DNA of 64,000 nt, from positions 1-64,000 of the forward strand of contig CAINGK010000122.1 in assembly GCA_903848465.1 (NCBI GenBank), written 5' to 3'. The notes under the pieces were generated by a model. The model ran no database searches. It was not told where the DNA came from and worked only from the letters and a program-made list of their open reading frames with translations. Both the position numbers and the translations under genes were made by a program. The DNA comes from an uncultured Verrucomicrobiota bacterium (GTDB lineage: Bacteria; Verrucomicrobiota; Verrucomicrobiia; Verrucomicrobiales; Verrucomicrobiaceae). This document shows, piece after piece, positions 1-64,000 of this stretch (position 1 is the first letter of the stretch; each line of letters starts with the position of its first letter).

Positions 1-89
1 CCAACTTCGCAAAGCGGCCCTCCCACTTATTAACATCAAATTCAAAAGTACAGAGGAAACTTCAGCTTTTTTTGACTCAAGATGTGTAT

Positions 90-240
90 AAAGACCAGGG
101 CGACAGCCCGCCCGTCCACCAGCGTACGGCTGGCTACATGGCGTAAGAACGTCCTCGCAGTCGGGCGGTTTGGCGGAGAGGTTTTTGCGTGTTGAAGGGC
201 GTTCTTTTTCGCCAAACACACCCAACCTACGGCCGGAAAG
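90..240. repeat. Dispersed repeat family B, copy 1 (GGCGACAGCCCGCCCGTC ... GTCGGGCGGTTTGG ... ACCCAACCTACGGCC)
   Basis: Shares blocks with 16262-16345 and 46205-46360; contains inverted GCCCGCCCG/CGGGCGG. Confidence 0.55.
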
Positions 241-257
241 CGCGGCGGCGCTTTCCC

Positions 258-1424
258 CTACTCCTCCACCACCGCGGCTCGCTTCTGCAGCTCCACCACG
301 GCATTGAGGATCTTCACGCGGTTCATCTCGTGGACTTCGAGCTTGGTGCCGATCTCGGGGACGAGGGTGACGGTGAGTTCGCCGCCGAGGTGTTCGCGGA
401 ACTCTTCCAGGCCTTCGAGGATGGCGGGCTCGCCGCTGCGGCCAGTGGTCATGAGATGATTCGATGAGGTGGCGAAGCCGATGCGCTCGATGAGCTTCAG
501 GATGCGCTCGCAGGTCTCGGCATCCAGGATGCCTTGCATGCGAGAATAGACGAGATCGACGGCCATGCCGATGGCCACGGCCTCGCCATGGGAGACGGCG
601 AATTTGGAAATCTGCTCCAGCTTGTGCGCGGCCCAGTGGCCAAAGTCCAGCGGACGGGCGGAGCCGAGTTCATAGGGATCTCCACCGGTGGCGATGTGCT
701 CCACATGCAGCTCGGCGCTGCGCTGGATGACCTGCTCCAGGGCTTCCTGCTTCAAGGCGGCAAGATCATCGGCCATGGCCTCGATCTGCTCGAAGAACGC
801 ACGGTCACGAATGAGGGCTACTTTGATGGCCTCGATGATGCCGTTGCGGCGCTCGCGCGCGGGGAGGGATTCGAGGAAGAAGAAGTCATTTATGACGGCA
901 AAGGGCACGGCGAAGTTGCCGACCCAGTTTTTCTTGCCGAAGTAGTTCACGCCGTTTTTGACCCCGACACCGCCATCGCCCTGGCTGAGCGTGGTGGTGG
1001 GGAAGCGCACATGGCGGATGCCGCGATGCGCCGTGGAGGCGGCAAAGCAGACCAGATCCAGCGCTGCACCGCCACCGATGACGAACACATAGCTGTGACG
1101 GTCCAGCGCGGCTTCGTTGATGGCGTCCCAGCAGCATTCGACGAGGCGGAAGTCATTTTTGCAGGCTTCGCCGCCGGGGATGACGATGGGGTCGTCCACC
1201 ATGGTGAAAGTGTCCGCATGCACCTGACCGTAGGCCATGATGTCGTCAATCAGATCGCGATTGGCGGTGGCGACGGCTTCATCCACAAAGACGAGCACGC
1301 GCGGGAGCTTGTGCGGCTGGTCGAGGCGGAGAAGATCACGAATGGTGTGGTTCCTGGGCGCGAAGACTTCTCTCGTGAACAAGATGCGGTGGGTATGCTC
1401 GAGCCGGATTATTTTTTCTAACAT
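258..1424 (-). CDS. 3-dehydroquinate synthase-like protein (EboD-like)
   Basis: 388 aa; FVIGGGAALDLVCFAA and FPTTTLSQGDGGVGVKNGVNYFGKKNWVGNF motifs typical of DHQ synthase-fold EboD-like proteins. Confidence 0.8.
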   Translation of the reverse strand: MLEKIIRLEHTHRILFTREVFAPRNHTIRDLLRLDQPHKLPRVLVFVDEAVATANRDLIDDIMAYGQVHADTFTMVDDPIVIPGGEACKNDFRLVECCWDAINEAALDRHSYVFVIGGGAALDLVCFAASTAHRGIRHVRFPTTTLSQGDGGVGVKNGVNYFGKKNWVGNFAVPFAVINDFFFLESLPARERRNGIIEAIKVALIRDRAFFEQIEAMADDLAALKQEALEQVIQRSAELHVEHIATGGDPYELGSARPLDFGHWAAHKLEQISKFAVSHGEAVAIGMAVDLVYSRMQGILDAETCERILKLIERIGFATSSNHLMTTGRSGEPAILEGLEEFREHLGGELTVTLVPEIGTKLEVHEMNRVKILNAVVELQKRAAVVEE

Positions 1425-1726
1425 TAACGGGGGACGGTTCTTTGGCTCTGACCGGGGTTGAGGTCAAAGGGAAAGGGCAAACGTCTGTCGAACGCGTTTT
1501 CTAACCGGCAGCTCTGATTTCGCAATTGATGCAGCGCTTTTTAACTCCACCGCATGTCCAGCGGACCTCCACATGCCCCCGCGTCTGGCGGCCTCTGGAA
1601 ATAGCCTACCGGGGTGATTGAGAAGCACCCACGGCGGATTCAACTTCCCTATTGGCTATGACAACCTCGTCTTTCAACCCGTCGCCCAGCCCCATGGCGT
1701 CCATGGATGGCTGATGCCCTGAGCGC

Positions 1727-3130
1727 ATGGCCCCCACCCCAGTGACCTTCCCCCCCCCACTTCGCTTCTTGATTCCTGCCCTGCTCCTGGCGCTGGGACT
1801 GGTGGCCGCGTGGCTGGATTATGAACTGGATCTGGCCAATGACCTGGAACGAATTGCCACCGACGTGACCACCCAGGCGGAAGCCACTGGCACTCGCCTC
1901 ACGAAGGTGACTTGGCAGCACCTAGAGAAAGGCGAGATCCGGGCGCTGAATGACAGCCTCTCCGACTGGAAGCATGAACCCTGGCTGCGCATGGCCGCCG
2001 TGGTGGATGACCAAGGCAAGGTAGTGGCCAGTTCATCCTCCCAGTGGGTGGGACGCACAGCCGAGGCAACCCCGGCGGCGACAGCCTGGAAGCGCGCCAA
2101 ACAGAATTCTGGCAAGATCATGGAGTCCGCGACCTTGGAAGATGGCGACTTCATCGTCCTGGCGGCGTTTCCCATTGAGCTTGCCGGACAGACCCGGCAG
2201 TGGCTCCTGCTGGTCTATGACCGTGCTCATGCCGTCGCCAGTGCGCATCAGGATGCACGCCAGCGCATCGCCTGGACGGCTTCCGTCATCGCCTTCATGT
2301 GCCTCTGCCTTTGGGCCACCCTGCACTTTGGCATAGCGGCCCGGCTTGAGCGGCTGGCGCGCTCGGTCCGTGACTTCGGTGAAGGCCGGACGATCAGCAT
2401 CGAAGCGGTGAAGGGAGGTGACGAAGTGCATGAGCTTTCCCAGGCGTTCAGGAAAATGACCCGGCAACTGGCCGACCGTGAACGCGAACGCACCGAGCTG
2501 GAGCGCGCGGTGATCGACTCGGCTGAAAATGAGCGCCGCCGCATCGGGCATGAGCTTCACGATGGCATCGGCCAGCAGCTCACCGCCGTGCTGATGTCCA
2601 TCAACGGACTGCAGGATGAATTGCAGGCCAAAGCCCCCGCCTATGCAGAGCACGCCGAACATGCTGGCCAGAGCCTGCGTGAGGCCCTGGCAGAAGTGCG
2701 TGCTTTGTCCCATGGACTGGCCCCAGTGCCTTTGTGGGATCAGGGTCTAGAGCATGCCCTACAGGCGCTGGCAGACCTCACCACGCGCAGCTCCGGCATG
2801 CGGTGTGTGTTTGAATGCCCAGCACCCATCACGGAGATGAGCGAATCGACGGCATGCAATCTCTACCGTATCGCCCAAGAGGCGGTGAACAACGCGCTGA
2901 AGCACGCAGATGCTGGAGAAATCCGCATCGGGCTGGAGCAGCGCCAGCAATGCCTTGTGCTAGAGATTGACGATGATGGCTGCGGCCTGCCAGAGGAGCA
3001 GGCAGCGCGCGGCGGCATCGGGTTTCGCATCATGCAGCATCGTGCTGAAGTGATGGGCGGCAGGATGGAGCGCGGCGCTCCTCCCGCTGGTGGCACCCGC
3101 ATCGCCGTACATATTCCCATCTCTTCATGA
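1727..3130 (+). CDS. Membrane sensor histidine kinase (HAMP, HisKA_3, HATPase_c; NarX/LiaS type)
   Basis: Two TM segments, ERRRIGHELHDGIGQQLTAV H-box, NLYRIAQEAVNNALKHA N-box, DDDGCGLP. Confidence 0.92.
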   Translation: MAPTPVTFPPPLRFLIPALLLALGLVAAWLDYELDLANDLERIATDVTTQAEATGTRLTKVTWQHLEKGEIRALNDSLSDWKHEPWLRMAAVVDDQGKVVASSSSQWVGRTAEATPAATAWKRAKQNSGKIMESATLEDGDFIVLAAFPIELAGQTRQWLLLVYDRAHAVASAHQDARQRIAWTASVIAFMCLCLWATLHFGIAARLERLARSVRDFGEGRTISIEAVKGGDEVHELSQAFRKMTRQLADRERERTELERAVIDSAENERRRIGHELHDGIGQQLTAVLMSINGLQDELQAKAPAYAEHAEHAGQSLREALAEVRALSHGLAPVPLWDQGLEHALQALADLTTRSSGMRCVFECPAPITEMSESTACNLYRIAQEAVNNALKHADAGEIRIGLEQRQQCLVLEIDDDGCGLPEEQAARGGIGFRIMQHRAEVMGGRMERGAPPAGGTRIAVHIPISS

Positions 3131-3813
3131 CGCCAACACCCCCCAGTACCCAAACCTGCCGCATCGCACTCGTGGATGATCATCCATCCGTGATTAACGG
3201 CTATCGGTTCATCCTGCAGTCCCACCCTCAGTTTGAAGTCTGTGGCACAGCGACGAATGAAGCCGAAGCCCTGGCCTTAGTAGCGCAGGAGCAGCCCGAC
3301 GTGCTCATCACCGACCTCAGCATGCCGGGACGCGGGGGGCTGGAACTCATCAAAGACCTCTCCACCCTGCACCCCGGGCTGAAGATCATCGTGAGTTCCA
3401 TGCATGATGAAATGCTGTGTGCCGCGCGCGCGTTGCGTGCCGGAGCCAGTGGCTACGTCGGCAAGGACAGTCCTGGCAATGCGCTGCTGGATGCCATCCA
3501 AAAAGTGCTCGACGGTGGCGTGTATGTGAGCCAGCGGCTGGCCGCGCACCTGGCGTCCTCCTTTGCCTCGCCCCGGCCACGAGGCTCGACCGAGTCACCG
3601 TTGATCAAACTGAGCGACCGGGAGTTTCAAGTCTTTGAGCTGTTTGGCCATGGCAAGACCGCCAAAGAGATCGCAGCGCAACTGAATTTGAGTCCGAAGA
3701 CTGTTTCCGTCCATCGCGACCATATCAAAGAAAAGATGGAGTTTGTCACCAGTGCCGAGATGATCCGGCAGGCGGTGCGCTGGGTGGAGACCCAGCGGGA
3801 TGTGCTGCAGTGA
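3127..3813 (+). CDS. Response regulator, NarL/FixJ family (REC + LuxR HTH)
   Basis: VDDHP, DLSMPG, GKD receiver motifs; LSDREFQVFELFGHGKTAKEIAAQLNLSPKTVSVHRDHIKEKM HTH; overlaps the kinase stop by 4 nt. Confidence 0.93.
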   Translation: MTPTPPSTQTCRIALVDDHPSVINGYRFILQSHPQFEVCGTATNEAEALALVAQEQPDVLITDLSMPGRGGLELIKDLSTLHPGLKIIVSSMHDEMLCAARALRAGASGYVGKDSPGNALLDAIQKVLDGGVYVSQRLAAHLASSFASPRPRGSTESPLIKLSDREFQVFELFGHGKTAKEIAAQLNLSPKTVSVHRDHIKEKMEFVTSAEMIRQAVRWVETQRDVLQ

Positions 3814-4190
3814 CAGGCCACCGGAGCTAGGAGCAGCGCCTAAACACAAACGGCAGCAACGATGATACCGCAAAAGCGAAATGCCCGCATGGTCTGATCT
3901 TCATCAACCTAACCGGCATTCAGCAACCATGAAATCGTCGTCGTACTTCCACGCCCAAAGCTGGGCGTCAGGCTATAACACTGCTCATTCGAGCTTTGCG
4001 GATGTTCATCAGCACCTGGATGATAATTCGCATCTCTTTGATGAAATGATCCAAAGTTCGCAGCTTGCTGCGGGACAAAAAGTGCCGCCCCACCAGCAGG
4101 CCAATGCGAAGGTTTTGTTCCAATTCTTTGATGGCAGGCCCTCGTCTGTCTCGTGAGTTTGAGCCGTTCCATGAAAGGCATCCATCAGCA

Positions 4191-4646
4191 ATGAGAATCC
4201 CCAACCGTATCGTCATCGTGGCTGACCATCCAGCCATCACCGCAGATTATTGCCAAGTGCTGGCTGCGCAGCCGGATCTTGCCCTGGCGGGTGTCGTGAC
4301 CTGTGCGTCCTGCTCATTTACAGCCGTGTCTGAGCAGCGGCCAGAGCTTGTCATTCTGAGCCTGAGCATGCCGTCCCATCGGATTTTGGAACTGGTGAAA
4401 GACCTCGCGGTGCTGCATGTAGGGCTGAAATTTCTCATCGTCACCAGCAGCGGCCAAAAACTCGATTCCGAACAGATCCTGCGCGCCGGAGCCCACGGCT
4501 GCGTGGTGAGCGGCTGTGGTTCAGCCACCAAACTTGCCGCCGCGCGCCAGATCCTGGCTGGCGGGCACTATTTCAGTTCGCCACCCGCCTCACGTCCAAC
4601 CGCAACCGACTGTGTGCAACAAGCGGCACTGGCCCTTGCGGGTTAA
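4191..4646 (+). CDS. Degenerate receiver-domain protein (pseudo-response regulator, no HTH)
   Basis: Aligns to the REC domain of 3127..3813 but VDDHP->VADHP, ITDLSMPG->ILSLSMPS, GKD->SGC; start chosen at ATG 4191 inside the 4065 ORF. Confidence 0.7.
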   Translation: MRIPNRIVIVADHPAITADYCQVLAAQPDLALAGVVTCASCSFTAVSEQRPELVILSLSMPSHRILELVKDLAVLHVGLKFLIVTSSGQKLDSEQILRAGAHGCVVSGCGSATKLAAARQILAGGHYFSSPPASRPTATDCVQQAALALAG

Positions 4647-4718
4647 TTGCAGCGCCAACGCGGACAATGATAAAAAGGGTTGCAGAAACAGGCAGCAGTT
4701 CCTTGTATCGAGGACTGC

Positions 4719-6671
4719 ATGAAGAAGGATGTTTTAAACCACCTCTATCAACTGGTTCAGCCGCATCGCGGCAGGTTCCTGGTCGTGGCGTTTATCACCT
4801 TGCTTAGCACCGGTGCGGGGCTGGTGGAGCCGCTGATCTACCGCGAGGCGATCAATGACATCGCGGGGCTGTTCGTCAAACACGCCAACGACAAGGCCAA
4901 AGCCGCTGTGGGCGAGGAACTGGAAACCAGCGACGGACCGTTGGAGGATTTTCTCCACAAAAAAATCGTGGCCGCGCACGCCAACGCCAAACCGCTGCCG
5001 CCGGCCACCAAAAAGACGCACGAAAAAAAGCCGCACACTCAAGCGCATGTGGCTGAGCGAACTCCGGGAGAGGCCATCCACACCCTGATCTACGCGGTGC
5101 TGCTGATGCTGGGCATCAATGTGATCAGCTACATCCTGTGGCTGTACGCCGAGAACAAAAAGGCAAAGCTCGACTGCGACATCGAGCAGGAGTTCATCCA
5201 GGGAGCCTTCGCCCATGTGCTGCGGCTGCCGCTGGCCTTTTTTGGCAAGCGCGCACCTGCCGCCATCGCCAAGCAGATTGATCAAAGTGAGGAGGTCAGC
5301 GCCATTGTCGGAGCGTTTTCGCAGCAGATCCTGCCGGAGATCATCAGCCTCTTCGGCATCATGGCCATCATGTTCTATCAGAACACCACGCTGGCCTTCA
5401 TTTCTGTGTCTTTGATTCCCATCTACCTGATCATTGCCTGGCGCTCCTCCCAAAAACTTGAGACGGGACTCAACACCTACTATGAACGCTGGGAAGATGT
5501 GAGCGCCCGCATTTCCACGGCGCTCGAAGGCATCAAAACCGTCAAGCTCAGCGGCGCGGAGGGACGCGAGGTCGCGGAATACCGCCGCATCTCCACCAGC
5601 GCGTATGACAACTACGTGGAGCGTAGCAAGCTCTCCAACAAGTTCGCTTTCTGGGAGGGGGTGCTCTGCCATCTGGCCACCACCATGGTGCTGGGCTGCG
5701 GCGGCTACCTGGCGCTCATCCACAAGCTTACCCCCGGAGATGTGGTCATGTTTGTCGCTTATTTGGACCGCTTGTACTCCCCGATTGATGAACTGTGCAG
5801 CCTGTGGGTCAACACCCAGCAGCACATCGCCTCGATCTCACGCGCCTTCCGTCTGCTGGAGAACAAGACCGGCGAGAAGATCGGCCAGCCGCTGCAAATC
5901 GAAAACGGCAGGGTGGAGTTCAAGGACGTGTGCTTCGCCTACGTCGAGGATCATCAGGTACTGCAGTCCATCTCGATGACTTTCGAGCCTGGAAAAATCA
6001 CCGCCATTGTGGGCGGCAGCGGTGCTGGCAAAACCACGGCGGTGGACTTGCTGCTCAAACTGTATGAGCCGCAGCAGGGCAAAATCCTCATCGACGGCCA
6101 GGAACTCAGCAAGCTGGATTCCTCCAGCGTGCGCGGCCACATCGGCATGGTGGCGGCGGACGGGGCCATTTTCCGTGGCACGCTTGCCTACAACCTACGC
6201 TACAAGCAGCCCAACGCATCCGATGCTGAGGTCATGAAGGTCGTGGAGCAGGCGGGCTTGAAAAACCTGGTGGAGCGCCTGCCGAATGGCTTGCAGACGC
6301 AGATCGGTCAGAACGGCATGGGCTTGAGCGTCGGCGAACGCCAGCGCGTGCAGATCGCCCGCGTGCTGCTGAGCCGCCCAAAAATCCTGGTGCTGGACGA
6401 AGCCACGGCCAATCTCGACTACAACACCGAAGCGGAGGTGAAGCATGCCATTCACCATCTGCGTGGCAGCAGTACCATCATCATCATCGCGCATCGCTTC
6501 AGCATGGTGCGTGATGCCGATCATGTGTACGTGCTTGGTGGCGGCGGCATCCTGGAACAGGGCACGCCCGAAGCATTGATCGAGGCCGGTGGCTGGTTTG
6601 CCGCCTTTGCCCATGCCGTCGAAGAAGAGGAAACCGAAGAAGAATACGCAGAAGAGGAAGCCGATGATTAA
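4719..6671 (+). CDS. ABC exporter, fused permease/ATP-binding (MsbA-like)
   Basis: Walker A GGSGAGKTT, signature LSVGERQRVQIARVLL, Walker B ILVLDEA; long charged insertion after TM1; acidic C-tail. Confidence 0.9.
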   Translation: MKKDVLNHLYQLVQPHRGRFLVVAFITLLSTGAGLVEPLIYREAINDIAGLFVKHANDKAKAAVGEELETSDGPLEDFLHKKIVAAHANAKPLPPATKKTHEKKPHTQAHVAERTPGEAIHTLIYAVLLMLGINVISYILWLYAENKKAKLDCDIEQEFIQGAFAHVLRLPLAFFGKRAPAAIAKQIDQSEEVSAIVGAFSQQILPEIISLFGIMAIMFYQNTTLAFISVSLIPIYLIIAWRSSQKLETGLNTYYERWEDVSARISTALEGIKTVKLSGAEGREVAEYRRISTSAYDNYVERSKLSNKFAFWEGVLCHLATTMVLGCGGYLALIHKLTPGDVVMFVAYLDRLYSPIDELCSLWVNTQQHIASISRAFRLLENKTGEKIGQPLQIENGRVEFKDVCFAYVEDHQVLQSISMTFEPGKITAIVGGSGAGKTTAVDLLLKLYEPQQGKILIDGQELSKLDSSSVRGHIGMVAADGAIFRGTLAYNLRYKQPNASDAEVMKVVEQAGLKNLVERLPNGLQTQIGQNGMGLSVGERQRVQIARVLLSRPKILVLDEATANLDYNTEAEVKHAIHHLRGSSTIIIIAHRFSMVRDADHVYVLGGGGILEQGTPEALIEAGGWFAAFAHAVEEEETEEEYAEEEADD

Positions 6672-6686
6672 GGGAGGTTGAACGCC

Positions 6687-7445
6687 ATGTCCGAACGTCC
6701 TGCTGCATCGACAAAAGCCATCTGGCCCTACCTTGCCACGATCAGCAGCGCCTCGGTCATGCTGCTCGCCTTCTTCATTCCCTCCATCCAGGATCAGTGG
6801 GACCGCTACCACTCGCGCAAGGTGATCGGGCAGTATGAGACGCTGGGAGATGAGTTCATGGAGGAGGAGCGCTACGACATGGCCGAGAAGGCTTACGCAA
6901 AGGCGTTTGAACTCACCTTGCAGACCCGCCTCGAGATTGAGATGAAGCGGCTCAAGGCACGCGTACACCGCATGAGCATGCTCATCGAGTGGGGGGCTAA
7001 GCCGCCGGAAGACCTGGAGGACGTGGATTTTCAGCTCCTGCTGCACCTACAAACAGGCTCTGCACAAGCCAAGGAGCGCAGCTACACGCTGAACAGCTAT
7101 GCCTCTTTCCTCGCAGGCTCCAAAAAGCTCAAGGAAGCGGAAGCCGCGCTGCAGGAAGCCCTGCGCCTTGCGCCTGACAGCGCCATGCTGCATCTCAACC
7201 TCGGCAATCTGCAGGATCAGGCGGGAAGAAAAGACGAGGCACTGAAGTCCTACCTCAAAGCCCTCGAGCTTGATCCCAAAAGCCTGAACACCCACTACAA
7301 CCTAGGGCTGCTCTATGTCGAACTCGGCAAGAATCCGGAAGCTCGACAGGCTTTCGAGGCAGCACTGAAGCTGGCCCCCGAGGACATCGAGACCAAGAAC
7401 CAGCTCAGGCAGGTCATTCGGAATATGGGTGAAAATCCGCCCTGA
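6687..7445 (+). CDS. TPR-repeat membrane-anchored protein
   Basis: N-terminal TM; several TPRs (AEAALQEALRLAPDSAMLHLNLGNL, ALKSYLKALELDPKSLNTHYNLGLLY); AGGGAGGT RBS upstream of ATG 6687. Confidence 0.85.
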   Translation: MSERPAASTKAIWPYLATISSASVMLLAFFIPSIQDQWDRYHSRKVIGQYETLGDEFMEEERYDMAEKAYAKAFELTLQTRLEIEMKRLKARVHRMSMLIEWGAKPPEDLEDVDFQLLLHLQTGSAQAKERSYTLNSYASFLAGSKKLKEAEAALQEALRLAPDSAMLHLNLGNLQDQAGRKDEALKSYLKALELDPKSLNTHYNLGLLYVELGKNPEARQAFEAALKLAPEDIETKNQLRQVIRNMGENPP

Positions 7446-7500
7446 TCGCTGCTACGTCGCCATGCAGTTGGGACTCAAAGAGCGACAGAAAACACAGTTG

Positions 7501-7748
7501 CTGGACTGCGGTGACAGAGATGCGCGGCGCAAGCCTGCATCGACGGCACCGCTTTCGCGGGGTGTAGTGTGGTGTCCGTCCGAAGCACTCTATCCGGCCT
7601 GCGAAAGCAGCAGCGCTTTCGCATGGTGTAGAGCGCTACTCCTCTTTACCCCACCCTCTAGCCTGCGAAAGCGGTGCCGCGCTAAAGCTTGTTACCGCAC
7701 TCCAAGACGCTGTCGCGCTCGCGTTAGCTCTGGACTTCTTACCGCGAA
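7501..7748 (+). repeat. MITE-like dispersed repeat family A, copy 1
   Basis: Matches the reverse complement of 21502-21802 (GGTGACAGAGATGC..GGCGCAAGCCTGCATC..GGCACCGCTTT; CACTCCAAGACGCTGTCGCGCTCGCGT) with internal GCGAAAGC/GCTTTCGC hairpins. Confidence 0.8.
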
Positions 7749-7825
7749 TCATACTTGAGCCTGCATCTTGCAAAGACTTCGACTGCAGGGTTAAAGCTTA
7801 AACAAGCTTGCAGCCGCCAGGCACA

Positions 7826-8020
7826 ACGCGAATCCCCTCTCCCCGCCAAGGGTGTGGCAATGCCCAGGACGACCTTCGGGGAGAGGCAAGGGTGAGGGGC
7901 CATCCCATGCTGTGGCGGAGGCTCCTCGTCGTCCCCTCACCCCAACCCTCTCCCCGAAGAAAAAGCCCCCTGTCGAAGTGGGTCCAGGACGGGGAGAGGG
8001 AGAGCCGCTTTAGCCGCCAT
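7826..8020. repeat. CCCTCTCCCC/GGGGAGAGG-type intergenic palindromic repeat
   Basis: Repeated inverted CCCTCTCCCCG / CGGGGAGAGG and GGGTGAGGGG / CCCCTCACCC blocks; translates to GEGWGEGTT/LTLASPRR-like spurious peptides. Confidence 0.6.
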
Positions 8021-8064
8021 GGCTTAATCGGCCCCACAATCATTTTGAATCTGGGTCGATCCCC

Positions 8065-8934
8065 CTACGTCGCCGCCACCCAGCGCTGCCAGAACCGCAG
8101 CAGCGGCGTCAGTGCGACAAAGCCAAGTGCCAACGGCACCGAGACCGAGGCAACCGCCAGGGCATCCACCACGGCGATGCCTGCGAGCAACCAGCCCACC
8201 GCATTGCCGATGGCGGGGCCGCCTTTGCGCAGGCTATGCGTGGCATAAGCCACCAGCATGGCAAACACCCCCAGCACCACAATCTGCAACGGACTGCCAC
8301 CGGCAGACGAGAACCGCATGGCGCAAAACACCGCCGGTGTGTACAGCAGGGCAAAGGCCAGCATGGCGGTCGGCACGGGCAAGACACCTTTCTTAGACTC
8401 TAGCCGAGCCGCCACGGAGATGCCTACGATGTAGCAACCCAGCGCCACGGCATAAGGCAGCACCAACAGGGGACCGGCGGCTTGAAACGGCACGACGGCA
8501 GAGGCCGCCATCAGATAGAGCAGCAGCCGACACGCCCCCATAATGATGACCGAGCCTGCCCACTTTTTGTGAAAGAGATTGTACAGCACAATGCCTGCCA
8601 CCAGAATGGCCGTGATCTTCGGGTGGGCACCTGAGAATGCTGCGATGGTGGCTCCCGTCAGGAGCATGACGACACCGACAGCCCATGCTGCGCGCAGGGT
8701 TATTTGGCCGCTGGGAATGGGCCGCTCTGGGCGATACTTGCGATCGAATTTAACATCCATCGCATCATTCAAGATCATGCCCCCAGTGTAGAGCAATGAA
8801 CCGGCGAAAAGGAGCCAAGCGAGACGCACATCGGCAAGCGCGCCTCCGGCAAGGAACCAAGCTGCGGTGACATTCGTCCACACAGTTGGCAGGTTGGAAA
8901 TACGGGCGATATGAAGCCAGGGGCGCATGCTCAC
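8065..8934 (-). CDS. UbiA-family prenyltransferase (EboC-like)
   Basis: Multiple TMs, GGMILNDAMDVKFDRKYRPERPIPSGQI (NDxxDxxxD motif). Confidence 0.85.
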   Translation of the reverse strand: MSMRPWLHIARISNLPTVWTNVTAAWFLAGGALADVRLAWLLFAGSLLYTGGMILNDAMDVKFDRKYRPERPIPSGQITLRAAWAVGVVMLLTGATIAAFSGAHPKITAILVAGIVLYNLFHKKWAGSVIIMGACRLLLYLMAASAVVPFQAAGPLLVLPYAVALGCYIVGISVAARLESKKGVLPVPTAMLAFALLYTPAVFCAMRFSSAGGSPLQIVVLGVFAMLVAYATHSLRKGGPAIGNAVGWLLAGIAVVDALAVASVSVPLALGFVALTPLLRFWQRWVAAT

Positions 8935-8967
8935 AGTGTTGAAACCAGCCGCAGCAATGTCGAACGG

Positions 8968-9978
8968 TTATTTCAGCATGCTGTGAACAAACGGCAGCAT
9001 GGAGGAGTAGAGCGTGCTGCCGTGGAAGCGGGACAGCAGTTCACTGACGAGTTCGGCGTCACTGTCCACATCGGCAGGGAGCAGGTCCTCCCGGCTGTTC
9101 TCCCCACAGGTCGCGCTGACCCGTACAAAGCAGGAGTCGCAGTCACGCCGCACCTCACCACGCACACCGGGGCCTTCCAGCACAAGTCCCTGTAGGGCGG
9201 GTCCGGTGTCCTTTTCGATCAGCTCGACGCTCAGGTTGGCATGCAGCCGTTGATTGATCCACACTGCGAGCAGCAGCGCCGTGGTGCGCTGGCCTTTGAG
9301 ATGGGTGATGCGAATGGTCTGCAGTTTGGCTAGGTTGTGGCAGGCGGTGGCGTCCTGAAAGCAGGTGGCCAGCGCGGTGCGCATGAAGTGCGAGCGCGTC
9401 CACGCCAGATCACGCACATCAAAGCCGCCGGTCTCGGCATTCATCGCGGCCAGCAGCGCATCAAACTCCCTAGCGGGGTCGCTCCACCGCGCACTGTCGA
9501 TGAACAGCGTGTCGATGCGGCTGTAGAGGCGTTCTTCAAAGTTTTTGGACAGGTCGGACTGCCACCAGACGACGAGCGGCAGATCGGAGTCGAGATGCGC
9601 GAAGACGATGTTTTGCACCTGCGCGGCATCACCACCTTCGAGGACAAAGCTGATCTGCTCGCTGCAGACGATTTGTTTACCCTGATAGGGGCGGCACAGC
9701 GCCTGAATCCAGGCCCGCGCACGCGGCGGCTGGGCCTCCGGCAGCGCGAGAATGAGCAAAGCCCGGCAGGCATGCCGCGCGGCCACATGGTCGAGCAGTG
9801 CGTTGTCTGCCATCAACTGCGAGCCATCCTCGGTGTAGATCGCCAGATTGATGAGTGAGGCCCGGGTCTTCGCTTCATCACTTTCCCACAACTGCTTCAA
9901 GGCACGATCAATGCGCCCAATGGGTGTTTCGAGACCAAGGCGGTCAAGGTCGGAGTCGTTAAGAATCGCTGGAGGCAT
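8968..9978 (-). CDS. opcA: Glucose-6-phosphate dehydrogenase assembly protein OpcA-like
   Basis: OpcA-like core (LPLVVWWQSDLS..., ARHACRALLI) and proximity to zwf. Confidence 0.78.
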   Translation of the reverse strand: MPPAILNDSDLDRLGLETPIGRIDRALKQLWESDEAKTRASLINLAIYTEDGSQLMADNALLDHVAARHACRALLILALPEAQPPRARAWIQALCRPYQGKQIVCSEQISFVLEGGDAAQVQNIVFAHLDSDLPLVVWWQSDLSKNFEERLYSRIDTLFIDSARWSDPAREFDALLAAMNAETGGFDVRDLAWTRSHFMRTALATCFQDATACHNLAKLQTIRITHLKGQRTTALLLAVWINQRLHANLSVELIEKDTGPALQGLVLEGPGVRGEVRRDCDSCFVRVSATCGENSREDLLPADVDSDAELVSELLSRFHGSTLYSSMLPFVHSMLK

Positions 9979-9990
9979 GATGATGGAAAA

Positions 9991-10293
9991 TCAGGATTTT
10001 TTGAGAGCTCGTTTGATCCAGCGCGGATCACGACGGCAATCTAAGATACGCAGGACTGCGGCATCGCCGTTGGGTTCCATACGATAATAAATGGCGTATG
10101 GAAAAGTGCCGCAAATGTGCCGCTGCCGACCATGCACCAGACGGTGAATGTCGGCGATGCTTTCGAGAGTTTCGAGTTCCTGTAGCATGGACTTCTCAAA
10201 GTAATCACCCAGTCCGTCCTCGCCTTGGTCTTCATAAAACTGCCTCCCTTCAATCAAATCGCCAAGAGCGCTTTCGGAAAGAATTACGCGCAT
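9991..10293 (-). CDS. ParE/RelE-family toxin
   Basis: LSESALGDLIEGRQFYEDQ..GLGDYFEKSM..LESI, FPYAIYYRMEPNGDAAVLRILDCRRDPRWI. Confidence 0.8.
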   Translation of the reverse strand: MRVILSESALGDLIEGRQFYEDQGEDGLGDYFEKSMLQELETLESIADIHRLVHGRQRHICGTFPYAIYYRMEPNGDAAVLRILDCRRDPRWIKRALKKS

Positions 10294-10508
10294 TGTTTCA
10301 GGCCAGCCAAACGGCGTTTGACCTCCTCCAGAGAGACAAACTGCTCTTCACCAGCAGCCAGCCGCCGTTCCGTTTCCTCCAGCAGTTCCAGATGCCACGA
10401 AGGCGGCGGCTTGTCGTTTGTGACGGGAAACAGATCGTTCTCCAAGTCCATGAGCGCGCGCAGCTTTTCACCACGGCTCATTTGATCGAGAGGAAGCAGG
10501 GTGGTCAT
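10284..10508 (-). CDS. Addiction-module antitoxin (putative addiction module component family)
   Basis: 74 aa; PPPSWHLELLEETERRLAAGEEQFVSLEEVKRRL; overlaps the toxin start. Confidence 0.75.
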   Translation of the reverse strand: MTTLLPLDQMSRGEKLRALMDLENDLFPVTNDKPPPSWHLELLEETERRLAAGEEQFVSLEEVKRRLAGLKQCA

Positions 10509-10546
10509 GGGTCAAGTGTGGGTCAAAGATTCCGAAATACAAGACA

Positions 10547-12115
10547 TCAAAGCAGGCGCCACTCACGACCGTCCGCACGCAGCAGGTCATCCGCTTCCTT
10601 CGGCCCCCAACTGCCAGCGGGGTATTCGTGCATGACAGGTGGCGTGTCGGATTGATGCCAGGCTTTTTCGATTTCGTCGATGAACCTCCAGGCGTTCTCG
10701 ACCTCATCACGACGGGCAAACAAGGTGGCGTCACCGGCCATGGCGTCGAGCAGCAGACGCTCGTAGGCCTCGGGACTAGCCTTGCCAAAGCTCGATGAAT
10801 AACGGAAGTCCATCTTCACTTGCTGCATGCTCATCGCCTGTCCCGGCTGTTTGCACAGGATGCGCAGCGCGATGCCCTCATCCGGCTGAATGCGGATGAC
10901 GAGGGTGTTCTCGCTGTTTTTGAGCATCGCGGAAGTGGCAAAGGGCACCTGCGGCGGCTTCTTGAAATGCACGCTGATTTCCGTGGCTTTTTTGGGCAGT
11001 TGCTTGCCTACGCGGATGTAAAATGGCACGCCCTGCCAGCGCCAAGTGTCGATCATGAGACGCAGCGCCACATAGGGCTCGGTCGTGGACTCCGGATTCA
11101 CGCGATCTTCCTGCCGATAACCGACGCGCGGCACGCCATCGACGCTGCCTGCGGTGTATTGCGCACGAATCACATTTTTGCCAACGGCCTCAGGCCCCAC
11201 CAGCGGGCGCAGGGCGCGGATCACCTTCACTTTTTCATCACGCACACTGTCGGCGCTGAGATCAGTCGGTGGCTCCATGGCGACGAGAGAGACCAACTGC
11301 AAAAGATGGTTTTGCACCATGTCACGCAGCGCACCTGCGGTATCATAATAACCGCCACGGCCGCCTTCCATGCCGAGATTTTCCGCACAAGTGATCTGCA
11401 CGTGGTCGATGTAACGGCTGTTCCAGTTGGGTTCGAAAATCGAGTTCGCAAAGCGCAGCACCATGATGTTCTGCGCGGTTTCTTTGCCGAGGTAGTGGTC
11501 AATGCGGTAGGTGTCTTTTTCCGCAAAGGTGGCCGCGACCACCGCATTCAGGCCCTGTGCGGTGGCGAGGTCTTTGCCAAAGGGCTTCTCACAGACCACA
11601 CGCGCCCATTTGCCCTTTGTGCCGACATTCAACCCGGCGTCACGGATCATTTCCAAAATGGGTTTGAAGGCCTCCGGGGCGGCGGCGAGGTAGAATAGAC
11701 GGTTCGCTGGCGCACCGCGCTCGGCATCAAACTGGTCCAGCAGACGGCCCAGAGATTTGTAGCCTTCGAGGTCTTCAAACTCACTGCGGTGATAGTGAAT
11801 GCACTGGGAGAAGCTCTTCCAGAGTTCGTCATTGTGCCCCTGACGGCTGTTTTGGCGGTTCCCCACCTCCAGTTCCGACCGGAAGCCCTCGTCGGTCTTC
11901 TCGCGTCGGGCAAAACCCACCACCTTGAACTGCGGTGGCAGATCACCTTCTGCGGCGATGTTATAGATGGCGGGAATGAGCTTGCGATGGGTGAGATCGC
12001 CGGTGGCACCAAAGATGACCACGGAGCAGGGTTCCGCGCGGTGGCGGGAGAGCAGTGTCTCTTGAAAGGGATTTTCCAGTTCGGGCATGGCTTTAAAGCA
12101 AGGACTACGCCACAA
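10547..12115 (-). CDS. zwf: Glucose-6-phosphate 1-dehydrogenase
   Basis: VIFGATGDLTHRKLIPAIYN, RIDHYLGKETAQNIMVLRFAN. Confidence 0.97.
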   Translation of the reverse strand: MWRSPCFKAMPELENPFQETLLSRHRAEPCSVVIFGATGDLTHRKLIPAIYNIAAEGDLPPQFKVVGFARREKTDEGFRSELEVGNRQNSRQGHNDELWKSFSQCIHYHRSEFEDLEGYKSLGRLLDQFDAERGAPANRLFYLAAAPEAFKPILEMIRDAGLNVGTKGKWARVVCEKPFGKDLATAQGLNAVVAATFAEKDTYRIDHYLGKETAQNIMVLRFANSIFEPNWNSRYIDHVQITCAENLGMEGGRGGYYDTAGALRDMVQNHLLQLVSLVAMEPPTDLSADSVRDEKVKVIRALRPLVGPEAVGKNVIRAQYTAGSVDGVPRVGYRQEDRVNPESTTEPYVALRLMIDTWRWQGVPFYIRVGKQLPKKATEISVHFKKPPQVPFATSAMLKNSENTLVIRIQPDEGIALRILCKQPGQAMSMQQVKMDFRYSSSFGKASPEAYERLLLDAMAGDATLFARRDEVENAWRFIDEIEKAWHQSDTPPVMHEYPAGSWGPKEADDLLRADGREWRLL

Positions 12116-12342
12116 ACGCGGCGCTGGACTGCCAGACTAGCCCGCCGCCCCGCGATGGCAACTAACGATGCCGCCAGCCAGAGCCCGAATGCATGAAATG
12201 ACTTCATGAACGGCATGAATCCGCCAAGGGCCATCATGCCCCTCCCCCGCGCAAAATGGGCGTCTCTTTCGCCCATTTTCTCTACGTTTGCTGAGTTTCA
12301 ATGGTTTGACAGAGCGACTCATCCGTTGAGAGTCAACGGGCA

Positions 12343-13023
12343 ATGAGCAAACCGGCACCAGAGCCAGACATTCCGATCCCGGAAGACGTGAAAAAAGACA
12401 AAGGCTTGTGGGAAAAAACCCGCAAAAGCCTGATCGAGCGTCTGAACAACTGGGAAGACCAGAAGACTTGGAATGAATTTTATCAGACCTACTGGCGCCT
12501 CATTTTCAGCGTCGGCACCAAGGCGGGCCTCACCCGTGAAGAAGCCTTTGACGTGGTGCAGGAAACCATCATCGCCATCGCCCGGCAGGTGCAGAAGGGC
12601 CAGTACGATCCGCGTGCAGGCTCGTTCAAGGCCTGGCTGCTGCAGATGACACGCTGGCGTATTTTGGATGTTTTCCGTGCCCGCAAGCGCCAGCCTTCCC
12701 TGGCCGACCAAGGCAATGCGGACACCGAGGACACCAGCGGCCAGGTCATTGACCGCCTCTCCCAAGACAAGGACAACCTGCTGGAAAACATCTGGGACCG
12801 CGAGTGGCGCGACAACATCACCGCTGCCGCGCTGGAACGCGTCAAAGCCAAGGTTTCGCCCCGGCAGTTTCAAATTTTCGACTGTTACGTGATGAAGGGC
12901 TGGGGGGTCAAAAAGACCTCCGAAGCCCTCGGAATCAATGCCGCACAGGTCTATCTGGCCAAGCACCGGGTCGGGGCGCTGGTGAAGAAAGAAGTGCAGG
13001 GGCTTGAGAATACGATGCTTTAG
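12343..13023 (+). CDS. ECF-like RNA polymerase sigma factor
   Basis: sigma region 2 (EEAFDVVQETIIAIARQVQ..FKAWLLQMTRWRILDVFRARKR) and region 4 helix. Confidence 0.85.
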   Translation: MSKPAPEPDIPIPEDVKKDKGLWEKTRKSLIERLNNWEDQKTWNEFYQTYWRLIFSVGTKAGLTREEAFDVVQETIIAIARQVQKGQYDPRAGSFKAWLLQMTRWRILDVFRARKRQPSLADQGNADTEDTSGQVIDRLSQDKDNLLENIWDREWRDNITAAALERVKAKVSPRQFQIFDCYVMKGWGVKKTSEALGINAAQVYLAKHRVGALVKKEVQGLENTML

Positions 13024-13097
13024 TGGGAGACTCCCGGGCGACTGCACTGGCCTGAACCGGCCTGAACATGCCGCCATCCTCCTTCCACGCCAGCTTC

Positions 13098-15587
13098 ATG
13101 AGCGACTCCGCCGCCCAGCCCGCCGATCTTCCGCCTCACTCCGAGAGCGCGGATGAGGAAGCCGACGTACCCGTGATCGATGAAGCAGCACTTGAGGCAG
13201 ATTCATTCGAGATGGATTTGCCCGCCCCGCCCATCGCGGTACCGACGGCGCGTGACAAGGTCAAGAGCCGCGACAAAAACGGCCCGCCTTCCCACCGTGA
13301 TGACATCCTCATTCCCGACTACACGTTGCTAAAACGCATTGGCTCCGGGGCCTATGGCGAAGTCTGGCTGGCCCAGAGTGTGACGGGCGCACTGCGTGCC
13401 GTGAAGATCGTCTGGCGTGAGGATTTTGAACTCACCCGCACCTTTCACCGTGAGTTCCAGGGCATCCAGCAGTTCGAGCCGATCTCGCGCGGTCATCCCT
13501 GCCTCGTACACATCCTGCACGTCGGCTGGAATGAACCGCGTGGCTTCTACTACTGCGTGATGGAGCTGGCGGACGACGCCGAGGACGGCGCGCACATCAG
13601 CGACGTGAAGACCTACGTGCCGCGCACGCTCACCACCGACATGCGGCGGCACGGGCGGCTGGACCCATTCTTCTGCCGTGATGCGGGCGTGTACATGGCC
13701 GATGCGCTGCACTACATGCACAACCACGGCCTCACTCACCGTGACATCAAACCTTCCAACATCATCTTCGTGGGAGGTGTGTGCAAACTGGCGGACATCG
13801 GCCTCGTCGCTGCCTTTGGAGAGCGCACCTTTGTGGGCACCGAAGGCTTTGTGCCCCCGGAAGGCCCCGGCACGCCGCAGGCGGACATCTACAGCCTGGG
13901 CAAGGTGCTGTACGAAATGAGCAGCGGCAAAGACCGCATGGAATTCCCCGAAGTACCGGAGAATCTCTCCGACGAAGAATGGCCCTTTTGGATCGACCTC
14001 AATCGCGTGATCTGTCAGGCCTGCGAAGCCGATCTGGGCCGGCGCTTTGCCAATGCCTCGGACTTCGCCGAAGCCTTGCAGCACGTCGGAGACATCCGCC
14101 CGGAAAGCTTCGCCCGCCGCTTCAGCCGTGCAGCCATCATCACCACACTCGCCTCCTTCCTTTTGGCAAGTGGCCTAGTGATGGCGAAGCACCAGCGTGA
14201 ATGGAGCTATGAAATACCGCTGCCGGTGAAACCACTGCCAGTGCTGCCTGCACGTCCGCAGCAGCCAACCCCCGGCAAGCCCTGGGAGAACCGGCTCAAG
14301 CAATGGTTCACCTACAAGCAAGATCGCCATGTGGCGGACCTGCCGCTGGATGGCGTGCTCTTCCGCACCTTTCTGGAAGCCACCAACCGCGCCGCTGAAT
14401 ACGAAGTGATACCCATCACACTGCCGGACAAGACAACGTATTTTCCGGCGGTGATTCCTGCGGCGGAAGCCGACGCCTTCTGTGCCTGGATGACTGCCTC
14501 AGATCGTCAAAGTGGCCGTCTTGATCCCGCGCATGAATACATCTGGCGCAGCGCCAACCTGCCCCAGACACCCGGAACCTCCAAACCCAAGCCGGGGCAT
14601 AGCGCGATCCGCTGTGAAATCGTGACGGTGAAGTTTGGCAGCCTCAACATCGCCAGCACGCCAGCGGGCGCTGACGTCTATGATGGCGAGCGTCTCCTGG
14701 GCCGCACCCCCCTCATGCTGCCCAAGGTGCGGGCAGACGCCTTCAGCTACGAAATCAACCTTCCCGGCTACAAACCAGAAGTGGCCAGTGGCAAGCTCAA
14801 AGAAGGGCAAAGCATCAGCTTCAATCTCCGCCTGAAGGCAACCGGCTCGGTGGTATTTGGCAAACCATGGCAAAACAGCCTCGGCATCAAGTTCGTGCCG
14901 CTTGGCAAGGCCATGCTGGCCAGCACGGAGACACGCCGCAAAGACTTCGCGGAGTTTGCCAAAGCCACCAATCAACCACCGGTAGAGGGCCGCGTGCTGG
15001 ATGCCGAGCTTGATCTGCCCGTCAGCATGCTCAACCGTTCCGAAGCCGAGCAGTTCTGCCGCTGGCTGACGGATCGGGAGCGCGCGCAGGGCCTGCTTGA
15101 ACCGGACCAGGAATACCGCCTGCCCAGCGATGATGAGTGGAGCATGGCAGCCTATCTCTCCCGTGAACTCGGTGACACGCCCGCCGAACGCAGCCTGCGC
15201 ATCGAAGGCATCTACCCCTGGGGCTTCATCTGGCCACCACCCGCCAAATCCGGCAACTTCCTCGATAAAAGCGCTGATAAAACCGGCAAGCTCGCCGTCC
15301 CCAAGTATGACGACGGCTTTGCTGGACCCGCCCCAGTCGGCTCCTTCCGTGCCGATGGCCGTGGCTTGCACGATCTCTCCGGTAATCTCTGGGAATGGGT
15401 CTCCGACCCCTGGAACAACATGCCCGACCAGGGCGTCCTGCGCGGTGGGGCCTACACCACGTCTGAGCGGCAGGAATTGCTCGCCTCTTTCCGCCGCCAT
15501 GCCACCGCCGCCGAGCGCTACCCCGACGCCGGCTTCCGCCTGCTACTCTGGAACATCGGCCAGATGGCGCGTGAAGATGACGATTGA
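13098..15587 (+). CDS. Ser/Thr protein kinase with PEGA and FGE-sulfatase (SUMF1)-like regions
   Basis: GSGAYGEVWLAQ, HRDIKPSNIIF, ADIGL; TM; PEGA GSLNIASTPAGADVYDGERLLGRTPL; LSGNLWEWVSDPW...LRGGAY...GFRLLL. Confidence 0.9.
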   Translation: MSDSAAQPADLPPHSESADEEADVPVIDEAALEADSFEMDLPAPPIAVPTARDKVKSRDKNGPPSHRDDILIPDYTLLKRIGSGAYGEVWLAQSVTGALRAVKIVWREDFELTRTFHREFQGIQQFEPISRGHPCLVHILHVGWNEPRGFYYCVMELADDAEDGAHISDVKTYVPRTLTTDMRRHGRLDPFFCRDAGVYMADALHYMHNHGLTHRDIKPSNIIFVGGVCKLADIGLVAAFGERTFVGTEGFVPPEGPGTPQADIYSLGKVLYEMSSGKDRMEFPEVPENLSDEEWPFWIDLNRVICQACEADLGRRFANASDFAEALQHVGDIRPESFARRFSRAAIITTLASFLLASGLVMAKHQREWSYEIPLPVKPLPVLPARPQQPTPGKPWENRLKQWFTYKQDRHVADLPLDGVLFRTFLEATNRAAEYEVIPITLPDKTTYFPAVIPAAEADAFCAWMTASDRQSGRLDPAHEYIWRSANLPQTPGTSKPKPGHSAIRCEIVTVKFGSLNIASTPAGADVYDGERLLGRTPLMLPKVRADAFSYEINLPGYKPEVASGKLKEGQSISFNLRLKATGSVVFGKPWQNSLGIKFVPLGKAMLASTETRRKDFAEFAKATNQPPVEGRVLDAELDLPVSMLNRSEAEQFCRWLTDRERAQGLLEPDQEYRLPSDDEWSMAAYLSRELGDTPAERSLRIEGIYPWGFIWPPPAKSGNFLDKSADKTGKLAVPKYDDGFAGPAPVGSFRADGRGLHDLSGNLWEWVSDPWNNMPDQGVLRGGAYTTSERQELLASFRRHATAAERYPDAGFRLLLWNIGQMAREDDD

Positions 15588-15652
15588 AGCCGCAACTTTG
15601 TGGGAATAAGCAATCTTCGCCGTTTCTCTCACGTATCAGCAAACCCAACGCC

Positions 15653-16249
15653 ATGAAACTCCGTCTCGCTCTTCTCTCCGCCCTCGCCGCCGTCTTCTGC
15701 ATCGCCCAGGCCGAGGATAAACCCAAAACCGACTCCAAAACCATGCCCAAGCCCGAAATCGTGAAGTCTGAAGATGAGTGGAAAAAACTGCTCTCCACCG
15801 AACAATATGAAGTGACGCGCATGCGCGGCACCGAACGCCCCAATGGCGCGATCTATCACGAGTTCGAGCAGCAGGGCGAAGGCACCTACTACTGCGTGTG
15901 CTGCGGCGCGGAACTCTTCACCTCGAAGGAAAAATTCCACTCCGGCTGCGGCTGGCCTTCCTTCTACGACTCCTCCAAAGCCAAAGGCGTCCTCGAAAAA
16001 GTGGACAACAGCCACGGCATGAAACGCATCGAAACCGTGTGCAAGCGCTGTGACGCCCACCTTGGCCACGTCTTTGAAGGTGAAGGCTTCAAAACCCCGA
16101 CCGACCGCCGCTTCTGCATCAATGGCGTCGCTCTGAACTTCGTGCCCAAAGGCGGAGCCGCCCCCAAGCTCCTCGAACTCGGTTCCGCCGCCGTACAGCA
16201 GAAGAAGGATGAAGTCGCCAAAGAAGGCGGCGTGGAAGTGAAGAAGTAA
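15653..16249 (+). CDS. msrB: Peptide-methionine (R)-S-oxide reductase
   Basis: YYCVCCGAELFTSKEKFHSGCGWPSFYD, CKRCDAHLGHVFEGEG, RRFCINGVALNF; signal peptide. Confidence 0.95.
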   Translation: MKLRLALLSALAAVFCIAQAEDKPKTDSKTMPKPEIVKSEDEWKKLLSTEQYEVTRMRGTERPNGAIYHEFEQQGEGTYYCVCCGAELFTSKEKFHSGCGWPSFYDSSKAKGVLEKVDNSHGMKRIETVCKRCDAHLGHVFEGEGFKTPTDRRFCINGVALNFVPKGGAAPKLLELGSAAVQQKKDEVAKEGGVEVKK

Positions 16250-16261
16250 AGGGCAGTAGCA

Positions 16262-16345
16262 GGCGGGACGTAAGATGGGTGTGGCGACAGCCCGCCCGTC
16301 TGACAGCGTGTGATAACGCCACTTCGCTCGGTGCCCCCCAGAGTC
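16262..16345. repeat. Dispersed repeat family B, copy 2
   Basis: GATGGGTGTGGCGACAGCCCGCCCGTCT ... CCCAGAGTCAGTCTG; matches 46205 copy. Confidence 0.5.
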
Positions 16346-16416
16346 AGTCTGCTGCTTGAGCATCCCGACACTGGTGAAAGCAATTAGAGGAATACAGGCG
16401 CTCTGGCCTGCACCTC

Positions 16417-16944
16417 CTACATCCTCCCCGTCTTCGCAAAGTCGATGATCTTGCGGTCATCGTCTCCTGCCGCCCACGTCACGCGCAGAAAATCGGCAGG
16501 GTGCAGCTTGTGCTGCTCAAAGAAGGCGCGGTCACCACCGCAGCCAAACATCGTGTCGGGGTCCATCTCGCCGTGGAGTTTGGCCCGTGCCTTCACGATC
16601 AAACGCGGCAGCCACGGAATGCCATCCACCGCCGCCGGTTTGGGCGGCAGTGCGCTCGGCGGCACCATCTTGCCGGTGCGCTGACTGTGCTGCACCACGC
16701 GGAAGTAATCCCGCCGCACTGCCGCTACCAGGAGACTCGTCTCCAGAGAGGGCCCCTCGGCACCATAGCGGCAGTGATCATCGACGAAGTCGAAAAACTC
16801 CTGGGCTGTGTAGCCGATGCTGTCGAGAAAGGCCTTGTCCGCTGCCGTGAACCAGTTGGCCGCGCGGGTGTCGCCACCCCGGTGCAGTTTGGCGCAGCGC
16901 TCAAAGAGTTCGCGGAAAGTCGTGTCCCAGGTTTGATCGTTCAT
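16417..16944 (-). CDS. DUF5069-family protein
   Basis: IPWLPRLIVKARAKLHGEM, family-like C-terminus. Confidence 0.75.
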   Translation of the reverse strand: MNDQTWDTTFRELFERCAKLHRGGDTRAANWFTAADKAFLDSIGYTAQEFFDFVDDHCRYGAEGPSLETSLLVAAVRRDYFRVVQHSQRTGKMVPPSALPPKPAAVDGIPWLPRLIVKARAKLHGEMDPDTMFGCGGDRAFFEQHKLHPADFLRVTWAAGDDDRKIIDFAKTGRM

Positions 16945-16973
16945 AATGGTAATCTACGCTTAACGACGGTGCC

Positions 16974-17720
16974 TTGAACGTCAAATATTCGCGCGCAACC
17001 ATTCCACCCCTCCTGTGGTTTACTTTGCGAATGACCCTCGCTAGCATGGCAGGCACACTGCCTGCCCACCTCATGCCCGAACCGGAAAGGAACGCTCCCA
17101 CCCATGCACCGCAGGCAGACGCCAACGGTGTGGAGGAGTCTGCCGATGAGGAAAGCGTGCGCCTCATGCTGCGCGTCAAAGAGGGCGATGTGAAAGCCTT
17201 CGAGCGCCTGGTGGAAATGCATCAAAGCGCCATCATCGGCACCTGTGTGCGCATGCTGAACAACGTCGATGACGCCCACGACATCGCCCAGCAGGTCTTC
17301 ATTCGTGTCTGGCGGAGCGCCCCGCGCTACGAGGCCACCGCCAAGTTCACCACCTGGCTCTACACCATCACCCGCAACCTCGTCTTCAACGAAACCCGCC
17401 GCCGCTCCCGCCGCAAGGAAGTCAGCATGGAGCAAGAGAACGAGGACGAGCCACCGAAGTACTTTGCCGATCACAGCACACCCGGAGCCGACCACCTCAC
17501 CCAGCAGTCCGAGCTTGAGCAGGCGCTCGACAAAGCCATCGCCGCCCTGCCGGAGAAGCAGCGCATCGCCGTCATCATGCGCCGTCATCAGGACCTGCCA
17601 TACGAAGACATTTGCGCCGTGCTGAAGATGTCCCTGCCCGCCGTGAAGAGCCTGCTCTTCCGCGCCCGCACCGAATTGAGAAAGCACCTCGCCGCATATT
17701 TGGGTGAGGACGTGGAGTGA
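16974..17720 (+). CDS. RNA polymerase sigma factor, RpoE/ECF type
   Basis: AFERLVEMHQSAIIGTCVRMLNNVDDAHDIAQQVFIRVWRS...YEDICAVLKMSLPAVKSLLFRARTELRKHL. Confidence 0.92.
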   Translation: MNVKYSRATIPPLLWFTLRMTLASMAGTLPAHLMPEPERNAPTHAPQADANGVEESADEESVRLMLRVKEGDVKAFERLVEMHQSAIIGTCVRMLNNVDDAHDIAQQVFIRVWRSAPRYEATAKFTTWLYTITRNLVFNETRRRSRRKEVSMEQENEDEPPKYFADHSTPGADHLTQQSELEQALDKAIAALPEKQRIAVIMRRHQDLPYEDICAVLKMSLPAVKSLLFRARTELRKHLAAYLGEDVE

Positions 17721-17761
17721 AAGCTCCGTCCGCACCTCAACAATCAACAATCCTTGTTCAT

Positions 17762-17815
17762 CAATCGTCAATCGCGCATGCCCAGTGTGCTCCAAACCCA
17801 GAGGATTGACGATTG
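17762..17815. repeat. Inverted repeat CAATCGTCAATC / GATTGACGATTG
   Basis: Perfect 12-bp arms at 17762-17773 and 17804-17815. Confidence 0.7.
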
Positions 17816-17878
17816 TCGAGCAATCGATTTTTGATTTGAGAAGTTTCCCGCCTCCTTCGCCGTACTCTCCGCCCTCGC

Positions 17879-20800
17879 ATGAAATCTGTCCTGCTCGCCC
17901 TTCTCGCCCCCACGCTGCTGCTCGCCGCTCCGAAGCCGCTGTTCCAATCCAAGCTCATCACGAGCGCCACGCCAAACCACAGCGTGGACATTGATGTTTC
18001 GCTGGAGGGCGCGAAGGAACTCTTCCTCGTCGTCACCGATGGTGGCAACGGCTTCACCGCCGACTGGGCGGACTGGGCTGAGCCACGACTCATCCTGGCC
18101 GATGGCAGCGAGAAAAAGCTCACCGAGATCGAATGGAAATCCGCAGAGGCGGGTTGGAACAGCGTGCGCGTGAATGCCAACGCCGGTGGCACTGAACTGC
18201 GCAGTGCTGGCAAGGCCATCGAGTACGGCATCGGCACGCATGCGAACAGCACCATCGCTTTCAATCTTCCCGCTGGCACCAAGCGCTTCAAAGCCCGTGG
18301 TGCCCTGGATGAAGGCGGCACTAAGCAGGGAAGCGCCAGTGTCGAGTTCCGCGTTTACACCCAAAATCCTGGCCCCATCACCGCCAGTGATACCAGTTCC
18401 CATGATCCGGCGGATGCCGTGGATTCCCTCACCGTGCATCCCGAACTGCTGGTGCAGCTCTTTGCGAGCGAACCGATGATGGCGAGTCCTTCCAGCATCG
18501 ACATCGACCACCGTGGCCGCGTTTGGGTCTGCGAAGTGGTGAACTACCGCAAGCACCTCGGCGAACGCGCTGAGGGCGACCGCATCCTCATTCTCGAAGA
18601 CACGGACGGCGATGCCAAGGCGGACAAATCCACCGTCTTCCACCAGGGCCATGATGTGGACAGCGCCCATGGCATCTGCGTGCTCGGCAACAAGGCTCTC
18701 ATCTCCTGCGGCGACGATGTCTTCTGGCTCATCGACGACAACGGTGACGGCAAGGCCGACCGCAAGGAACTCATGTTCACCCACATCGGCGGCGCGCAGC
18801 ATGACCATGGCATCCACGCCTTCCACTTCGGACCCGATGGCCGCCTCTATTTCAATTTCGGCAACGCCGGCAAGCAGCTCTGCGACAAGGAGGGCAAGCT
18901 CATCACCGACATCCACGGCGTGAAATGCACCAACCAAAACAACCGCCCCTATCAGCAGGGCATGGTCTTCCGCTGCGAACTCGATGGTAGCAACGTCGAA
19001 GTCCTCGCCTGGAACTTCCGCAACAACTGGGAAGTCGCTGTCGATAGCTTTGGCACGCTGTGGCAGTCCGACAATGACGACGACGGCAACAAGGGCGTGC
19101 GCATCAACTACGTCATGGAGTTCGGCAACTACGGCTATTCTGATGAAATGACCGGTGCCGGATGGCAGACCCCGCGCCTGGGCTGGGAAAGCGAAATCCC
19201 GCTGCGCCACTGGCACCTGAACGATCCCGGCGTCATCCCCAACCTGCTGCAAACCGGTGCAGGCAGCCCCACCGGCATGCAGGTCTATGAAGGCGACCTC
19301 CTCCCCAGCATTTTCCACGGCCAGCCTTTGCATTGCGATGCGGGTCCGAACGTCGTCCGTGCTTATGTCACGCAACCCGATGGTGCTGGTTACAAAGCTG
19401 AAATCGTCAACATCCTCGAAGGCACAAAGGACAAATGGTTCCGCCCCAGCGACGTGGCTGTGGCTCCCGATGGCTCCTTGATTGTGGCCGACTGGTATGA
19501 CCCCGGTGTCGGCGGCCATGGCATGGGAGATGTGACGCGTGGGAGATTGTTTCGGGTGACGACGAAGGCGAGTTTGAAGTTTCAGGTTCCAAGTTTCAAG
19601 TTGGACACCGTCGAGGGTGCCGTGGCTGCTTTGAAGTCGCCGAATGAGGAGCAGCGGTATCTTGCGTGGATGGCGCTGAAAGGATTTGGATCAAAGGCCG
19701 AATCTGAACTCTCTAAACTGTTTGGCGATGCAAAAGCAGAGCCGCAGCATCGCGCGAGAGCTTTGTGGATGCTCGCCACATTGAGTACCGACGAAAGCGC
19801 CGGAGGACCGGCGCACTCCAAGACGCTGCCGCGAGACTCGAAAGCCCCCGAAGACGCGAAGCGTCCTGGAGTGCTCCAGCCCTCTGGAGCTTTCGAGCGT
19901 CTCCTGACCTCCGCTCTCACCGACACCGACCCCAACCTCCGCATCACCGCCATCCGCGCCGCCCGCCAGCTCTGGCAGCAGAAACAGCCGGAAAAGCTGC
20001 GGGAGGTGATGACGAAAATGTTTGAAGCCATGGATCCAGACACGGCCTTTGCCGACAATAAGGAGGCTGCAGTGCGCCGTGAGGCGGCAATCGCGTTGCG
20101 GTTTGATGAAAGCGAGGAGGCCAGTCTGCTGTGGGCAGGCTTGTGGATGAATTTGTTCCCCAATGACAAGTTCATGTCTGAAGCCTTGGGCATAGGTGCT
20201 GACCAGAATTGGGAATCCCGGCTTAAAGTATTGTCGGTGCCGCATGTGGAGCCTCGCAGCCAGTTGGCAAGCCTGCAGTTCATCCTAAGAGGCCGGCATG
20301 TGTCCACCATTGAAGGCATTGTTGATATCCTGACTCACTCCGAAGAAGTCTCGTTGGATGCGGCATCTACCGCCTGGGCTGCTCAGCATGAGACCGCGTT
20401 CCTTCGCTCCCTCCAACTCCTCTCCTACAAATACCCCAAGGAGGTTTCCGCCGCCGCGCTCACCATCTTCCACAAAGCAGCTCCCGAAACCGCCCTCGCC
20501 GCCACCGCGCTGCTCTCACGCGACCAGATCAATCAAGACCCCACTGGCAAAGCCCGCCTCGACTCACTGCTGAAACCCGTCATTGGCAAACCAGAATTCG
20601 TCTCCCTCGTCGAGCGCCTGAACCTCACCGGCTTCGAGAAGGAGTTGCTCGATTACATCGTCGCGAATCCCAACGCGCCGGAGTCCGTCAATGCGGCACG
20701 GCTCATCGCCGCGAATCGCGATGGCACGCTGCGCTTCCTCAAAGAGGCGGATGCCGCATCTGCCAAGGCCCTCACCGCCGCGCTGGGGCGTGTGAGCGAC

Positions 20801-21496
20801 CGCGCTTCTGTGGCGGTGCTGAACCAAGCGTTCTGGCCGGAGAAACGTGAGGACGTGCGCCACGTCATCATCGACGCCCTGGCGCTCAGCGGTGAAGGCG
20901 GACGCGCCATTCTCAAGTGGCAGGGCGAAGGCAAGCTGCCCGCTGAATTCAAAGACCAGGCCGCGCTGGCGCTCAGCCGCAGCACGGATGCCGGACTGCG
21001 GAGCGAGGCCGCCAAGGTGCTCCCCTTGCCTGCCGCGCAAGGTTTGGAAAACTTCCCCAAGCTGCCTGAACTCGTGAAGCTCAAAGGCGATGCCGCCAAA
21101 GGTCAGCCGATGTTCATGCAGGCGGGTTGCATTGCCTGCCACCGCGTCAAAGGCCAGTTCATCGACTTCGGTCCCGACCTCTCACAGATCGGTGCCAAAC
21201 TCTCCGCCGAAGGCCTCTTCACCGCCATCCTGTACCCGAGCGCTGCCATCGAGCACAGCTTTGTCGGCCAGCAGGTCACCACCAAAGAAGGCCAGACCAT
21301 CACGGGCTACCCGATCAGCGAAACCGATGCTGAATTGACCCTGCGCATTGCAGGTGGCGCGGCCACGCCCGTCAAGAAGTCGAGCATTGTTAAGAAGGAA
21401 GAGATGAAGCAGTCGCTCATGCCGCCGGGGCTTGCTGGAGCCATTGGGCCCCAGGGTCTCGCCGACCTCGTGGCATGGCTGCAGACGCTGAAGTAG
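17879..21496 (+). CDS. PVC-type membrane-bound dehydrogenase / heme-binding protein (NPCBM, beta-propeller, HEAT, CxxCH)
   Basis: NPCBM-like N-term; HPELLVQLFASEPMMASPSSIDIDHRGRVWVCEVVNYR; C-terminal GCIACHRVKGQFIDFGPDLSQIG. Confidence 0.93.
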   Translation: MKSVLLALLAPTLLLAAPKPLFQSKLITSATPNHSVDIDVSLEGAKELFLVVTDGGNGFTADWADWAEPRLILADGSEKKLTEIEWKSAEAGWNSVRVNANAGGTELRSAGKAIEYGIGTHANSTIAFNLPAGTKRFKARGALDEGGTKQGSASVEFRVYTQNPGPITASDTSSHDPADAVDSLTVHPELLVQLFASEPMMASPSSIDIDHRGRVWVCEVVNYRKHLGERAEGDRILILEDTDGDAKADKSTVFHQGHDVDSAHGICVLGNKALISCGDDVFWLIDDNGDGKADRKELMFTHIGGAQHDHGIHAFHFGPDGRLYFNFGNAGKQLCDKEGKLITDIHGVKCTNQNNRPYQQGMVFRCELDGSNVEVLAWNFRNNWEVAVDSFGTLWQSDNDDDGNKGVRINYVMEFGNYGYSDEMTGAGWQTPRLGWESEIPLRHWHLNDPGVIPNLLQTGAGSPTGMQVYEGDLLPSIFHGQPLHCDAGPNVVRAYVTQPDGAGYKAEIVNILEGTKDKWFRPSDVAVAPDGSLIVADWYDPGVGGHGMGDVTRGRLFRVTTKASLKFQVPSFKLDTVEGAVAALKSPNEEQRYLAWMALKGFGSKAESELSKLFGDAKAEPQHRARALWMLATLSTDESAGGPAHSKTLPRDSKAPEDAKRPGVLQPSGAFERLLTSALTDTDPNLRITAIRAARQLWQQKQPEKLREVMTKMFEAMDPDTAFADNKEAAVRREAAIALRFDESEEASLLWAGLWMNLFPNDKFMSEALGIGADQNWESRLKVLSVPHVEPRSQLASLQFILRGRHVSTIEGIVDILTHSEEVSLDAASTAWAAQHETAFLRSLQLLSYKYPKEVSAAALTIFHKAAPETALAATALLSRDQINQDPTGKARLDSLLKPVIGKPEFVSLVERLNLTGFEKELLDYIVANPNAPESVNAARLIAANRDGTLRFLKEADAASAKALTAALGRVSDRASVAVLNQAFWPEKREDVRHVIIDALALSGEGGRAILKWQGEGKLPAEFKDQAALALSRSTDAGLRSEAAKVLPLPAAQGLENFPKLPELVKLKGDAAKGQPMFMQAGCIACHRVKGQFIDFGPDLSQIGAKLSAEGLFTAILYPSAAIEHSFVGQQVTTKEGQTITGYPISETDAELTLRIAGGAATPVKKSSIVKKEEMKQSLMPPGLAGAIGPQGLADLVAWLQTLK
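19811..19900. repeat. Repeat-family-A-related palindromic insert inside a CDS
   Basis: GCACTCCAAGACGCTGCCGCG (cf. GCACTCCAAGACGCTGTCGCG of family A) with inverted AGCGTCCTGGAGTGC, and CTCGAAAGC/GCTTTCGAG arms. Confidence 0.65.
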
Positions 21497-21501
21497 TAGG
21501 C

Positions 21502-21802
21502 CCAGAGCTAACGCGAGCGCGAAGCGTCTTGGAGTGCGTGCGGCAAGCTTGGCGCGACGCCGCTTTCGCAGGCTGGAGGGTGGGGTAAAGTGAAGGAGCG
21601 CTCTCCACCACGCGAAAGAGCTGCCGTTTTCGCAGGCCGGACAGCGTGCTGAGGCCTCAGAGCATTCGATACCCCGCAAAAGCGGTGCCGCCGATGCAGG
21701 CTTGCGCCATGCATCTCTGTCACCGCACTCCAAGACGCTGTCGCGCTCGCGTGAGCGCTGGAGCTTCCCGCCGCGCTCTTTAGCTCTCTACTGCACGGTC
21801 AC
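21502..21802 (-). repeat. MITE-like dispersed repeat family A, copy 2 (both TIRs present)
   Basis: TIRs CCAGAGCTAACGCGAGCGCGAAGCGTCTTGGAGTGCG (21502) and CGCACTCCAAGACGCTGTCGCGCTCGCGTGAGCGCTGG (ends 21761). Confidence 0.82.
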
Positions 21803-21811
21803 GCCGTGGCA

Positions 21812-22648
21812 TCACTGATCCAAATAAATCGTGCTGCCACGCGGCGGTCTGCGCGACCAGTTAAACATGGAGCCAAATCCTGAAGGCTTGGAGACATTCA
21901 CAACGGCGCGCCGCACGGTTGTTTTGGGTTTATCCTGTGTTTTCGACTCGGCTGCCGCCGCAGCCTTCGCCATTTTGGCAGCACGCTTGGAGTCGCCAGT
22001 AGCCACGTCCATGACTTTGTCCGCCCCGATCGGAATTGCAGACTCCGTGGCCGCGAGAGAGCTTTGGCCCTCAATGACGACCGGTGTTCCCGGCGGCGTC
22101 TCCTTGAAGAAGATGGCGGCCATTTTGGTGGGCAGCCGGATGCAGCCATGCGAGGCCGGATAGCCAGGCAGGTAGCCCTCATGCATGCCGATGCCGCCGA
22201 CGATGCGCATGAAGTAGCGCATGTTGGCTCCCTGATAGGTCGTGCCGGGCGGTGCGTGGTCGGTGCGGCTGTCCACATCCCCCTGCACCACATTGCCTGC
22301 CTTATCCACGAAAGCGCCGAAGATCGAGGAACGATGGTCAATGTCCTTGTCCAGGATGCGGTAGGTCCCCGTCACTGTGCCAGTGCTCTCACGGCCCGAT
22401 GAGATTGGCGAGATTCCGACGCGTTTTTTGTCCCTGAAATACAGCAGGCGCTGCGTGCTCAGATTGATGAAAATCTTCGGTTTCCCCTCAATGCCATCGC
22501 CCCGCCACCAGGCGCGGCTACTGAGCGGATGCTCCCCCTGGTTTGAACTGGAGCAACTGAGGCCGCTCAAGGAGCAGCCCAAAACCAGCAGCCCAGTGCA
22601 AAGGCGAGAGAATGGAGGCCTTGATTTCATGCCGTGGGGAAGTTGCAT
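21812..22648 (-). CDS. L,D-transpeptidase (YkuD), lipoprotein
   Basis: IGMHEGYLPGYPASHGCIRLPTKMA active-site motif; lipobox-like LGCSLSGLSCSS. Confidence 0.92.
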   Translation of the reverse strand: MQLPHGMKSRPPFSRLCTGLLVLGCSLSGLSCSSSNQGEHPLSSRAWWRGDGIEGKPKIFINLSTQRLLYFRDKKRVGISPISSGRESTGTVTGTYRILDKDIDHRSSIFGAFVDKAGNVVQGDVDSRTDHAPPGTTYQGANMRYFMRIVGGIGMHEGYLPGYPASHGCIRLPTKMAAIFFKETPPGTPVVIEGQSSLAATESAIPIGADKVMDVATGDSKRAAKMAKAAAAAESKTQDKPKTTVRRAVVNVSKPSGFGSMFNWSRRPPRGSTIYLDQ

Positions 22649-22691
22649 TTAACGCGCCAATTTACCAACAGGAATTTTCCGCCGCAGCGCA

Positions 22692-23597
22692 TCAGGCATA
22701 CGTCACCGGGGTGCCGGTGCTGTTGGCCAGCGCCTTGAAGCGTTTCGTCAGCTCCTGCGTGAGCTTGCCGGGTGTGCCGTCGCCGATGGCGCGGCGGTCA
22801 TATTTCACGGCAGGGATGACTTCTGCGGCGGTGCCGGTGAGGAAGCATTCGTCGGCGGTGTAAATGTCAAAACGCGTCATGACGGACTCGATGCAGGGCT
22901 GGCCCATCTCTGCGAGGATTTCCATGACGGCACGGCGGGTGATGCCGTCCAGCGCGCCCGAGGAGATCGGCGGCGTGGAGACCTTGCCGTTCTTCACGAT
23001 GAAGACGTTGTCGCCGGTGCATTCGGAGACGAAGCCCTGATCGTTGAGCATGATGCCTTCGTCACATCCGGCCTGCAGACACTCGATCTTGGCCATGATG
23101 TTGTTGAGGTAGTTCAGGCTCTTGACCTGGGGGCTGAGGGCAGCGGAATTCGGACGGCGCGTGCCGCAGGTGATGAGCTCCAGGCCCTTTTCATAACGCT
23201 CTGCCGGATAGAGCGTGATGCTGCTGGCGATGACGATCACACTCGCCTTCGGGCACTGATAGGGATTCAAGCCGAGCGAGCCGACGCCGCGCGTGATGAC
23301 GAGACGGATGTAGCCGTCGCGCAGGTTGTTTGCGGCCACGGTGTCGAGAGTGGCTTTTTCCATTTCCTCAAAGGTGATTGGAATGGTCAGGCAGATCGCC
23401 TTGGCGCAGTCGTAGAGGCGGTGCAAATGCTCCGTCAGGCGGAAGACGCGGCCATTGTAAATGCGGATGCCTTCAAATACGCCATCACCGTACAGCAGGC
23501 CGTGGTCGAAGACGGAGATCTTCGCCTCGGATTCGGGGACGAGCTTGCCATCAAGGTAAATGAGGAGATTTGCGGACATGGGGCGCGTAGAATCCAC
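22692..23597 (-). CDS. ilvE: Branched-chain amino acid aminotransferase (class IV)
   Basis: DHGLLYGDGVFEGIRIYNGRVFRLTEHL, SLNYLNNIMAKIE, ECTGDNVFIVK. Confidence 0.9.
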   Translation of the reverse strand: MDSTRPMSANLLIYLDGKLVPESEAKISVFDHGLLYGDGVFEGIRIYNGRVFRLTEHLHRLYDCAKAICLTIPITFEEMEKATLDTVAANNLRDGYIRLVITRGVGSLGLNPYQCPKASVIVIASSITLYPAERYEKGLELITCGTRRPNSAALSPQVKSLNYLNNIMAKIECLQAGCDEGIMLNDQGFVSECTGDNVFIVKNGKVSTPPISSGALDGITRRAVMEILAEMGQPCIESVMTRFDIYTADECFLTGTAAEVIPAVKYDRRAIGDGTPGKLTQELTKRFKALANSTGTPVTYA

Positions 23598-23692
23598 AGG
23601 AGGCAGGGTTTTGCAAGCTCTGGCAATGTGCTTGCGCAGAACCGATTCGCGCTCATCCTGCGCGCCCGTTTAACCCGCACCCCAGAAACACC

Positions 23693-24643
23693 ATGGCCGA
23701 CATCCAAACCAGCGCTGCAGACAAGAAGGAAAAGGAATTCTTCACCGACGTCCCCCAGGAGGCCCCCGGCTTCTTCCTCAAGGGCTGCCACCAGTATGAC
23801 TGGGGCCTCAAAAACCGCCTCGCCAAGGTCTTCAATCCCAAGGACGGCCGCACCGTCATGCTCGCCTTTGACCACGGCTACTTCCAAGGCCCGACCACCG
23901 GCCTGGAGCGCGTGGACCAGACCATCCTCCCCCTCGCCCCCTACGCCGACTGCCTCATGCTCACCCGTGGCATTCAGCGCTCCGTCATTCCTGCCTCCAC
24001 CACCAAGGCCATCGCCCTGCGCGCCTCCGGCGGCACCTCGATGATCAGCCCCATGGAAGAGTGGGAAGGCGAGATCGACGGCAAGAAGGCCAAGTTTGGT
24101 CGCCCCGGCTTTGAGCCTCTCTCCAACGAAAGCACCGCGCTCAACATCGAAGAAGCCATCCGCCTCAACGCCAGCGTGCTGGCTGTGCAGGTCTTCATCG
24201 GCAGCGCGTATGAGCGCCAGTCGCTGAAGAACCTCACCGACCTCGTCGATGCCGCCAGCCGCTACGGCATCGCCGTCATGGGCGTGACCGCCGTGGGCCG
24301 TGCGATGGCCCGCACGCCACAGTACTTCCGTCTGGCCACCCGCATCATGGCGGAACTCGGCGCGAACGTGGTGAAGTGCTACTACACCGACACCGAATTT
24401 GACACGGTGACGAGCTGCTGCCCGGTGCCGATCGTGATCGCCGGTGGCAAAAAGCTGCCAGAACTCGACGCGCTGCAGATGTGTGCCAACGCCATTGCGC
24501 AGGGTGCCAGCGGCGTGGACATGGGCCGCAACATTTTCCAAAGCGATGCACCTGTGGCAATGATGCAGGCGGTGCAAGGCGTCGTCCACGGCGGCCTCAG
24601 CGCCGAGCAGGGCTTCGCGTTGTACAACGACCTCAAGAAATAA
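23693..24643 (+). CDS. DeoC/LacD-family class I aldolase (LsrF-like / FBA class I)
   Basis: VMLAFDHGYFQGPTTGLE, GVTAVGR, VVKCYYT, VIAGGKK, GASGVDMGRNIFQ. Confidence 0.88.
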   Translation: MADIQTSAADKKEKEFFTDVPQEAPGFFLKGCHQYDWGLKNRLAKVFNPKDGRTVMLAFDHGYFQGPTTGLERVDQTILPLAPYADCLMLTRGIQRSVIPASTTKAIALRASGGTSMISPMEEWEGEIDGKKAKFGRPGFEPLSNESTALNIEEAIRLNASVLAVQVFIGSAYERQSLKNLTDLVDAASRYGIAVMGVTAVGRAMARTPQYFRLATRIMAELGANVVKCYYTDTEFDTVTSCCPVPIVIAGGKKLPELDALQMCANAIAQGASGVDMGRNIFQSDAPVAMMQAVQGVVHGGLSAEQGFALYNDLKK

Positions 24644-24674
24644 GAGCCTGCAGTCCGAACGCGTTCACAGGAGG

Positions 24675-24700
24675 GGGGATCATCTTGATCCCCTTTCTTT
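24675..24700 (+). terminator. Palindrome GGGGATCA-TCT-TGATCCCC followed by TTTCTTT (REP-like unit, possible intrinsic terminator)
   Basis: 8-bp GC-containing stem + T-rich tail, 31 nt after the aldolase stop; same unit recurs at 25494 and 37055. Confidence 0.65.
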
Positions 24701-24890
24701 GTGCGCAGATGCGCAGACCTGTTGAAAATCACAAAGACCTTGCGTGCCAATCAACCTTTTGAGTACCTTTGTGCATTATGGAAACAAAACCGTCGGCTAT
24801 CAAGGCGTTGGGACAAAGCCGGCAATTTTGTTTACCATCCACCTGTTAGGCGATTCCTCGCGTCCCTAGTAACGAAAGCCAATCAATGCG

Positions 24891-25256
24891 ATGCCTTCCG
24901 AGCCAACAGTTCTTATCCACGGCGACGCGTGGAAGTGTGCCGATATCGCCGACCAGATTGCAGCGTGTCGCACACATACTTGGCGGCGCGAGCACTGGCA
25001 GCGGCGTCCAGCGCTTGTCCATCGCGTCGGAGGCACCGTGGCGCTTTATCACGGCCAGACTTTCGACCCCGCCAAGATTGACCTCGTGCCGTACGGTTGG
25101 AGTCACGACCATTGCGCCATCTGCTGGTGGACACTTCACGACTCAGGCAGCGACGAGGAGCTCATTGGCTACACCGACGAGCGCGGCGATTGGGTCTGTG
25201 CCGAGTGCTACCAACAGTTTCTCGACACCAACTCCAATGCGACCGGAAACGCCTAA
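24891..25256 (+). CDS. Small hypothetical protein with two CxxC motifs (cassette-like ORF)
   Basis: 121 aa; HCAICWWTLH...WVCAECYQQF zinc-ribbon-like; between GTTAGGC (24845) and attC-like site (25251). Confidence 0.6.
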   Translation: MPSEPTVLIHGDAWKCADIADQIAACRTHTWRREHWQRRPALVHRVGGTVALYHGQTFDPAKIDLVPYGWSHDHCAICWWTLHDSGSDEELIGYTDERGDWVCAECYQQFLDTNSNATGNA

Positions 25257-25374
25257 CCAAGCGCTGCAGAGAACAGCTCCGTGCGTCACGGCTGCTGCTT
25301 CCGCCACCGCCTTTCCGCCCACCACGTAGCTACCGCGCCGCACTCCACTGTCTCTGAGCTTTGGGTCGTTAGCG
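25251..25374 (+). other. attC-like (59-base-element-like) recombination site
   Basis: GCCTAAC-CAAGCGCTGCAGAG ... CTCTGAGCTTTGGGTC-GTTAGCG: imperfect inverted R''/L''...L'/R' layout, 124 bp. Confidence 0.5.
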
Positions 25375-25441
25375 CCAAAGACGCGAGGCTGAGACCAGAC
25401 CATTTACCAGACGTTTACAGCTATTGGTCTCACTGTTGAGC

Positions 25442-25512
25442 AGAGGGATCATTTTGATCCCTCTAGCGTCCACTACACCCACCTCTCCCAAACGGGGATC
25501 AAGATGATCCCC
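25442..25512. repeat. Paired inverted REP-like palindromes (AGAGGGATCA-TTT-TGATCCCTCT and GGGGATCA-AGA-TGATCCCC)
   Basis: Perfect stems at 25442-25464 and 25494-25512; same pair architecture as 37055-37110. Confidence 0.8.
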
Positions 25513-25566
25513 CTCCGCAAAATCCTTTCCAGCACGCGCCAACCAGTGCTACAGCCACGCTTCCCG

Positions 25567-25881
25567 ATGAAACACCCCGTCTCCTTCCTGCGCACCGTCA
25601 CCCTGCTCGAAGCCATCTCGTACCTCATCCTGCTCTTCGTGGCCATGCCATTGAAGTATGTCTGGGGCATGCCGCTGGCGGTGAAGATCGCAGGCTCGGT
25701 GCATGGCGGGCTGTTTGTCCTCTTCTGCATTGCGCTCATGCGTGTGCTCATGCAGACGAGCTGGCCCTTCAGCCGTGCGGTGATGCTCTTCATCGCCTCG
25801 CTGCTGCCGTTTGTGCCGTTCTTCATTGACCGCCGCATGCGTGCGTGGGCGGCGGCAGACTCCACCCAGACACCAGCGTGA
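25567..25881 (+). CDS. DUF3817-family membrane protein
   Basis: [26 protein letters not shown]...[12 protein letters not shown]. Confidence 0.82.
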
Positions 25882-26384
25882 AGAAGGTCCTCATTCATTC
25901 CGACGGTGGCTGCCATGGCAACCCAGGCCCGGGTGGCTGGGCGGCGGTGCTGGCGTATGGCAAGCATGTGCGCGAACTCAAAGGCGGCGTGCCGGCCACC
26001 ACGAACAACCGCATGGAGCTGCAGGCCGCCATCGAGGCCCTGCGCATTCTCAAAGAACCCTGCCAGATCGACTTCCACACTGATTCGCAGTACGTCAGGC
26101 AGGGCATCAGCCAGTGGATCGCTGGATGGAAGCGCAACGGCTGGCGCACCAGCGCCAAGCAGCCCGTCAAAAACGCCGACCTCTGGCGCGAACTGGACGC
26201 CGCCACTGCGCAGCATAAAATCCAGTGGCACTGGGTCAAAGGCCATGCCGGACACACCGACAACGAACGCTGTGATGAACTCGCGAACGAAGCCATTGCC
26301 GCCGTCAAAGCCGCACACACATCGCAGCAGTTGAAGGCGCTGCTCGAAGAATTCAAGGCGGAGACCGAAGCTCAGCTGCTCTGA
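25878..26384 (+). CDS. rnhA: Ribonuclease HI
   Basis: [64 protein letters not shown] start overlapping the previous stop. Confidence 0.95.
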
Positions 26385-26428
26385 CGGCTGCTTGCACTGC
26401 TGTGAGCATGAACTAAACACTCACACGC

Positions 26429-29089
<2,661 letters not shown>

Positions 29090-29112
29090 GACAACCTGTT
29101 CCATTTGCCTAT

Positions 29113-32967
<3,855 letters not shown>

Positions 32968-32971
<4 letters not shown>

Positions 32972-33738
32972 GACAGCATGTTTTTAGCAAAGGTTTCCGC
33001 GCGTGCCTCCAGGCCGCTCAGGCCAGTGAGCTGCGTGAAGAGCTGCTCCAGCGTATCCGCGCCATGTTGGTGCTGCAGTTCCTGCGGCGAGCCCTCCACC
33101 AGCAGCCGGCCCTGCGCCATGATAGCCACGCGATTGCACACACGCTCCACCACATCCAGCACATGCGAGCTGTACACGATCGTCTTACCTTCGCGCGCCA
33201 GGGTTTCCAGCAGCGCCTTGAAACCCACGGCGGCATTCGCGTCCAGCCCGTCCAGCGGTTCATCCAGCAGCACCACTTTCGGGTTGTGCAGCAGCGCGGC
33301 GGTGATGACGACCTTGCGCCGCATGCCTTTGGAGTAGGCCCCCAGCAGCTTGGTCGTGAGCGTCTGCTCATCCAGCTCAAAGAAGTCCAGAAACTGCCGG
33401 ATGCGCGGTCGCGCCTCGTCCTCATGGATGCCATACAGCGCCCCGATCATGAGGAGAAATTCCAGCCCGGTGAGGGATTCATACACCGCGCCCGAATCCG
33501 GCACAAAACCGAGCAGCCGCTTGGCCTCTATCGGGTGAGTGGTCACGTCCACACCGCAGATCAAAGCCCTGCCTGCGTCCGGTTGCAGCATGCCGGTGAC
33601 CATTTTGAGCGTGGTGGTCTTCCCTGCTCCGTTTGGCCCCAGCAGGCCCACGATCATGCCAGGTGGCACCTCCCAGTTCAGATGATCGACGGCAGTTTGC
33701 GCACCGAAGCGCTTGGTAAGGCCCTGAATGGAGATCAT
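32968..33738 (-). CDS. ABC transporter ATP-binding protein
   Basis: Walker A GPNGAGKTT, YSKGMRRKVVITAALLHNPKVVLLDEPLDGLD. Confidence 0.93.
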
Positions 33739-33876
33739 GGGGGCGGACCATCCATGACGTGCGGACGCTTGCAAGGCGGCATTCGAACCGGCGCTGGCAT
33801 CATGAATTTTAATAGATATTAACTAAATCCTTGCCGCTAAGGCTAAATTCAATATACTGAGTGTAATTTCAATAAT

Positions 33877-36237
33877 ATGTCGCAATTCCCTTCCCACCTG
33901 CCCACGCGCCTGCGCTTTGCCGTGTTGTTGGTGCTTTTGATTCTCGGCATGCGCCAAGTTTCCAAGGCCCAGTCCCCCAGTTTGCCACCCACCGTGCCGC
34001 TGCCAGCGGCTGGCACCTACGTGCCCGTGGGTGAAGGCGCGTCCATCAAGGTCAATTTCCCCAGCGCACCCATCCAGGCCATCATCCCCTTTTACACCCA
34101 GCTCACGGGCAAAAAGCTCATCCTCGACTCCGCGCTGCAAGGCGAGATGCTCCGCATCATCTCCCCACAGATGCTCACCAAGCGGGACGCCATCGCGTTC
34201 ATTGAGGCCACGCTGCTGCTCAATGGCTACGCCATCATCAATGTCGATGCGACCACCGCCAAGCTGATCAACTACGGCGGCGGTAAAAGCCCCACCGCAA
34301 GCGGCTTGAAGGTGTACAATACCCTGCGCGAACTACCACAGAACGAGGAAATCTGCCACTACGTGCTACCGCTGCAATTCATCTCCGCCGACGACGCCTC
34401 CAAGGCCTTTCAGCAGGTGATTAAACTCAACAGCTTTGGCGCGATGACGCCGATCTCGAACGACTCCGCCCTCATCATCACCGAAAACAGCGCGACCATC
34501 CGCAGCATCTGTGAGATCGCCCTGATCATTGATGTCCCGCCAACAGAAACCGCCAATGAGATGATCAAGCTGGAGCGCTCCGATGTGGAACTCGTGGCCG
34601 AGATCGTGAATGAAATCTTCGAACAGGAGGAAAAGGCGAAAAAAAGCACGTCCGCACCCGCCCCAGCCGCCACACCCAATGCCGCCGCCCGTCCTGGTGC
34701 GCCTGCGGTACCCACCAATCCGGCGGGTAATACGAGTACCGCCGGGACCAATCCCGCCGCCTCGCACGTCAAAGTTTTTGCCTACCGCCGCACGAATGAA
34801 CTCCTCGTCATTGGCCGCCCGGTGGACATCACCTACATCAAGGGACTCGTCCAAAAACTCGACAAGCAGAGCGACGGCTCCAATTTCCTCAAGCGTCGTC
34901 TGAAGTACCTCGACGTGCTCGATTTCCTGTCCGTGGCCTACAATGCACTGGCCAAAGACACCGACATCCAAGGTAACAACGACGGGGCCGTCTCCGGCTC
35001 TCCCGGCGGTGGCGGCGGCGGAAGCAGTCGCCGTAAATCCGGTGCCTCCTCCACCGACGCCAACAACCGCAGCAATGCCAACAGCAGCGCCAGCAGCAAC
35101 AATGGCAGTAACTCAGGATTCGGTGCCAACACGGGCCTGGGTGGCACCTTCGGCAGTTCCACGGGCGGGCAAAACAACCTCAATTCCAATTCAAGCCGCA
35201 GTCTGCTCGACGATCCAGAAGCCATCGCTTCTCCTGAGTCGATGGTGGTCGGCAAGACACTGCTCATCGGCGACCCGCAGTCCAACAGCCTCATCGTTTC
35301 CGGCTCTCCCGAGCACATTGAGCGCATTGATCAACTGCTCAAGGAAATGGATGTCCGCCCCCAGCAGATCTACATTTCCGCCATCATCGGCCAGTTGAGC
35401 CTGGGCAAAAACTTCAATTACGGCGTCGATTTCCTGCAGTTGCTCAGTGATTTCAGTGTCAACCGTAACGGCGCTACGAGTTCAACCACCACAACCAGCG
35501 GCGGCACGACCACGACGACACCGGCCAACATCGTCCAGTTCCCCGCCAAATTTGGGCAGCTCAACTTTTACGGCCAAATTGGCTCGCTGAGCAACTACAT
35601 CAAAGTCATCGACAGCAACAACAACTTCAAGGTGCTCGCCACGCCGAGCATCTACGCCAAGAACGCGGCCAAGTCCGTCATCTCCTCCGGTCAGAGCATT
35701 GCCGTGCCTGCCAACATTCTCTCCAATGGCGGCTTTTCCGCCGGCATCGCTAGCACCAGCACCAGCGTCACTTATCGGGATGTCCTTCTCAAGCTGGAGG
35801 TCATTCCACTCATTAACTCCGACGACGAAGTCACCCTGCGCATCGCCCAGGTCAATGACAACATCATCGGCTCGCAGACCATCGGTAACAACACCGTGCC
35901 CACCATCGGTACCCAGAAGCTGCTTACCGAGGTGGCGGTGAAAAACGGTGCCACGGTCGTTCTCGGTGGGTTGATCACGGAGAAAACCACGAAAAACAAA
36001 AACGGTGTCATCGGACTCCGCCGCATCCCCATTCTGGGAAATCTCTTCGGCACCACGCAGAACCAAACCACCCGCGAAGAGCTGCTTATTTTCATCCAGC
36101 CCCGCATCGTGCGTTCGGACGATCCGCTCGACACTCCCAACAACATCGAAAGCGGCCGCAGCAAAGTCTATGACGAGGCCATGAAGTTCGCCTCCCCCGA
36201 CCTGGAAAACATCCCCCGCGCATTGCCTGCGCGGTAG
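33877..36237 (+). CDS. gspD: Type II secretion system secretin (GspD-like)
   Basis: N-domains, Ser/Asn/Gly-rich linker, C-terminal secretin core VAVKNGATVVLGGLITEK...GLRRIPILGNLFGTTQ...ELLIFIQPRIV. Confidence 0.88.
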   Translation: MSQFPSHLPTRLRFAVLLVLLILGMRQVSKAQSPSLPPTVPLPAAGTYVPVGEGASIKVNFPSAPIQAIIPFYTQLTGKKLILDSALQGEMLRIISPQMLTKRDAIAFIEATLLLNGYAIINVDATTAKLINYGGGKSPTASGLKVYNTLRELPQNEEICHYVLPLQFISADDASKAFQQVIKLNSFGAMTPISNDSALIITENSATIRSICEIALIIDVPPTETANEMIKLERSDVELVAEIVNEIFEQEEKAKKSTSAPAPAATPNAAARPGAPAVPTNPAGNTSTAGTNPAASHVKVFAYRRTNELLVIGRPVDITYIKGLVQKLDKQSDGSNFLKRRLKYLDVLDFLSVAYNALAKDTDIQGNNDGAVSGSPGGGGGGSSRRKSGASSTDANNRSNANSSASSNNGSNSGFGANTGLGGTFGSSTGGQNNLNSNSSRSLLDDPEAIASPESMVVGKTLLIGDPQSNSLIVSGSPEHIERIDQLLKEMDVRPQQIYISAIIGQLSLGKNFNYGVDFLQLLSDFSVNRNGATSSTTTTSGGTTTTTPANIVQFPAKFGQLNFYGQIGSLSNYIKVIDSNNNFKVLATPSIYAKNAAKSVISSGQSIAVPANILSNGGFSAGIASTSTSVTYRDVLLKLEVIPLINSDDEVTLRIAQVNDNIIGSQTIGNNTVPTIGTQKLLTEVAVKNGATVVLGGLITEKTTKNKNGVIGLRRIPILGNLFGTTQNQTTREELLIFIQPRIVRSDDPLDTPNNIESGRSKVYDEAMKFASPDLENIPRALPAR

Positions 36238-36470
36238 GCGGGAACGGCGCAGAGGACTTCTGGCAAGCGCGTGCTGGGGGATGCTCTCGCTTAGCGAGCC
36301 CTGAATTGAAGATAGAAAGATTGAGGGTAGAAAGATTTCAGAATCAGAGTTCAGGAACATTTTCCGCCCGGCATCACCTGAATGACATTTTAAGCTGGAA
36401 TCATGCAGTCGAAGCCGTTGCATGAGTCAGGCTCAAACTCACCAGATGGTGAAGGCTGGGGGCAGGAAGC

Positions 36471-36912
36471 CCAGCGCCCAGGCGAGCGAGAAGCATCTTG
36501 GAACCGGAGCGTAGCGGGTCGAAGACCGCCGCAGGCAAATAGACAGCCGCAGGCTGCCCGAAGGGTGAGCGCAGCGAGCCGAACGAAGTGAGACAGACGA
36601 CTGAAAGGAGCCCGCAGGGTGAGCACAGCGAATCAATCAATGCGTGCGACAAGCCTGGGCGCGACGCCGCTTTCGCAGGACGAACGGCGCGCTGAGGCCG
36701 GAGAACATTCTACAGCCCGCGATAGCGCTGCGGCTTTCGCAGCCCGAACGGAGTACTGCGGCCAAAGAACATCCTTCACCCCACGAAAGCGGTGCCGCCG
36801 ATGCAGGGTTGCGCCGTGCATCTCTGTCACCGCACTCCAAGACGCTCCGCGCTCGCGTGTGAGCGCTGGGCTTCCTGCCGCGCTCTTTAGATCCCTACTG
36901 CATGGTTACGGT
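36471..36912 (-). repeat. MITE-like dispersed repeat family A, copy 3, with internal insertion
   Basis: Colinear with 21502-21802 but interrupted at 36503-36640. Confidence 0.8.
36503..36640. repeat. 138-bp sequence nested inside family A copy 3
   Basis: Absent from copy 2 at the equivalent site (..TCTTGGA|GTGCGTGCG.. vs ..TCTTGGA|138 bp|TGCGTGCG..); contains repeated AGGGTGAGC(G/A)CAGCGA. Confidence 0.65.
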
Positions 36913-37054
36913 TGAGGGACCTCTTTGATTCATTCAGCCACAAGCTGAAACCTGTAGAAGCCTTGATTTCGATAAGGGAATAATGAGCAATGGAACGTGC
37001 CGGGAAAGGCATTCCTCGTCCAGTTTTCAGCACGCACGGCACAGTCTGACGGAG

Positions 37055-37110
37055 GGGGATCATCTTGATCCCCGTTTGGAGTCCGGAATTGGTGGGATCA
37101 AGATGATCCC
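37055..37110. repeat. Paired inverted REP-like palindromes (GGGGATCA-TCT-TGATCCCC and GGGATCA-AGA-TGATCCC)
   Basis: Stems at 37055-37073 and 37094-37110; flank GGAGG...CGTTTGG shared with the 25.49-kb unit. Confidence 0.8.
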
Positions 37111-37143
37111 TCTCCTGCGCGGCTTATCCTACACTCCGCCCAA

Positions 37144-37995
37144 TCACTTTTTGATGGCTTCAGCGCGGCTCTGGCTGTACGCGCTGCGTGCGGAGAGATA
37201 GGGGTCCACGGCTTCCTTCGTGATCGAGTCGTAGCGGTTGATCTGCGCAGGCAAGGCGCGCAGGGTGTTGGCCGAGGGGGGCGCAACGACCCAGTCATGC
37301 TTGGACCGGCTGCCATACCAATAGAGGTAAGGCCAGTTGACCGGATTGAGCGCATAGTCTCCGGCTAGGCCCACGGTATCGCGCAGAGAGCTGGGGCCGA
37401 GCAGGGGCAGCACGAGGTAAGGGCCGCTCGGAATGCCCCACTTGCCAAAGGTCTGCGCCGTGTCTTCATCTGGCAGGTTGGCGAGCGCCGGAATCTTCTC
37501 CGCTGGCCGGAAGATGCCGCCAACACCACCCACGGTGTTGACCACGAATTTGCCCGTCTCCTGCCCGGCTCGTTTGAACTTACCTTGCAGCGTGCAGTTC
37601 ACCACGCGGACGGGATACTTGACGTTCTCAAACGCATTGTCGATCCCCTTGCGCACCGGCCTTGGCAAAATCAACTCATAGCCTTTGGAGATGGGACGAA
37701 AGATGAGGGTGTAGAGCTTATCGTTTACCCAGAACGTCGCGCGATTGAGCGGTTGCAGCGGATCGGATACGTCCGCCGTCGTTGTGGCATATTCATCCAC
37801 TTCTTCGTCCTTGGCCGCGCCTTTGGTTGGCCCCGCTTTGTCCGCCACCTTGCTCTTCGCGGTGGTGGTGCCAACCGTGCTGGCTGCCGCAGCCGCAGGT
37901 TTCGCAGCGGTCTTAGATGCAGAGGAACTGCAGTCAGTCAGCAGCGGAGAGACTGCCAGCAACAACAGACGGACTGTGGATGCGCGGATTTTCAT
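37144..37995 (-). CDS. mlaA: MlaA-family lipoprotein (VacJ)
   Basis: DPLQPLNRATFWVNDKLYT, NTVGGVGGIFRPAEK, TFGKWGIPSGPYLVLPLLGPSSLRDTVG. Confidence 0.93.
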   Translation of the reverse strand: MKIRASTVRLLLLAVSPLLTDCSSSASKTAAKPAAAAASTVGTTTAKSKVADKAGPTKGAAKDEEVDEYATTTADVSDPLQPLNRATFWVNDKLYTLIFRPISKGYELILPRPVRKGIDNAFENVKYPVRVVNCTLQGKFKRAGQETGKFVVNTVGGVGGIFRPAEKIPALANLPDEDTAQTFGKWGIPSGPYLVLPLLGPSSLRDTVGLAGDYALNPVNWPYLYWYGSRSKHDWVVAPPSANTLRALPAQINRYDSITKEAVDPYLSARSAYSQSRAEAIKK

Positions 37996-38570
37996 TGGGG
38001 ACGGGAGACAGATTGCGTGAGGGAACTGATGACGGCATTGGCCCCGCCTTTTTTAAACTGCGCATCCAGTTGGCTGCGGTAATTGGCGATGAGGCTGACT
38101 CCTTCGATCACCACATCGGTGATGCGCCAGCCCAGTACTTGCTCCATGCGGTAGATCACGCTGTAGTGGCTACCCTGGTAAACCATATTCGTGGGCACAT
38201 CCACCCGGCCTGCCGCTGGCTCCACCGCCGCTAGGTAGGTGATGGTGGGGTGCTCTCCGGGGGTGAATTTGCTGCTGTAACTGCGGATGATCAGCGTGGA
38301 AAAAAGCTGGGTGGCCTGCTGCTGCTGCTCGGGCGTAAACTGTTTCCAGCCGGGGCCCACGGAGCGTTTGGTCATCGTTTCAAAGCTCACATACTTCTCC
38401 AACACCGGGCGCAACTTCTCTGGCAGGGCGCTGCGGTTTCCGGCGCGGTCGGCCACCGTCAGCACTTCCGTGATGGCTGATTTTAGCCGGACCTGGGCCT
38501 CGGCAAGTTGGGCGGACGCAGCCAGCGGTGCGGCAAGCAGGAGGAGCGGGAGCAGAAAACGTAGGGTCAT
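37992..38570 (-). CDS. mlaC: MlaC-family phospholipid-binding protein
   Basis: Signal peptide; YVSFETMTKRSVGPGWKQFTPEQQQQATQLFSTLIIRSY, GWRITDVVIEGVSLIANYRSQ. Confidence 0.92.
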   Translation of the reverse strand: MTLRFLLPLLLLAAPLAASAQLAEAQVRLKSAITEVLTVADRAGNRSALPEKLRPVLEKYVSFETMTKRSVGPGWKQFTPEQQQQATQLFSTLIIRSYSSKFTPGEHPTITYLAAVEPAAGRVDVPTNMVYQGSHYSVIYRMEQVLGWRITDVVIEGVSLIANYRSQLDAQFKKGGANAVISSLTQSVSRPQ

Positions 38571-39046
38571 GGGGCGGGGGGAGGGGCGTCTTTACCTTTT
38601 TCAACACTGCCAAAAGCCATCTTGCCAATTAACGACTCAAGATCGACCGAGGATTCGGTCATCGTGATGCGCGAACCAGCGGCAAGGTAAGTTTCATCCG
38701 CTCCCGGCGCAAGTGCGACATATTTATCCCCGATCAGCCCCGTGGTTTTGATCGAGGCCATCGTGTCCGTGGGCAGTTTCAGCCCCGCCTGCACGCGCAG
38801 CGTCACCATAGCGCTGTAGTCGGTGCTATCCACGCGGATGGCATCCACGCGCCCGACTGGCACGCCTGCGACCAGCACGCTGCTGCCCGCATTGAGTCCC
38901 CCGGCGTTGGTAAAGCGCGCCTCCATCACATAGGTGTCCCCTCCCAGCATGGCTCCAGTGCCGAGTTTCACGGTCAGATACACCACAGCGACGATCCCCA
39001 GGAGGACGAAGAGACCAACGTAAAGTTCCAGCTTGGATTGTTTCAT
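38567..39046 (-). CDS. mlaD: MlaD (MCE-domain) protein
   Basis: ELYVGLFVLLGIVAVVYL, FTNAGGLNAGSSVLVAGVPVGRVDAI, TTGLIGDKYVAL. Confidence 0.93.
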   Translation of the reverse strand: MKQSKLELYVGLFVLLGIVAVVYLTVKLGTGAMLGGDTYVMEARFTNAGGLNAGSSVLVAGVPVGRVDAIRVDSTDYSAMVTLRVQAGLKLPTDTMASIKTTGLIGDKYVALAPGADETYLAAGSRITMTESSVDLESLIGKMAFGSVEKGKDAPPPAP

Positions 39047-39852
39047 GAGTCTTCAGATTGCAGAGCTTCGCCACGACGGATGGCAGCAATTGTACGGCCA
39101 AGTGCGTCCGCGCTGTCGCGGAATTCACCCACCACGGTGGCTGCAGAGGCGGAAAATTCAGCAGGCGTGCCTTCAAAGCACATCCGCCCTTTGTCAAGCA
39201 GCGCCACGCGATCACTGGCGATCAGCGCTTCCGTCAGGTCGTGCGTCACCACCAGCGCGGTGAAGCCAAACTGCCGCTGATATTTGGCGATCATGGCAAA
39301 CACGGCATTGCGCCGCAGCGGGTCCAGCCCGGCGGTGGGTTCGTCAAACAGCACTAGCTCCGGCCGTGTGACGATGGCGCGTGCCAGCGCGAGGCGCTTC
39401 TGCATGCCGCCGGAAAGCTGGCTGGGATAGCGGTCCTGATGGACTTCGAGTTCGATCTGCCGCAGCGCTTCCAGACTGCGTTCGCGGATCTCCTTATCAG
39501 GCAAATCCGTCGTCTGCTCCAGCGGCAGCGCCACGTTTTCCAGGGCGGTCAGCGAATCAAACAGCGCATTGCTTTGAAACAGAAAGCTGCAGCGGCGGCG
39601 GAAATCGGCCCGCGCGGCGTCATGGCCCACCCCGAGCGGTTTGCCGTCAAAAAAGATGCTCCCAGCATCTGGGCGCACGACATCGGCCAGGCACTTCAGC
39701 AGCACGGACTTGCCCGCGCCGCTGCGCCCCAGCACGGACACCAGGCTCCCGCGTGCCACATTGAGACTGGCACCGTCGAGCACGACGTTTTCCTCGAAGT
39801 GCTTGAACAAGCCCTCGATGCGCAGCAGCGGTTGATTGGTCTCAGCACCCAT
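39043..39852 (-). CDS. mlaF: MlaF ATP-binding protein
   Basis: GRSGAGKSVLLKCL, LSGGMQKRLALARAIVTRPELVLFDEPTAGLD; start at 39852. Confidence 0.93.
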   Translation of the reverse strand: MGAETNQPLLRIEGLFKHFEENVVLDGASLNVARGSLVSVLGRSGAGKSVLLKCLADVVRPDAGSIFFDGKPLGVGHDAARADFRRRCSFLFQSNALFDSLTALENVALPLEQTTDLPDKEIRERSLEALRQIELEVHQDRYPSQLSGGMQKRLALARAIVTRPELVLFDEPTAGLDPLRRNAVFAMIAKYQRQFGFTALVVTHDLTEALIASDRVALLDKGRMCFEGTPAEFSASAATVVGEFRDSADALGRTIAAIRRGEALQSEDS

Positions 39853-39854
39853 GA

Positions 39855-40631
39855 TCAGACGAGGAAGGAGGTGATGACATAATCTGCGGCCAGCACGATG
39901 ATGCTGGACTGCACGACGGCCCGCGTGGTTGACGCACTGACCGCGCGCGCTCCAGTGGCTGAGCTGCAACGGTGGGCATTAAACCCGTGGTAGGCGCACA
40001 GCGAAATCGTCAGCAGCCCGAAGGTGGCCGCCTTGGTGAAACACTCGCGCACATCCTGGGACTTGATCGCGTGCTCCACGGCGGACCAGTACACGCCCGG
40101 CTCCAGGCCCAGAAGTAGCGAACCCGACAAGCTGCCGCCCCACAAACCCACCACCACAAACAAGGCCGTCTGCATGGGATACACCACCAGCGCCGCGAGC
40201 AGACGCGGGGTGACGAGATAGGCGTGACTGCTCACGCCCATGGTCTCCAATGCGGCGATCTGCTCCGTGTTGCGCTGAATGCCCAGCTCCGCCGCTAGGG
40301 CGGACCCGGCCTGCCCCACCAACATCAGCGCGGCCAGCGCTGGCCCCAGCTCACGCACCAGGCTCAGGGAAACGAGGGCACCTAGCAAACTCTCCGACCC
40401 AAAGCGGTTCAGCACATAGTAGCCCTGTAGGCCCAGCACCAGCCCAGTGAACATGCCCACGATCAGGATCACCGGCAGGCAGCGCACGCCTTGCTCAAAG
40501 CCAGCACGCACCACGCGCCTACCAAGCCGCCGCGCGCCCACTGCGGAACGAAACGCCTGCCCAGTAAAAAGAGCGTAGTCGCCCAGTTCATGAACAATGG
40601 AGAGTGAGTAACGACCTAGGGCGCGCAACAT
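39855..40631 (-). CDS. mlaE: MlaE permease
   Basis: FGSESLLGALVSLSLVRELGPALAALMLVGQAGSALAAELG. Confidence 0.93.
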   Translation of the reverse strand: MLRALGRYSLSIVHELGDYALFTGQAFRSAVGARRLGRRVVRAGFEQGVRCLPVILIVGMFTGLVLGLQGYYVLNRFGSESLLGALVSLSLVRELGPALAALMLVGQAGSALAAELGIQRNTEQIAALETMGVSSHAYLVTPRLLAALVVYPMQTALFVVVGLWGGSLSGSLLLGLEPGVYWSAVEHAIKSQDVRECFTKAATFGLLTISLCAYHGFNAHRCSSATGARAVSASTTRAVVQSSIIVLAADYVITSFLV

Positions 40632-40723
40632 TCGGTGCGTTGATCTTCACCCACGCACCAGACTTGCGCAACGTCGTAGCGCAAACCACGACAAGATTCT
40701 TTAACTGAAAAACGAGAATGGAT

Positions 40724-40867
40724 GGCCTACTGAACACACGGAATACCCAGAAAGGAACCCTTCCCAGCGTTCTCCGTTCACTAAAGAGGTGGGGCACCAA
40801 ATAAGAGTTTGATTCTGATTTTCCGTCTGTTCCGTTTGTTCCGTAGGCCGTCACCTCCGGTTCTAGG
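40724..40867 (-). repeat. MITE-like repeat family C, copy 1
   Basis: TIR GGCCTACNGAA.. / TTCCGTAGGCC; reverse complement matches 54804-54941. Confidence 0.75.
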
Positions 40868-40875
40868 CTCAACAC

Positions 40876-42027
40876 TCACAGCTCGCCCACGGGCATCCAC
40901 TTGCGCTGCTCCCAGCTTTGCAGGCCCAGCTCCGCCAGTTGCACGCCTTTGGCACCTTCGCGCAGGGTCCAGGGGAAGGGCGTGTCCAGCACCACGTGTT
41001 TGAGGAATTCCTCCCACTGGATCTTGAACGCGTTGTCGTAGGTCGTGGTGTCGGGTACTTCCTGCCAGCCGCCGAAGAAGTCGATTGGCTGGTCGATGTC
41101 CGGGTTCCACGTCGGGCGCGGCGTGGTGCCGATGCTTTGCACCCAGCATTTGCGCAGTCCTACCACGGCACTGCCGTGCGTGCCGTCCACCTGCATGGTC
41201 AGCAGGTCATCGCGCCGCACGCGCACCGTCCAGGAGCTGTTGAACTGGCAGATCACGCCGCCTTCGCACTCAAAGGTGGCATAGCAGGCGTCATCGCTGG
41301 TGCAGGCGTAGGGCTTGCCGCGCTCGTCGATGCGCTTCGGCACATGCGTGGCCCCGATGCAGCTCACCGCCTTCACCTTGCCAAACAGATTGTCCACCAC
41401 GTAGCGCCAGTGGCAGAGCATATCGACGATGATGCCGCCGCCATCCTCCTTGCGGTAGTTCCATGAGGGCCGCTGCACGGGCTGGTCCCCTTCCTCGCCG
41501 GTGAAGACCCAGTAACCAAACTCGCCGCGCACGCTGAGGATGCGGCCAAAGTAGCCCTGGTCCCGCAGCATGCGGAATTTGCGAATGCCGCTGAGCCACA
41601 GCTTATCCTGCACCACGCCGTTTTTCACGCCCGCGTCTTCACACAGCTTGGCCAGACGCAGCGCCTCGCTCGTCTCCACCGCCGTCGGTTTTTCGCAGTA
41701 GATCGCCTTGCCCGCCTGCACCGCCTTTTCCACAAAACCCGCACGCTGCAAGGTGCCCGAAGCATCAAAGAAGATCGTGTCCTCCTTGTTCGCCAGCGCC
41801 GCATCAATGTCCGTGGTGAACCGCGTCACGCCCGTGCGTTCGGCCAGGGCCTTCAGCTTGTCATGATTCCGCCCCGTGAGAATCGGGTCCGGCATCAGCG
41901 TGAGATCATCGCTCACCTTGAGTCCGCCTTGATCGCGGATCGCCTTGATCGAGCGGATCAGGTGCTGGTTGGTACCCATGCGCCCCGTGACGCCGTTCAT
42001 GATGATGCCGATTCGTTTGGTTTCCAT
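40876..42027 (-). CDS. Gfo/Idh/MocA-family oxidoreductase
   Basis: GIIMNGVTGRMGTNQHLIRSI, AIYCEKPTAVETSEALRLAKL, EDGGGIIVDMLCHWRYV. Confidence 0.9.
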   Translation of the reverse strand: METKRIGIIMNGVTGRMGTNQHLIRSIKAIRDQGGLKVSDDLTLMPDPILTGRNHDKLKALAERTGVTRFTTDIDAALANKEDTIFFDASGTLQRAGFVEKAVQAGKAIYCEKPTAVETSEALRLAKLCEDAGVKNGVVQDKLWLSGIRKFRMLRDQGYFGRILSVRGEFGYWVFTGEEGDQPVQRPSWNYRKEDGGGIIVDMLCHWRYVVDNLFGKVKAVSCIGATHVPKRIDERGKPYACTSDDACYATFECEGGVICQFNSSWTVRVRRDDLLTMQVDGTHGSAVVGLRKCWVQSIGTTPRPTWNPDIDQPIDFFGGWQEVPDTTTYDNAFKIQWEEFLKHVVLDTPFPWTLREGAKGVQLAELGLQSWEQRKWMPVGEL

Positions 42028-42062
42028 TTGAGTGAAGTTGGGATGTGGGTCGGAGGATTTCC

Positions 42063-42147
42063 AACCACTAATCGGACACTAATCAGACACTAATTTTTGA
42101 ATTCAGAGGCTCGGATATTAGTGTTTCATTAGTGGCCATTAGTGGTT
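42063..42147. repeat. Hairpin repeat AACCACTAAT..CACTAAT..CACTAAT / ATTAGTG..ATTAGTGG..ATTAGTGGTT
   Basis: Three ACTAAT units facing three ATTAGT units over 85 bp. Confidence 0.8.
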
Positions 42148-42970
42148 AAGAATGATGGTCATAAAGCTGGCGATAACGCGCTGCGATTTGATCGAGGAAT
42201 TCCCCCTGATCCATCGCCCACAGACGGTTTGAAAAAATCTCCACCTCGCGATGCCCCGTGAAGCCGGTCGCATCCACCCAGTCGCTGATTTCTCGGATGT
42301 TGATGCAGCCTTCGCCCATGAGACCGCGATCATTCAGCAGGTCGATAGTGGGCGTCCGCCAGTCGCAGATGTGGAAGGCATGCAGGCGTCCGGTTTGACC
42401 TGCGAGATCAATCTGCGCCTTCAGCTCGGGGTCCCACCACACATGGTACACATCCACCGCGATGCCGACTGCTTTGGGCGATCCGAGCGCCTCGCAAATC
42501 TCATGCGCCTGGCGCATCGTGTTCACCGCGCTGCGATCATCCGCATACATCGGGTGCAGCGGCTCGATGGCCAGTTTCACCCCCGCCTGCTCCGCCGCAG
42601 GCAGCACCGCCGCGATGCCCTCGGCGATCTGCTTGCGCGACTCCACCAGCGACTGCCCCGGCACCGCGCCGCACACCAGCACAATGAGCGGAGCGCCAAT
42701 GGCATGCGCCTGCTCGATGGCCTGCAAATTGTCATCAATCGCCGTCTGCCGCCCGGCCGCCGTCGCCGCTGGGAAAAATCCCCCCCGGCACAGGCTCACC
42801 ACCTCCAGCCCCGCGTCCCGCGTCTGCCGTGCCACCGCTCCCAGATCACGCCCTTCCAGCGCCTGCCGCCAGATGGTGATGCCGCTGACGCCCCGCTTGG
42901 GGAACTCCACCAGGCATTCTTCCAGGCTCAGCGGTTTGGTGGTGATGGTGTGGACGCAAAGTCGGCGCAT
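42146..42970 (-). CDS. Sugar phosphate isomerase/epimerase (xylose-isomerase-like TIM barrel)
   Basis: GVKLAIEPLHPMYADDRSAVNTMRQAHEICEAL, VGIAVDVYHVWWDPEL; start chosen at 42970. Confidence 0.85.
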   Translation of the reverse strand: MRRLCVHTITTKPLSLEECLVEFPKRGVSGITIWRQALEGRDLGAVARQTRDAGLEVVSLCRGGFFPAATAAGRQTAIDDNLQAIEQAHAIGAPLIVLVCGAVPGQSLVESRKQIAEGIAAVLPAAEQAGVKLAIEPLHPMYADDRSAVNTMRQAHEICEALGSPKAVGIAVDVYHVWWDPELKAQIDLAGQTGRLHAFHICDWRTPTIDLLNDRGLMGEGCINIREISDWVDATGFTGHREVEIFSNRLWAMDQGEFLDQIAARYRQLYDHHS

Positions 42971-43069
42971 GCGAGGATTCTGCGCGGCATTGGAGGATTG
43001 GAAAAAGATTTCTTTCCAATCACCACCATTGGAAAACCTGATGGTAAGCGCCACCAACGATCAAAAGAC

Positions 43070-43884
43070 GCCCCCAGCCCCTTCGTTTCTCGTTTCCCCA
43101 CCAGGGGGCACAGTTATGGGAAACGAAGGGGGGTGAAATCAACCTATTTCATTGTTAGTCAATAAACTAAATGAAAAACAGAAGGAAACGAAGCACCCTG
43201 TTTTCATGGTGGTACTTGGAACAAGTCGCCCCCTTGGGCAGCCCGCACAAAGTCAAACAGCCCTTGCATTCCGTCAGTCAGGAGTGTATATATCATACAG
43301 TGGTATTAGATAATACCACTTCTTAACCCATGACGCAAGCCTGTGGCAGGTCCCACAGGAGGGGTGAGTGTGTACAGGATTTGTCCTGTCTTCCTTAGTT
43401 GGCCAACAAGGTGATTACCTGTTGGCAGGGCAGCCCCTGTGCCATCAGTAGTCCATGGCGTGACCCGCCCGCCGCCAAGGCCGGTGCGGCCAGGCAGCGC
43501 CAATTCACCACCTGACCTACCCCCACCACGAGTAACCAGGATGGTGCTCCGCCATGTTTCCCATATGGACTGCGGTTGCGCAGTGAGGAACGAACGGAGC
43601 TACCGCTTTCGCCGTGCAGGACGGCTCACGCTCACAATGCCATAACCGAAGGCGGAAACGGTTGGGTGGTCGCAGGCGGGTCAGCATACGAGTGCCACGA
43701 GACGCTCGAAAGCGGCTGCGCGCAGCCGCGCTCGTCTTGCGGCCATCTGCCCCCTGCCCCACCTTCGTTTCCACAAAATGTGCATATAGAGGGGGAAACG
43801 AGAAACAAAGTGCCTCAAAACCCATTTTACCCAGGGAAGACCGCCAACCGGGCGGCAACGGTGGAAACAAACAAGAAACGAAGG
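43070..43884. other. Non-coding, hairpin-rich region bounded by inverted CCTTCGTTTC / GAAACGAAGG motifs
   Basis: Multiple perfect or near-perfect hairpins, no convincing ORF; see findings. Confidence 0.55.
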
Positions 43885-44147
43885 AGTCGCCCCGCCAACC
43901 AACCGCCGCGTTCCCTCCAGACTCTTCACCCCACGCCGCAGTCTCCGCCTTGAGCTTCACGAACGCCCCTTGCCCCAGGCGACCCACCCAAGAATGACAC
44001 CTCTCAGGCAGCCCCCCTCATTCGGCATTCGGCATTCGTCTCCCCAGCCTCCCGCACCGCCCCGCAACGCACACGCCCCCAGCTTCTATCGTGGGAAAAA
44101 TCAACGCTGTCAGTCGCGTTACTACATGACAGCCGCCATTCAGATGC

Positions 44148-46190
44148 TTGTTTTGCGGCGAGGTCGCTATGAACACCCCCCAAGTTTTGCAGATCTTCGG
44201 ATTTGTCGTCCCTTTCAAACGGGAAGAAAAGGCAACGGGCTGTCAGCAAGCGCGGACGCTGAACGCCGCCATCGTGGCTAGAATGAGTTTCCTGGGCTTG
44301 CTGCTCCTCATGCTGACTCCACAGCGCGCACCGGGCCAGGAGGTGGCAGCAAGTCAGTTCGCTGCCGCCCCTGCCCGACCTGCCGCAGTGGCCATTTATG
44401 AAAACACGCCAGTGGCGACCGTGCGCCAGCAGGCCGAGCTGGGCCATGTGGTCGCACAGCGGCTGCTAGGCCTGCGCCTGACCCAAGGCACGGGTGTGCA
44501 ACGCAATGCAGCAGAAGGCGTGCAGTGGCTGCGCCGTGCCGCCGAGCAGAGCGATGCCAAAGCCCAGTACGCCCTGGGCCGTGCATACCTCCTCGGCACC
44601 GGCGTGGCGCAGGACACAGCGGCGGGGGTGAAGTGGTATCGACTGGCCGCTGAGCAGGGCAATGCCGACGCCCTCTACGGTTTGGGCCGTTGCTGCGCCC
44701 GTGGCACCGGCATGCCGCAAGACGCCGCAGCAGCGGTGCAGTGGTACCTCAAAGCTGCCGACCATGGCGATGCCAGAGCGCAGATCGCTCTGGGGAATGC
44801 CTTCATGCACGGCAGCGGCGTCGCGCAAGACACAACGGAGGCCCTGCGGTGGTACTTCACCGCCGCCGAGCAAGGCGATCCCGAGGGTGAGGATGCCGTG
44901 GCTCACGCTTACCTCCAAGGCGTGGGCGTATCGCAGAATACCCTCGCCGCATTGAACTGGCACCACAAAGCCGTGGGCCTCAGCCAACGCCTGGAGAACA
45001 ACCCGGCAGAGACCGCCAAGTGGTCCCTCCGCGCCGCTGAGCACGGGGATGTCTTTGCCCAGGTGGATCTGGCCCGCGCCTACTTCCAAGGCGCTGGGGT
45101 GCAGCGGGATGAGGTGGAGGGACTCAAGTGGTTCCAAAAAGCCGCCGAGCGGGGCGCGGTCTGCGCCCAGAATGAACTGGGCTACGCCTACATGCGCGGC
45201 AAGGGCGTGCCGATGGACCCCGTGGAAGGCGTGAAGTGGTATCGCAAAGCCGCCGAGCATGGCGATGCCAATGCGCAGTATGCCCTGGGGGTGGCCTACA
45301 CTCAGGGCGAAGGCGTGCGGCGAGACCCCGTGGAAGCTTTGAAGTGGTACACCCGAGCCATCGATCACGGCACTGGCAGCTCGAAGAACGCCGCTCCAGA
45401 AACCTTGCTCTTGCGATACGCTGACGCCGATAAAGCCAACGCCGGAGCACGCACCGGCCACCACCTCGACAGCAGCGCGGTGGCCCGTGCTCCTGGAGAA
45501 AGCATGCGCTGGCTGCGCAAAGCCGCCGAGAGTGGCGATGCCATGGCGCAATACACGCTCGCCACCGCCTACGCCACCGGCGACAGCACCACCCCAGACG
45601 CCGCCACTGCAGCGCAATGGTACCGCAAAGCGGCAGACCAAAACCACGCGCTGGCGCAGCTTGAGCTAGGTCGCCTCTACTTCTCCGGCGAGGGCGTCCC
45701 CAAGGATGTGGCCCAAGCCGTGAAGTGGACACGCAAGGCGGCGGAGCGCGGCAATGCCCAGGCGCAGGACGAACTCGGCAACTTCCACATGACCGGCCTC
45801 GGCATGGAAAAAGCCCCGGCAGATGGGGCGAAGTGGTACCAGAAAGCGGCGGACCAAAAGTACGCCGAAGGCCAATACCACCTGGGCATCTGCTACCACG
45901 ACGGCGTGGGCCTGACCCAGGACCTCGCAGCCGCCGCGCAGTGGTTCCGCAAAGCCGCCGAGCAGGACCAAGCCAGGGCACAGTACTCGCTGGGCCAGAG
46001 CTACCTGCTGGGAGAAGGCGTGAAGAAAGACGCCGTCGAGGCCCTCCAGTGGTTCCTCCTCGCCGCCGCCCACGACACCCCCGACGCCATCACCCAGGCC
46101 GAACAGATCAAACGCAACCTCACCGCCCCCGAAATCTCCACCGCCGAGTCCCGTGTGGAAAAGTTCCGCGCAGGCCGAGCGAAGAAGTAA
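44148..46190 (+). CDS. Sel1-like repeat (SLR) protein, secreted
   Basis: More than ten 36-aa SLR units (A..G.A.AQY.LG.AY..G.GV..D..EA.KWYRKAAE); start uncertain (44148, 44169 or 44283). Confidence 0.92.
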   Translation: MFCGEVAMNTPQVLQIFGFVVPFKREEKATGCQQARTLNAAIVARMSFLGLLLLMLTPQRAPGQEVAASQFAAAPARPAAVAIYENTPVATVRQQAELGHVVAQRLLGLRLTQGTGVQRNAAEGVQWLRRAAEQSDAKAQYALGRAYLLGTGVAQDTAAGVKWYRLAAEQGNADALYGLGRCCARGTGMPQDAAAAVQWYLKAADHGDARAQIALGNAFMHGSGVAQDTTEALRWYFTAAEQGDPEGEDAVAHAYLQGVGVSQNTLAALNWHHKAVGLSQRLENNPAETAKWSLRAAEHGDVFAQVDLARAYFQGAGVQRDEVEGLKWFQKAAERGAVCAQNELGYAYMRGKGVPMDPVEGVKWYRKAAEHGDANAQYALGVAYTQGEGVRRDPVEALKWYTRAIDHGTGSSKNAAPETLLLRYADADKANAGARTGHHLDSSAVARAPGESMRWLRKAAESGDAMAQYTLATAYATGDSTTPDAATAAQWYRKAADQNHALAQLELGRLYFSGEGVPKDVAQAVKWTRKAAERGNAQAQDELGNFHMTGLGMEKAPADGAKWYQKAADQKYAEGQYHLGICYHDGVGLTQDLAAAAQWFRKAAEQDQARAQYSLGQSYLLGEGVKKDAVEALQWFLLAAAHDTPDAITQAEQIKRNLTAPEISTAESRVEKFRAGRAKK

Positions 46191-46204
46191 CACGCGCCAT
46201 CTGA

Positions 46205-46360
46205 ACCGTAGGATAGGTGTGGCGACAGCCATCCCGTCTCCGCGCGCCTGATGACGCCCCATGGCTCGGAGCCTCCCAGAGTCGGGCGGTTTGGGAAACA
46301 GGCTCTGGGTGTTGGAAAAACACAGCGCGCCAAGCGTACCCAACCCACGTCCAGAGTCGC
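46205..46360. repeat. Dispersed repeat family B, copy 3
   Basis: GATAGGTGTGGCGACAGCCATCCCGTCT..CCCAGAGTCGGGCGGTTTGG..GTACCCAACCCACG; compare 90-240 and 16262-16345. Confidence 0.55.
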
Positions 46361-46388
46361 GCTCTGAGAATTGAATGGCGAAGACGCA

Positions 46389-46506
46389 CAGAATGAGAAG
46401 GTGGTATCTCGTGGTGTGACGGCGGAGTCCGCCCGAAAAAATGGCACGGTGGCTTTTCTGCGGGTGCAGGACTGCCTTGCAAGAAGGTGCGGGCAGCATG
46501 CTGGCG
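46389..46506 (+). repeat. Deletion-derivative copy of the 3' part of the 46641-47775 RAYT unit
   Basis: 46389-46435 matches 47412-47458 (47 bp, 1 mismatch); 46437-46506 matches 47705-47774. Confidence 0.85.
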
Positions 46507-46640
46507 GAATGAGTCGTACATAATGCCAGGCATTTAGTTGTTGCGCCCGTGAATTTCCCCGCCACACTCCGCCCCCATGCAGCCCTCTCAATCCTCTGAT
46601 CCCCAGGCGCTCCCGCTCGAAGAACAGCTTGTTGGCGTGA

Positions 46641-47687
46641 ATGCGAAAACGGGGTTCTATCCTGGCGCGCGGTCATGGCAAGGGGCCGCTGGAGTCTTAC
46701 TGCTACCATGTCATGTCGCGCACCTGCGGCGGCGAGGTGTTCTTTGATGATGTGGAAAAAGAGGCGCTGCGCCGGGTGATGTGGCGCATGGCGGAGTTCT
46801 CGGGTCTCAAGGTGGTGACCTACTGTCTCATGAGCAATCATTTCCATCTGCTCGCCGAGGTGCCGCATCGCGGCACATGGTTGCAGCGCTTTGAGGGTGC
46901 GGATGGTGAGGTGAAGCTGCTGGAACACCTGAGCATCCTCTACAGCCGCGCTTACGTGGGCCTTTTGCGCGATGAATTGGCCGACCTACGCGCACGCGGC
47001 ATGGCCGTGCTGGCCGAGCAGCGAGTGGAGGCGCTTAAGAAGCGCTTCTGCGATCTCTCGCTGTTCGTCAAAGAGGTGAAGGAGCGTTTCAGTCGCTGGT
47101 TCAACAAACGGCGCGGAAGGCGTGGCACGCTGTGGATGGACCGCTTTAAAAGTGTGCTGGTCGAAGGCAAGGGTGAACCACTGCGCACGATGGAGGCTTA
47201 CATCGATCTCAATCCCGTGCGCGTTGGGTTGGTCAAAGACCCCAAGGAGTATCGCTGGTGTGGCTATGCGGAGGCACTGGGCGGCAGTCGCCGTGCGCAA
47301 CGTGGTTTGTGCAAAGCACTGGGCAAGCCGGTGGACGGCTGGAAGAGCGCGGACGCAGCAGCGGCGTATCGCTGCCTGCTGCATGCGGAAGGTCGCGAGG
47401 TGAAAGATGGGCAGAATGAGAAAGTGGTATCTCGTGGTGTGACGGCGGAGTCCGCCCGCGCCGTGCTGGCGGAGAAAGGCAAGCTCAGCCCTGCGGAGCT
47501 GGTGCGACTACGCGTACGCTATTTCACCGATGGCGTGGTTCTAGGCAGCAAGGAGTTTGTGGAAGGCATCTTTGACTCGCAACGCGAGCACTTTGGCCCA
47601 AAGCGCAAGCAAGGCGCGCGACGCATGACGGAATCAGACGCGCCGTTCTACACGCTGCGCCATCTGCGGCTTCGACCGCTGGGTTGA
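46641..47687 (+). CDS. REP-associated tyrosine transposase-like (RAYT / IS200-like Y1 HUH transposase)
   Basis: YHVMSRTCGGEVFF, YCLMSNHFHLLAEVP (HUH), MEAYIDLNPVRVGLVKDPKEYRWCGYAEALGG. Confidence 0.9.
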   Translation: MRKRGSILARGHGKGPLESYCYHVMSRTCGGEVFFDDVEKEALRRVMWRMAEFSGLKVVTYCLMSNHFHLLAEVPHRGTWLQRFEGADGEVKLLEHLSILYSRAYVGLLRDELADLRARGMAVLAEQRVEALKKRFCDLSLFVKEVKERFSRWFNKRRGRRGTLWMDRFKSVLVEGKGEPLRTMEAYIDLNPVRVGLVKDPKEYRWCGYAEALGGSRRAQRGLCKALGKPVDGWKSADAAAAYRCLLHAEGREVKDGQNEKVVSRGVTAESARAVLAEKGKLSPAELVRLRVRYFTDGVVLGSKEFVEGIFDSQREHFGPKRKQGARRMTESDAPFYTLRHLRLRPLG

Positions 47688-47704
47688 CTGACGACAACCC
47701 CGAG

Positions 47705-47774
47705 AAAATGGCACGGTGGATTTTCTGCGGGTGCAAGGACTGCCTTGCAAGAAGGTGCGGGCAGCATGCTGGCG
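47705..47774 (+). repeat. RAYT-downstream repeat (AAAATGGCACGGTGG..TTTTCTGCGGGTGCA..GGCAGCATGCTGGCG)
   Basis: Second copy at 46437-46506. Confidence 0.8.
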
Positions 47775-47858
47775 AGCCTGGATTTATTGAGCGTCTGCTT
47801 AAGCAAAAACTGAAGCAATGCTTGAACTGCTCTACCGATGGCCTCAGAGTCATCTGGA

Positions 47859-48044
47859 ATGAATGTGATGTGTCGCTGGATGATTCTTTTGGGGGGCTGC
47901 CTGCTGCCTGCGTGTGCTGAAACCCGGACGCAGTTGGATGATCTATGGCGTGTCGCCGATCCGATCGGGCACCGGCGCTCACATGCTGAACGTTATTACC
48001 CGTATGAGCGGTCCACGGGTTTGCGTCCGATCAAGGAAGACTGA
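47859..48044 (+). CDS. Possible small lipoprotein
   Basis: MNVMCRWMILLGGCLLPACAETRTQLDDLWRVADPIGHRRSHAERYYPYERSTGLRPIKED; lipobox-like LPAC. Confidence 0.35.
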   Translation: MNVMCRWMILLGGCLLPACAETRTQLDDLWRVADPIGHRRSHAERYYPYERSTGLRPIKED

Positions 48045-48151
48045 CGAAAGCGCGGCCTGGAAGGTTGGTGCGGGGCTATATGTGATGAGAGGGGTTGAGA
48101 TATGCCTGTGAAGCGCCGTAAGTATGAGTTCACTGTCCTTGTCCACTCTTC

Positions 48152-50344
48152 ATGCCACTACCCACCCTGCAACGCCGCCATATCTTGAAAATCGTCGTGC
48201 TGACCGTGTTCGGCACGCTGCTAGCGTGGTATTTGAGCGCGATCCTGAGCTTTGCGGGCAACTCCTACGGCTTTAATAACCGCTTTTCGGAGGTCGCCAT
48301 CCAGCATCACTGGTGGTTCCTTGTGTGGAGCAACCTGGTGGTGCTGAAGGGCTACCTGCTGGTGGCAGCAGGGTATGTGCTGCTGATCTATCCGCTGGTG
48401 CGGCTGTGGGGCAAGGTGCGGGAATTCGCGCGCTGGGGCGTGGTGTGGCGCACGTTGCTGTTTGCCGGGCTGCTGTACGGTTTTTTCATCTTCAAGCTCA
48501 TGCTGGAGAAGCCGTATTTCGGTGACTACAGCTACCTGCTGGGCTGGTACGATGCGCTCGGGCGGGTGTGCGGCACAGGAGTGCAAGATGCTTTGCATGC
48601 GCTGATCACGCAGGTGTTTCCCTTCACCGCGCTAGTAGCGGCGGCCGGGTTTTACCTCTTTGAGCTGCGCCGCTGGTTCACCCGCGCCGCGCGGCCATTG
48701 CTGTTCAGTTTTGCGGCGGTGGCGGGTATGTTGGCGTTGTTGGTGGTGAGCGGTTATGGGGTGAGCCGTGCGCCAGACATGGCAGAGCTGGCGGGCGGCA
48801 AGAAGCGACCCAAGAACATTGTCATCCTGGGCTCCGACTCGCTGCGGGCGGATCATCTTTCCTGCAATGGGTATCCCCGCCTGACGTCACCGAACATCGA
48901 CCGCATCGCGGCCAAGGGGGTGAACTTTGAGCGCTGCCTGACGCCGATCGCCTCCACGCTGGAGTCGCTCACCAGCATGTTTTCCTCGCAGTATCCGCAC
49001 ACGCACGGGGTTCGGCACATGTTTCCGAGTCGTGCGATGGTGGACCGGGCCAATCTGGAAGCGCCCGCCCTGGGCACGGAGCTACAGCGGCTGGGTTATG
49101 ACACTTCGGTGATCGGTGACTGGTGCGCCTGCGGGTTCAACGAACTGCCGATGGGCTTCAAAAGCATCATCGTCTCCGACTTTGACAACTTCCGTGTGTA
49201 CATGAGCGAGGTGGTCTTTCTGCATCATCAAATCCTGCCCTTGTTCTTCGACAATCGCGTGGGCCACATGCTCTTTCCCAAGCTCAAGTCGTTCGCCAAT
49301 TACATGACGCCGGAAGTCGTCACGGACCAGGTCATCGACCGGATCAAGCAGCGTGCGGCAGACCGGCAGCCGTTCCTGCTCCTCGGCTATTATTCCTGCA
49401 CACACCTGCCCTACAAGACGCCCACGCATTACGCCAAGCTGTGGACCGACCCCAAGTACGACGGCCCGCACAAGCATGAACTGGCACTGAATGTGGACGA
49501 GTTCATCGGCGGCACGGACATCAATGAAAAGTGGCGCAAGCTGCCGCCCCAGGAGGTGGCGCAGATCACCGCGCTGTATGACGGCTGCGTGCGCATGTTT
49601 GACGATTCGGTGGGCCGTGTGGTGGCCGAACTCGAAAAGCAGGGGTTGCTGGATGACACGATCATCTTGATCACCGGTGACCATGGCGACGATCTCTTTG
49701 AACCCAACTGCACCTTCGGTCACGGCACCACGTTCAATGGTGGTGATCAGGCCAATCATGTGCCAGCGATTCTGCATGTGCCCGGCCTGGCCCAGCCGCA
49801 GCGCCATCCGCAGCTTGCGCGCACGCTGGACTTTGCACCCACGCTGCTGGATCTCGTCGGCGCGCCTGCGCAGCCGCGCTTTGAGGGCACGAGTCTCGCT
49901 CCGCTCATTCGTGGTGAAAAGAAAAGCCTCGGCCTCACTTTCTTCGGCGAAACCAGCTACCTCTTTTTCCGCCGCACCATTCCGGGTGAAGAGCCGCTCT
50001 TCATCCCGCCGATGGATCAGACCACCTTCATCGACCCGGACTTTGATTTCCACTTCGTGCTCAAGGACAAATTTCAGGACGCCGTGCTGAAAACCAAGGA
50101 GCACTGCGTGCGCACCGAGCGCTTCAAATACATCCGCACCCCCGGCGCACAGCATTCCATCGAGCGCCTGTTTGATGTGCGTGCAGATCCGCATTGCGAG
50201 CATGATGTCAAAATGCGCTATCCCGAGGTGAAGGCACGACTCTCCGCTGCCATGAACCAGTGGCTCACCACCCACCAGCAGAGCACCACCGCAGAGATCT
50301 ATGGGATTCTTGGTGAGGACAGTCTTCAGCCCACCGCGCCATGA
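48152..50344 (+). CDS. Membrane sulfatase-fold (alkaline phosphatase superfamily) transferase/hydrolase
   Basis: N-terminal TMs; NIVILGSDSLRADHLSCNGYPRLTSPNIDRIA, TGDHGDDLFE; no CxPxR. Confidence 0.85.
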   Translation: MPLPTLQRRHILKIVVLTVFGTLLAWYLSAILSFAGNSYGFNNRFSEVAIQHHWWFLVWSNLVVLKGYLLVAAGYVLLIYPLVRLWGKVREFARWGVVWRTLLFAGLLYGFFIFKLMLEKPYFGDYSYLLGWYDALGRVCGTGVQDALHALITQVFPFTALVAAAGFYLFELRRWFTRAARPLLFSFAAVAGMLALLVVSGYGVSRAPDMAELAGGKKRPKNIVILGSDSLRADHLSCNGYPRLTSPNIDRIAAKGVNFERCLTPIASTLESLTSMFSSQYPHTHGVRHMFPSRAMVDRANLEAPALGTELQRLGYDTSVIGDWCACGFNELPMGFKSIIVSDFDNFRVYMSEVVFLHHQILPLFFDNRVGHMLFPKLKSFANYMTPEVVTDQVIDRIKQRAADRQPFLLLGYYSCTHLPYKTPTHYAKLWTDPKYDGPHKHELALNVDEFIGGTDINEKWRKLPPQEVAQITALYDGCVRMFDDSVGRVVAELEKQGLLDDTIILITGDHGDDLFEPNCTFGHGTTFNGGDQANHVPAILHVPGLAQPQRHPQLARTLDFAPTLLDLVGAPAQPRFEGTSLAPLIRGEKKSLGLTFFGETSYLFFRRTIPGEEPLFIPPMDQTTFIDPDFDFHFVLKDKFQDAVLKTKEHCVRTERFKYIRTPGAQHSIERLFDVRADPHCEHDVKMRYPEVKARLSAAMNQWLTTHQQSTTAEIYGILGEDSLQPTAP

Positions 50345-50730
50345 ACGCCGCTGATCTGCCGCATCTCGTCATCGGGGCCTGCATGAACGTGCATCGCACC
50401 CTCGGCCCCGGCCTGACCCAGGACGCCTATGAGGAATGCCTCGCCATTGAACTGCGTGAGCTGGAGTTTGATTTCAAACGCCACGTGCCGCTGGAGTTTG
50501 ACTACCATGGGCGCACGGTGCAAACGGCCACGCGGCTGGACTTTGTCGTCGGTGATGGCTTGCTTTTGCTGGTTCGTTCCCAGGACGAAATCACCCGACT
50601 CCAGCAGCAGGAGCTGGAGTCCAAGGTCAGGCTGGGACGTTTCAATACCGGCCTGATCGTCAACTTCAACGTCGGCACGCTGCGCAAAGGGATCCATCAG
50701 ATCACCGTGAAGCGGCGGACGGAGAAGTAA
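50341..50730 (+). CDS. GxxExxY-family protein (PD-(D/E)XK-like), degenerate
   Basis: NVHRTLGPGLTQDAYEECLAIEL...RLDFVV...GLIVNFNVGTLRKGI; overlaps previous stop by 4 nt. Confidence 0.8.
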   Translation: MNAADLPHLVIGACMNVHRTLGPGLTQDAYEECLAIELRELEFDFKRHVPLEFDYHGRTVQTATRLDFVVGDGLLLLVRSQDEITRLQQQELESKVRLGRFNTGLIVNFNVGTLRKGIHQITVKRRTEK

Positions 50731-50762
50731 TAAAGAGCCATGCTGGAAGCGGCTCTTCCTGC

Positions 50763-50807
50763 TTGGCGGGGCGGAGTTGGCGCTGCTGAATAAGGGGTGC
50801 CCCGCCA
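50763..50807 (+). other. Inverted repeat TTGGCGGGGC / GCCCCGCCAA followed by A-rich run
   Basis: 10-bp perfect arms in the intergenic region upstream of the DUF1549 gene. Confidence 0.5.
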
Positions 50808-50882
50808 AAAAACCCGCAGGGACGATGCAGGGATTGTGATGGATTGTGAAAAAGTTGTGTTTGAGGGCACGTTTGTTCGAGT

Positions 50883-53372
50883 ATGAAGAAACTCTTCGTC
50901 CTTCCCCTCTTAGCGTTCGTTTCGCTGTCTTCCGCCAAGGCAGCGGGCCAGACGGACATTGCTGCTGCTGCCAAGCAGATCGATGCGATTTTGGCCAAAG
51001 ACTGGGCGGCCAACAAGCTCAAAGGCAATCCGCAGAGCGACGACAATACCTTTGTGCGCCGTATCTATCTGGATGTCATCGGCCGCATCCCGACCACGCG
51101 TGAAACTGAGGAGTTTCTGAATTCAAAGGAAGCTGGCAAGCGCGCCAAGCTCATCGACAAACTGCTCGCCTCCGAAGCCTACGTGCAGCACTTCTTCAAT
51201 TACTGGGCCGATGTGCTGCGTGTCACCTCCAACGGCAGCCAGACGGGGGCCATCACCGGCACGGCCTATGCGAACTTCGTCAAAGACAGCCTGCGGGAAA
51301 ACAAGCCCTACGATCACTTCGTGCGCGACATGGTGGCCGCTCAAGGCAAGGCCTGGGACAACGGTGCCATTGGCTATTACATGCGAGATCGCGGCATGCC
51401 GCTGGACAATATGGCCAGCACCGTGCGCGTTTTCCTCGGCACCCGCATCGAATGCGCGCAATGCCACAACCACCCTTTCGACAAGTGGAGCCAGATGCAG
51501 TTCTATAAAATGGCCGCCTTCACCTTTGGCGTGCAGACGCAGGACTACGGTACTGGCACCATGGGCGGTGTGAGCGATCTGCTGCGCGAGAAGGAAAACG
51601 CCATCCGTGCCTCCTTCAAAGAGCCGCAGCGTCCGCAGCGCCCCAATTACAACGGTAAGCTGACCAAAGAAGAGCGGGGTGCCCAGGAGAAAAAATTCGC
51701 CGACGAGCTGAAGAAGTTCGACGAGCAGATGAAGGTGGTGAACAAGCAGCGCGAGGAAGCCCGTGAAAAGTATCGCAAAGAGCAGCGCGGCTATCAGGAG
51801 GCCATGCAGGATGTGCGCGACACCATGCGCTACACCTCCGTCAGCACGGTGCCACGCAAGCCGACACTGCCACATGACTACCAGTACAGCGATGCCAAGC
51901 CCAAGTCGGCGGTCGAGCCTGGCACGATGATGGGGCATGAGTGCATCACCCAGCCCGGTGAGACACCCCTGCAGGCCTATGCACGCTGGATGACCAGTTC
52001 GGAAAATCCGCGCTTCACCACCGTGATCGCCAACCGCCTCTGGAAACGTGTTTTTGGTCTGGCCCTCATTGAGCCGCTGGACGAGCTCATGGACACCACC
52101 GTGCCGATGATTCCCGACATGGAGAAGCATTTGGAGAAACTGGTGGTGGACATGAAGTATGACATGAAGGGCGTGCTGCGCGTGCTCTACAATACCAAGA
52201 CGTATCAGGCTCAGGTCACACGTGAGGAGTATGCCCCCGGCAATGTGTACCACTTCACCGGTCCGCTGCTGCGCCGCATGAGCGCCGAGCAGATGTGGGA
52301 TTCCTTTGTCACGCTCATCAACCCCAGCCCGGACATGATCAATCAGGCCAATCGTGAGGTTGCTGATCAGCGCATTCTGCAGGCGAAGAAGATCGCTGAC
52401 GGTGTCGAGTCTCTCACCCCCGAGGAAGCGCTTACCGGGCTCAAGAAAGCTGCGGACATTTACAGCAAGAACCGTGAGCGCACAAATGTGCAGCAGAAGC
52501 TCTTTAGCGAGGCCCGTATCGCCGCCAAGGACGCCCGCGAAGCGGCTGAAGCCCTGCCACAAGGCCCAGCCAAAGTGGCCGCTATGGAGAAAGCGGAGGA
52601 GCTGAAGAAAAAGGCCGACGTCATTCGCACTGAAGTCAACCGCATCCAAAACGAAGGCCGCACCGTGACCTTCGCGGAGGTCATTGCCCCAGGGGAGAAA
52701 AAGCTTTTTGAGAAAGTCACCGGCAAGCCCTACAAGACCGTCTCCATGAATACCAAAAGCAGTGGTGGCGCGGCTGCACCTGCCATGATGAGTGGTGGTG
52801 GCGACATGATGATGATGGCCGGTGGTGCCAAGGCGGAAAAGGTCATCGTTCCCGGCTATGACCGCAAGGAACTCAGCAAGGAAGAGGAGAAGGCCGTGGC
52901 CCAGAAGGTGCATGACGCCTATGCGGAAGAAGCGGACTTCTTTGGCATCAAAGATGAAAAGGAGCGCAAGTACTACATCAGCCAGCGCGCGAGGATCAGC
53001 CGTGAGACACTGCGTGCCGCTGAGCTGGAAAGCCCTGCTCAGCGCGGCCACTACTTGCGTGAGTTTGGTCAGAGCGACCGTGAGATCATCGAAAACGCCA
53101 ACAATGACGCCAGCGTGCCGCAGGCTCTCGCCATGATGAATGGCAGCCTCTTGCCACAGATCGCCAGCCAGTACAGCCAGCTCATGCTCACCGTGAAGAA
53201 GGCTCCGTATCCAGATGACAAAGTGGATGCCATCTACATGACCTTGCTCTCCCGCAAGCCTACCGCCGGTGAAAAGGCCGTCTGGCTCAAGGCACAGGAC
53301 AGCGGACTCACCAGCATGGAGGACCTCGTGTTCTCGCTGCTGAACACTCAGCAGTTCATTTTCATTCAGTAA
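50883..53372 (+). CDS. DUF1549/DUF1553 domain protein (planctomycete-type)
   Basis: DDNTFVRRIYLDVIGRIPTTRE, ECAQCHNHPFDKWSQMQFY, NRLWKRVFGLALIEPLDEL. Confidence 0.9.
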   Translation: MKKLFVLPLLAFVSLSSAKAAGQTDIAAAAKQIDAILAKDWAANKLKGNPQSDDNTFVRRIYLDVIGRIPTTRETEEFLNSKEAGKRAKLIDKLLASEAYVQHFFNYWADVLRVTSNGSQTGAITGTAYANFVKDSLRENKPYDHFVRDMVAAQGKAWDNGAIGYYMRDRGMPLDNMASTVRVFLGTRIECAQCHNHPFDKWSQMQFYKMAAFTFGVQTQDYGTGTMGGVSDLLREKENAIRASFKEPQRPQRPNYNGKLTKEERGAQEKKFADELKKFDEQMKVVNKQREEAREKYRKEQRGYQEAMQDVRDTMRYTSVSTVPRKPTLPHDYQYSDAKPKSAVEPGTMMGHECITQPGETPLQAYARWMTSSENPRFTTVIANRLWKRVFGLALIEPLDELMDTTVPMIPDMEKHLEKLVVDMKYDMKGVLRVLYNTKTYQAQVTREEYAPGNVYHFTGPLLRRMSAEQMWDSFVTLINPSPDMINQANREVADQRILQAKKIADGVESLTPEEALTGLKKAADIYSKNRERTNVQQKLFSEARIAAKDAREAAEALPQGPAKVAAMEKAEELKKKADVIRTEVNRIQNEGRTVTFAEVIAPGEKKLFEKVTGKPYKTVSMNTKSSGGAAAPAMMSGGGDMMMMAGGAKAEKVIVPGYDRKELSKEEEKAVAQKVHDAYAEEADFFGIKDEKERKYYISQRARISRETLRAAELESPAQRGHYLREFGQSDREIIENANNDASVPQALAMMNGSLLPQIASQYSQLMLTVKKAPYPDDKVDAIYMTLLSRKPTAGEKAVWLKAQDSGLTSMEDLVFSLLNTQQFIFIQ

Positions 53373-53407
53373 TACACGCTCAACCCAACACCCCACGCGC
53401 CCCTCCC

Positions 53408-54715
53408 ATGAAACAGGAACTCGCCACCAAACTCGTCCGCTCCGGTGAAATCACCCGGCGTGATTTCGCTGCCAAGACCGCCAGCTCCCTCCTCGGAGTC
53501 GGCCTGCTTGGCAATTCGCTCACCAGCAAGTCCTTTGCCGCTTTTGAGGGTTCCTCGAAGCTGAAGCAGGCAGCGACGGCGAAGAACGTCATCTATCTTT
53601 ACATGGGCGGTGGTCAGTCCCACATGGACACCTGGGATCCGAAGGAAGGCGTGGAAACCGCCGGCCCGACCAAGCCGATCAAGACCAGCGCCGCTGGGGT
53701 GCGCATCTCCGAATACCTGCCGCTCACCGCGCAGCAGATGCACCACGGCACGGTCATCAATTCGCTCTCATCCACCCAGGGTGCGCATGAGCAAGGGAAC
53801 TACATGATGCACACCAGCTACGAGATGCGCGGCACCATCCGCCATCCCGCCATGGGCGCGTGGCTCAATGTGTTCCAGGGCGGTGGCAACAGCACGCTGC
53901 CCAATTTCGTTTTCATCGGCAACGACAGCCGCCACCCCGGCGCGGGCTTCTTCCCTGCCGCCCAGGCTCCGCTGTTTGTCAGCAATCCGGAGAACGGACT
54001 GAAGAACATCAAAAACGGCAGCCCGGAGGAAAAATTCCAGGCGCGCATGAAGCTGGCGGATGAACTGGACAAGGACTTCCGCACCACCTTCCCGCACCGC
54101 AATGTGAAGGCCTATGTTGACATGTATGACGATGCCATCGCCATGATGAAGTCGGAAGACCTCAAGGCCTTTGACCTCAGTGAAGAGCCCGGCGAACTCC
54201 GTGCCGCCTATGGCAAGGAAGCCTTCGGCCAAGGCTGCCTGCTGGCCCGCCGTCTGGTGGAGCGCGGTGTCCGTTTCGTGGAGGTTTCCCTCGGCGGCTG
54301 GGACACGCACAACGCCAACTTCGTGGCCGTGCCTGATCGCTGCGATACGCTGGACAAGGGCCTCGCTACCCTCGTCGCTGATTTGCACAATCGCGGCCTG
54401 CTGGAAGACACTCTCATCGTGCTGACCTCGGAATTCGGCCGCACGCCGGACATCAACCAGAACGCTGGTCGTGACCACTATCCGAAGGCCTTCTCCGCCG
54501 TCATGTTCGGTGGTGGTGTCAAAGGCGGCTTCACCTACGGCAAGACCGACAAGGAAGGTCGCGAAGTCGTCGAAGACAAAGTCAAGATCATGGACTTCAA
54601 CGCCTCCATCGCCTACGCCCTCGGCCTGCCATTGGACCAGGTCATCTACAGCCCCAGCAAGCGTCCGTTCACCATCGCCGACAAAGGTCAGCCGATCACG
54701 AACCTCTTCGCGTAA
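53408..54715 (+). CDS. DUF1501 domain protein (Tat-signal-like N-terminus)
   Basis: ITRRDFAAKTASSLLGVGLLG, YLYMGGGQSHMDTWDPK, LTSEFGRTPDINQNAGRDHYPKAFSAVMFGGG. Confidence 0.93.
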   Translation: MKQELATKLVRSGEITRRDFAAKTASSLLGVGLLGNSLTSKSFAAFEGSSKLKQAATAKNVIYLYMGGGQSHMDTWDPKEGVETAGPTKPIKTSAAGVRISEYLPLTAQQMHHGTVINSLSSTQGAHEQGNYMMHTSYEMRGTIRHPAMGAWLNVFQGGGNSTLPNFVFIGNDSRHPGAGFFPAAQAPLFVSNPENGLKNIKNGSPEEKFQARMKLADELDKDFRTTFPHRNVKAYVDMYDDAIAMMKSEDLKAFDLSEEPGELRAAYGKEAFGQGCLLARRLVERGVRFVEVSLGGWDTHNANFVAVPDRCDTLDKGLATLVADLHNRGLLEDTLIVLTSEFGRTPDINQNAGRDHYPKAFSAVMFGGGVKGGFTYGKTDKEGREVVEDKVKIMDFNASIAYALGLPLDQVIYSPSKRPFTIADKGQPITNLFA

Positions 54716-54803
54716 GCAGAGATCCAGCGTCCGTCATTCGAACACGCGATGCCGCAAGGTATCGCGTGTTTTGTGTTTTGGAGGGCAACCCGGAATGGAT
54801 CAA

Positions 54804-54941
54804 CCTAGAACCGGAAATGGCGGCCTACGGAATACGCGGAACAAACGGAAAATCAGAACAAAAACACATTTCCGCAAACTCTCCTTTTGAGTGCCCCATG
54901 TGGAATGCTCCGTTCCGAGTATTCCGTGTATTCCGTAGGCC
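54804..54941 (+). repeat. MITE-like repeat family C, copy 2
   Basis: CCTAGAACCGG..GGCCTACGGAATACGCGGAACAAACGGAAAATCAGAA ... TATTCCGTGTATTCCGTAGGCC; TIRs about 22 bp. Confidence 0.78.
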
Positions 54942-54945
54942 CTCT

Positions 54946-55404
54946 TCAGCTTTCAGGCGTACCCTTCGTCTTCTTCACCAGCTTCACGCCCTCAATCCGC
55001 ATCTTCTTGTCCGCCGCCTTGCACATGTCGTAGATGGTAAGCGCCGCGATGCTGACGGCGGTCAGCGCCTCCATCTCCACCCCCGTCGGTGCCACGGTGA
55101 TGGCCGTCGCCGTGATGTGGACGGCTTTGGGACGCAGTTCAAAATCCACCTGCACCTTGCTCAGCGGGATCTGATGGCAGAGCGGAATCAGGTACTGCGT
55201 CTGCTTCGCGGCCTGAATGCCAGCGATGCGCGCGATGCTCAGTACGTCCCCCTTCTTCACCTGGTTTTTGCGGATCAAATCCAGCGTGGCAGGCTGGAGC
55301 AGGATGCGGCCTTCGGCGATGGCTTCACGCCGCAACGGCGGCTTGGCGGAGACATCGACCATGGCGGCTTCGCCTTTGCGATTGAGGTGCGTCAGTTGGC
55401 TCAT
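54946..55404 (-). CDS. moaC: Cyclic pyranopterin monophosphate synthase
   Basis: THLNRKGEAAMVDVSAKPPLRREAIAEGRI, IPLCHQIPLSKV, GVEMEALTAVSIAALTIYDMCKA. Confidence 0.96.
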   Translation of the reverse strand: MSQLTHLNRKGEAAMVDVSAKPPLRREAIAEGRILLQPATLDLIRKNQVKKGDVLSIARIAGIQAAKQTQYLIPLCHQIPLSKVQVDFELRPKAVHITATAITVAPTGVEMEALTAVSIAALTIYDMCKAADKKMRIEGVKLVKKTKGTPES

Positions 55405-55777
55405 GAGGCGGTGATGCTAGGGCTGGGGATCGGCAGTTAAAGCGGTATTTTCCCGGCTCGCCTATACTGTGTGGGGGAACAGAGCGAGGGCGTAAAGTGC
55501 TCAGAGACGGGCGGGCTGTTCTGGGCGCAGCAACTCAATGCCGGGCATTCTTCATTCGACACCGGTGAATGAGATTTTTTTCTTTGCAGCGGACCGCCAG
55601 CCTGATTTAACCATGCTTGTGAGCAAACCCGTCAAGGTCATCTCTTGATGGATTCATTCACACTCAACTTCATCAACCTGACAGGCGTAAACGTGACACA
55701 GTTGCTGCAAGAGTGCTCCATGCCGCCTGCATAGTCCTCCAAAGTCCCTGCCATACTTTCCAACCCGCCCAACCACC

Positions 55778-56521
55778 ATGCGCCTACACTCCTTGCTCTG
55801 CTTCACCTGCCTGCTGCTGGCAGCCTGCTCTGAGATTTCTCCCATCCTGGACTTTCGCCGGGTGCAGACGGAGTTTGACCAGGCTTTCCACACGGACCGC
55901 TTGTACACTGGCCGCATCTCCGCCGCACCTTCCGGCTATGAGGCAGTCATCAGCTCCCTCTCTCCTGCGGGCATTGCCAAACTCGAACCCGGTCAGCGCC
56001 CTACCGCCTGGATGATGCGGGCCGTTTCTGAATGGCGCACGGGGCTGTTCGCCAACGCTAATGCCAGTTCGGCCAGCGGTCTGGCGGCTTCTCCGACACG
56101 CCATTCGCGTGAGCAAGTCCTGCTAACCATGGTCCCTGCTCTCGTCTCGGATGCCGAGATCATCACCGCCTGGAAAGCCGCAGGCATGGCTTATACCGCC
56201 GGGCAGTACGCGGCGGTTGAAAGCTCCTACTTCAAAGCTTTGCAGTCCCTGGATGCCGCGCAGTCTGTCATCGACAAAACCACTCCCGAAGCTGTCCGCA
56301 ATTTTTACGCTTATCACAAATGGCGCATGCTTTTCAACTGGGAAACCATCGTGGTCAGCCTCAGCGGCGGCAAAGCCGTGGCGGATCAGGCCACCAGCAG
56401 CATCCGCACTCACTTTGAAGGTCACGATTTGCTGGATGTAGCGGATGCTGTACGCCAAACCGTTCCCGCAGGTGATCCTCTGCGCGTGATCATGGATGCC
56501 GAAATGGGCCGACGTCCCTGA
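55778..56521 (+). CDS. Hypothetical lipoprotein
   Basis: MRLHSLLCFTCLLLAACSE lipobox; 247 aa with helical repeats. Confidence 0.7.
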   Translation: MRLHSLLCFTCLLLAACSEISPILDFRRVQTEFDQAFHTDRLYTGRISAAPSGYEAVISSLSPAGIAKLEPGQRPTAWMMRAVSEWRTGLFANANASSASGLAASPTRHSREQVLLTMVPALVSDAEIITAWKAAGMAYTAGQYAAVESSYFKALQSLDAAQSVIDKTTPEAVRNFYAYHKWRMLFNWETIVVSLSGGKAVADQATSSIRTHFEGHDLLDVADAVRQTVPAGDPLRVIMDAEMGRRP

Positions 56522-56538
56522 TGCTCCAGTGCAACGAG

Positions 56539-58752
56539 CTACAAGTGCATGGGAATCTGCGAGGCTTCCACTGCCAGTGAGGGCGGGATGACACGGCGGA
56601 AATCGTCGAGAGACACCGGCTTGGTGAGGAAGGCGTTCATACCGCATTCACGGCACTCTTCTTTGACTCCGGTAAGGGCATGCCCCGTCATGGCGATGAT
56701 GGCTGGCTGATTCTTGAGCTGGAAGTTGCCCCGAATGCGGCGGGTGGCCTCCACCCCACCCATGACAGGCATCTGCAGATCCATGAAGATGATGTTGTAG
56801 CCGCCCTGGGCGACCATGTTTACGGCCTCCTCCCCGTTGTTAGCGATGTCAATCCGCACGTAGCCGAGCCGCTGGAGCAGCATGGTGGCGATCTTCTGGT
56901 TCAGCGGCTGATCTTCGACGAGTAGGATGTGCGCTGGGTTCTGGCTGGCGAAGTTGTCAGCTTCTGCTTTAGCCGCCTTGGCGATGGCACGGTTGGTGGA
57001 CTGAGAGACCTCCACATCATGCCCGCCAGCAGCGGCACGCGCTGCCCCATGGTTGGAAATGGACGGCGGGGCGGGAGTTTCCAGCACTGAGGGAGAATCA
57101 AACGAAGCCACCATCTGGGGTTGGTAATAAGGCTGCGCCGCAGGTGCGGTGGCCGGGCGGAGAACCGGCATGGGTGCCTGCCCCATGGGAGTTGGGGCGG
57201 GGGCTGGGAAGCCCGGCGGTGCCGCCGCAGTGAGGACAGGCGCGAGAACCACCCGGCGCGGCATACGATAGAGTTCGGCCATGGTGCGCAGAAGTTCGCG
57301 GCGTTTGATCGGTTTGGACTGGCGTGAGTGCCGACTGCCGGCTGGCGGGCTGAAGCGCTCGCGGTCCAGCTTGGCGCTGGTGATGGACATGATGGTGATG
57401 ATGGCAGTGCCGCGCATGGCGGCGGCATTGAGCATGAGCACGGCCTCCTCATGCTGCAGGCCCGTGACATCAAGGATGAAGAGACCCGCCTCCTCGATCA
57501 CCGCATCCAGTTCAGCAAGTGAACGGTCCCGCAGCACTCTCACAGCCATGGACCACTGCATGAGCGATTGGTTCAGCACCTGCAATGTGGTGGGATGCGC
57601 ACTGTACACCGCCACGGGCCGGTTCTTGACCACATCGAGCCAAGCCAGCTCTTCTTCACGTGACTCATCATCAGGGGCAACAACGAGCGGCAGTTCAAAG
57701 AAGAAATCGGACCCCTTCCCTTCCTCGCTCACGACACTGATTTCCCCCTGCATGAGCTTGATCAGCTTCTTGGAGATGGCGAGGCCGAGACCGGTGCCAC
57801 CGTATTTGCGGGTGGTGGAGGTATCGGCTTGATTGAAGGCCTGGAAGAGCTGCCCGATTTTTTCCGGTGCGATGCCGATGCCGGTGTCCCGCACGGAGAA
57901 GTGCAAGAGCGTCCGATCCCCCTGCGGAGTCTGCCGCGAAACCTGGCGGACCAGAATGAGGATCTCGCCCTTTTCCGTGAACTTGATCGCGTTGCCGACG
58001 AGGTTGACGAGGATCTGCTTGATGCGCTGGAAGTCGCCCAGCACTTTGCGCGGCAGGGCGGCGTCGATGTGGACATTGAGTTCGATGTTTTTCTCGGCGG
58101 CCTTGTGGGAGAAGACATCCGTGGTCTCGCTGAGCAGTTTCTCGACGTCCACGGGGAATTTTTCCATGTCCATCTTAGCAGACTCCAGCTTGGAGAAATC
58201 AAGGATGTCGTTGATAACGTGGAGCAACGACTCGCCGCTGGAACGGATCATGCGGATCAGTTCCTCCTGCTCGGGGTCGAGTCCCATTTCAATGAGCAGA
58301 CTGGTGGTGCCAATGATGCCATTCATCGGGGTGCGAATTTCATGGCTCATGTTGGCGAGAAAGCTGCCCTTGGCAGCGGTGGCGGTTTCTGCCTGCCGCT
58401 TGGCACCTTCGTATTCCACAAGGAGGGTGTGCTTGCGCTGGTCTTCCTCCTGCACATGGGTGATCATCGTATTGAACTCCTCCTGTAGGAGGTCCAGATC
58501 ATCAAAGCCCCGGGCGGGGACGCGGACATTGAGATTGCCGGCACGCATGGCGCGAAAAGCGCCAATGAGTGCATGGGTTTTCTGGGTGATGCGCCGACCG
58601 ATGATGTAGAAGCTGAAAACGGCAAGGATGAGACCCGCGCAGGCACCGAGAATGGGCACGGTGAGACGCTGGGCATTGAAGAGATGGCGTAACTGAACCA
58701 GGGGCTGGCGCGCGATGAAGGCCCCCGCCACATATCCACTGCGGGTGTACAA
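56539..58752 (-). CDS. Hybrid sensor histidine kinase (HAMP-HisKA-HATPase-pseudoREC-REC), apparently N-terminally truncated
   Basis: [15 protein letters not shown]-box, [12 protein letters not shown], second [27 protein letters not shown]. Confidence 0.9.
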
Positions 58753-59210
58753 TGGCGCGGCGCTGATGAGCCAGTGATGAGCTTGATGTTTTTCATAGTG
58801 TGTGGTGTGTGTTTGGCTGTTGGTATTGCTTCGAGTTGACCAGCTCTTGTGAATTGCTCAGCCTCGAATTATTAAAATTGTAATATGTTCTGAAATTATA
58901 TTCAACATCTTTTTTCATGTTTTTTACAATTGCCACAAATTAATCAAGGGCCTCCTCCTTTAATTCCTCTCCTTTTTACGTTTGAGAAAAAACTGCCCCT
59001 CACCTCTTGGCGGGCTTTTCAGAAGTTCGGAAATAGCACGCGGCCCCAGTGATTTTTCACTCTTCCCCTGCTTTCTGGCCTTCCCACAAACGCAATTACC
59101 CCCGATGTCGATGTCGGCTTCATCGAGAAATCGGCAGTGCCCTCACTTCATTTCACGATAATTTCCGGTTTAACTAGAATTAATAGAATCGAATTGATCT
59201 CGGCTATTTT

Positions 59211-61028
59211 ATGGATATTTTATATTTAATGAATATTAAGAATCTTTTCTCACCTCCCCTCTTCCCTGGGTTCACTAAAAATTATCGCTCTTGGTGCTCG
59301 GTGTTTTTAGCCCTCATTCTGGTCACCCTGCCCAATCTGGCCGCTTGCTTCGTCCCGTGTTTCACGTGGCTGGGATTTCAATTATGGATTTTGGGCATCA
59401 GCATGATTTTACTGCCGTGTGTTTTCGGCCTGCGTGTTCGTCTCATGCTCTGGCTGGCCGTTCCCGTGGTCCTGCTCGTCCCCGCCTGTCTGGCCTGCCT
59501 GTTCTCGATTCACAGTCTGCCCTCATCCTTCCTGATTCTCGCCGCGCTTGAAACGAATCAAAGTGAACTCGCGGCCTTGCAGGCACCGGTCATTTCTGCC
59601 GGGATAGGCACCGTGGTGCTTCTCATGCTCTATGTGTGGTTTGTCAAAAACCGCATCCCGGCCGCATTGCGGCTGGGTGCGGTAGGCAGGGTGCTGGTCC
59701 TCGCCGCCTTGCTCATCCCTGTCTGCCGTGACTGGACGACAGAGGGCCAGGAGGTAAGCCTGGCCCGCATCAAACAGCGTCTCTGGGCCACCTTCCCTTC
59801 AGCGACTATCTACGGCACTTATGAGGCCTTCGACATCCGTGCCCGTGTTCAAAACCGCAAGGACTTGGCGGAAAACATCACCGTCAGTCAGGAGAAGGAG
59901 TTCCAAGACGAGGCGAACCGCCAGGTACACATGCTGGTCATTGGTGAAAGCGCCAACAAAAGCTGCTTCGGGATCTATGGCTATCAACGCCAGACCACCC
60001 CCCTTCTCGATAATACCCCAGGTTTGATGACCTTCCGTGATGCCTCCTGCACCGCCCCATGCACACTGATCGCCGTGCCTTCCTTGCTCACGGCTTCACC
60101 GCCCGGCAGAGTACTTGAGGCCACACGGCAGGCCAGCATCCTCACCGCATATAAGAAGGCAGGCTTCCGCGTTTACTGGCTCTCCGCGCAAAAAAAACAC
60201 GGCACCTACGACACCCTGACCTCCATCTTTTCTGCAGATGCTGACGAAGACACCTTCGTGAGCGGAAAATTCGACAATCGCGGCATAGGGAGCTACCAGA
60301 CGGCACAGGACACCAGCATGCTGCCCCTGGTGCGTGGCATCCTACAGCGCAACGAGCCCAAAGTGCTCTTCGTGCTCCATACCATGGGCAGTCATGGCCC
60401 CTACCCAGTGCGCTATAATCGTGACTTCGTCCGCTTCCCTGCGGATCCGTTGGAGGCCATGGACGCCTTGTTTCGTATTTCCCTCGGCAATGCCTGTGAT
60501 CCCAAGGATCTGGAACTCGCGCAGAACTCCTACGACAACACCATCTGCGCCACGGATTACCTGCTGGGCAGTCTGATCAACGAACTGAAGAAAGTCCAGG
60601 CTTCCTCCTGGCTCTGCTACGTCTCCGACCACGGTGAAAACTCCTCCACGGCCCGCTTTGGAAAATTCATGCACGGCATGATCAGCCGTCAAATCGTCGA
60701 GGTGCCCATGCTCATGTGGGTCTCCCCCCTCTATGAGCAGTCCCATGCTGGCAAAGTCGCTGGCTTGAAATCCCACCTCAGCACCCCCTTCAGCGCCTCA
60801 TGCACCTTCCACACCCTGCTCGACATGGGCGGCCTCTCCTGCCCGAACTTCAAGCCCGAATACAGCACCGCCTCCCCACGCTTTGCTCCAGGCCCGCGCC
60901 TGGTATGCAACTCCAGTGGCGTGGTCTTTGATTACGACAAACAATTTCTCACTCAGCCCGCTGAAGTCCGCGGAGACCCAGAAGAGACCTCTGATAAGCC
61001 TCAAGATGTTGCGACAGGAGCGCAGTAG
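59211..61028 (+). CDS. Phosphoethanolamine transferase-like membrane sulfatase-fold enzyme (EptA/MCR-like), paralogue 1
   Basis: 5 N-terminal TMs; MLVIGESANKSCFGIYGYQRQTTPLL, TAPCTLIAVPSLLT, VSDHGENS. Confidence 0.87.
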   Translation: MDILYLMNIKNLFSPPLFPGFTKNYRSWCSVFLALILVTLPNLAACFVPCFTWLGFQLWILGISMILLPCVFGLRVRLMLWLAVPVVLLVPACLACLFSIHSLPSSFLILAALETNQSELAALQAPVISAGIGTVVLLMLYVWFVKNRIPAALRLGAVGRVLVLAALLIPVCRDWTTEGQEVSLARIKQRLWATFPSATIYGTYEAFDIRARVQNRKDLAENITVSQEKEFQDEANRQVHMLVIGESANKSCFGIYGYQRQTTPLLDNTPGLMTFRDASCTAPCTLIAVPSLLTASPPGRVLEATRQASILTAYKKAGFRVYWLSAQKKHGTYDTLTSIFSADADEDTFVSGKFDNRGIGSYQTAQDTSMLPLVRGILQRNEPKVLFVLHTMGSHGPYPVRYNRDFVRFPADPLEAMDALFRISLGNACDPKDLELAQNSYDNTICATDYLLGSLINELKKVQASSWLCYVSDHGENSSTARFGKFMHGMISRQIVEVPMLMWVSPLYEQSHAGKVAGLKSHLSTPFSASCTFHTLLDMGGLSCPNFKPEYSTASPRFAPGPRLVCNSSGVVFDYDKQFLTQPAEVRGDPEETSDKPQDVATGAQ

Positions 61029-61061
61029 CCCTCCCTCCTTCAATTCCCCAAAGCAGATGTT

Positions 61062-62843
61062 ATGAAAAAGTGGACCCAAACTGAAATCGCTCAAACCAGC
61101 CACATCTGGTTTTCAATCTTCATTGCCGTCAATCTGATCAACCTGCCAAATCTCATCGCCTGCTTCACCCCCTGCCTGGCCTGGGTCTCGGTCAAGCTTT
61201 GGCTCTACAGCATGGCCCTCACCCTGCTGGCCTGCGTCTTCGGCCTGCGGGTCCGTCTCATGCTCTGGCTGGCAGTTCCTATCGTCTTGCTGGTCCCCGC
61301 CTGCCTAGCCAGCCTGTTCTCGATCCAGAGTCTGCCCACCACCTTCTTGATTCTCGCCCTGCTTGAAACCAACCCGACAGAGCTGTCAGCCTTGCAAGGT
61401 CAGGTGATTCTTGCGGGATTAGGCACACTGATACTGGTCATGTTCTATGTCTGGTTCGTCAAAACACGGGTGCCTGTAAGTTTGCGGCTGGGCACCACTG
61501 GCCGGGTGTTAGTCATCCTATCCCTGCTCTCTCCAGTCAGCTACGATTTGGTAGCGCATGGCCACGTGGTCGGCCTCGCCGGTATCAAACAACGCCTCCT
61601 GTCCACATTCCCATCATCGACTTTCTACAGCGCTTATGAGGCTTTTGATCTTCGAGACCGTGTTCAAAACCGCCGGGATTTGTTGGGAACCCTAGCCGTC
61701 AATCAAGAGCAGTCATTCCAAGATGAGACGAACCGCCAAGTTCACATGCTGGTGATCGGCGAAAGCGCTACCAAAAACTGCTTCGGACTCTATGGCTATG
61801 GCCGCCAAACCACCCCCCTGCTGGAACGCACCCAGGGGCTGCTGACCTTCCGCGATGTGTCCTGCACGGCCCCATGCACGCTGATCGCCGTCCCTTCATT
61901 GCTCACCGCTGCACCTCCAGGCAAATTGCTTGAAGCCACGCAGCAGGCCAGCCTCCTCACCGCCTACAAAAAGGCAGGCTTTCGCGTTTACTGGCTTTCA
62001 ACGCAAAAAAAACACGGCACTTATGACACCCTGACTTCCATCTTTTCTGCCGATGCGGATGAAGACCGCTTCATCAGTGGAAAATTCGACAACGACGGCA
62101 GAGGCGCTTACCAGACCGCCTGGGATGTCAGTTTGCTGCCCTTGGTGACGCGCCTTTTGCAACGCAATGAGTCCAAAGTGCTCTTTGTACTGCATACCAT
62201 CGGCAGTCATGGACCTTATCCTGTGCGCTATCCGCCTGAACTCGCTCGCTTCCCGGCAGACCCACAAGCGGCTATAAACGCTTTGTTTCGTATTTCGCTG
62301 GATGGAAATGGCAGTCCTCAGGAAATGGAACTCGCACAAAACTCCTATGACAACACCATCTGCGCCACGGACTTTCTGCTGGCCAATTTGATCAACGAAC
62401 TGAAGAAAGTAAAAGCCTCCTCTTGGTTCTATTATGTCTCCGACCACGGTGAAAACACCGCCACCGCCCGTTTTGGAAAATACATGCACGGCATTGTCAC
62501 TCGGCAAGTCGTTGAGGTTCCGATGCTCATATGGCTCTCTCCCGCCTACGAGCAGGCGCATGCAAACAAGCTTGCCGCTTTGAAGGCCAACCTCAACACC
62601 CCCTTCAGCGCCTCCTGCACCTTCCACACTTTGCTCGACATGGGCGGCTTATCCTGCCCGGACTTTAAGAAGGAGTGGAGCACGGCCTCCCCGCACTTTT
62701 CACCAGGCCCGCGCATGGTCTGTGACGCCAATGGGAATATCATCGACTACGACAAAAAGTTCCCTCCTCTGCAAGCGGCCAGCAAGGTGACACCACCCAT
62801 GGAAACTACCCGCAGCATAGCCACGGGCGCATCACGCCCCTGA
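61062..62843 (+). CDS. Phosphoethanolamine transferase-like membrane sulfatase-fold enzyme, paralogue 2
   Basis: Strong colinear similarity to 59211..61028 throughout (e.g. KKHGTYDTLTSIFSADADED). Confidence 0.87.
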   Translation: MKKWTQTEIAQTSHIWFSIFIAVNLINLPNLIACFTPCLAWVSVKLWLYSMALTLLACVFGLRVRLMLWLAVPIVLLVPACLASLFSIQSLPTTFLILALLETNPTELSALQGQVILAGLGTLILVMFYVWFVKTRVPVSLRLGTTGRVLVILSLLSPVSYDLVAHGHVVGLAGIKQRLLSTFPSSTFYSAYEAFDLRDRVQNRRDLLGTLAVNQEQSFQDETNRQVHMLVIGESATKNCFGLYGYGRQTTPLLERTQGLLTFRDVSCTAPCTLIAVPSLLTAAPPGKLLEATQQASLLTAYKKAGFRVYWLSTQKKHGTYDTLTSIFSADADEDRFISGKFDNDGRGAYQTAWDVSLLPLVTRLLQRNESKVLFVLHTIGSHGPYPVRYPPELARFPADPQAAINALFRISLDGNGSPQEMELAQNSYDNTICATDFLLANLINELKKVKASSWFYYVSDHGENTATARFGKYMHGIVTRQVVEVPMLIWLSPAYEQAHANKLAALKANLNTPFSASCTFHTLLDMGGLSCPDFKKEWSTASPHFSPGPRMVCDANGNIIDYDKKFPPLQAASKVTPPMETTRSIATGASRP

Positions 62844-62919
62844 TGCCACTTCAGGGCACATTGACAAGGCGTGAGTTCTGCTCGCCAACTCGACACAATC
62901 AGGCACATTCCCGCACCTC

Positions 62920-63357
62920 ATGAACTCATTCATCATGCCAGCGCTCCTGCTGTTCGGACTGTGCGCCGTTGCCAGCGCAGATGCGCCTCCCGGCAACCCC
63001 TCGCTCCCCCCGGCAGTGGTCATTCCGAAGGAAGTTCATGAAATCGCCCCTGAGCAGGTGGAACGCCAGCTCGTGGACCACCCCGACACGCTGATCATCG
63101 ACGTGCGGACCGAAGATGAGCGTCACACCCGGGGCGTCATTCTCAATGCCCTGAACTTCGACTACTTCCACGGTCAGAAGACGCTCGATGCCCTGGCCAA
63201 GCTGGACAAGACCAAGCCCTGCATCGTGTTCTGCGCCATCGGCGGCCGTGCGCAGTTCATCGCTGTGGAAATGCACAAACTCGGCTTTAAAAACATCCTC
63301 CTGCTGAAAGGCGGTTTCAATGCCTGGACTGCCAGCGGTCAGGCCGTGGCCAAATGA
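62920..63357 (+). CDS. Rhodanese-domain protein, exported
   Basis: Signal peptide; LIIDVRTEDERHTRGVILNALNFDY, CIVFCAIGGRAQFIA, GFNAW. Confidence 0.88.
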   Translation: MNSFIMPALLLFGLCAVASADAPPGNPSLPPAVVIPKEVHEIAPEQVERQLVDHPDTLIIDVRTEDERHTRGVILNALNFDYFHGQKTLDALAKLDKTKPCIVFCAIGGRAQFIAVEMHKLGFKNILLLKGGFNAWTASGQAVAK

Positions 63358-63361
63358 TGGC

Positions 63362-64000
63362 CTATCCTCCCTTTTTCATTTCCAGCTTCTCCCCACAGCG
63401 CATCACCCGAAACGGCTGCTCCAAGCGCCCGCAGGCGGTCACAAATTCATCCGGCGTCTCGGTGTTGAATTCGAACATGTCGTAATGGCAGGGCACCACG
63501 AGGCGCGCGCCGCCGACCTTGGCCAGTGCCGCCGCCTCGGTGCCATTGAGGTTTCCCGCCACCCGGCGCTCGGGTTTGTTGCCGTTGATGGGGAGGAGCA
63601 GCAGATCACAAGGATTCTCGCGCACCATCTTCACGATGTCTTCATGCCAGAGGGTGTCGCCGCTGTGGTAGATCGTGAATGGCCCGCACTTCACTAGAAA
63701 GCCTGTGTAGTGGCAGTTGTCATGCTCATCACGCAGCACCTCATTGTGTTTGGCAATGACTCCGCGCAGTTCCCACGCACCTTCGACATACACATCATGA
63801 TCCCCGATGCCGCAGTAGCTCACCGGGGCATCTCCCAGCCGCTTTCCCGCTTCGGGAATGATGGGGTGCGGCAGGTACAACCGGAAGCCCGGATTCGCCT
63901 CCGCCAGGGGGACCAGCGTAGCTCCGTCCAGATGATCGGTATGCACATGGCTAGCGGTCACGCGGCTGATGCCCGTGAGTTGGCGCGGGTCAATGCAGCG
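63362..64000 (-). CDS. MBL-fold metallohydrolase (UlaG-like), 5' end outside window
   Basis: SRVTASHVHTDHLDG, FTIYHSGDTLWHEDIV, LLPINGN; frame open to window edge. Confidence 0.85.
   Translation of the reverse strand, partial: RCIDPRQLTGISRVTASHVHTDHLDGATLVPLAEANPGFRLYLPHPIIPEAGKRLGDAPVSYCGIGDHDVYVEGAWELRGVIAKHNEVLRDEHDNCHYTGFLVKCGPFTIYHSGDTLWHEDIVKMVRENPCDLLLLPINGNKPERRVAGNLNGTEAAALAKVGGARLVVPCHYDMFEFNTETPDEFVTACGRLEQPFRVMRCGEKLEMKKGG

Follow-up and report, generated by a model that had tools for sequence, protein, structure and literature searches.

Between two ordinary genes of an uncultured Verrucomicrobiota bacterium lies an interval of about 0.8 kb that has inverted motifs at its borders. 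The locus raises the question of what such DNA is: (i) a structured non-coding RNA, (ii) a replication region or (iii) a mobile element, three guesses offered by an initial annotation. The second and third turn out to fit together, and support for the first is weak. Positions 43078-43884 are read here, with a probability of roughly 0.6, as a non-autonomous, gene-less, origin-bearing derivative of mobile replicon-like elements of the Verrucomicrobiales. Coordinates refer to the window, the whole 64,000-nt stretch that was analysed (G000:C122:1-64000), G000 being the source genome, a 6.05-Mb Verrucomicrobial draft.

Architecture of the interval and its junction

The interval separates a gene for a xylose-isomerase-like TIM barrel from one for a Sel1-repeat protein, neighbours as ordinary as they had first been taken to be. 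The features of the region are:

42146-43057, minus strand: TIM-barrel gene (xylose-isomerase-like), left neighbour of the non-coding interval
43053-44065, no strand: additional DNA, as seen by comparing the junction with that of the sister genome G002
43078-43131, plus strand: left-end dyad, CCCCTTCGTTTCTCGTTTCCCC ... GGGAAACGAAGGGG, with two tandem CGTTTC copies, 7 nt apart, facing one GAAACG
43184-43193, plus strand: isolated iteron-like copy GGAAACGAAG, an exact copy of the 10-mer
43252-43410, plus strand: conserved interior segment, common to the window element and five other gene-less elements
43264-43292, plus strand: promoter-like boxes TTGCAT-17-TATATA, predicted from a consensus match only and roughly kept in aligned relatives
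43299-43320, plus strand: small palindrome AGTGGTATTA/TAATACCACT; the hairpin at this place in most relatives has a different stem, GCCTGAT/ATCAGGC
43560-43720, no strand: dispersed repeat of ~160 bp with palindromic ends, outside the core element
43762-43810, plus strand: right-end dyad, CCTTCGTTTCC ... GGGGGAAACGAGAAACAAAG, inverted relative to the left end
43861-43884, plus strand: outward iteron-like repeats GGTGGAAACAAACAAGAAACGAAGG, 11 bp start to start
44148-46190: Sel1-repeat gene, right neighbour of the non-coding interval

The architecture is dyad, interior, dyad, and each end is itself palindromic, unlike simple terminal repeats. The arms of the left-end dyad are perfect over 12 nt, and the same unit is present in relatives; the two ends together form a long inverted pair (43076-43133 and 43758-43815; 58 nt, 74% complementary). 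Both dyads are imperfect, with 2+1 repeats, and are missed by a strict search for 2+2 repeats. Outside the right dyad, GGAAAC stands at 43863 and AGAAAC at 43874. The positions originally given for the inverted motifs are right to within a base or two, and the stretch at 43140-43330 is AT-rich as described. The absence of a convincing gene also held up: four ORFs from the interval were compared with Pfam, and none matched. Nor is the interval spanned by a decayed protein gene, though its conserved interior opens with 50 nt that look like the start of a RAYT transposase gene. This likeness, to codons 2-17 of a RAYT subfamily, involves window 43252-43305 and the loci L196 (1502-1551), L199, L200 and L116.

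The end motifs are clustered, not spread at a random genome-wide frequency. All four copies of GAAACGAAGG in the 64-kb window lie inside 43080-43884, against an expectation of 0.08 per window from dinucleotide shuffles, in which four copies were never reached. The five copies of the 9-mer GAAACGAAG in the window likewise all fall within 43080-43884; the highest count per 820 bp across 100 simulated 64-kb sequences (third-order Markov) was two. Across G000, GAAACGAAGG occurs 28 times compared with 12 for the reversed control, and the window's four copies are the sole tight cluster of this exact 10-mer in the genome.

The initial annotation had also called part of the interval hairpin-rich. The sequence in question, 43560-43720, is a separate dispersed repeat and not part of the core element, which ruled against the idea of a single repeat family spanning the full 0.8 kb. 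This repeat is found at 14 further places in G000 and at many in five related genomes, at about 69-94% identity, and also inside or beside other elements of the window kind. Its ends, ATATGGACTGCGG ... CCGCACTCCA, are palindromic and unlike the dyads in sequence. Copies in G000 lie on C91, C173, C132, C15, C206, C45, C167, C83 and others; several related species have about 15 copies per genome, at times in tandem.

The sister genome G002 retains both flanking genes in the same arrangement, only ~150 bp apart as against ~1,080 bp in the window, a junction shorter by ~930 bp. An empty site in a sister strain had been suggested as a check, and G002 is without the element at the equivalent junction. 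Some 85 bp of the G002 junction cannot be aligned, so that the insertion point, along with any target-site duplication, is placed only within 43053-44065. In most other relatives, as the neighbourhood comparison reads, a LysR-type gene adjoins the TIM-barrel gene.

Gene-less relatives at other loci

A search for homologous units elsewhere had been proposed in the initial annotation. Five further gene-less elements were found that share both ends and the interior segment, in three related genomes and elsewhere in G000. The first, a copy at G002:C83 (L022/L125), came from a search with the window interval; it matches in the interior rather than in the nested repeat and has the same palindromes on both sides. 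It is 70.7% identical to the window element over 239 bp (E=4e-30), and the two stand at unrelated loci. Pattern and similarity searches yielded the other four, beside genes named by reading the translated neighbours:

thyA side: gene-less elements L121 in G001 and L122 in G012
trpA side: gene-less elements L123 in G012 and L126 in G000, the latter running to the contig end, with its right end outside the sequence

Left ends, right ends and an interior segment of ~160 nt align among these elements. Matches of CCCCGTTTCCCGTTTCC in G009 were rejected as members of the family, since what they mark is another repeat, next to a RAYT gene.

The presence of six copies at four separate junctions speaks for mobility and against a stable chromosomal role. 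Such a role would be expected of a regulatory or incompatibility site, with iterons and palindromes that either titrate a replication protein or serve as targets of a host regulator. Titration of Rep by iterons is established for plasmids, and the promoter-like boxes and operator-like palindromes of the element are kept; the spread of the copies and the vacant junction in G002 nevertheless make this explanation highly improbable.

Conservation of the interior in six elements could instead reflect a structured non-coding RNA gene, with a transcript, started at the TTGCAT/TATATA promoter or made from the opposite strand, that folds into a functional RNA. On the minus strand the window copy folds with a z score of -7.9 for the whole unit and -4.1 for the interior alone, and the small palindromes give way in relatives to others at the same position. 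However, the inverted ends account for part of the whole-unit score, the interior of the relatives folds near background (z of -1.8 to +0.2), and no Rfam match exceeds the gathering score (Rfam 15). Covariance modelling was one of the checks proposed at the outset. A model of the interior (R1) run on 37 genomes has strong matches at exactly the six gene-less elements, with one other, weak match. Covariation is weak: the covariation term is +2.5 (unfavourable) on one alignment and about -3 to -4 (mildly favourable) on another. The presence of the interior in few of the 37 genomes searched also tells against a dedicated RNA gene, which is quite unlikely.

The G002 relative (G002:C83) itself lies between two inverted dyads that differ in specificity, GATGCC...CGCCTAAGCACGG...GGCATC, at L022 1131-1169 and 2246-2284, an arrangement that suggests nested elements. 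Solo dyads occur at L127 161-207 and L130 2313-2359, at a locus that has a primase-helicase element in G002 and G012; they are possibly remnants or partial sites. Near the solo dyad of L127 (G000:C40), at the contig start (~55-100), is a sequence resembling group II intron domain V (GAGCCGGATGCGGGAGACCTGCCAGTCCGGTTC).

Primase-helicase modules that share the ends

The same palindromes flank a two-gene unit at G002:C165, G012:C65 and G022:C12 and in the record behind L191. One gene encodes a primase (Toprim/PriCT-like here; across the modules, Toprim/PriCT or CHC2 zinc finger) and the other a RecA-like helicase (AAA_25) with a C-terminal winged helix. The structure prediction for the helicase is of low confidence (pLDDT 57), and a fold search, which returned RecA-like proteins only, counts as weak support. 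A profile HMM built from eight right ends at other loci (four gene-less, four primase-helicase), with the window left out, matches the window at 43762-43871 (E=2e-12) and again at the left dyad, 43131-43079 (E=1e-7). The ends of the window element accordingly belong to the same family as those of gene-bearing elements.

Behind the helicase gene, the dyad has two repeats in tandem opposite one or two further copies, around a CCTA-type centre. It lies at most about 130 nt past the gene end at 19 loci, which represent five families of the order; the helicase homologues examined include some only 34-39% identical. Exact 2+2 dyads of any sequence numbered 5 in 253 kb of control loci. The clearest cases have 9-11 GGAAAC copies within 165 bp, where 0.2-0.7 would be expected per 400 bp; the dyad of L190 and L185 is followed by nine to ten copies, several at 11-bp spacing. 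The repeats at 43861-43884 of the window match those behind the helicase genes in position and spacing. The repeat itself differs by helicase clade (GTTTCC, GTTGCC or TGTTGC) with unchanged geometry: helicase and repeat change together. Exceptions are G012:C65 and L191, where inserted repeats displace the dyad, and G051, where the dyad has another sequence; G018 has a helicase fragment only.

In the integrative islands L190 and L185, genes for integrase, primase and helicase are accompanied by an iteron-bearing dyad, and tRNA-Lys is close by; an excisionase-like helix-turn-helix gene is seen in L190, and an integrase is present in L179. Records matching the helicase of the relatives are named as Prosthecobacter sp., Verrucomicrobiaceae or Verrucomicrobia. 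No viral contig with the helicase or with the dyad pattern was found, and searches of plasmid DNA and of plasmid and phage proteins returned no useful match.

No match to the conserved interior of the gene-less elements came from the primase-helicase elements. Upstream of the primase gene (L188 3555-3905, L189, L191) runs a non-coding leader that is 84-86% identical, conserved like coding DNA, and holds a GGTGATTATCACC palindrome. An origin of the interior as a shortened form of this leader was considered and rejected: in gene-less elements the leader profile matches only the left dyad.

Inverted ends, several gene-less copies and a shorter sister junction are also what an ordinary transposon would leave, with dyads recognised by a DDE-type transposase and with primase and helicase as cargo genes. 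This would require a transposase, which was not found: the two-ended copies (2.5-4 kb) show neither an integrase nor any transposase except a RAYT-type gene inside L119. Moreover, one-ended integrase islands carry the dyad behind the helicase without an inverted partner. Transposition of this kind is improbable.

The RAYT-type genes deserve separate attention. The dyads could be REP-type palindromes, moved in trans by a RAYT (Y1) transposase, with the link to the helicase secondary. Like REPINs, they are short intergenic palindromes that occur singly or in inverted pairs; G000 has many RAYT-type genes, including one in the window (46641-47687, Y1-type transposase, PF01797), and the first 50 nt of the interior match the start of one RAYT subfamily at 18 bits, against at most 4 bits for reversed-sequence controls. 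REPs accompany their cognate RAYT, but the five full-length RAYTs of the subfamily nearest the interior in these genomes have no dyad within 1.5 kb, G000 is without a full-length copy of that subfamily, and no GTRG head stands beside the palindromes. The window-type elements are also of 0.5-0.8 kb with a conserved interior, in contrast with REPINs, and in five families it is the helicase gene that dyad and repeats track and change with. Movement by a RAYT is thus unlikely.

A probable origin-ended element and its possible helpers

The layout of the full-sized relatives has counterparts among known satellites. In SaPIs, the C-terminal domain of the Rep helicase recognises iterons directly downstream of its own gene, and a primase is encoded nearby (PMC7581432); PICIs have the same pri-rep-ori layout (PMC6092414). 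The Verrucomicrobial relatives resemble both in having a primase, a helicase with a C-terminal DNA-binding domain and, in the 19 loci of five families, iterons immediately behind the helicase gene. Full islands add an excisionase-like gene, an integrase and a nearby tRNA: L185 and L190 have integrase and tRNA, L179 has the integrase, and the two-ended copies lack them. The likeness has its bounds, as the helicase is RecA-like (AAA_25), homology to SaPI Rep is not established and no link to a phage was found. The window element differs further in its two inverted origin-type ends and its lack of genes, with no int, primase or rep and no ORF with a Pfam match in 43078-43884.

Plasmids of the IncQ/RSF1010 type offer a second comparison, combining primase, helicase and iterons with a pair of single-strand initiation sites in inverted orientation; their gene-less satellites, which retain oriV, depend on a full plasmid (PMC6925257). 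The elements described here are chromosomal, with no useful plasmid match; no RepC-like initiator or other third gene was seen in their modules, and their repeats are of 6-7 nt at 11 bp as opposed to iterons of ~20 bp. MITEs are similar in being gene-less, with inverted ends, several copies and a sister genome without the element; they differ in that no transposase partner was found here and the ends are origin-type dyads.

The preferred reading of the window as a dependent, origin-bearing element can be put in mechanistic terms by analogy with SaPIs, PICIs and IncQ satellites. Its ends would be origin-type sites, each with a CGTTTC/GAAACG dyad and, outside the right end, GGAAAC iterons at 11 bp. 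In the full-sized relatives, the winged-helix helicase most likely uses its C-terminal domain to bind the iterons, and opens up the dyad, whereupon the primase would start synthesis as in SaPI/PICI islands. The window element, having the sites and none of the genes, would depend on a resident primase-helicase element, acting in trans, for its replication and for an occasional move. The helicase copy of G000 itself (C76) is flanked by AAGTTTCC, not CGTTTCC, and a matching helper in this genome is therefore only putative.

A bolder proposal, doubtful at present, is that these elements form a mobile class with replication-origin dyads as termini and no transposase or integrase of their own, copied end to end by primase and helicase, and that gene-less parasites of 0.5-0.8 kb populate Verrucomicrobial genomes.

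If the origin-bearing reading is right, seemingly empty intergenic DNA would be parasitic on a replication module that the searches placed in Verrucomicrobial genomes alone, and in none of the phage or viral contigs covered. The several joint changes of specificity in helicase and iterons would offer a natural series for studying the choice of origin by self-loading helicases. It also raises the testable question of how origin-ended elements may move without a recombinase.
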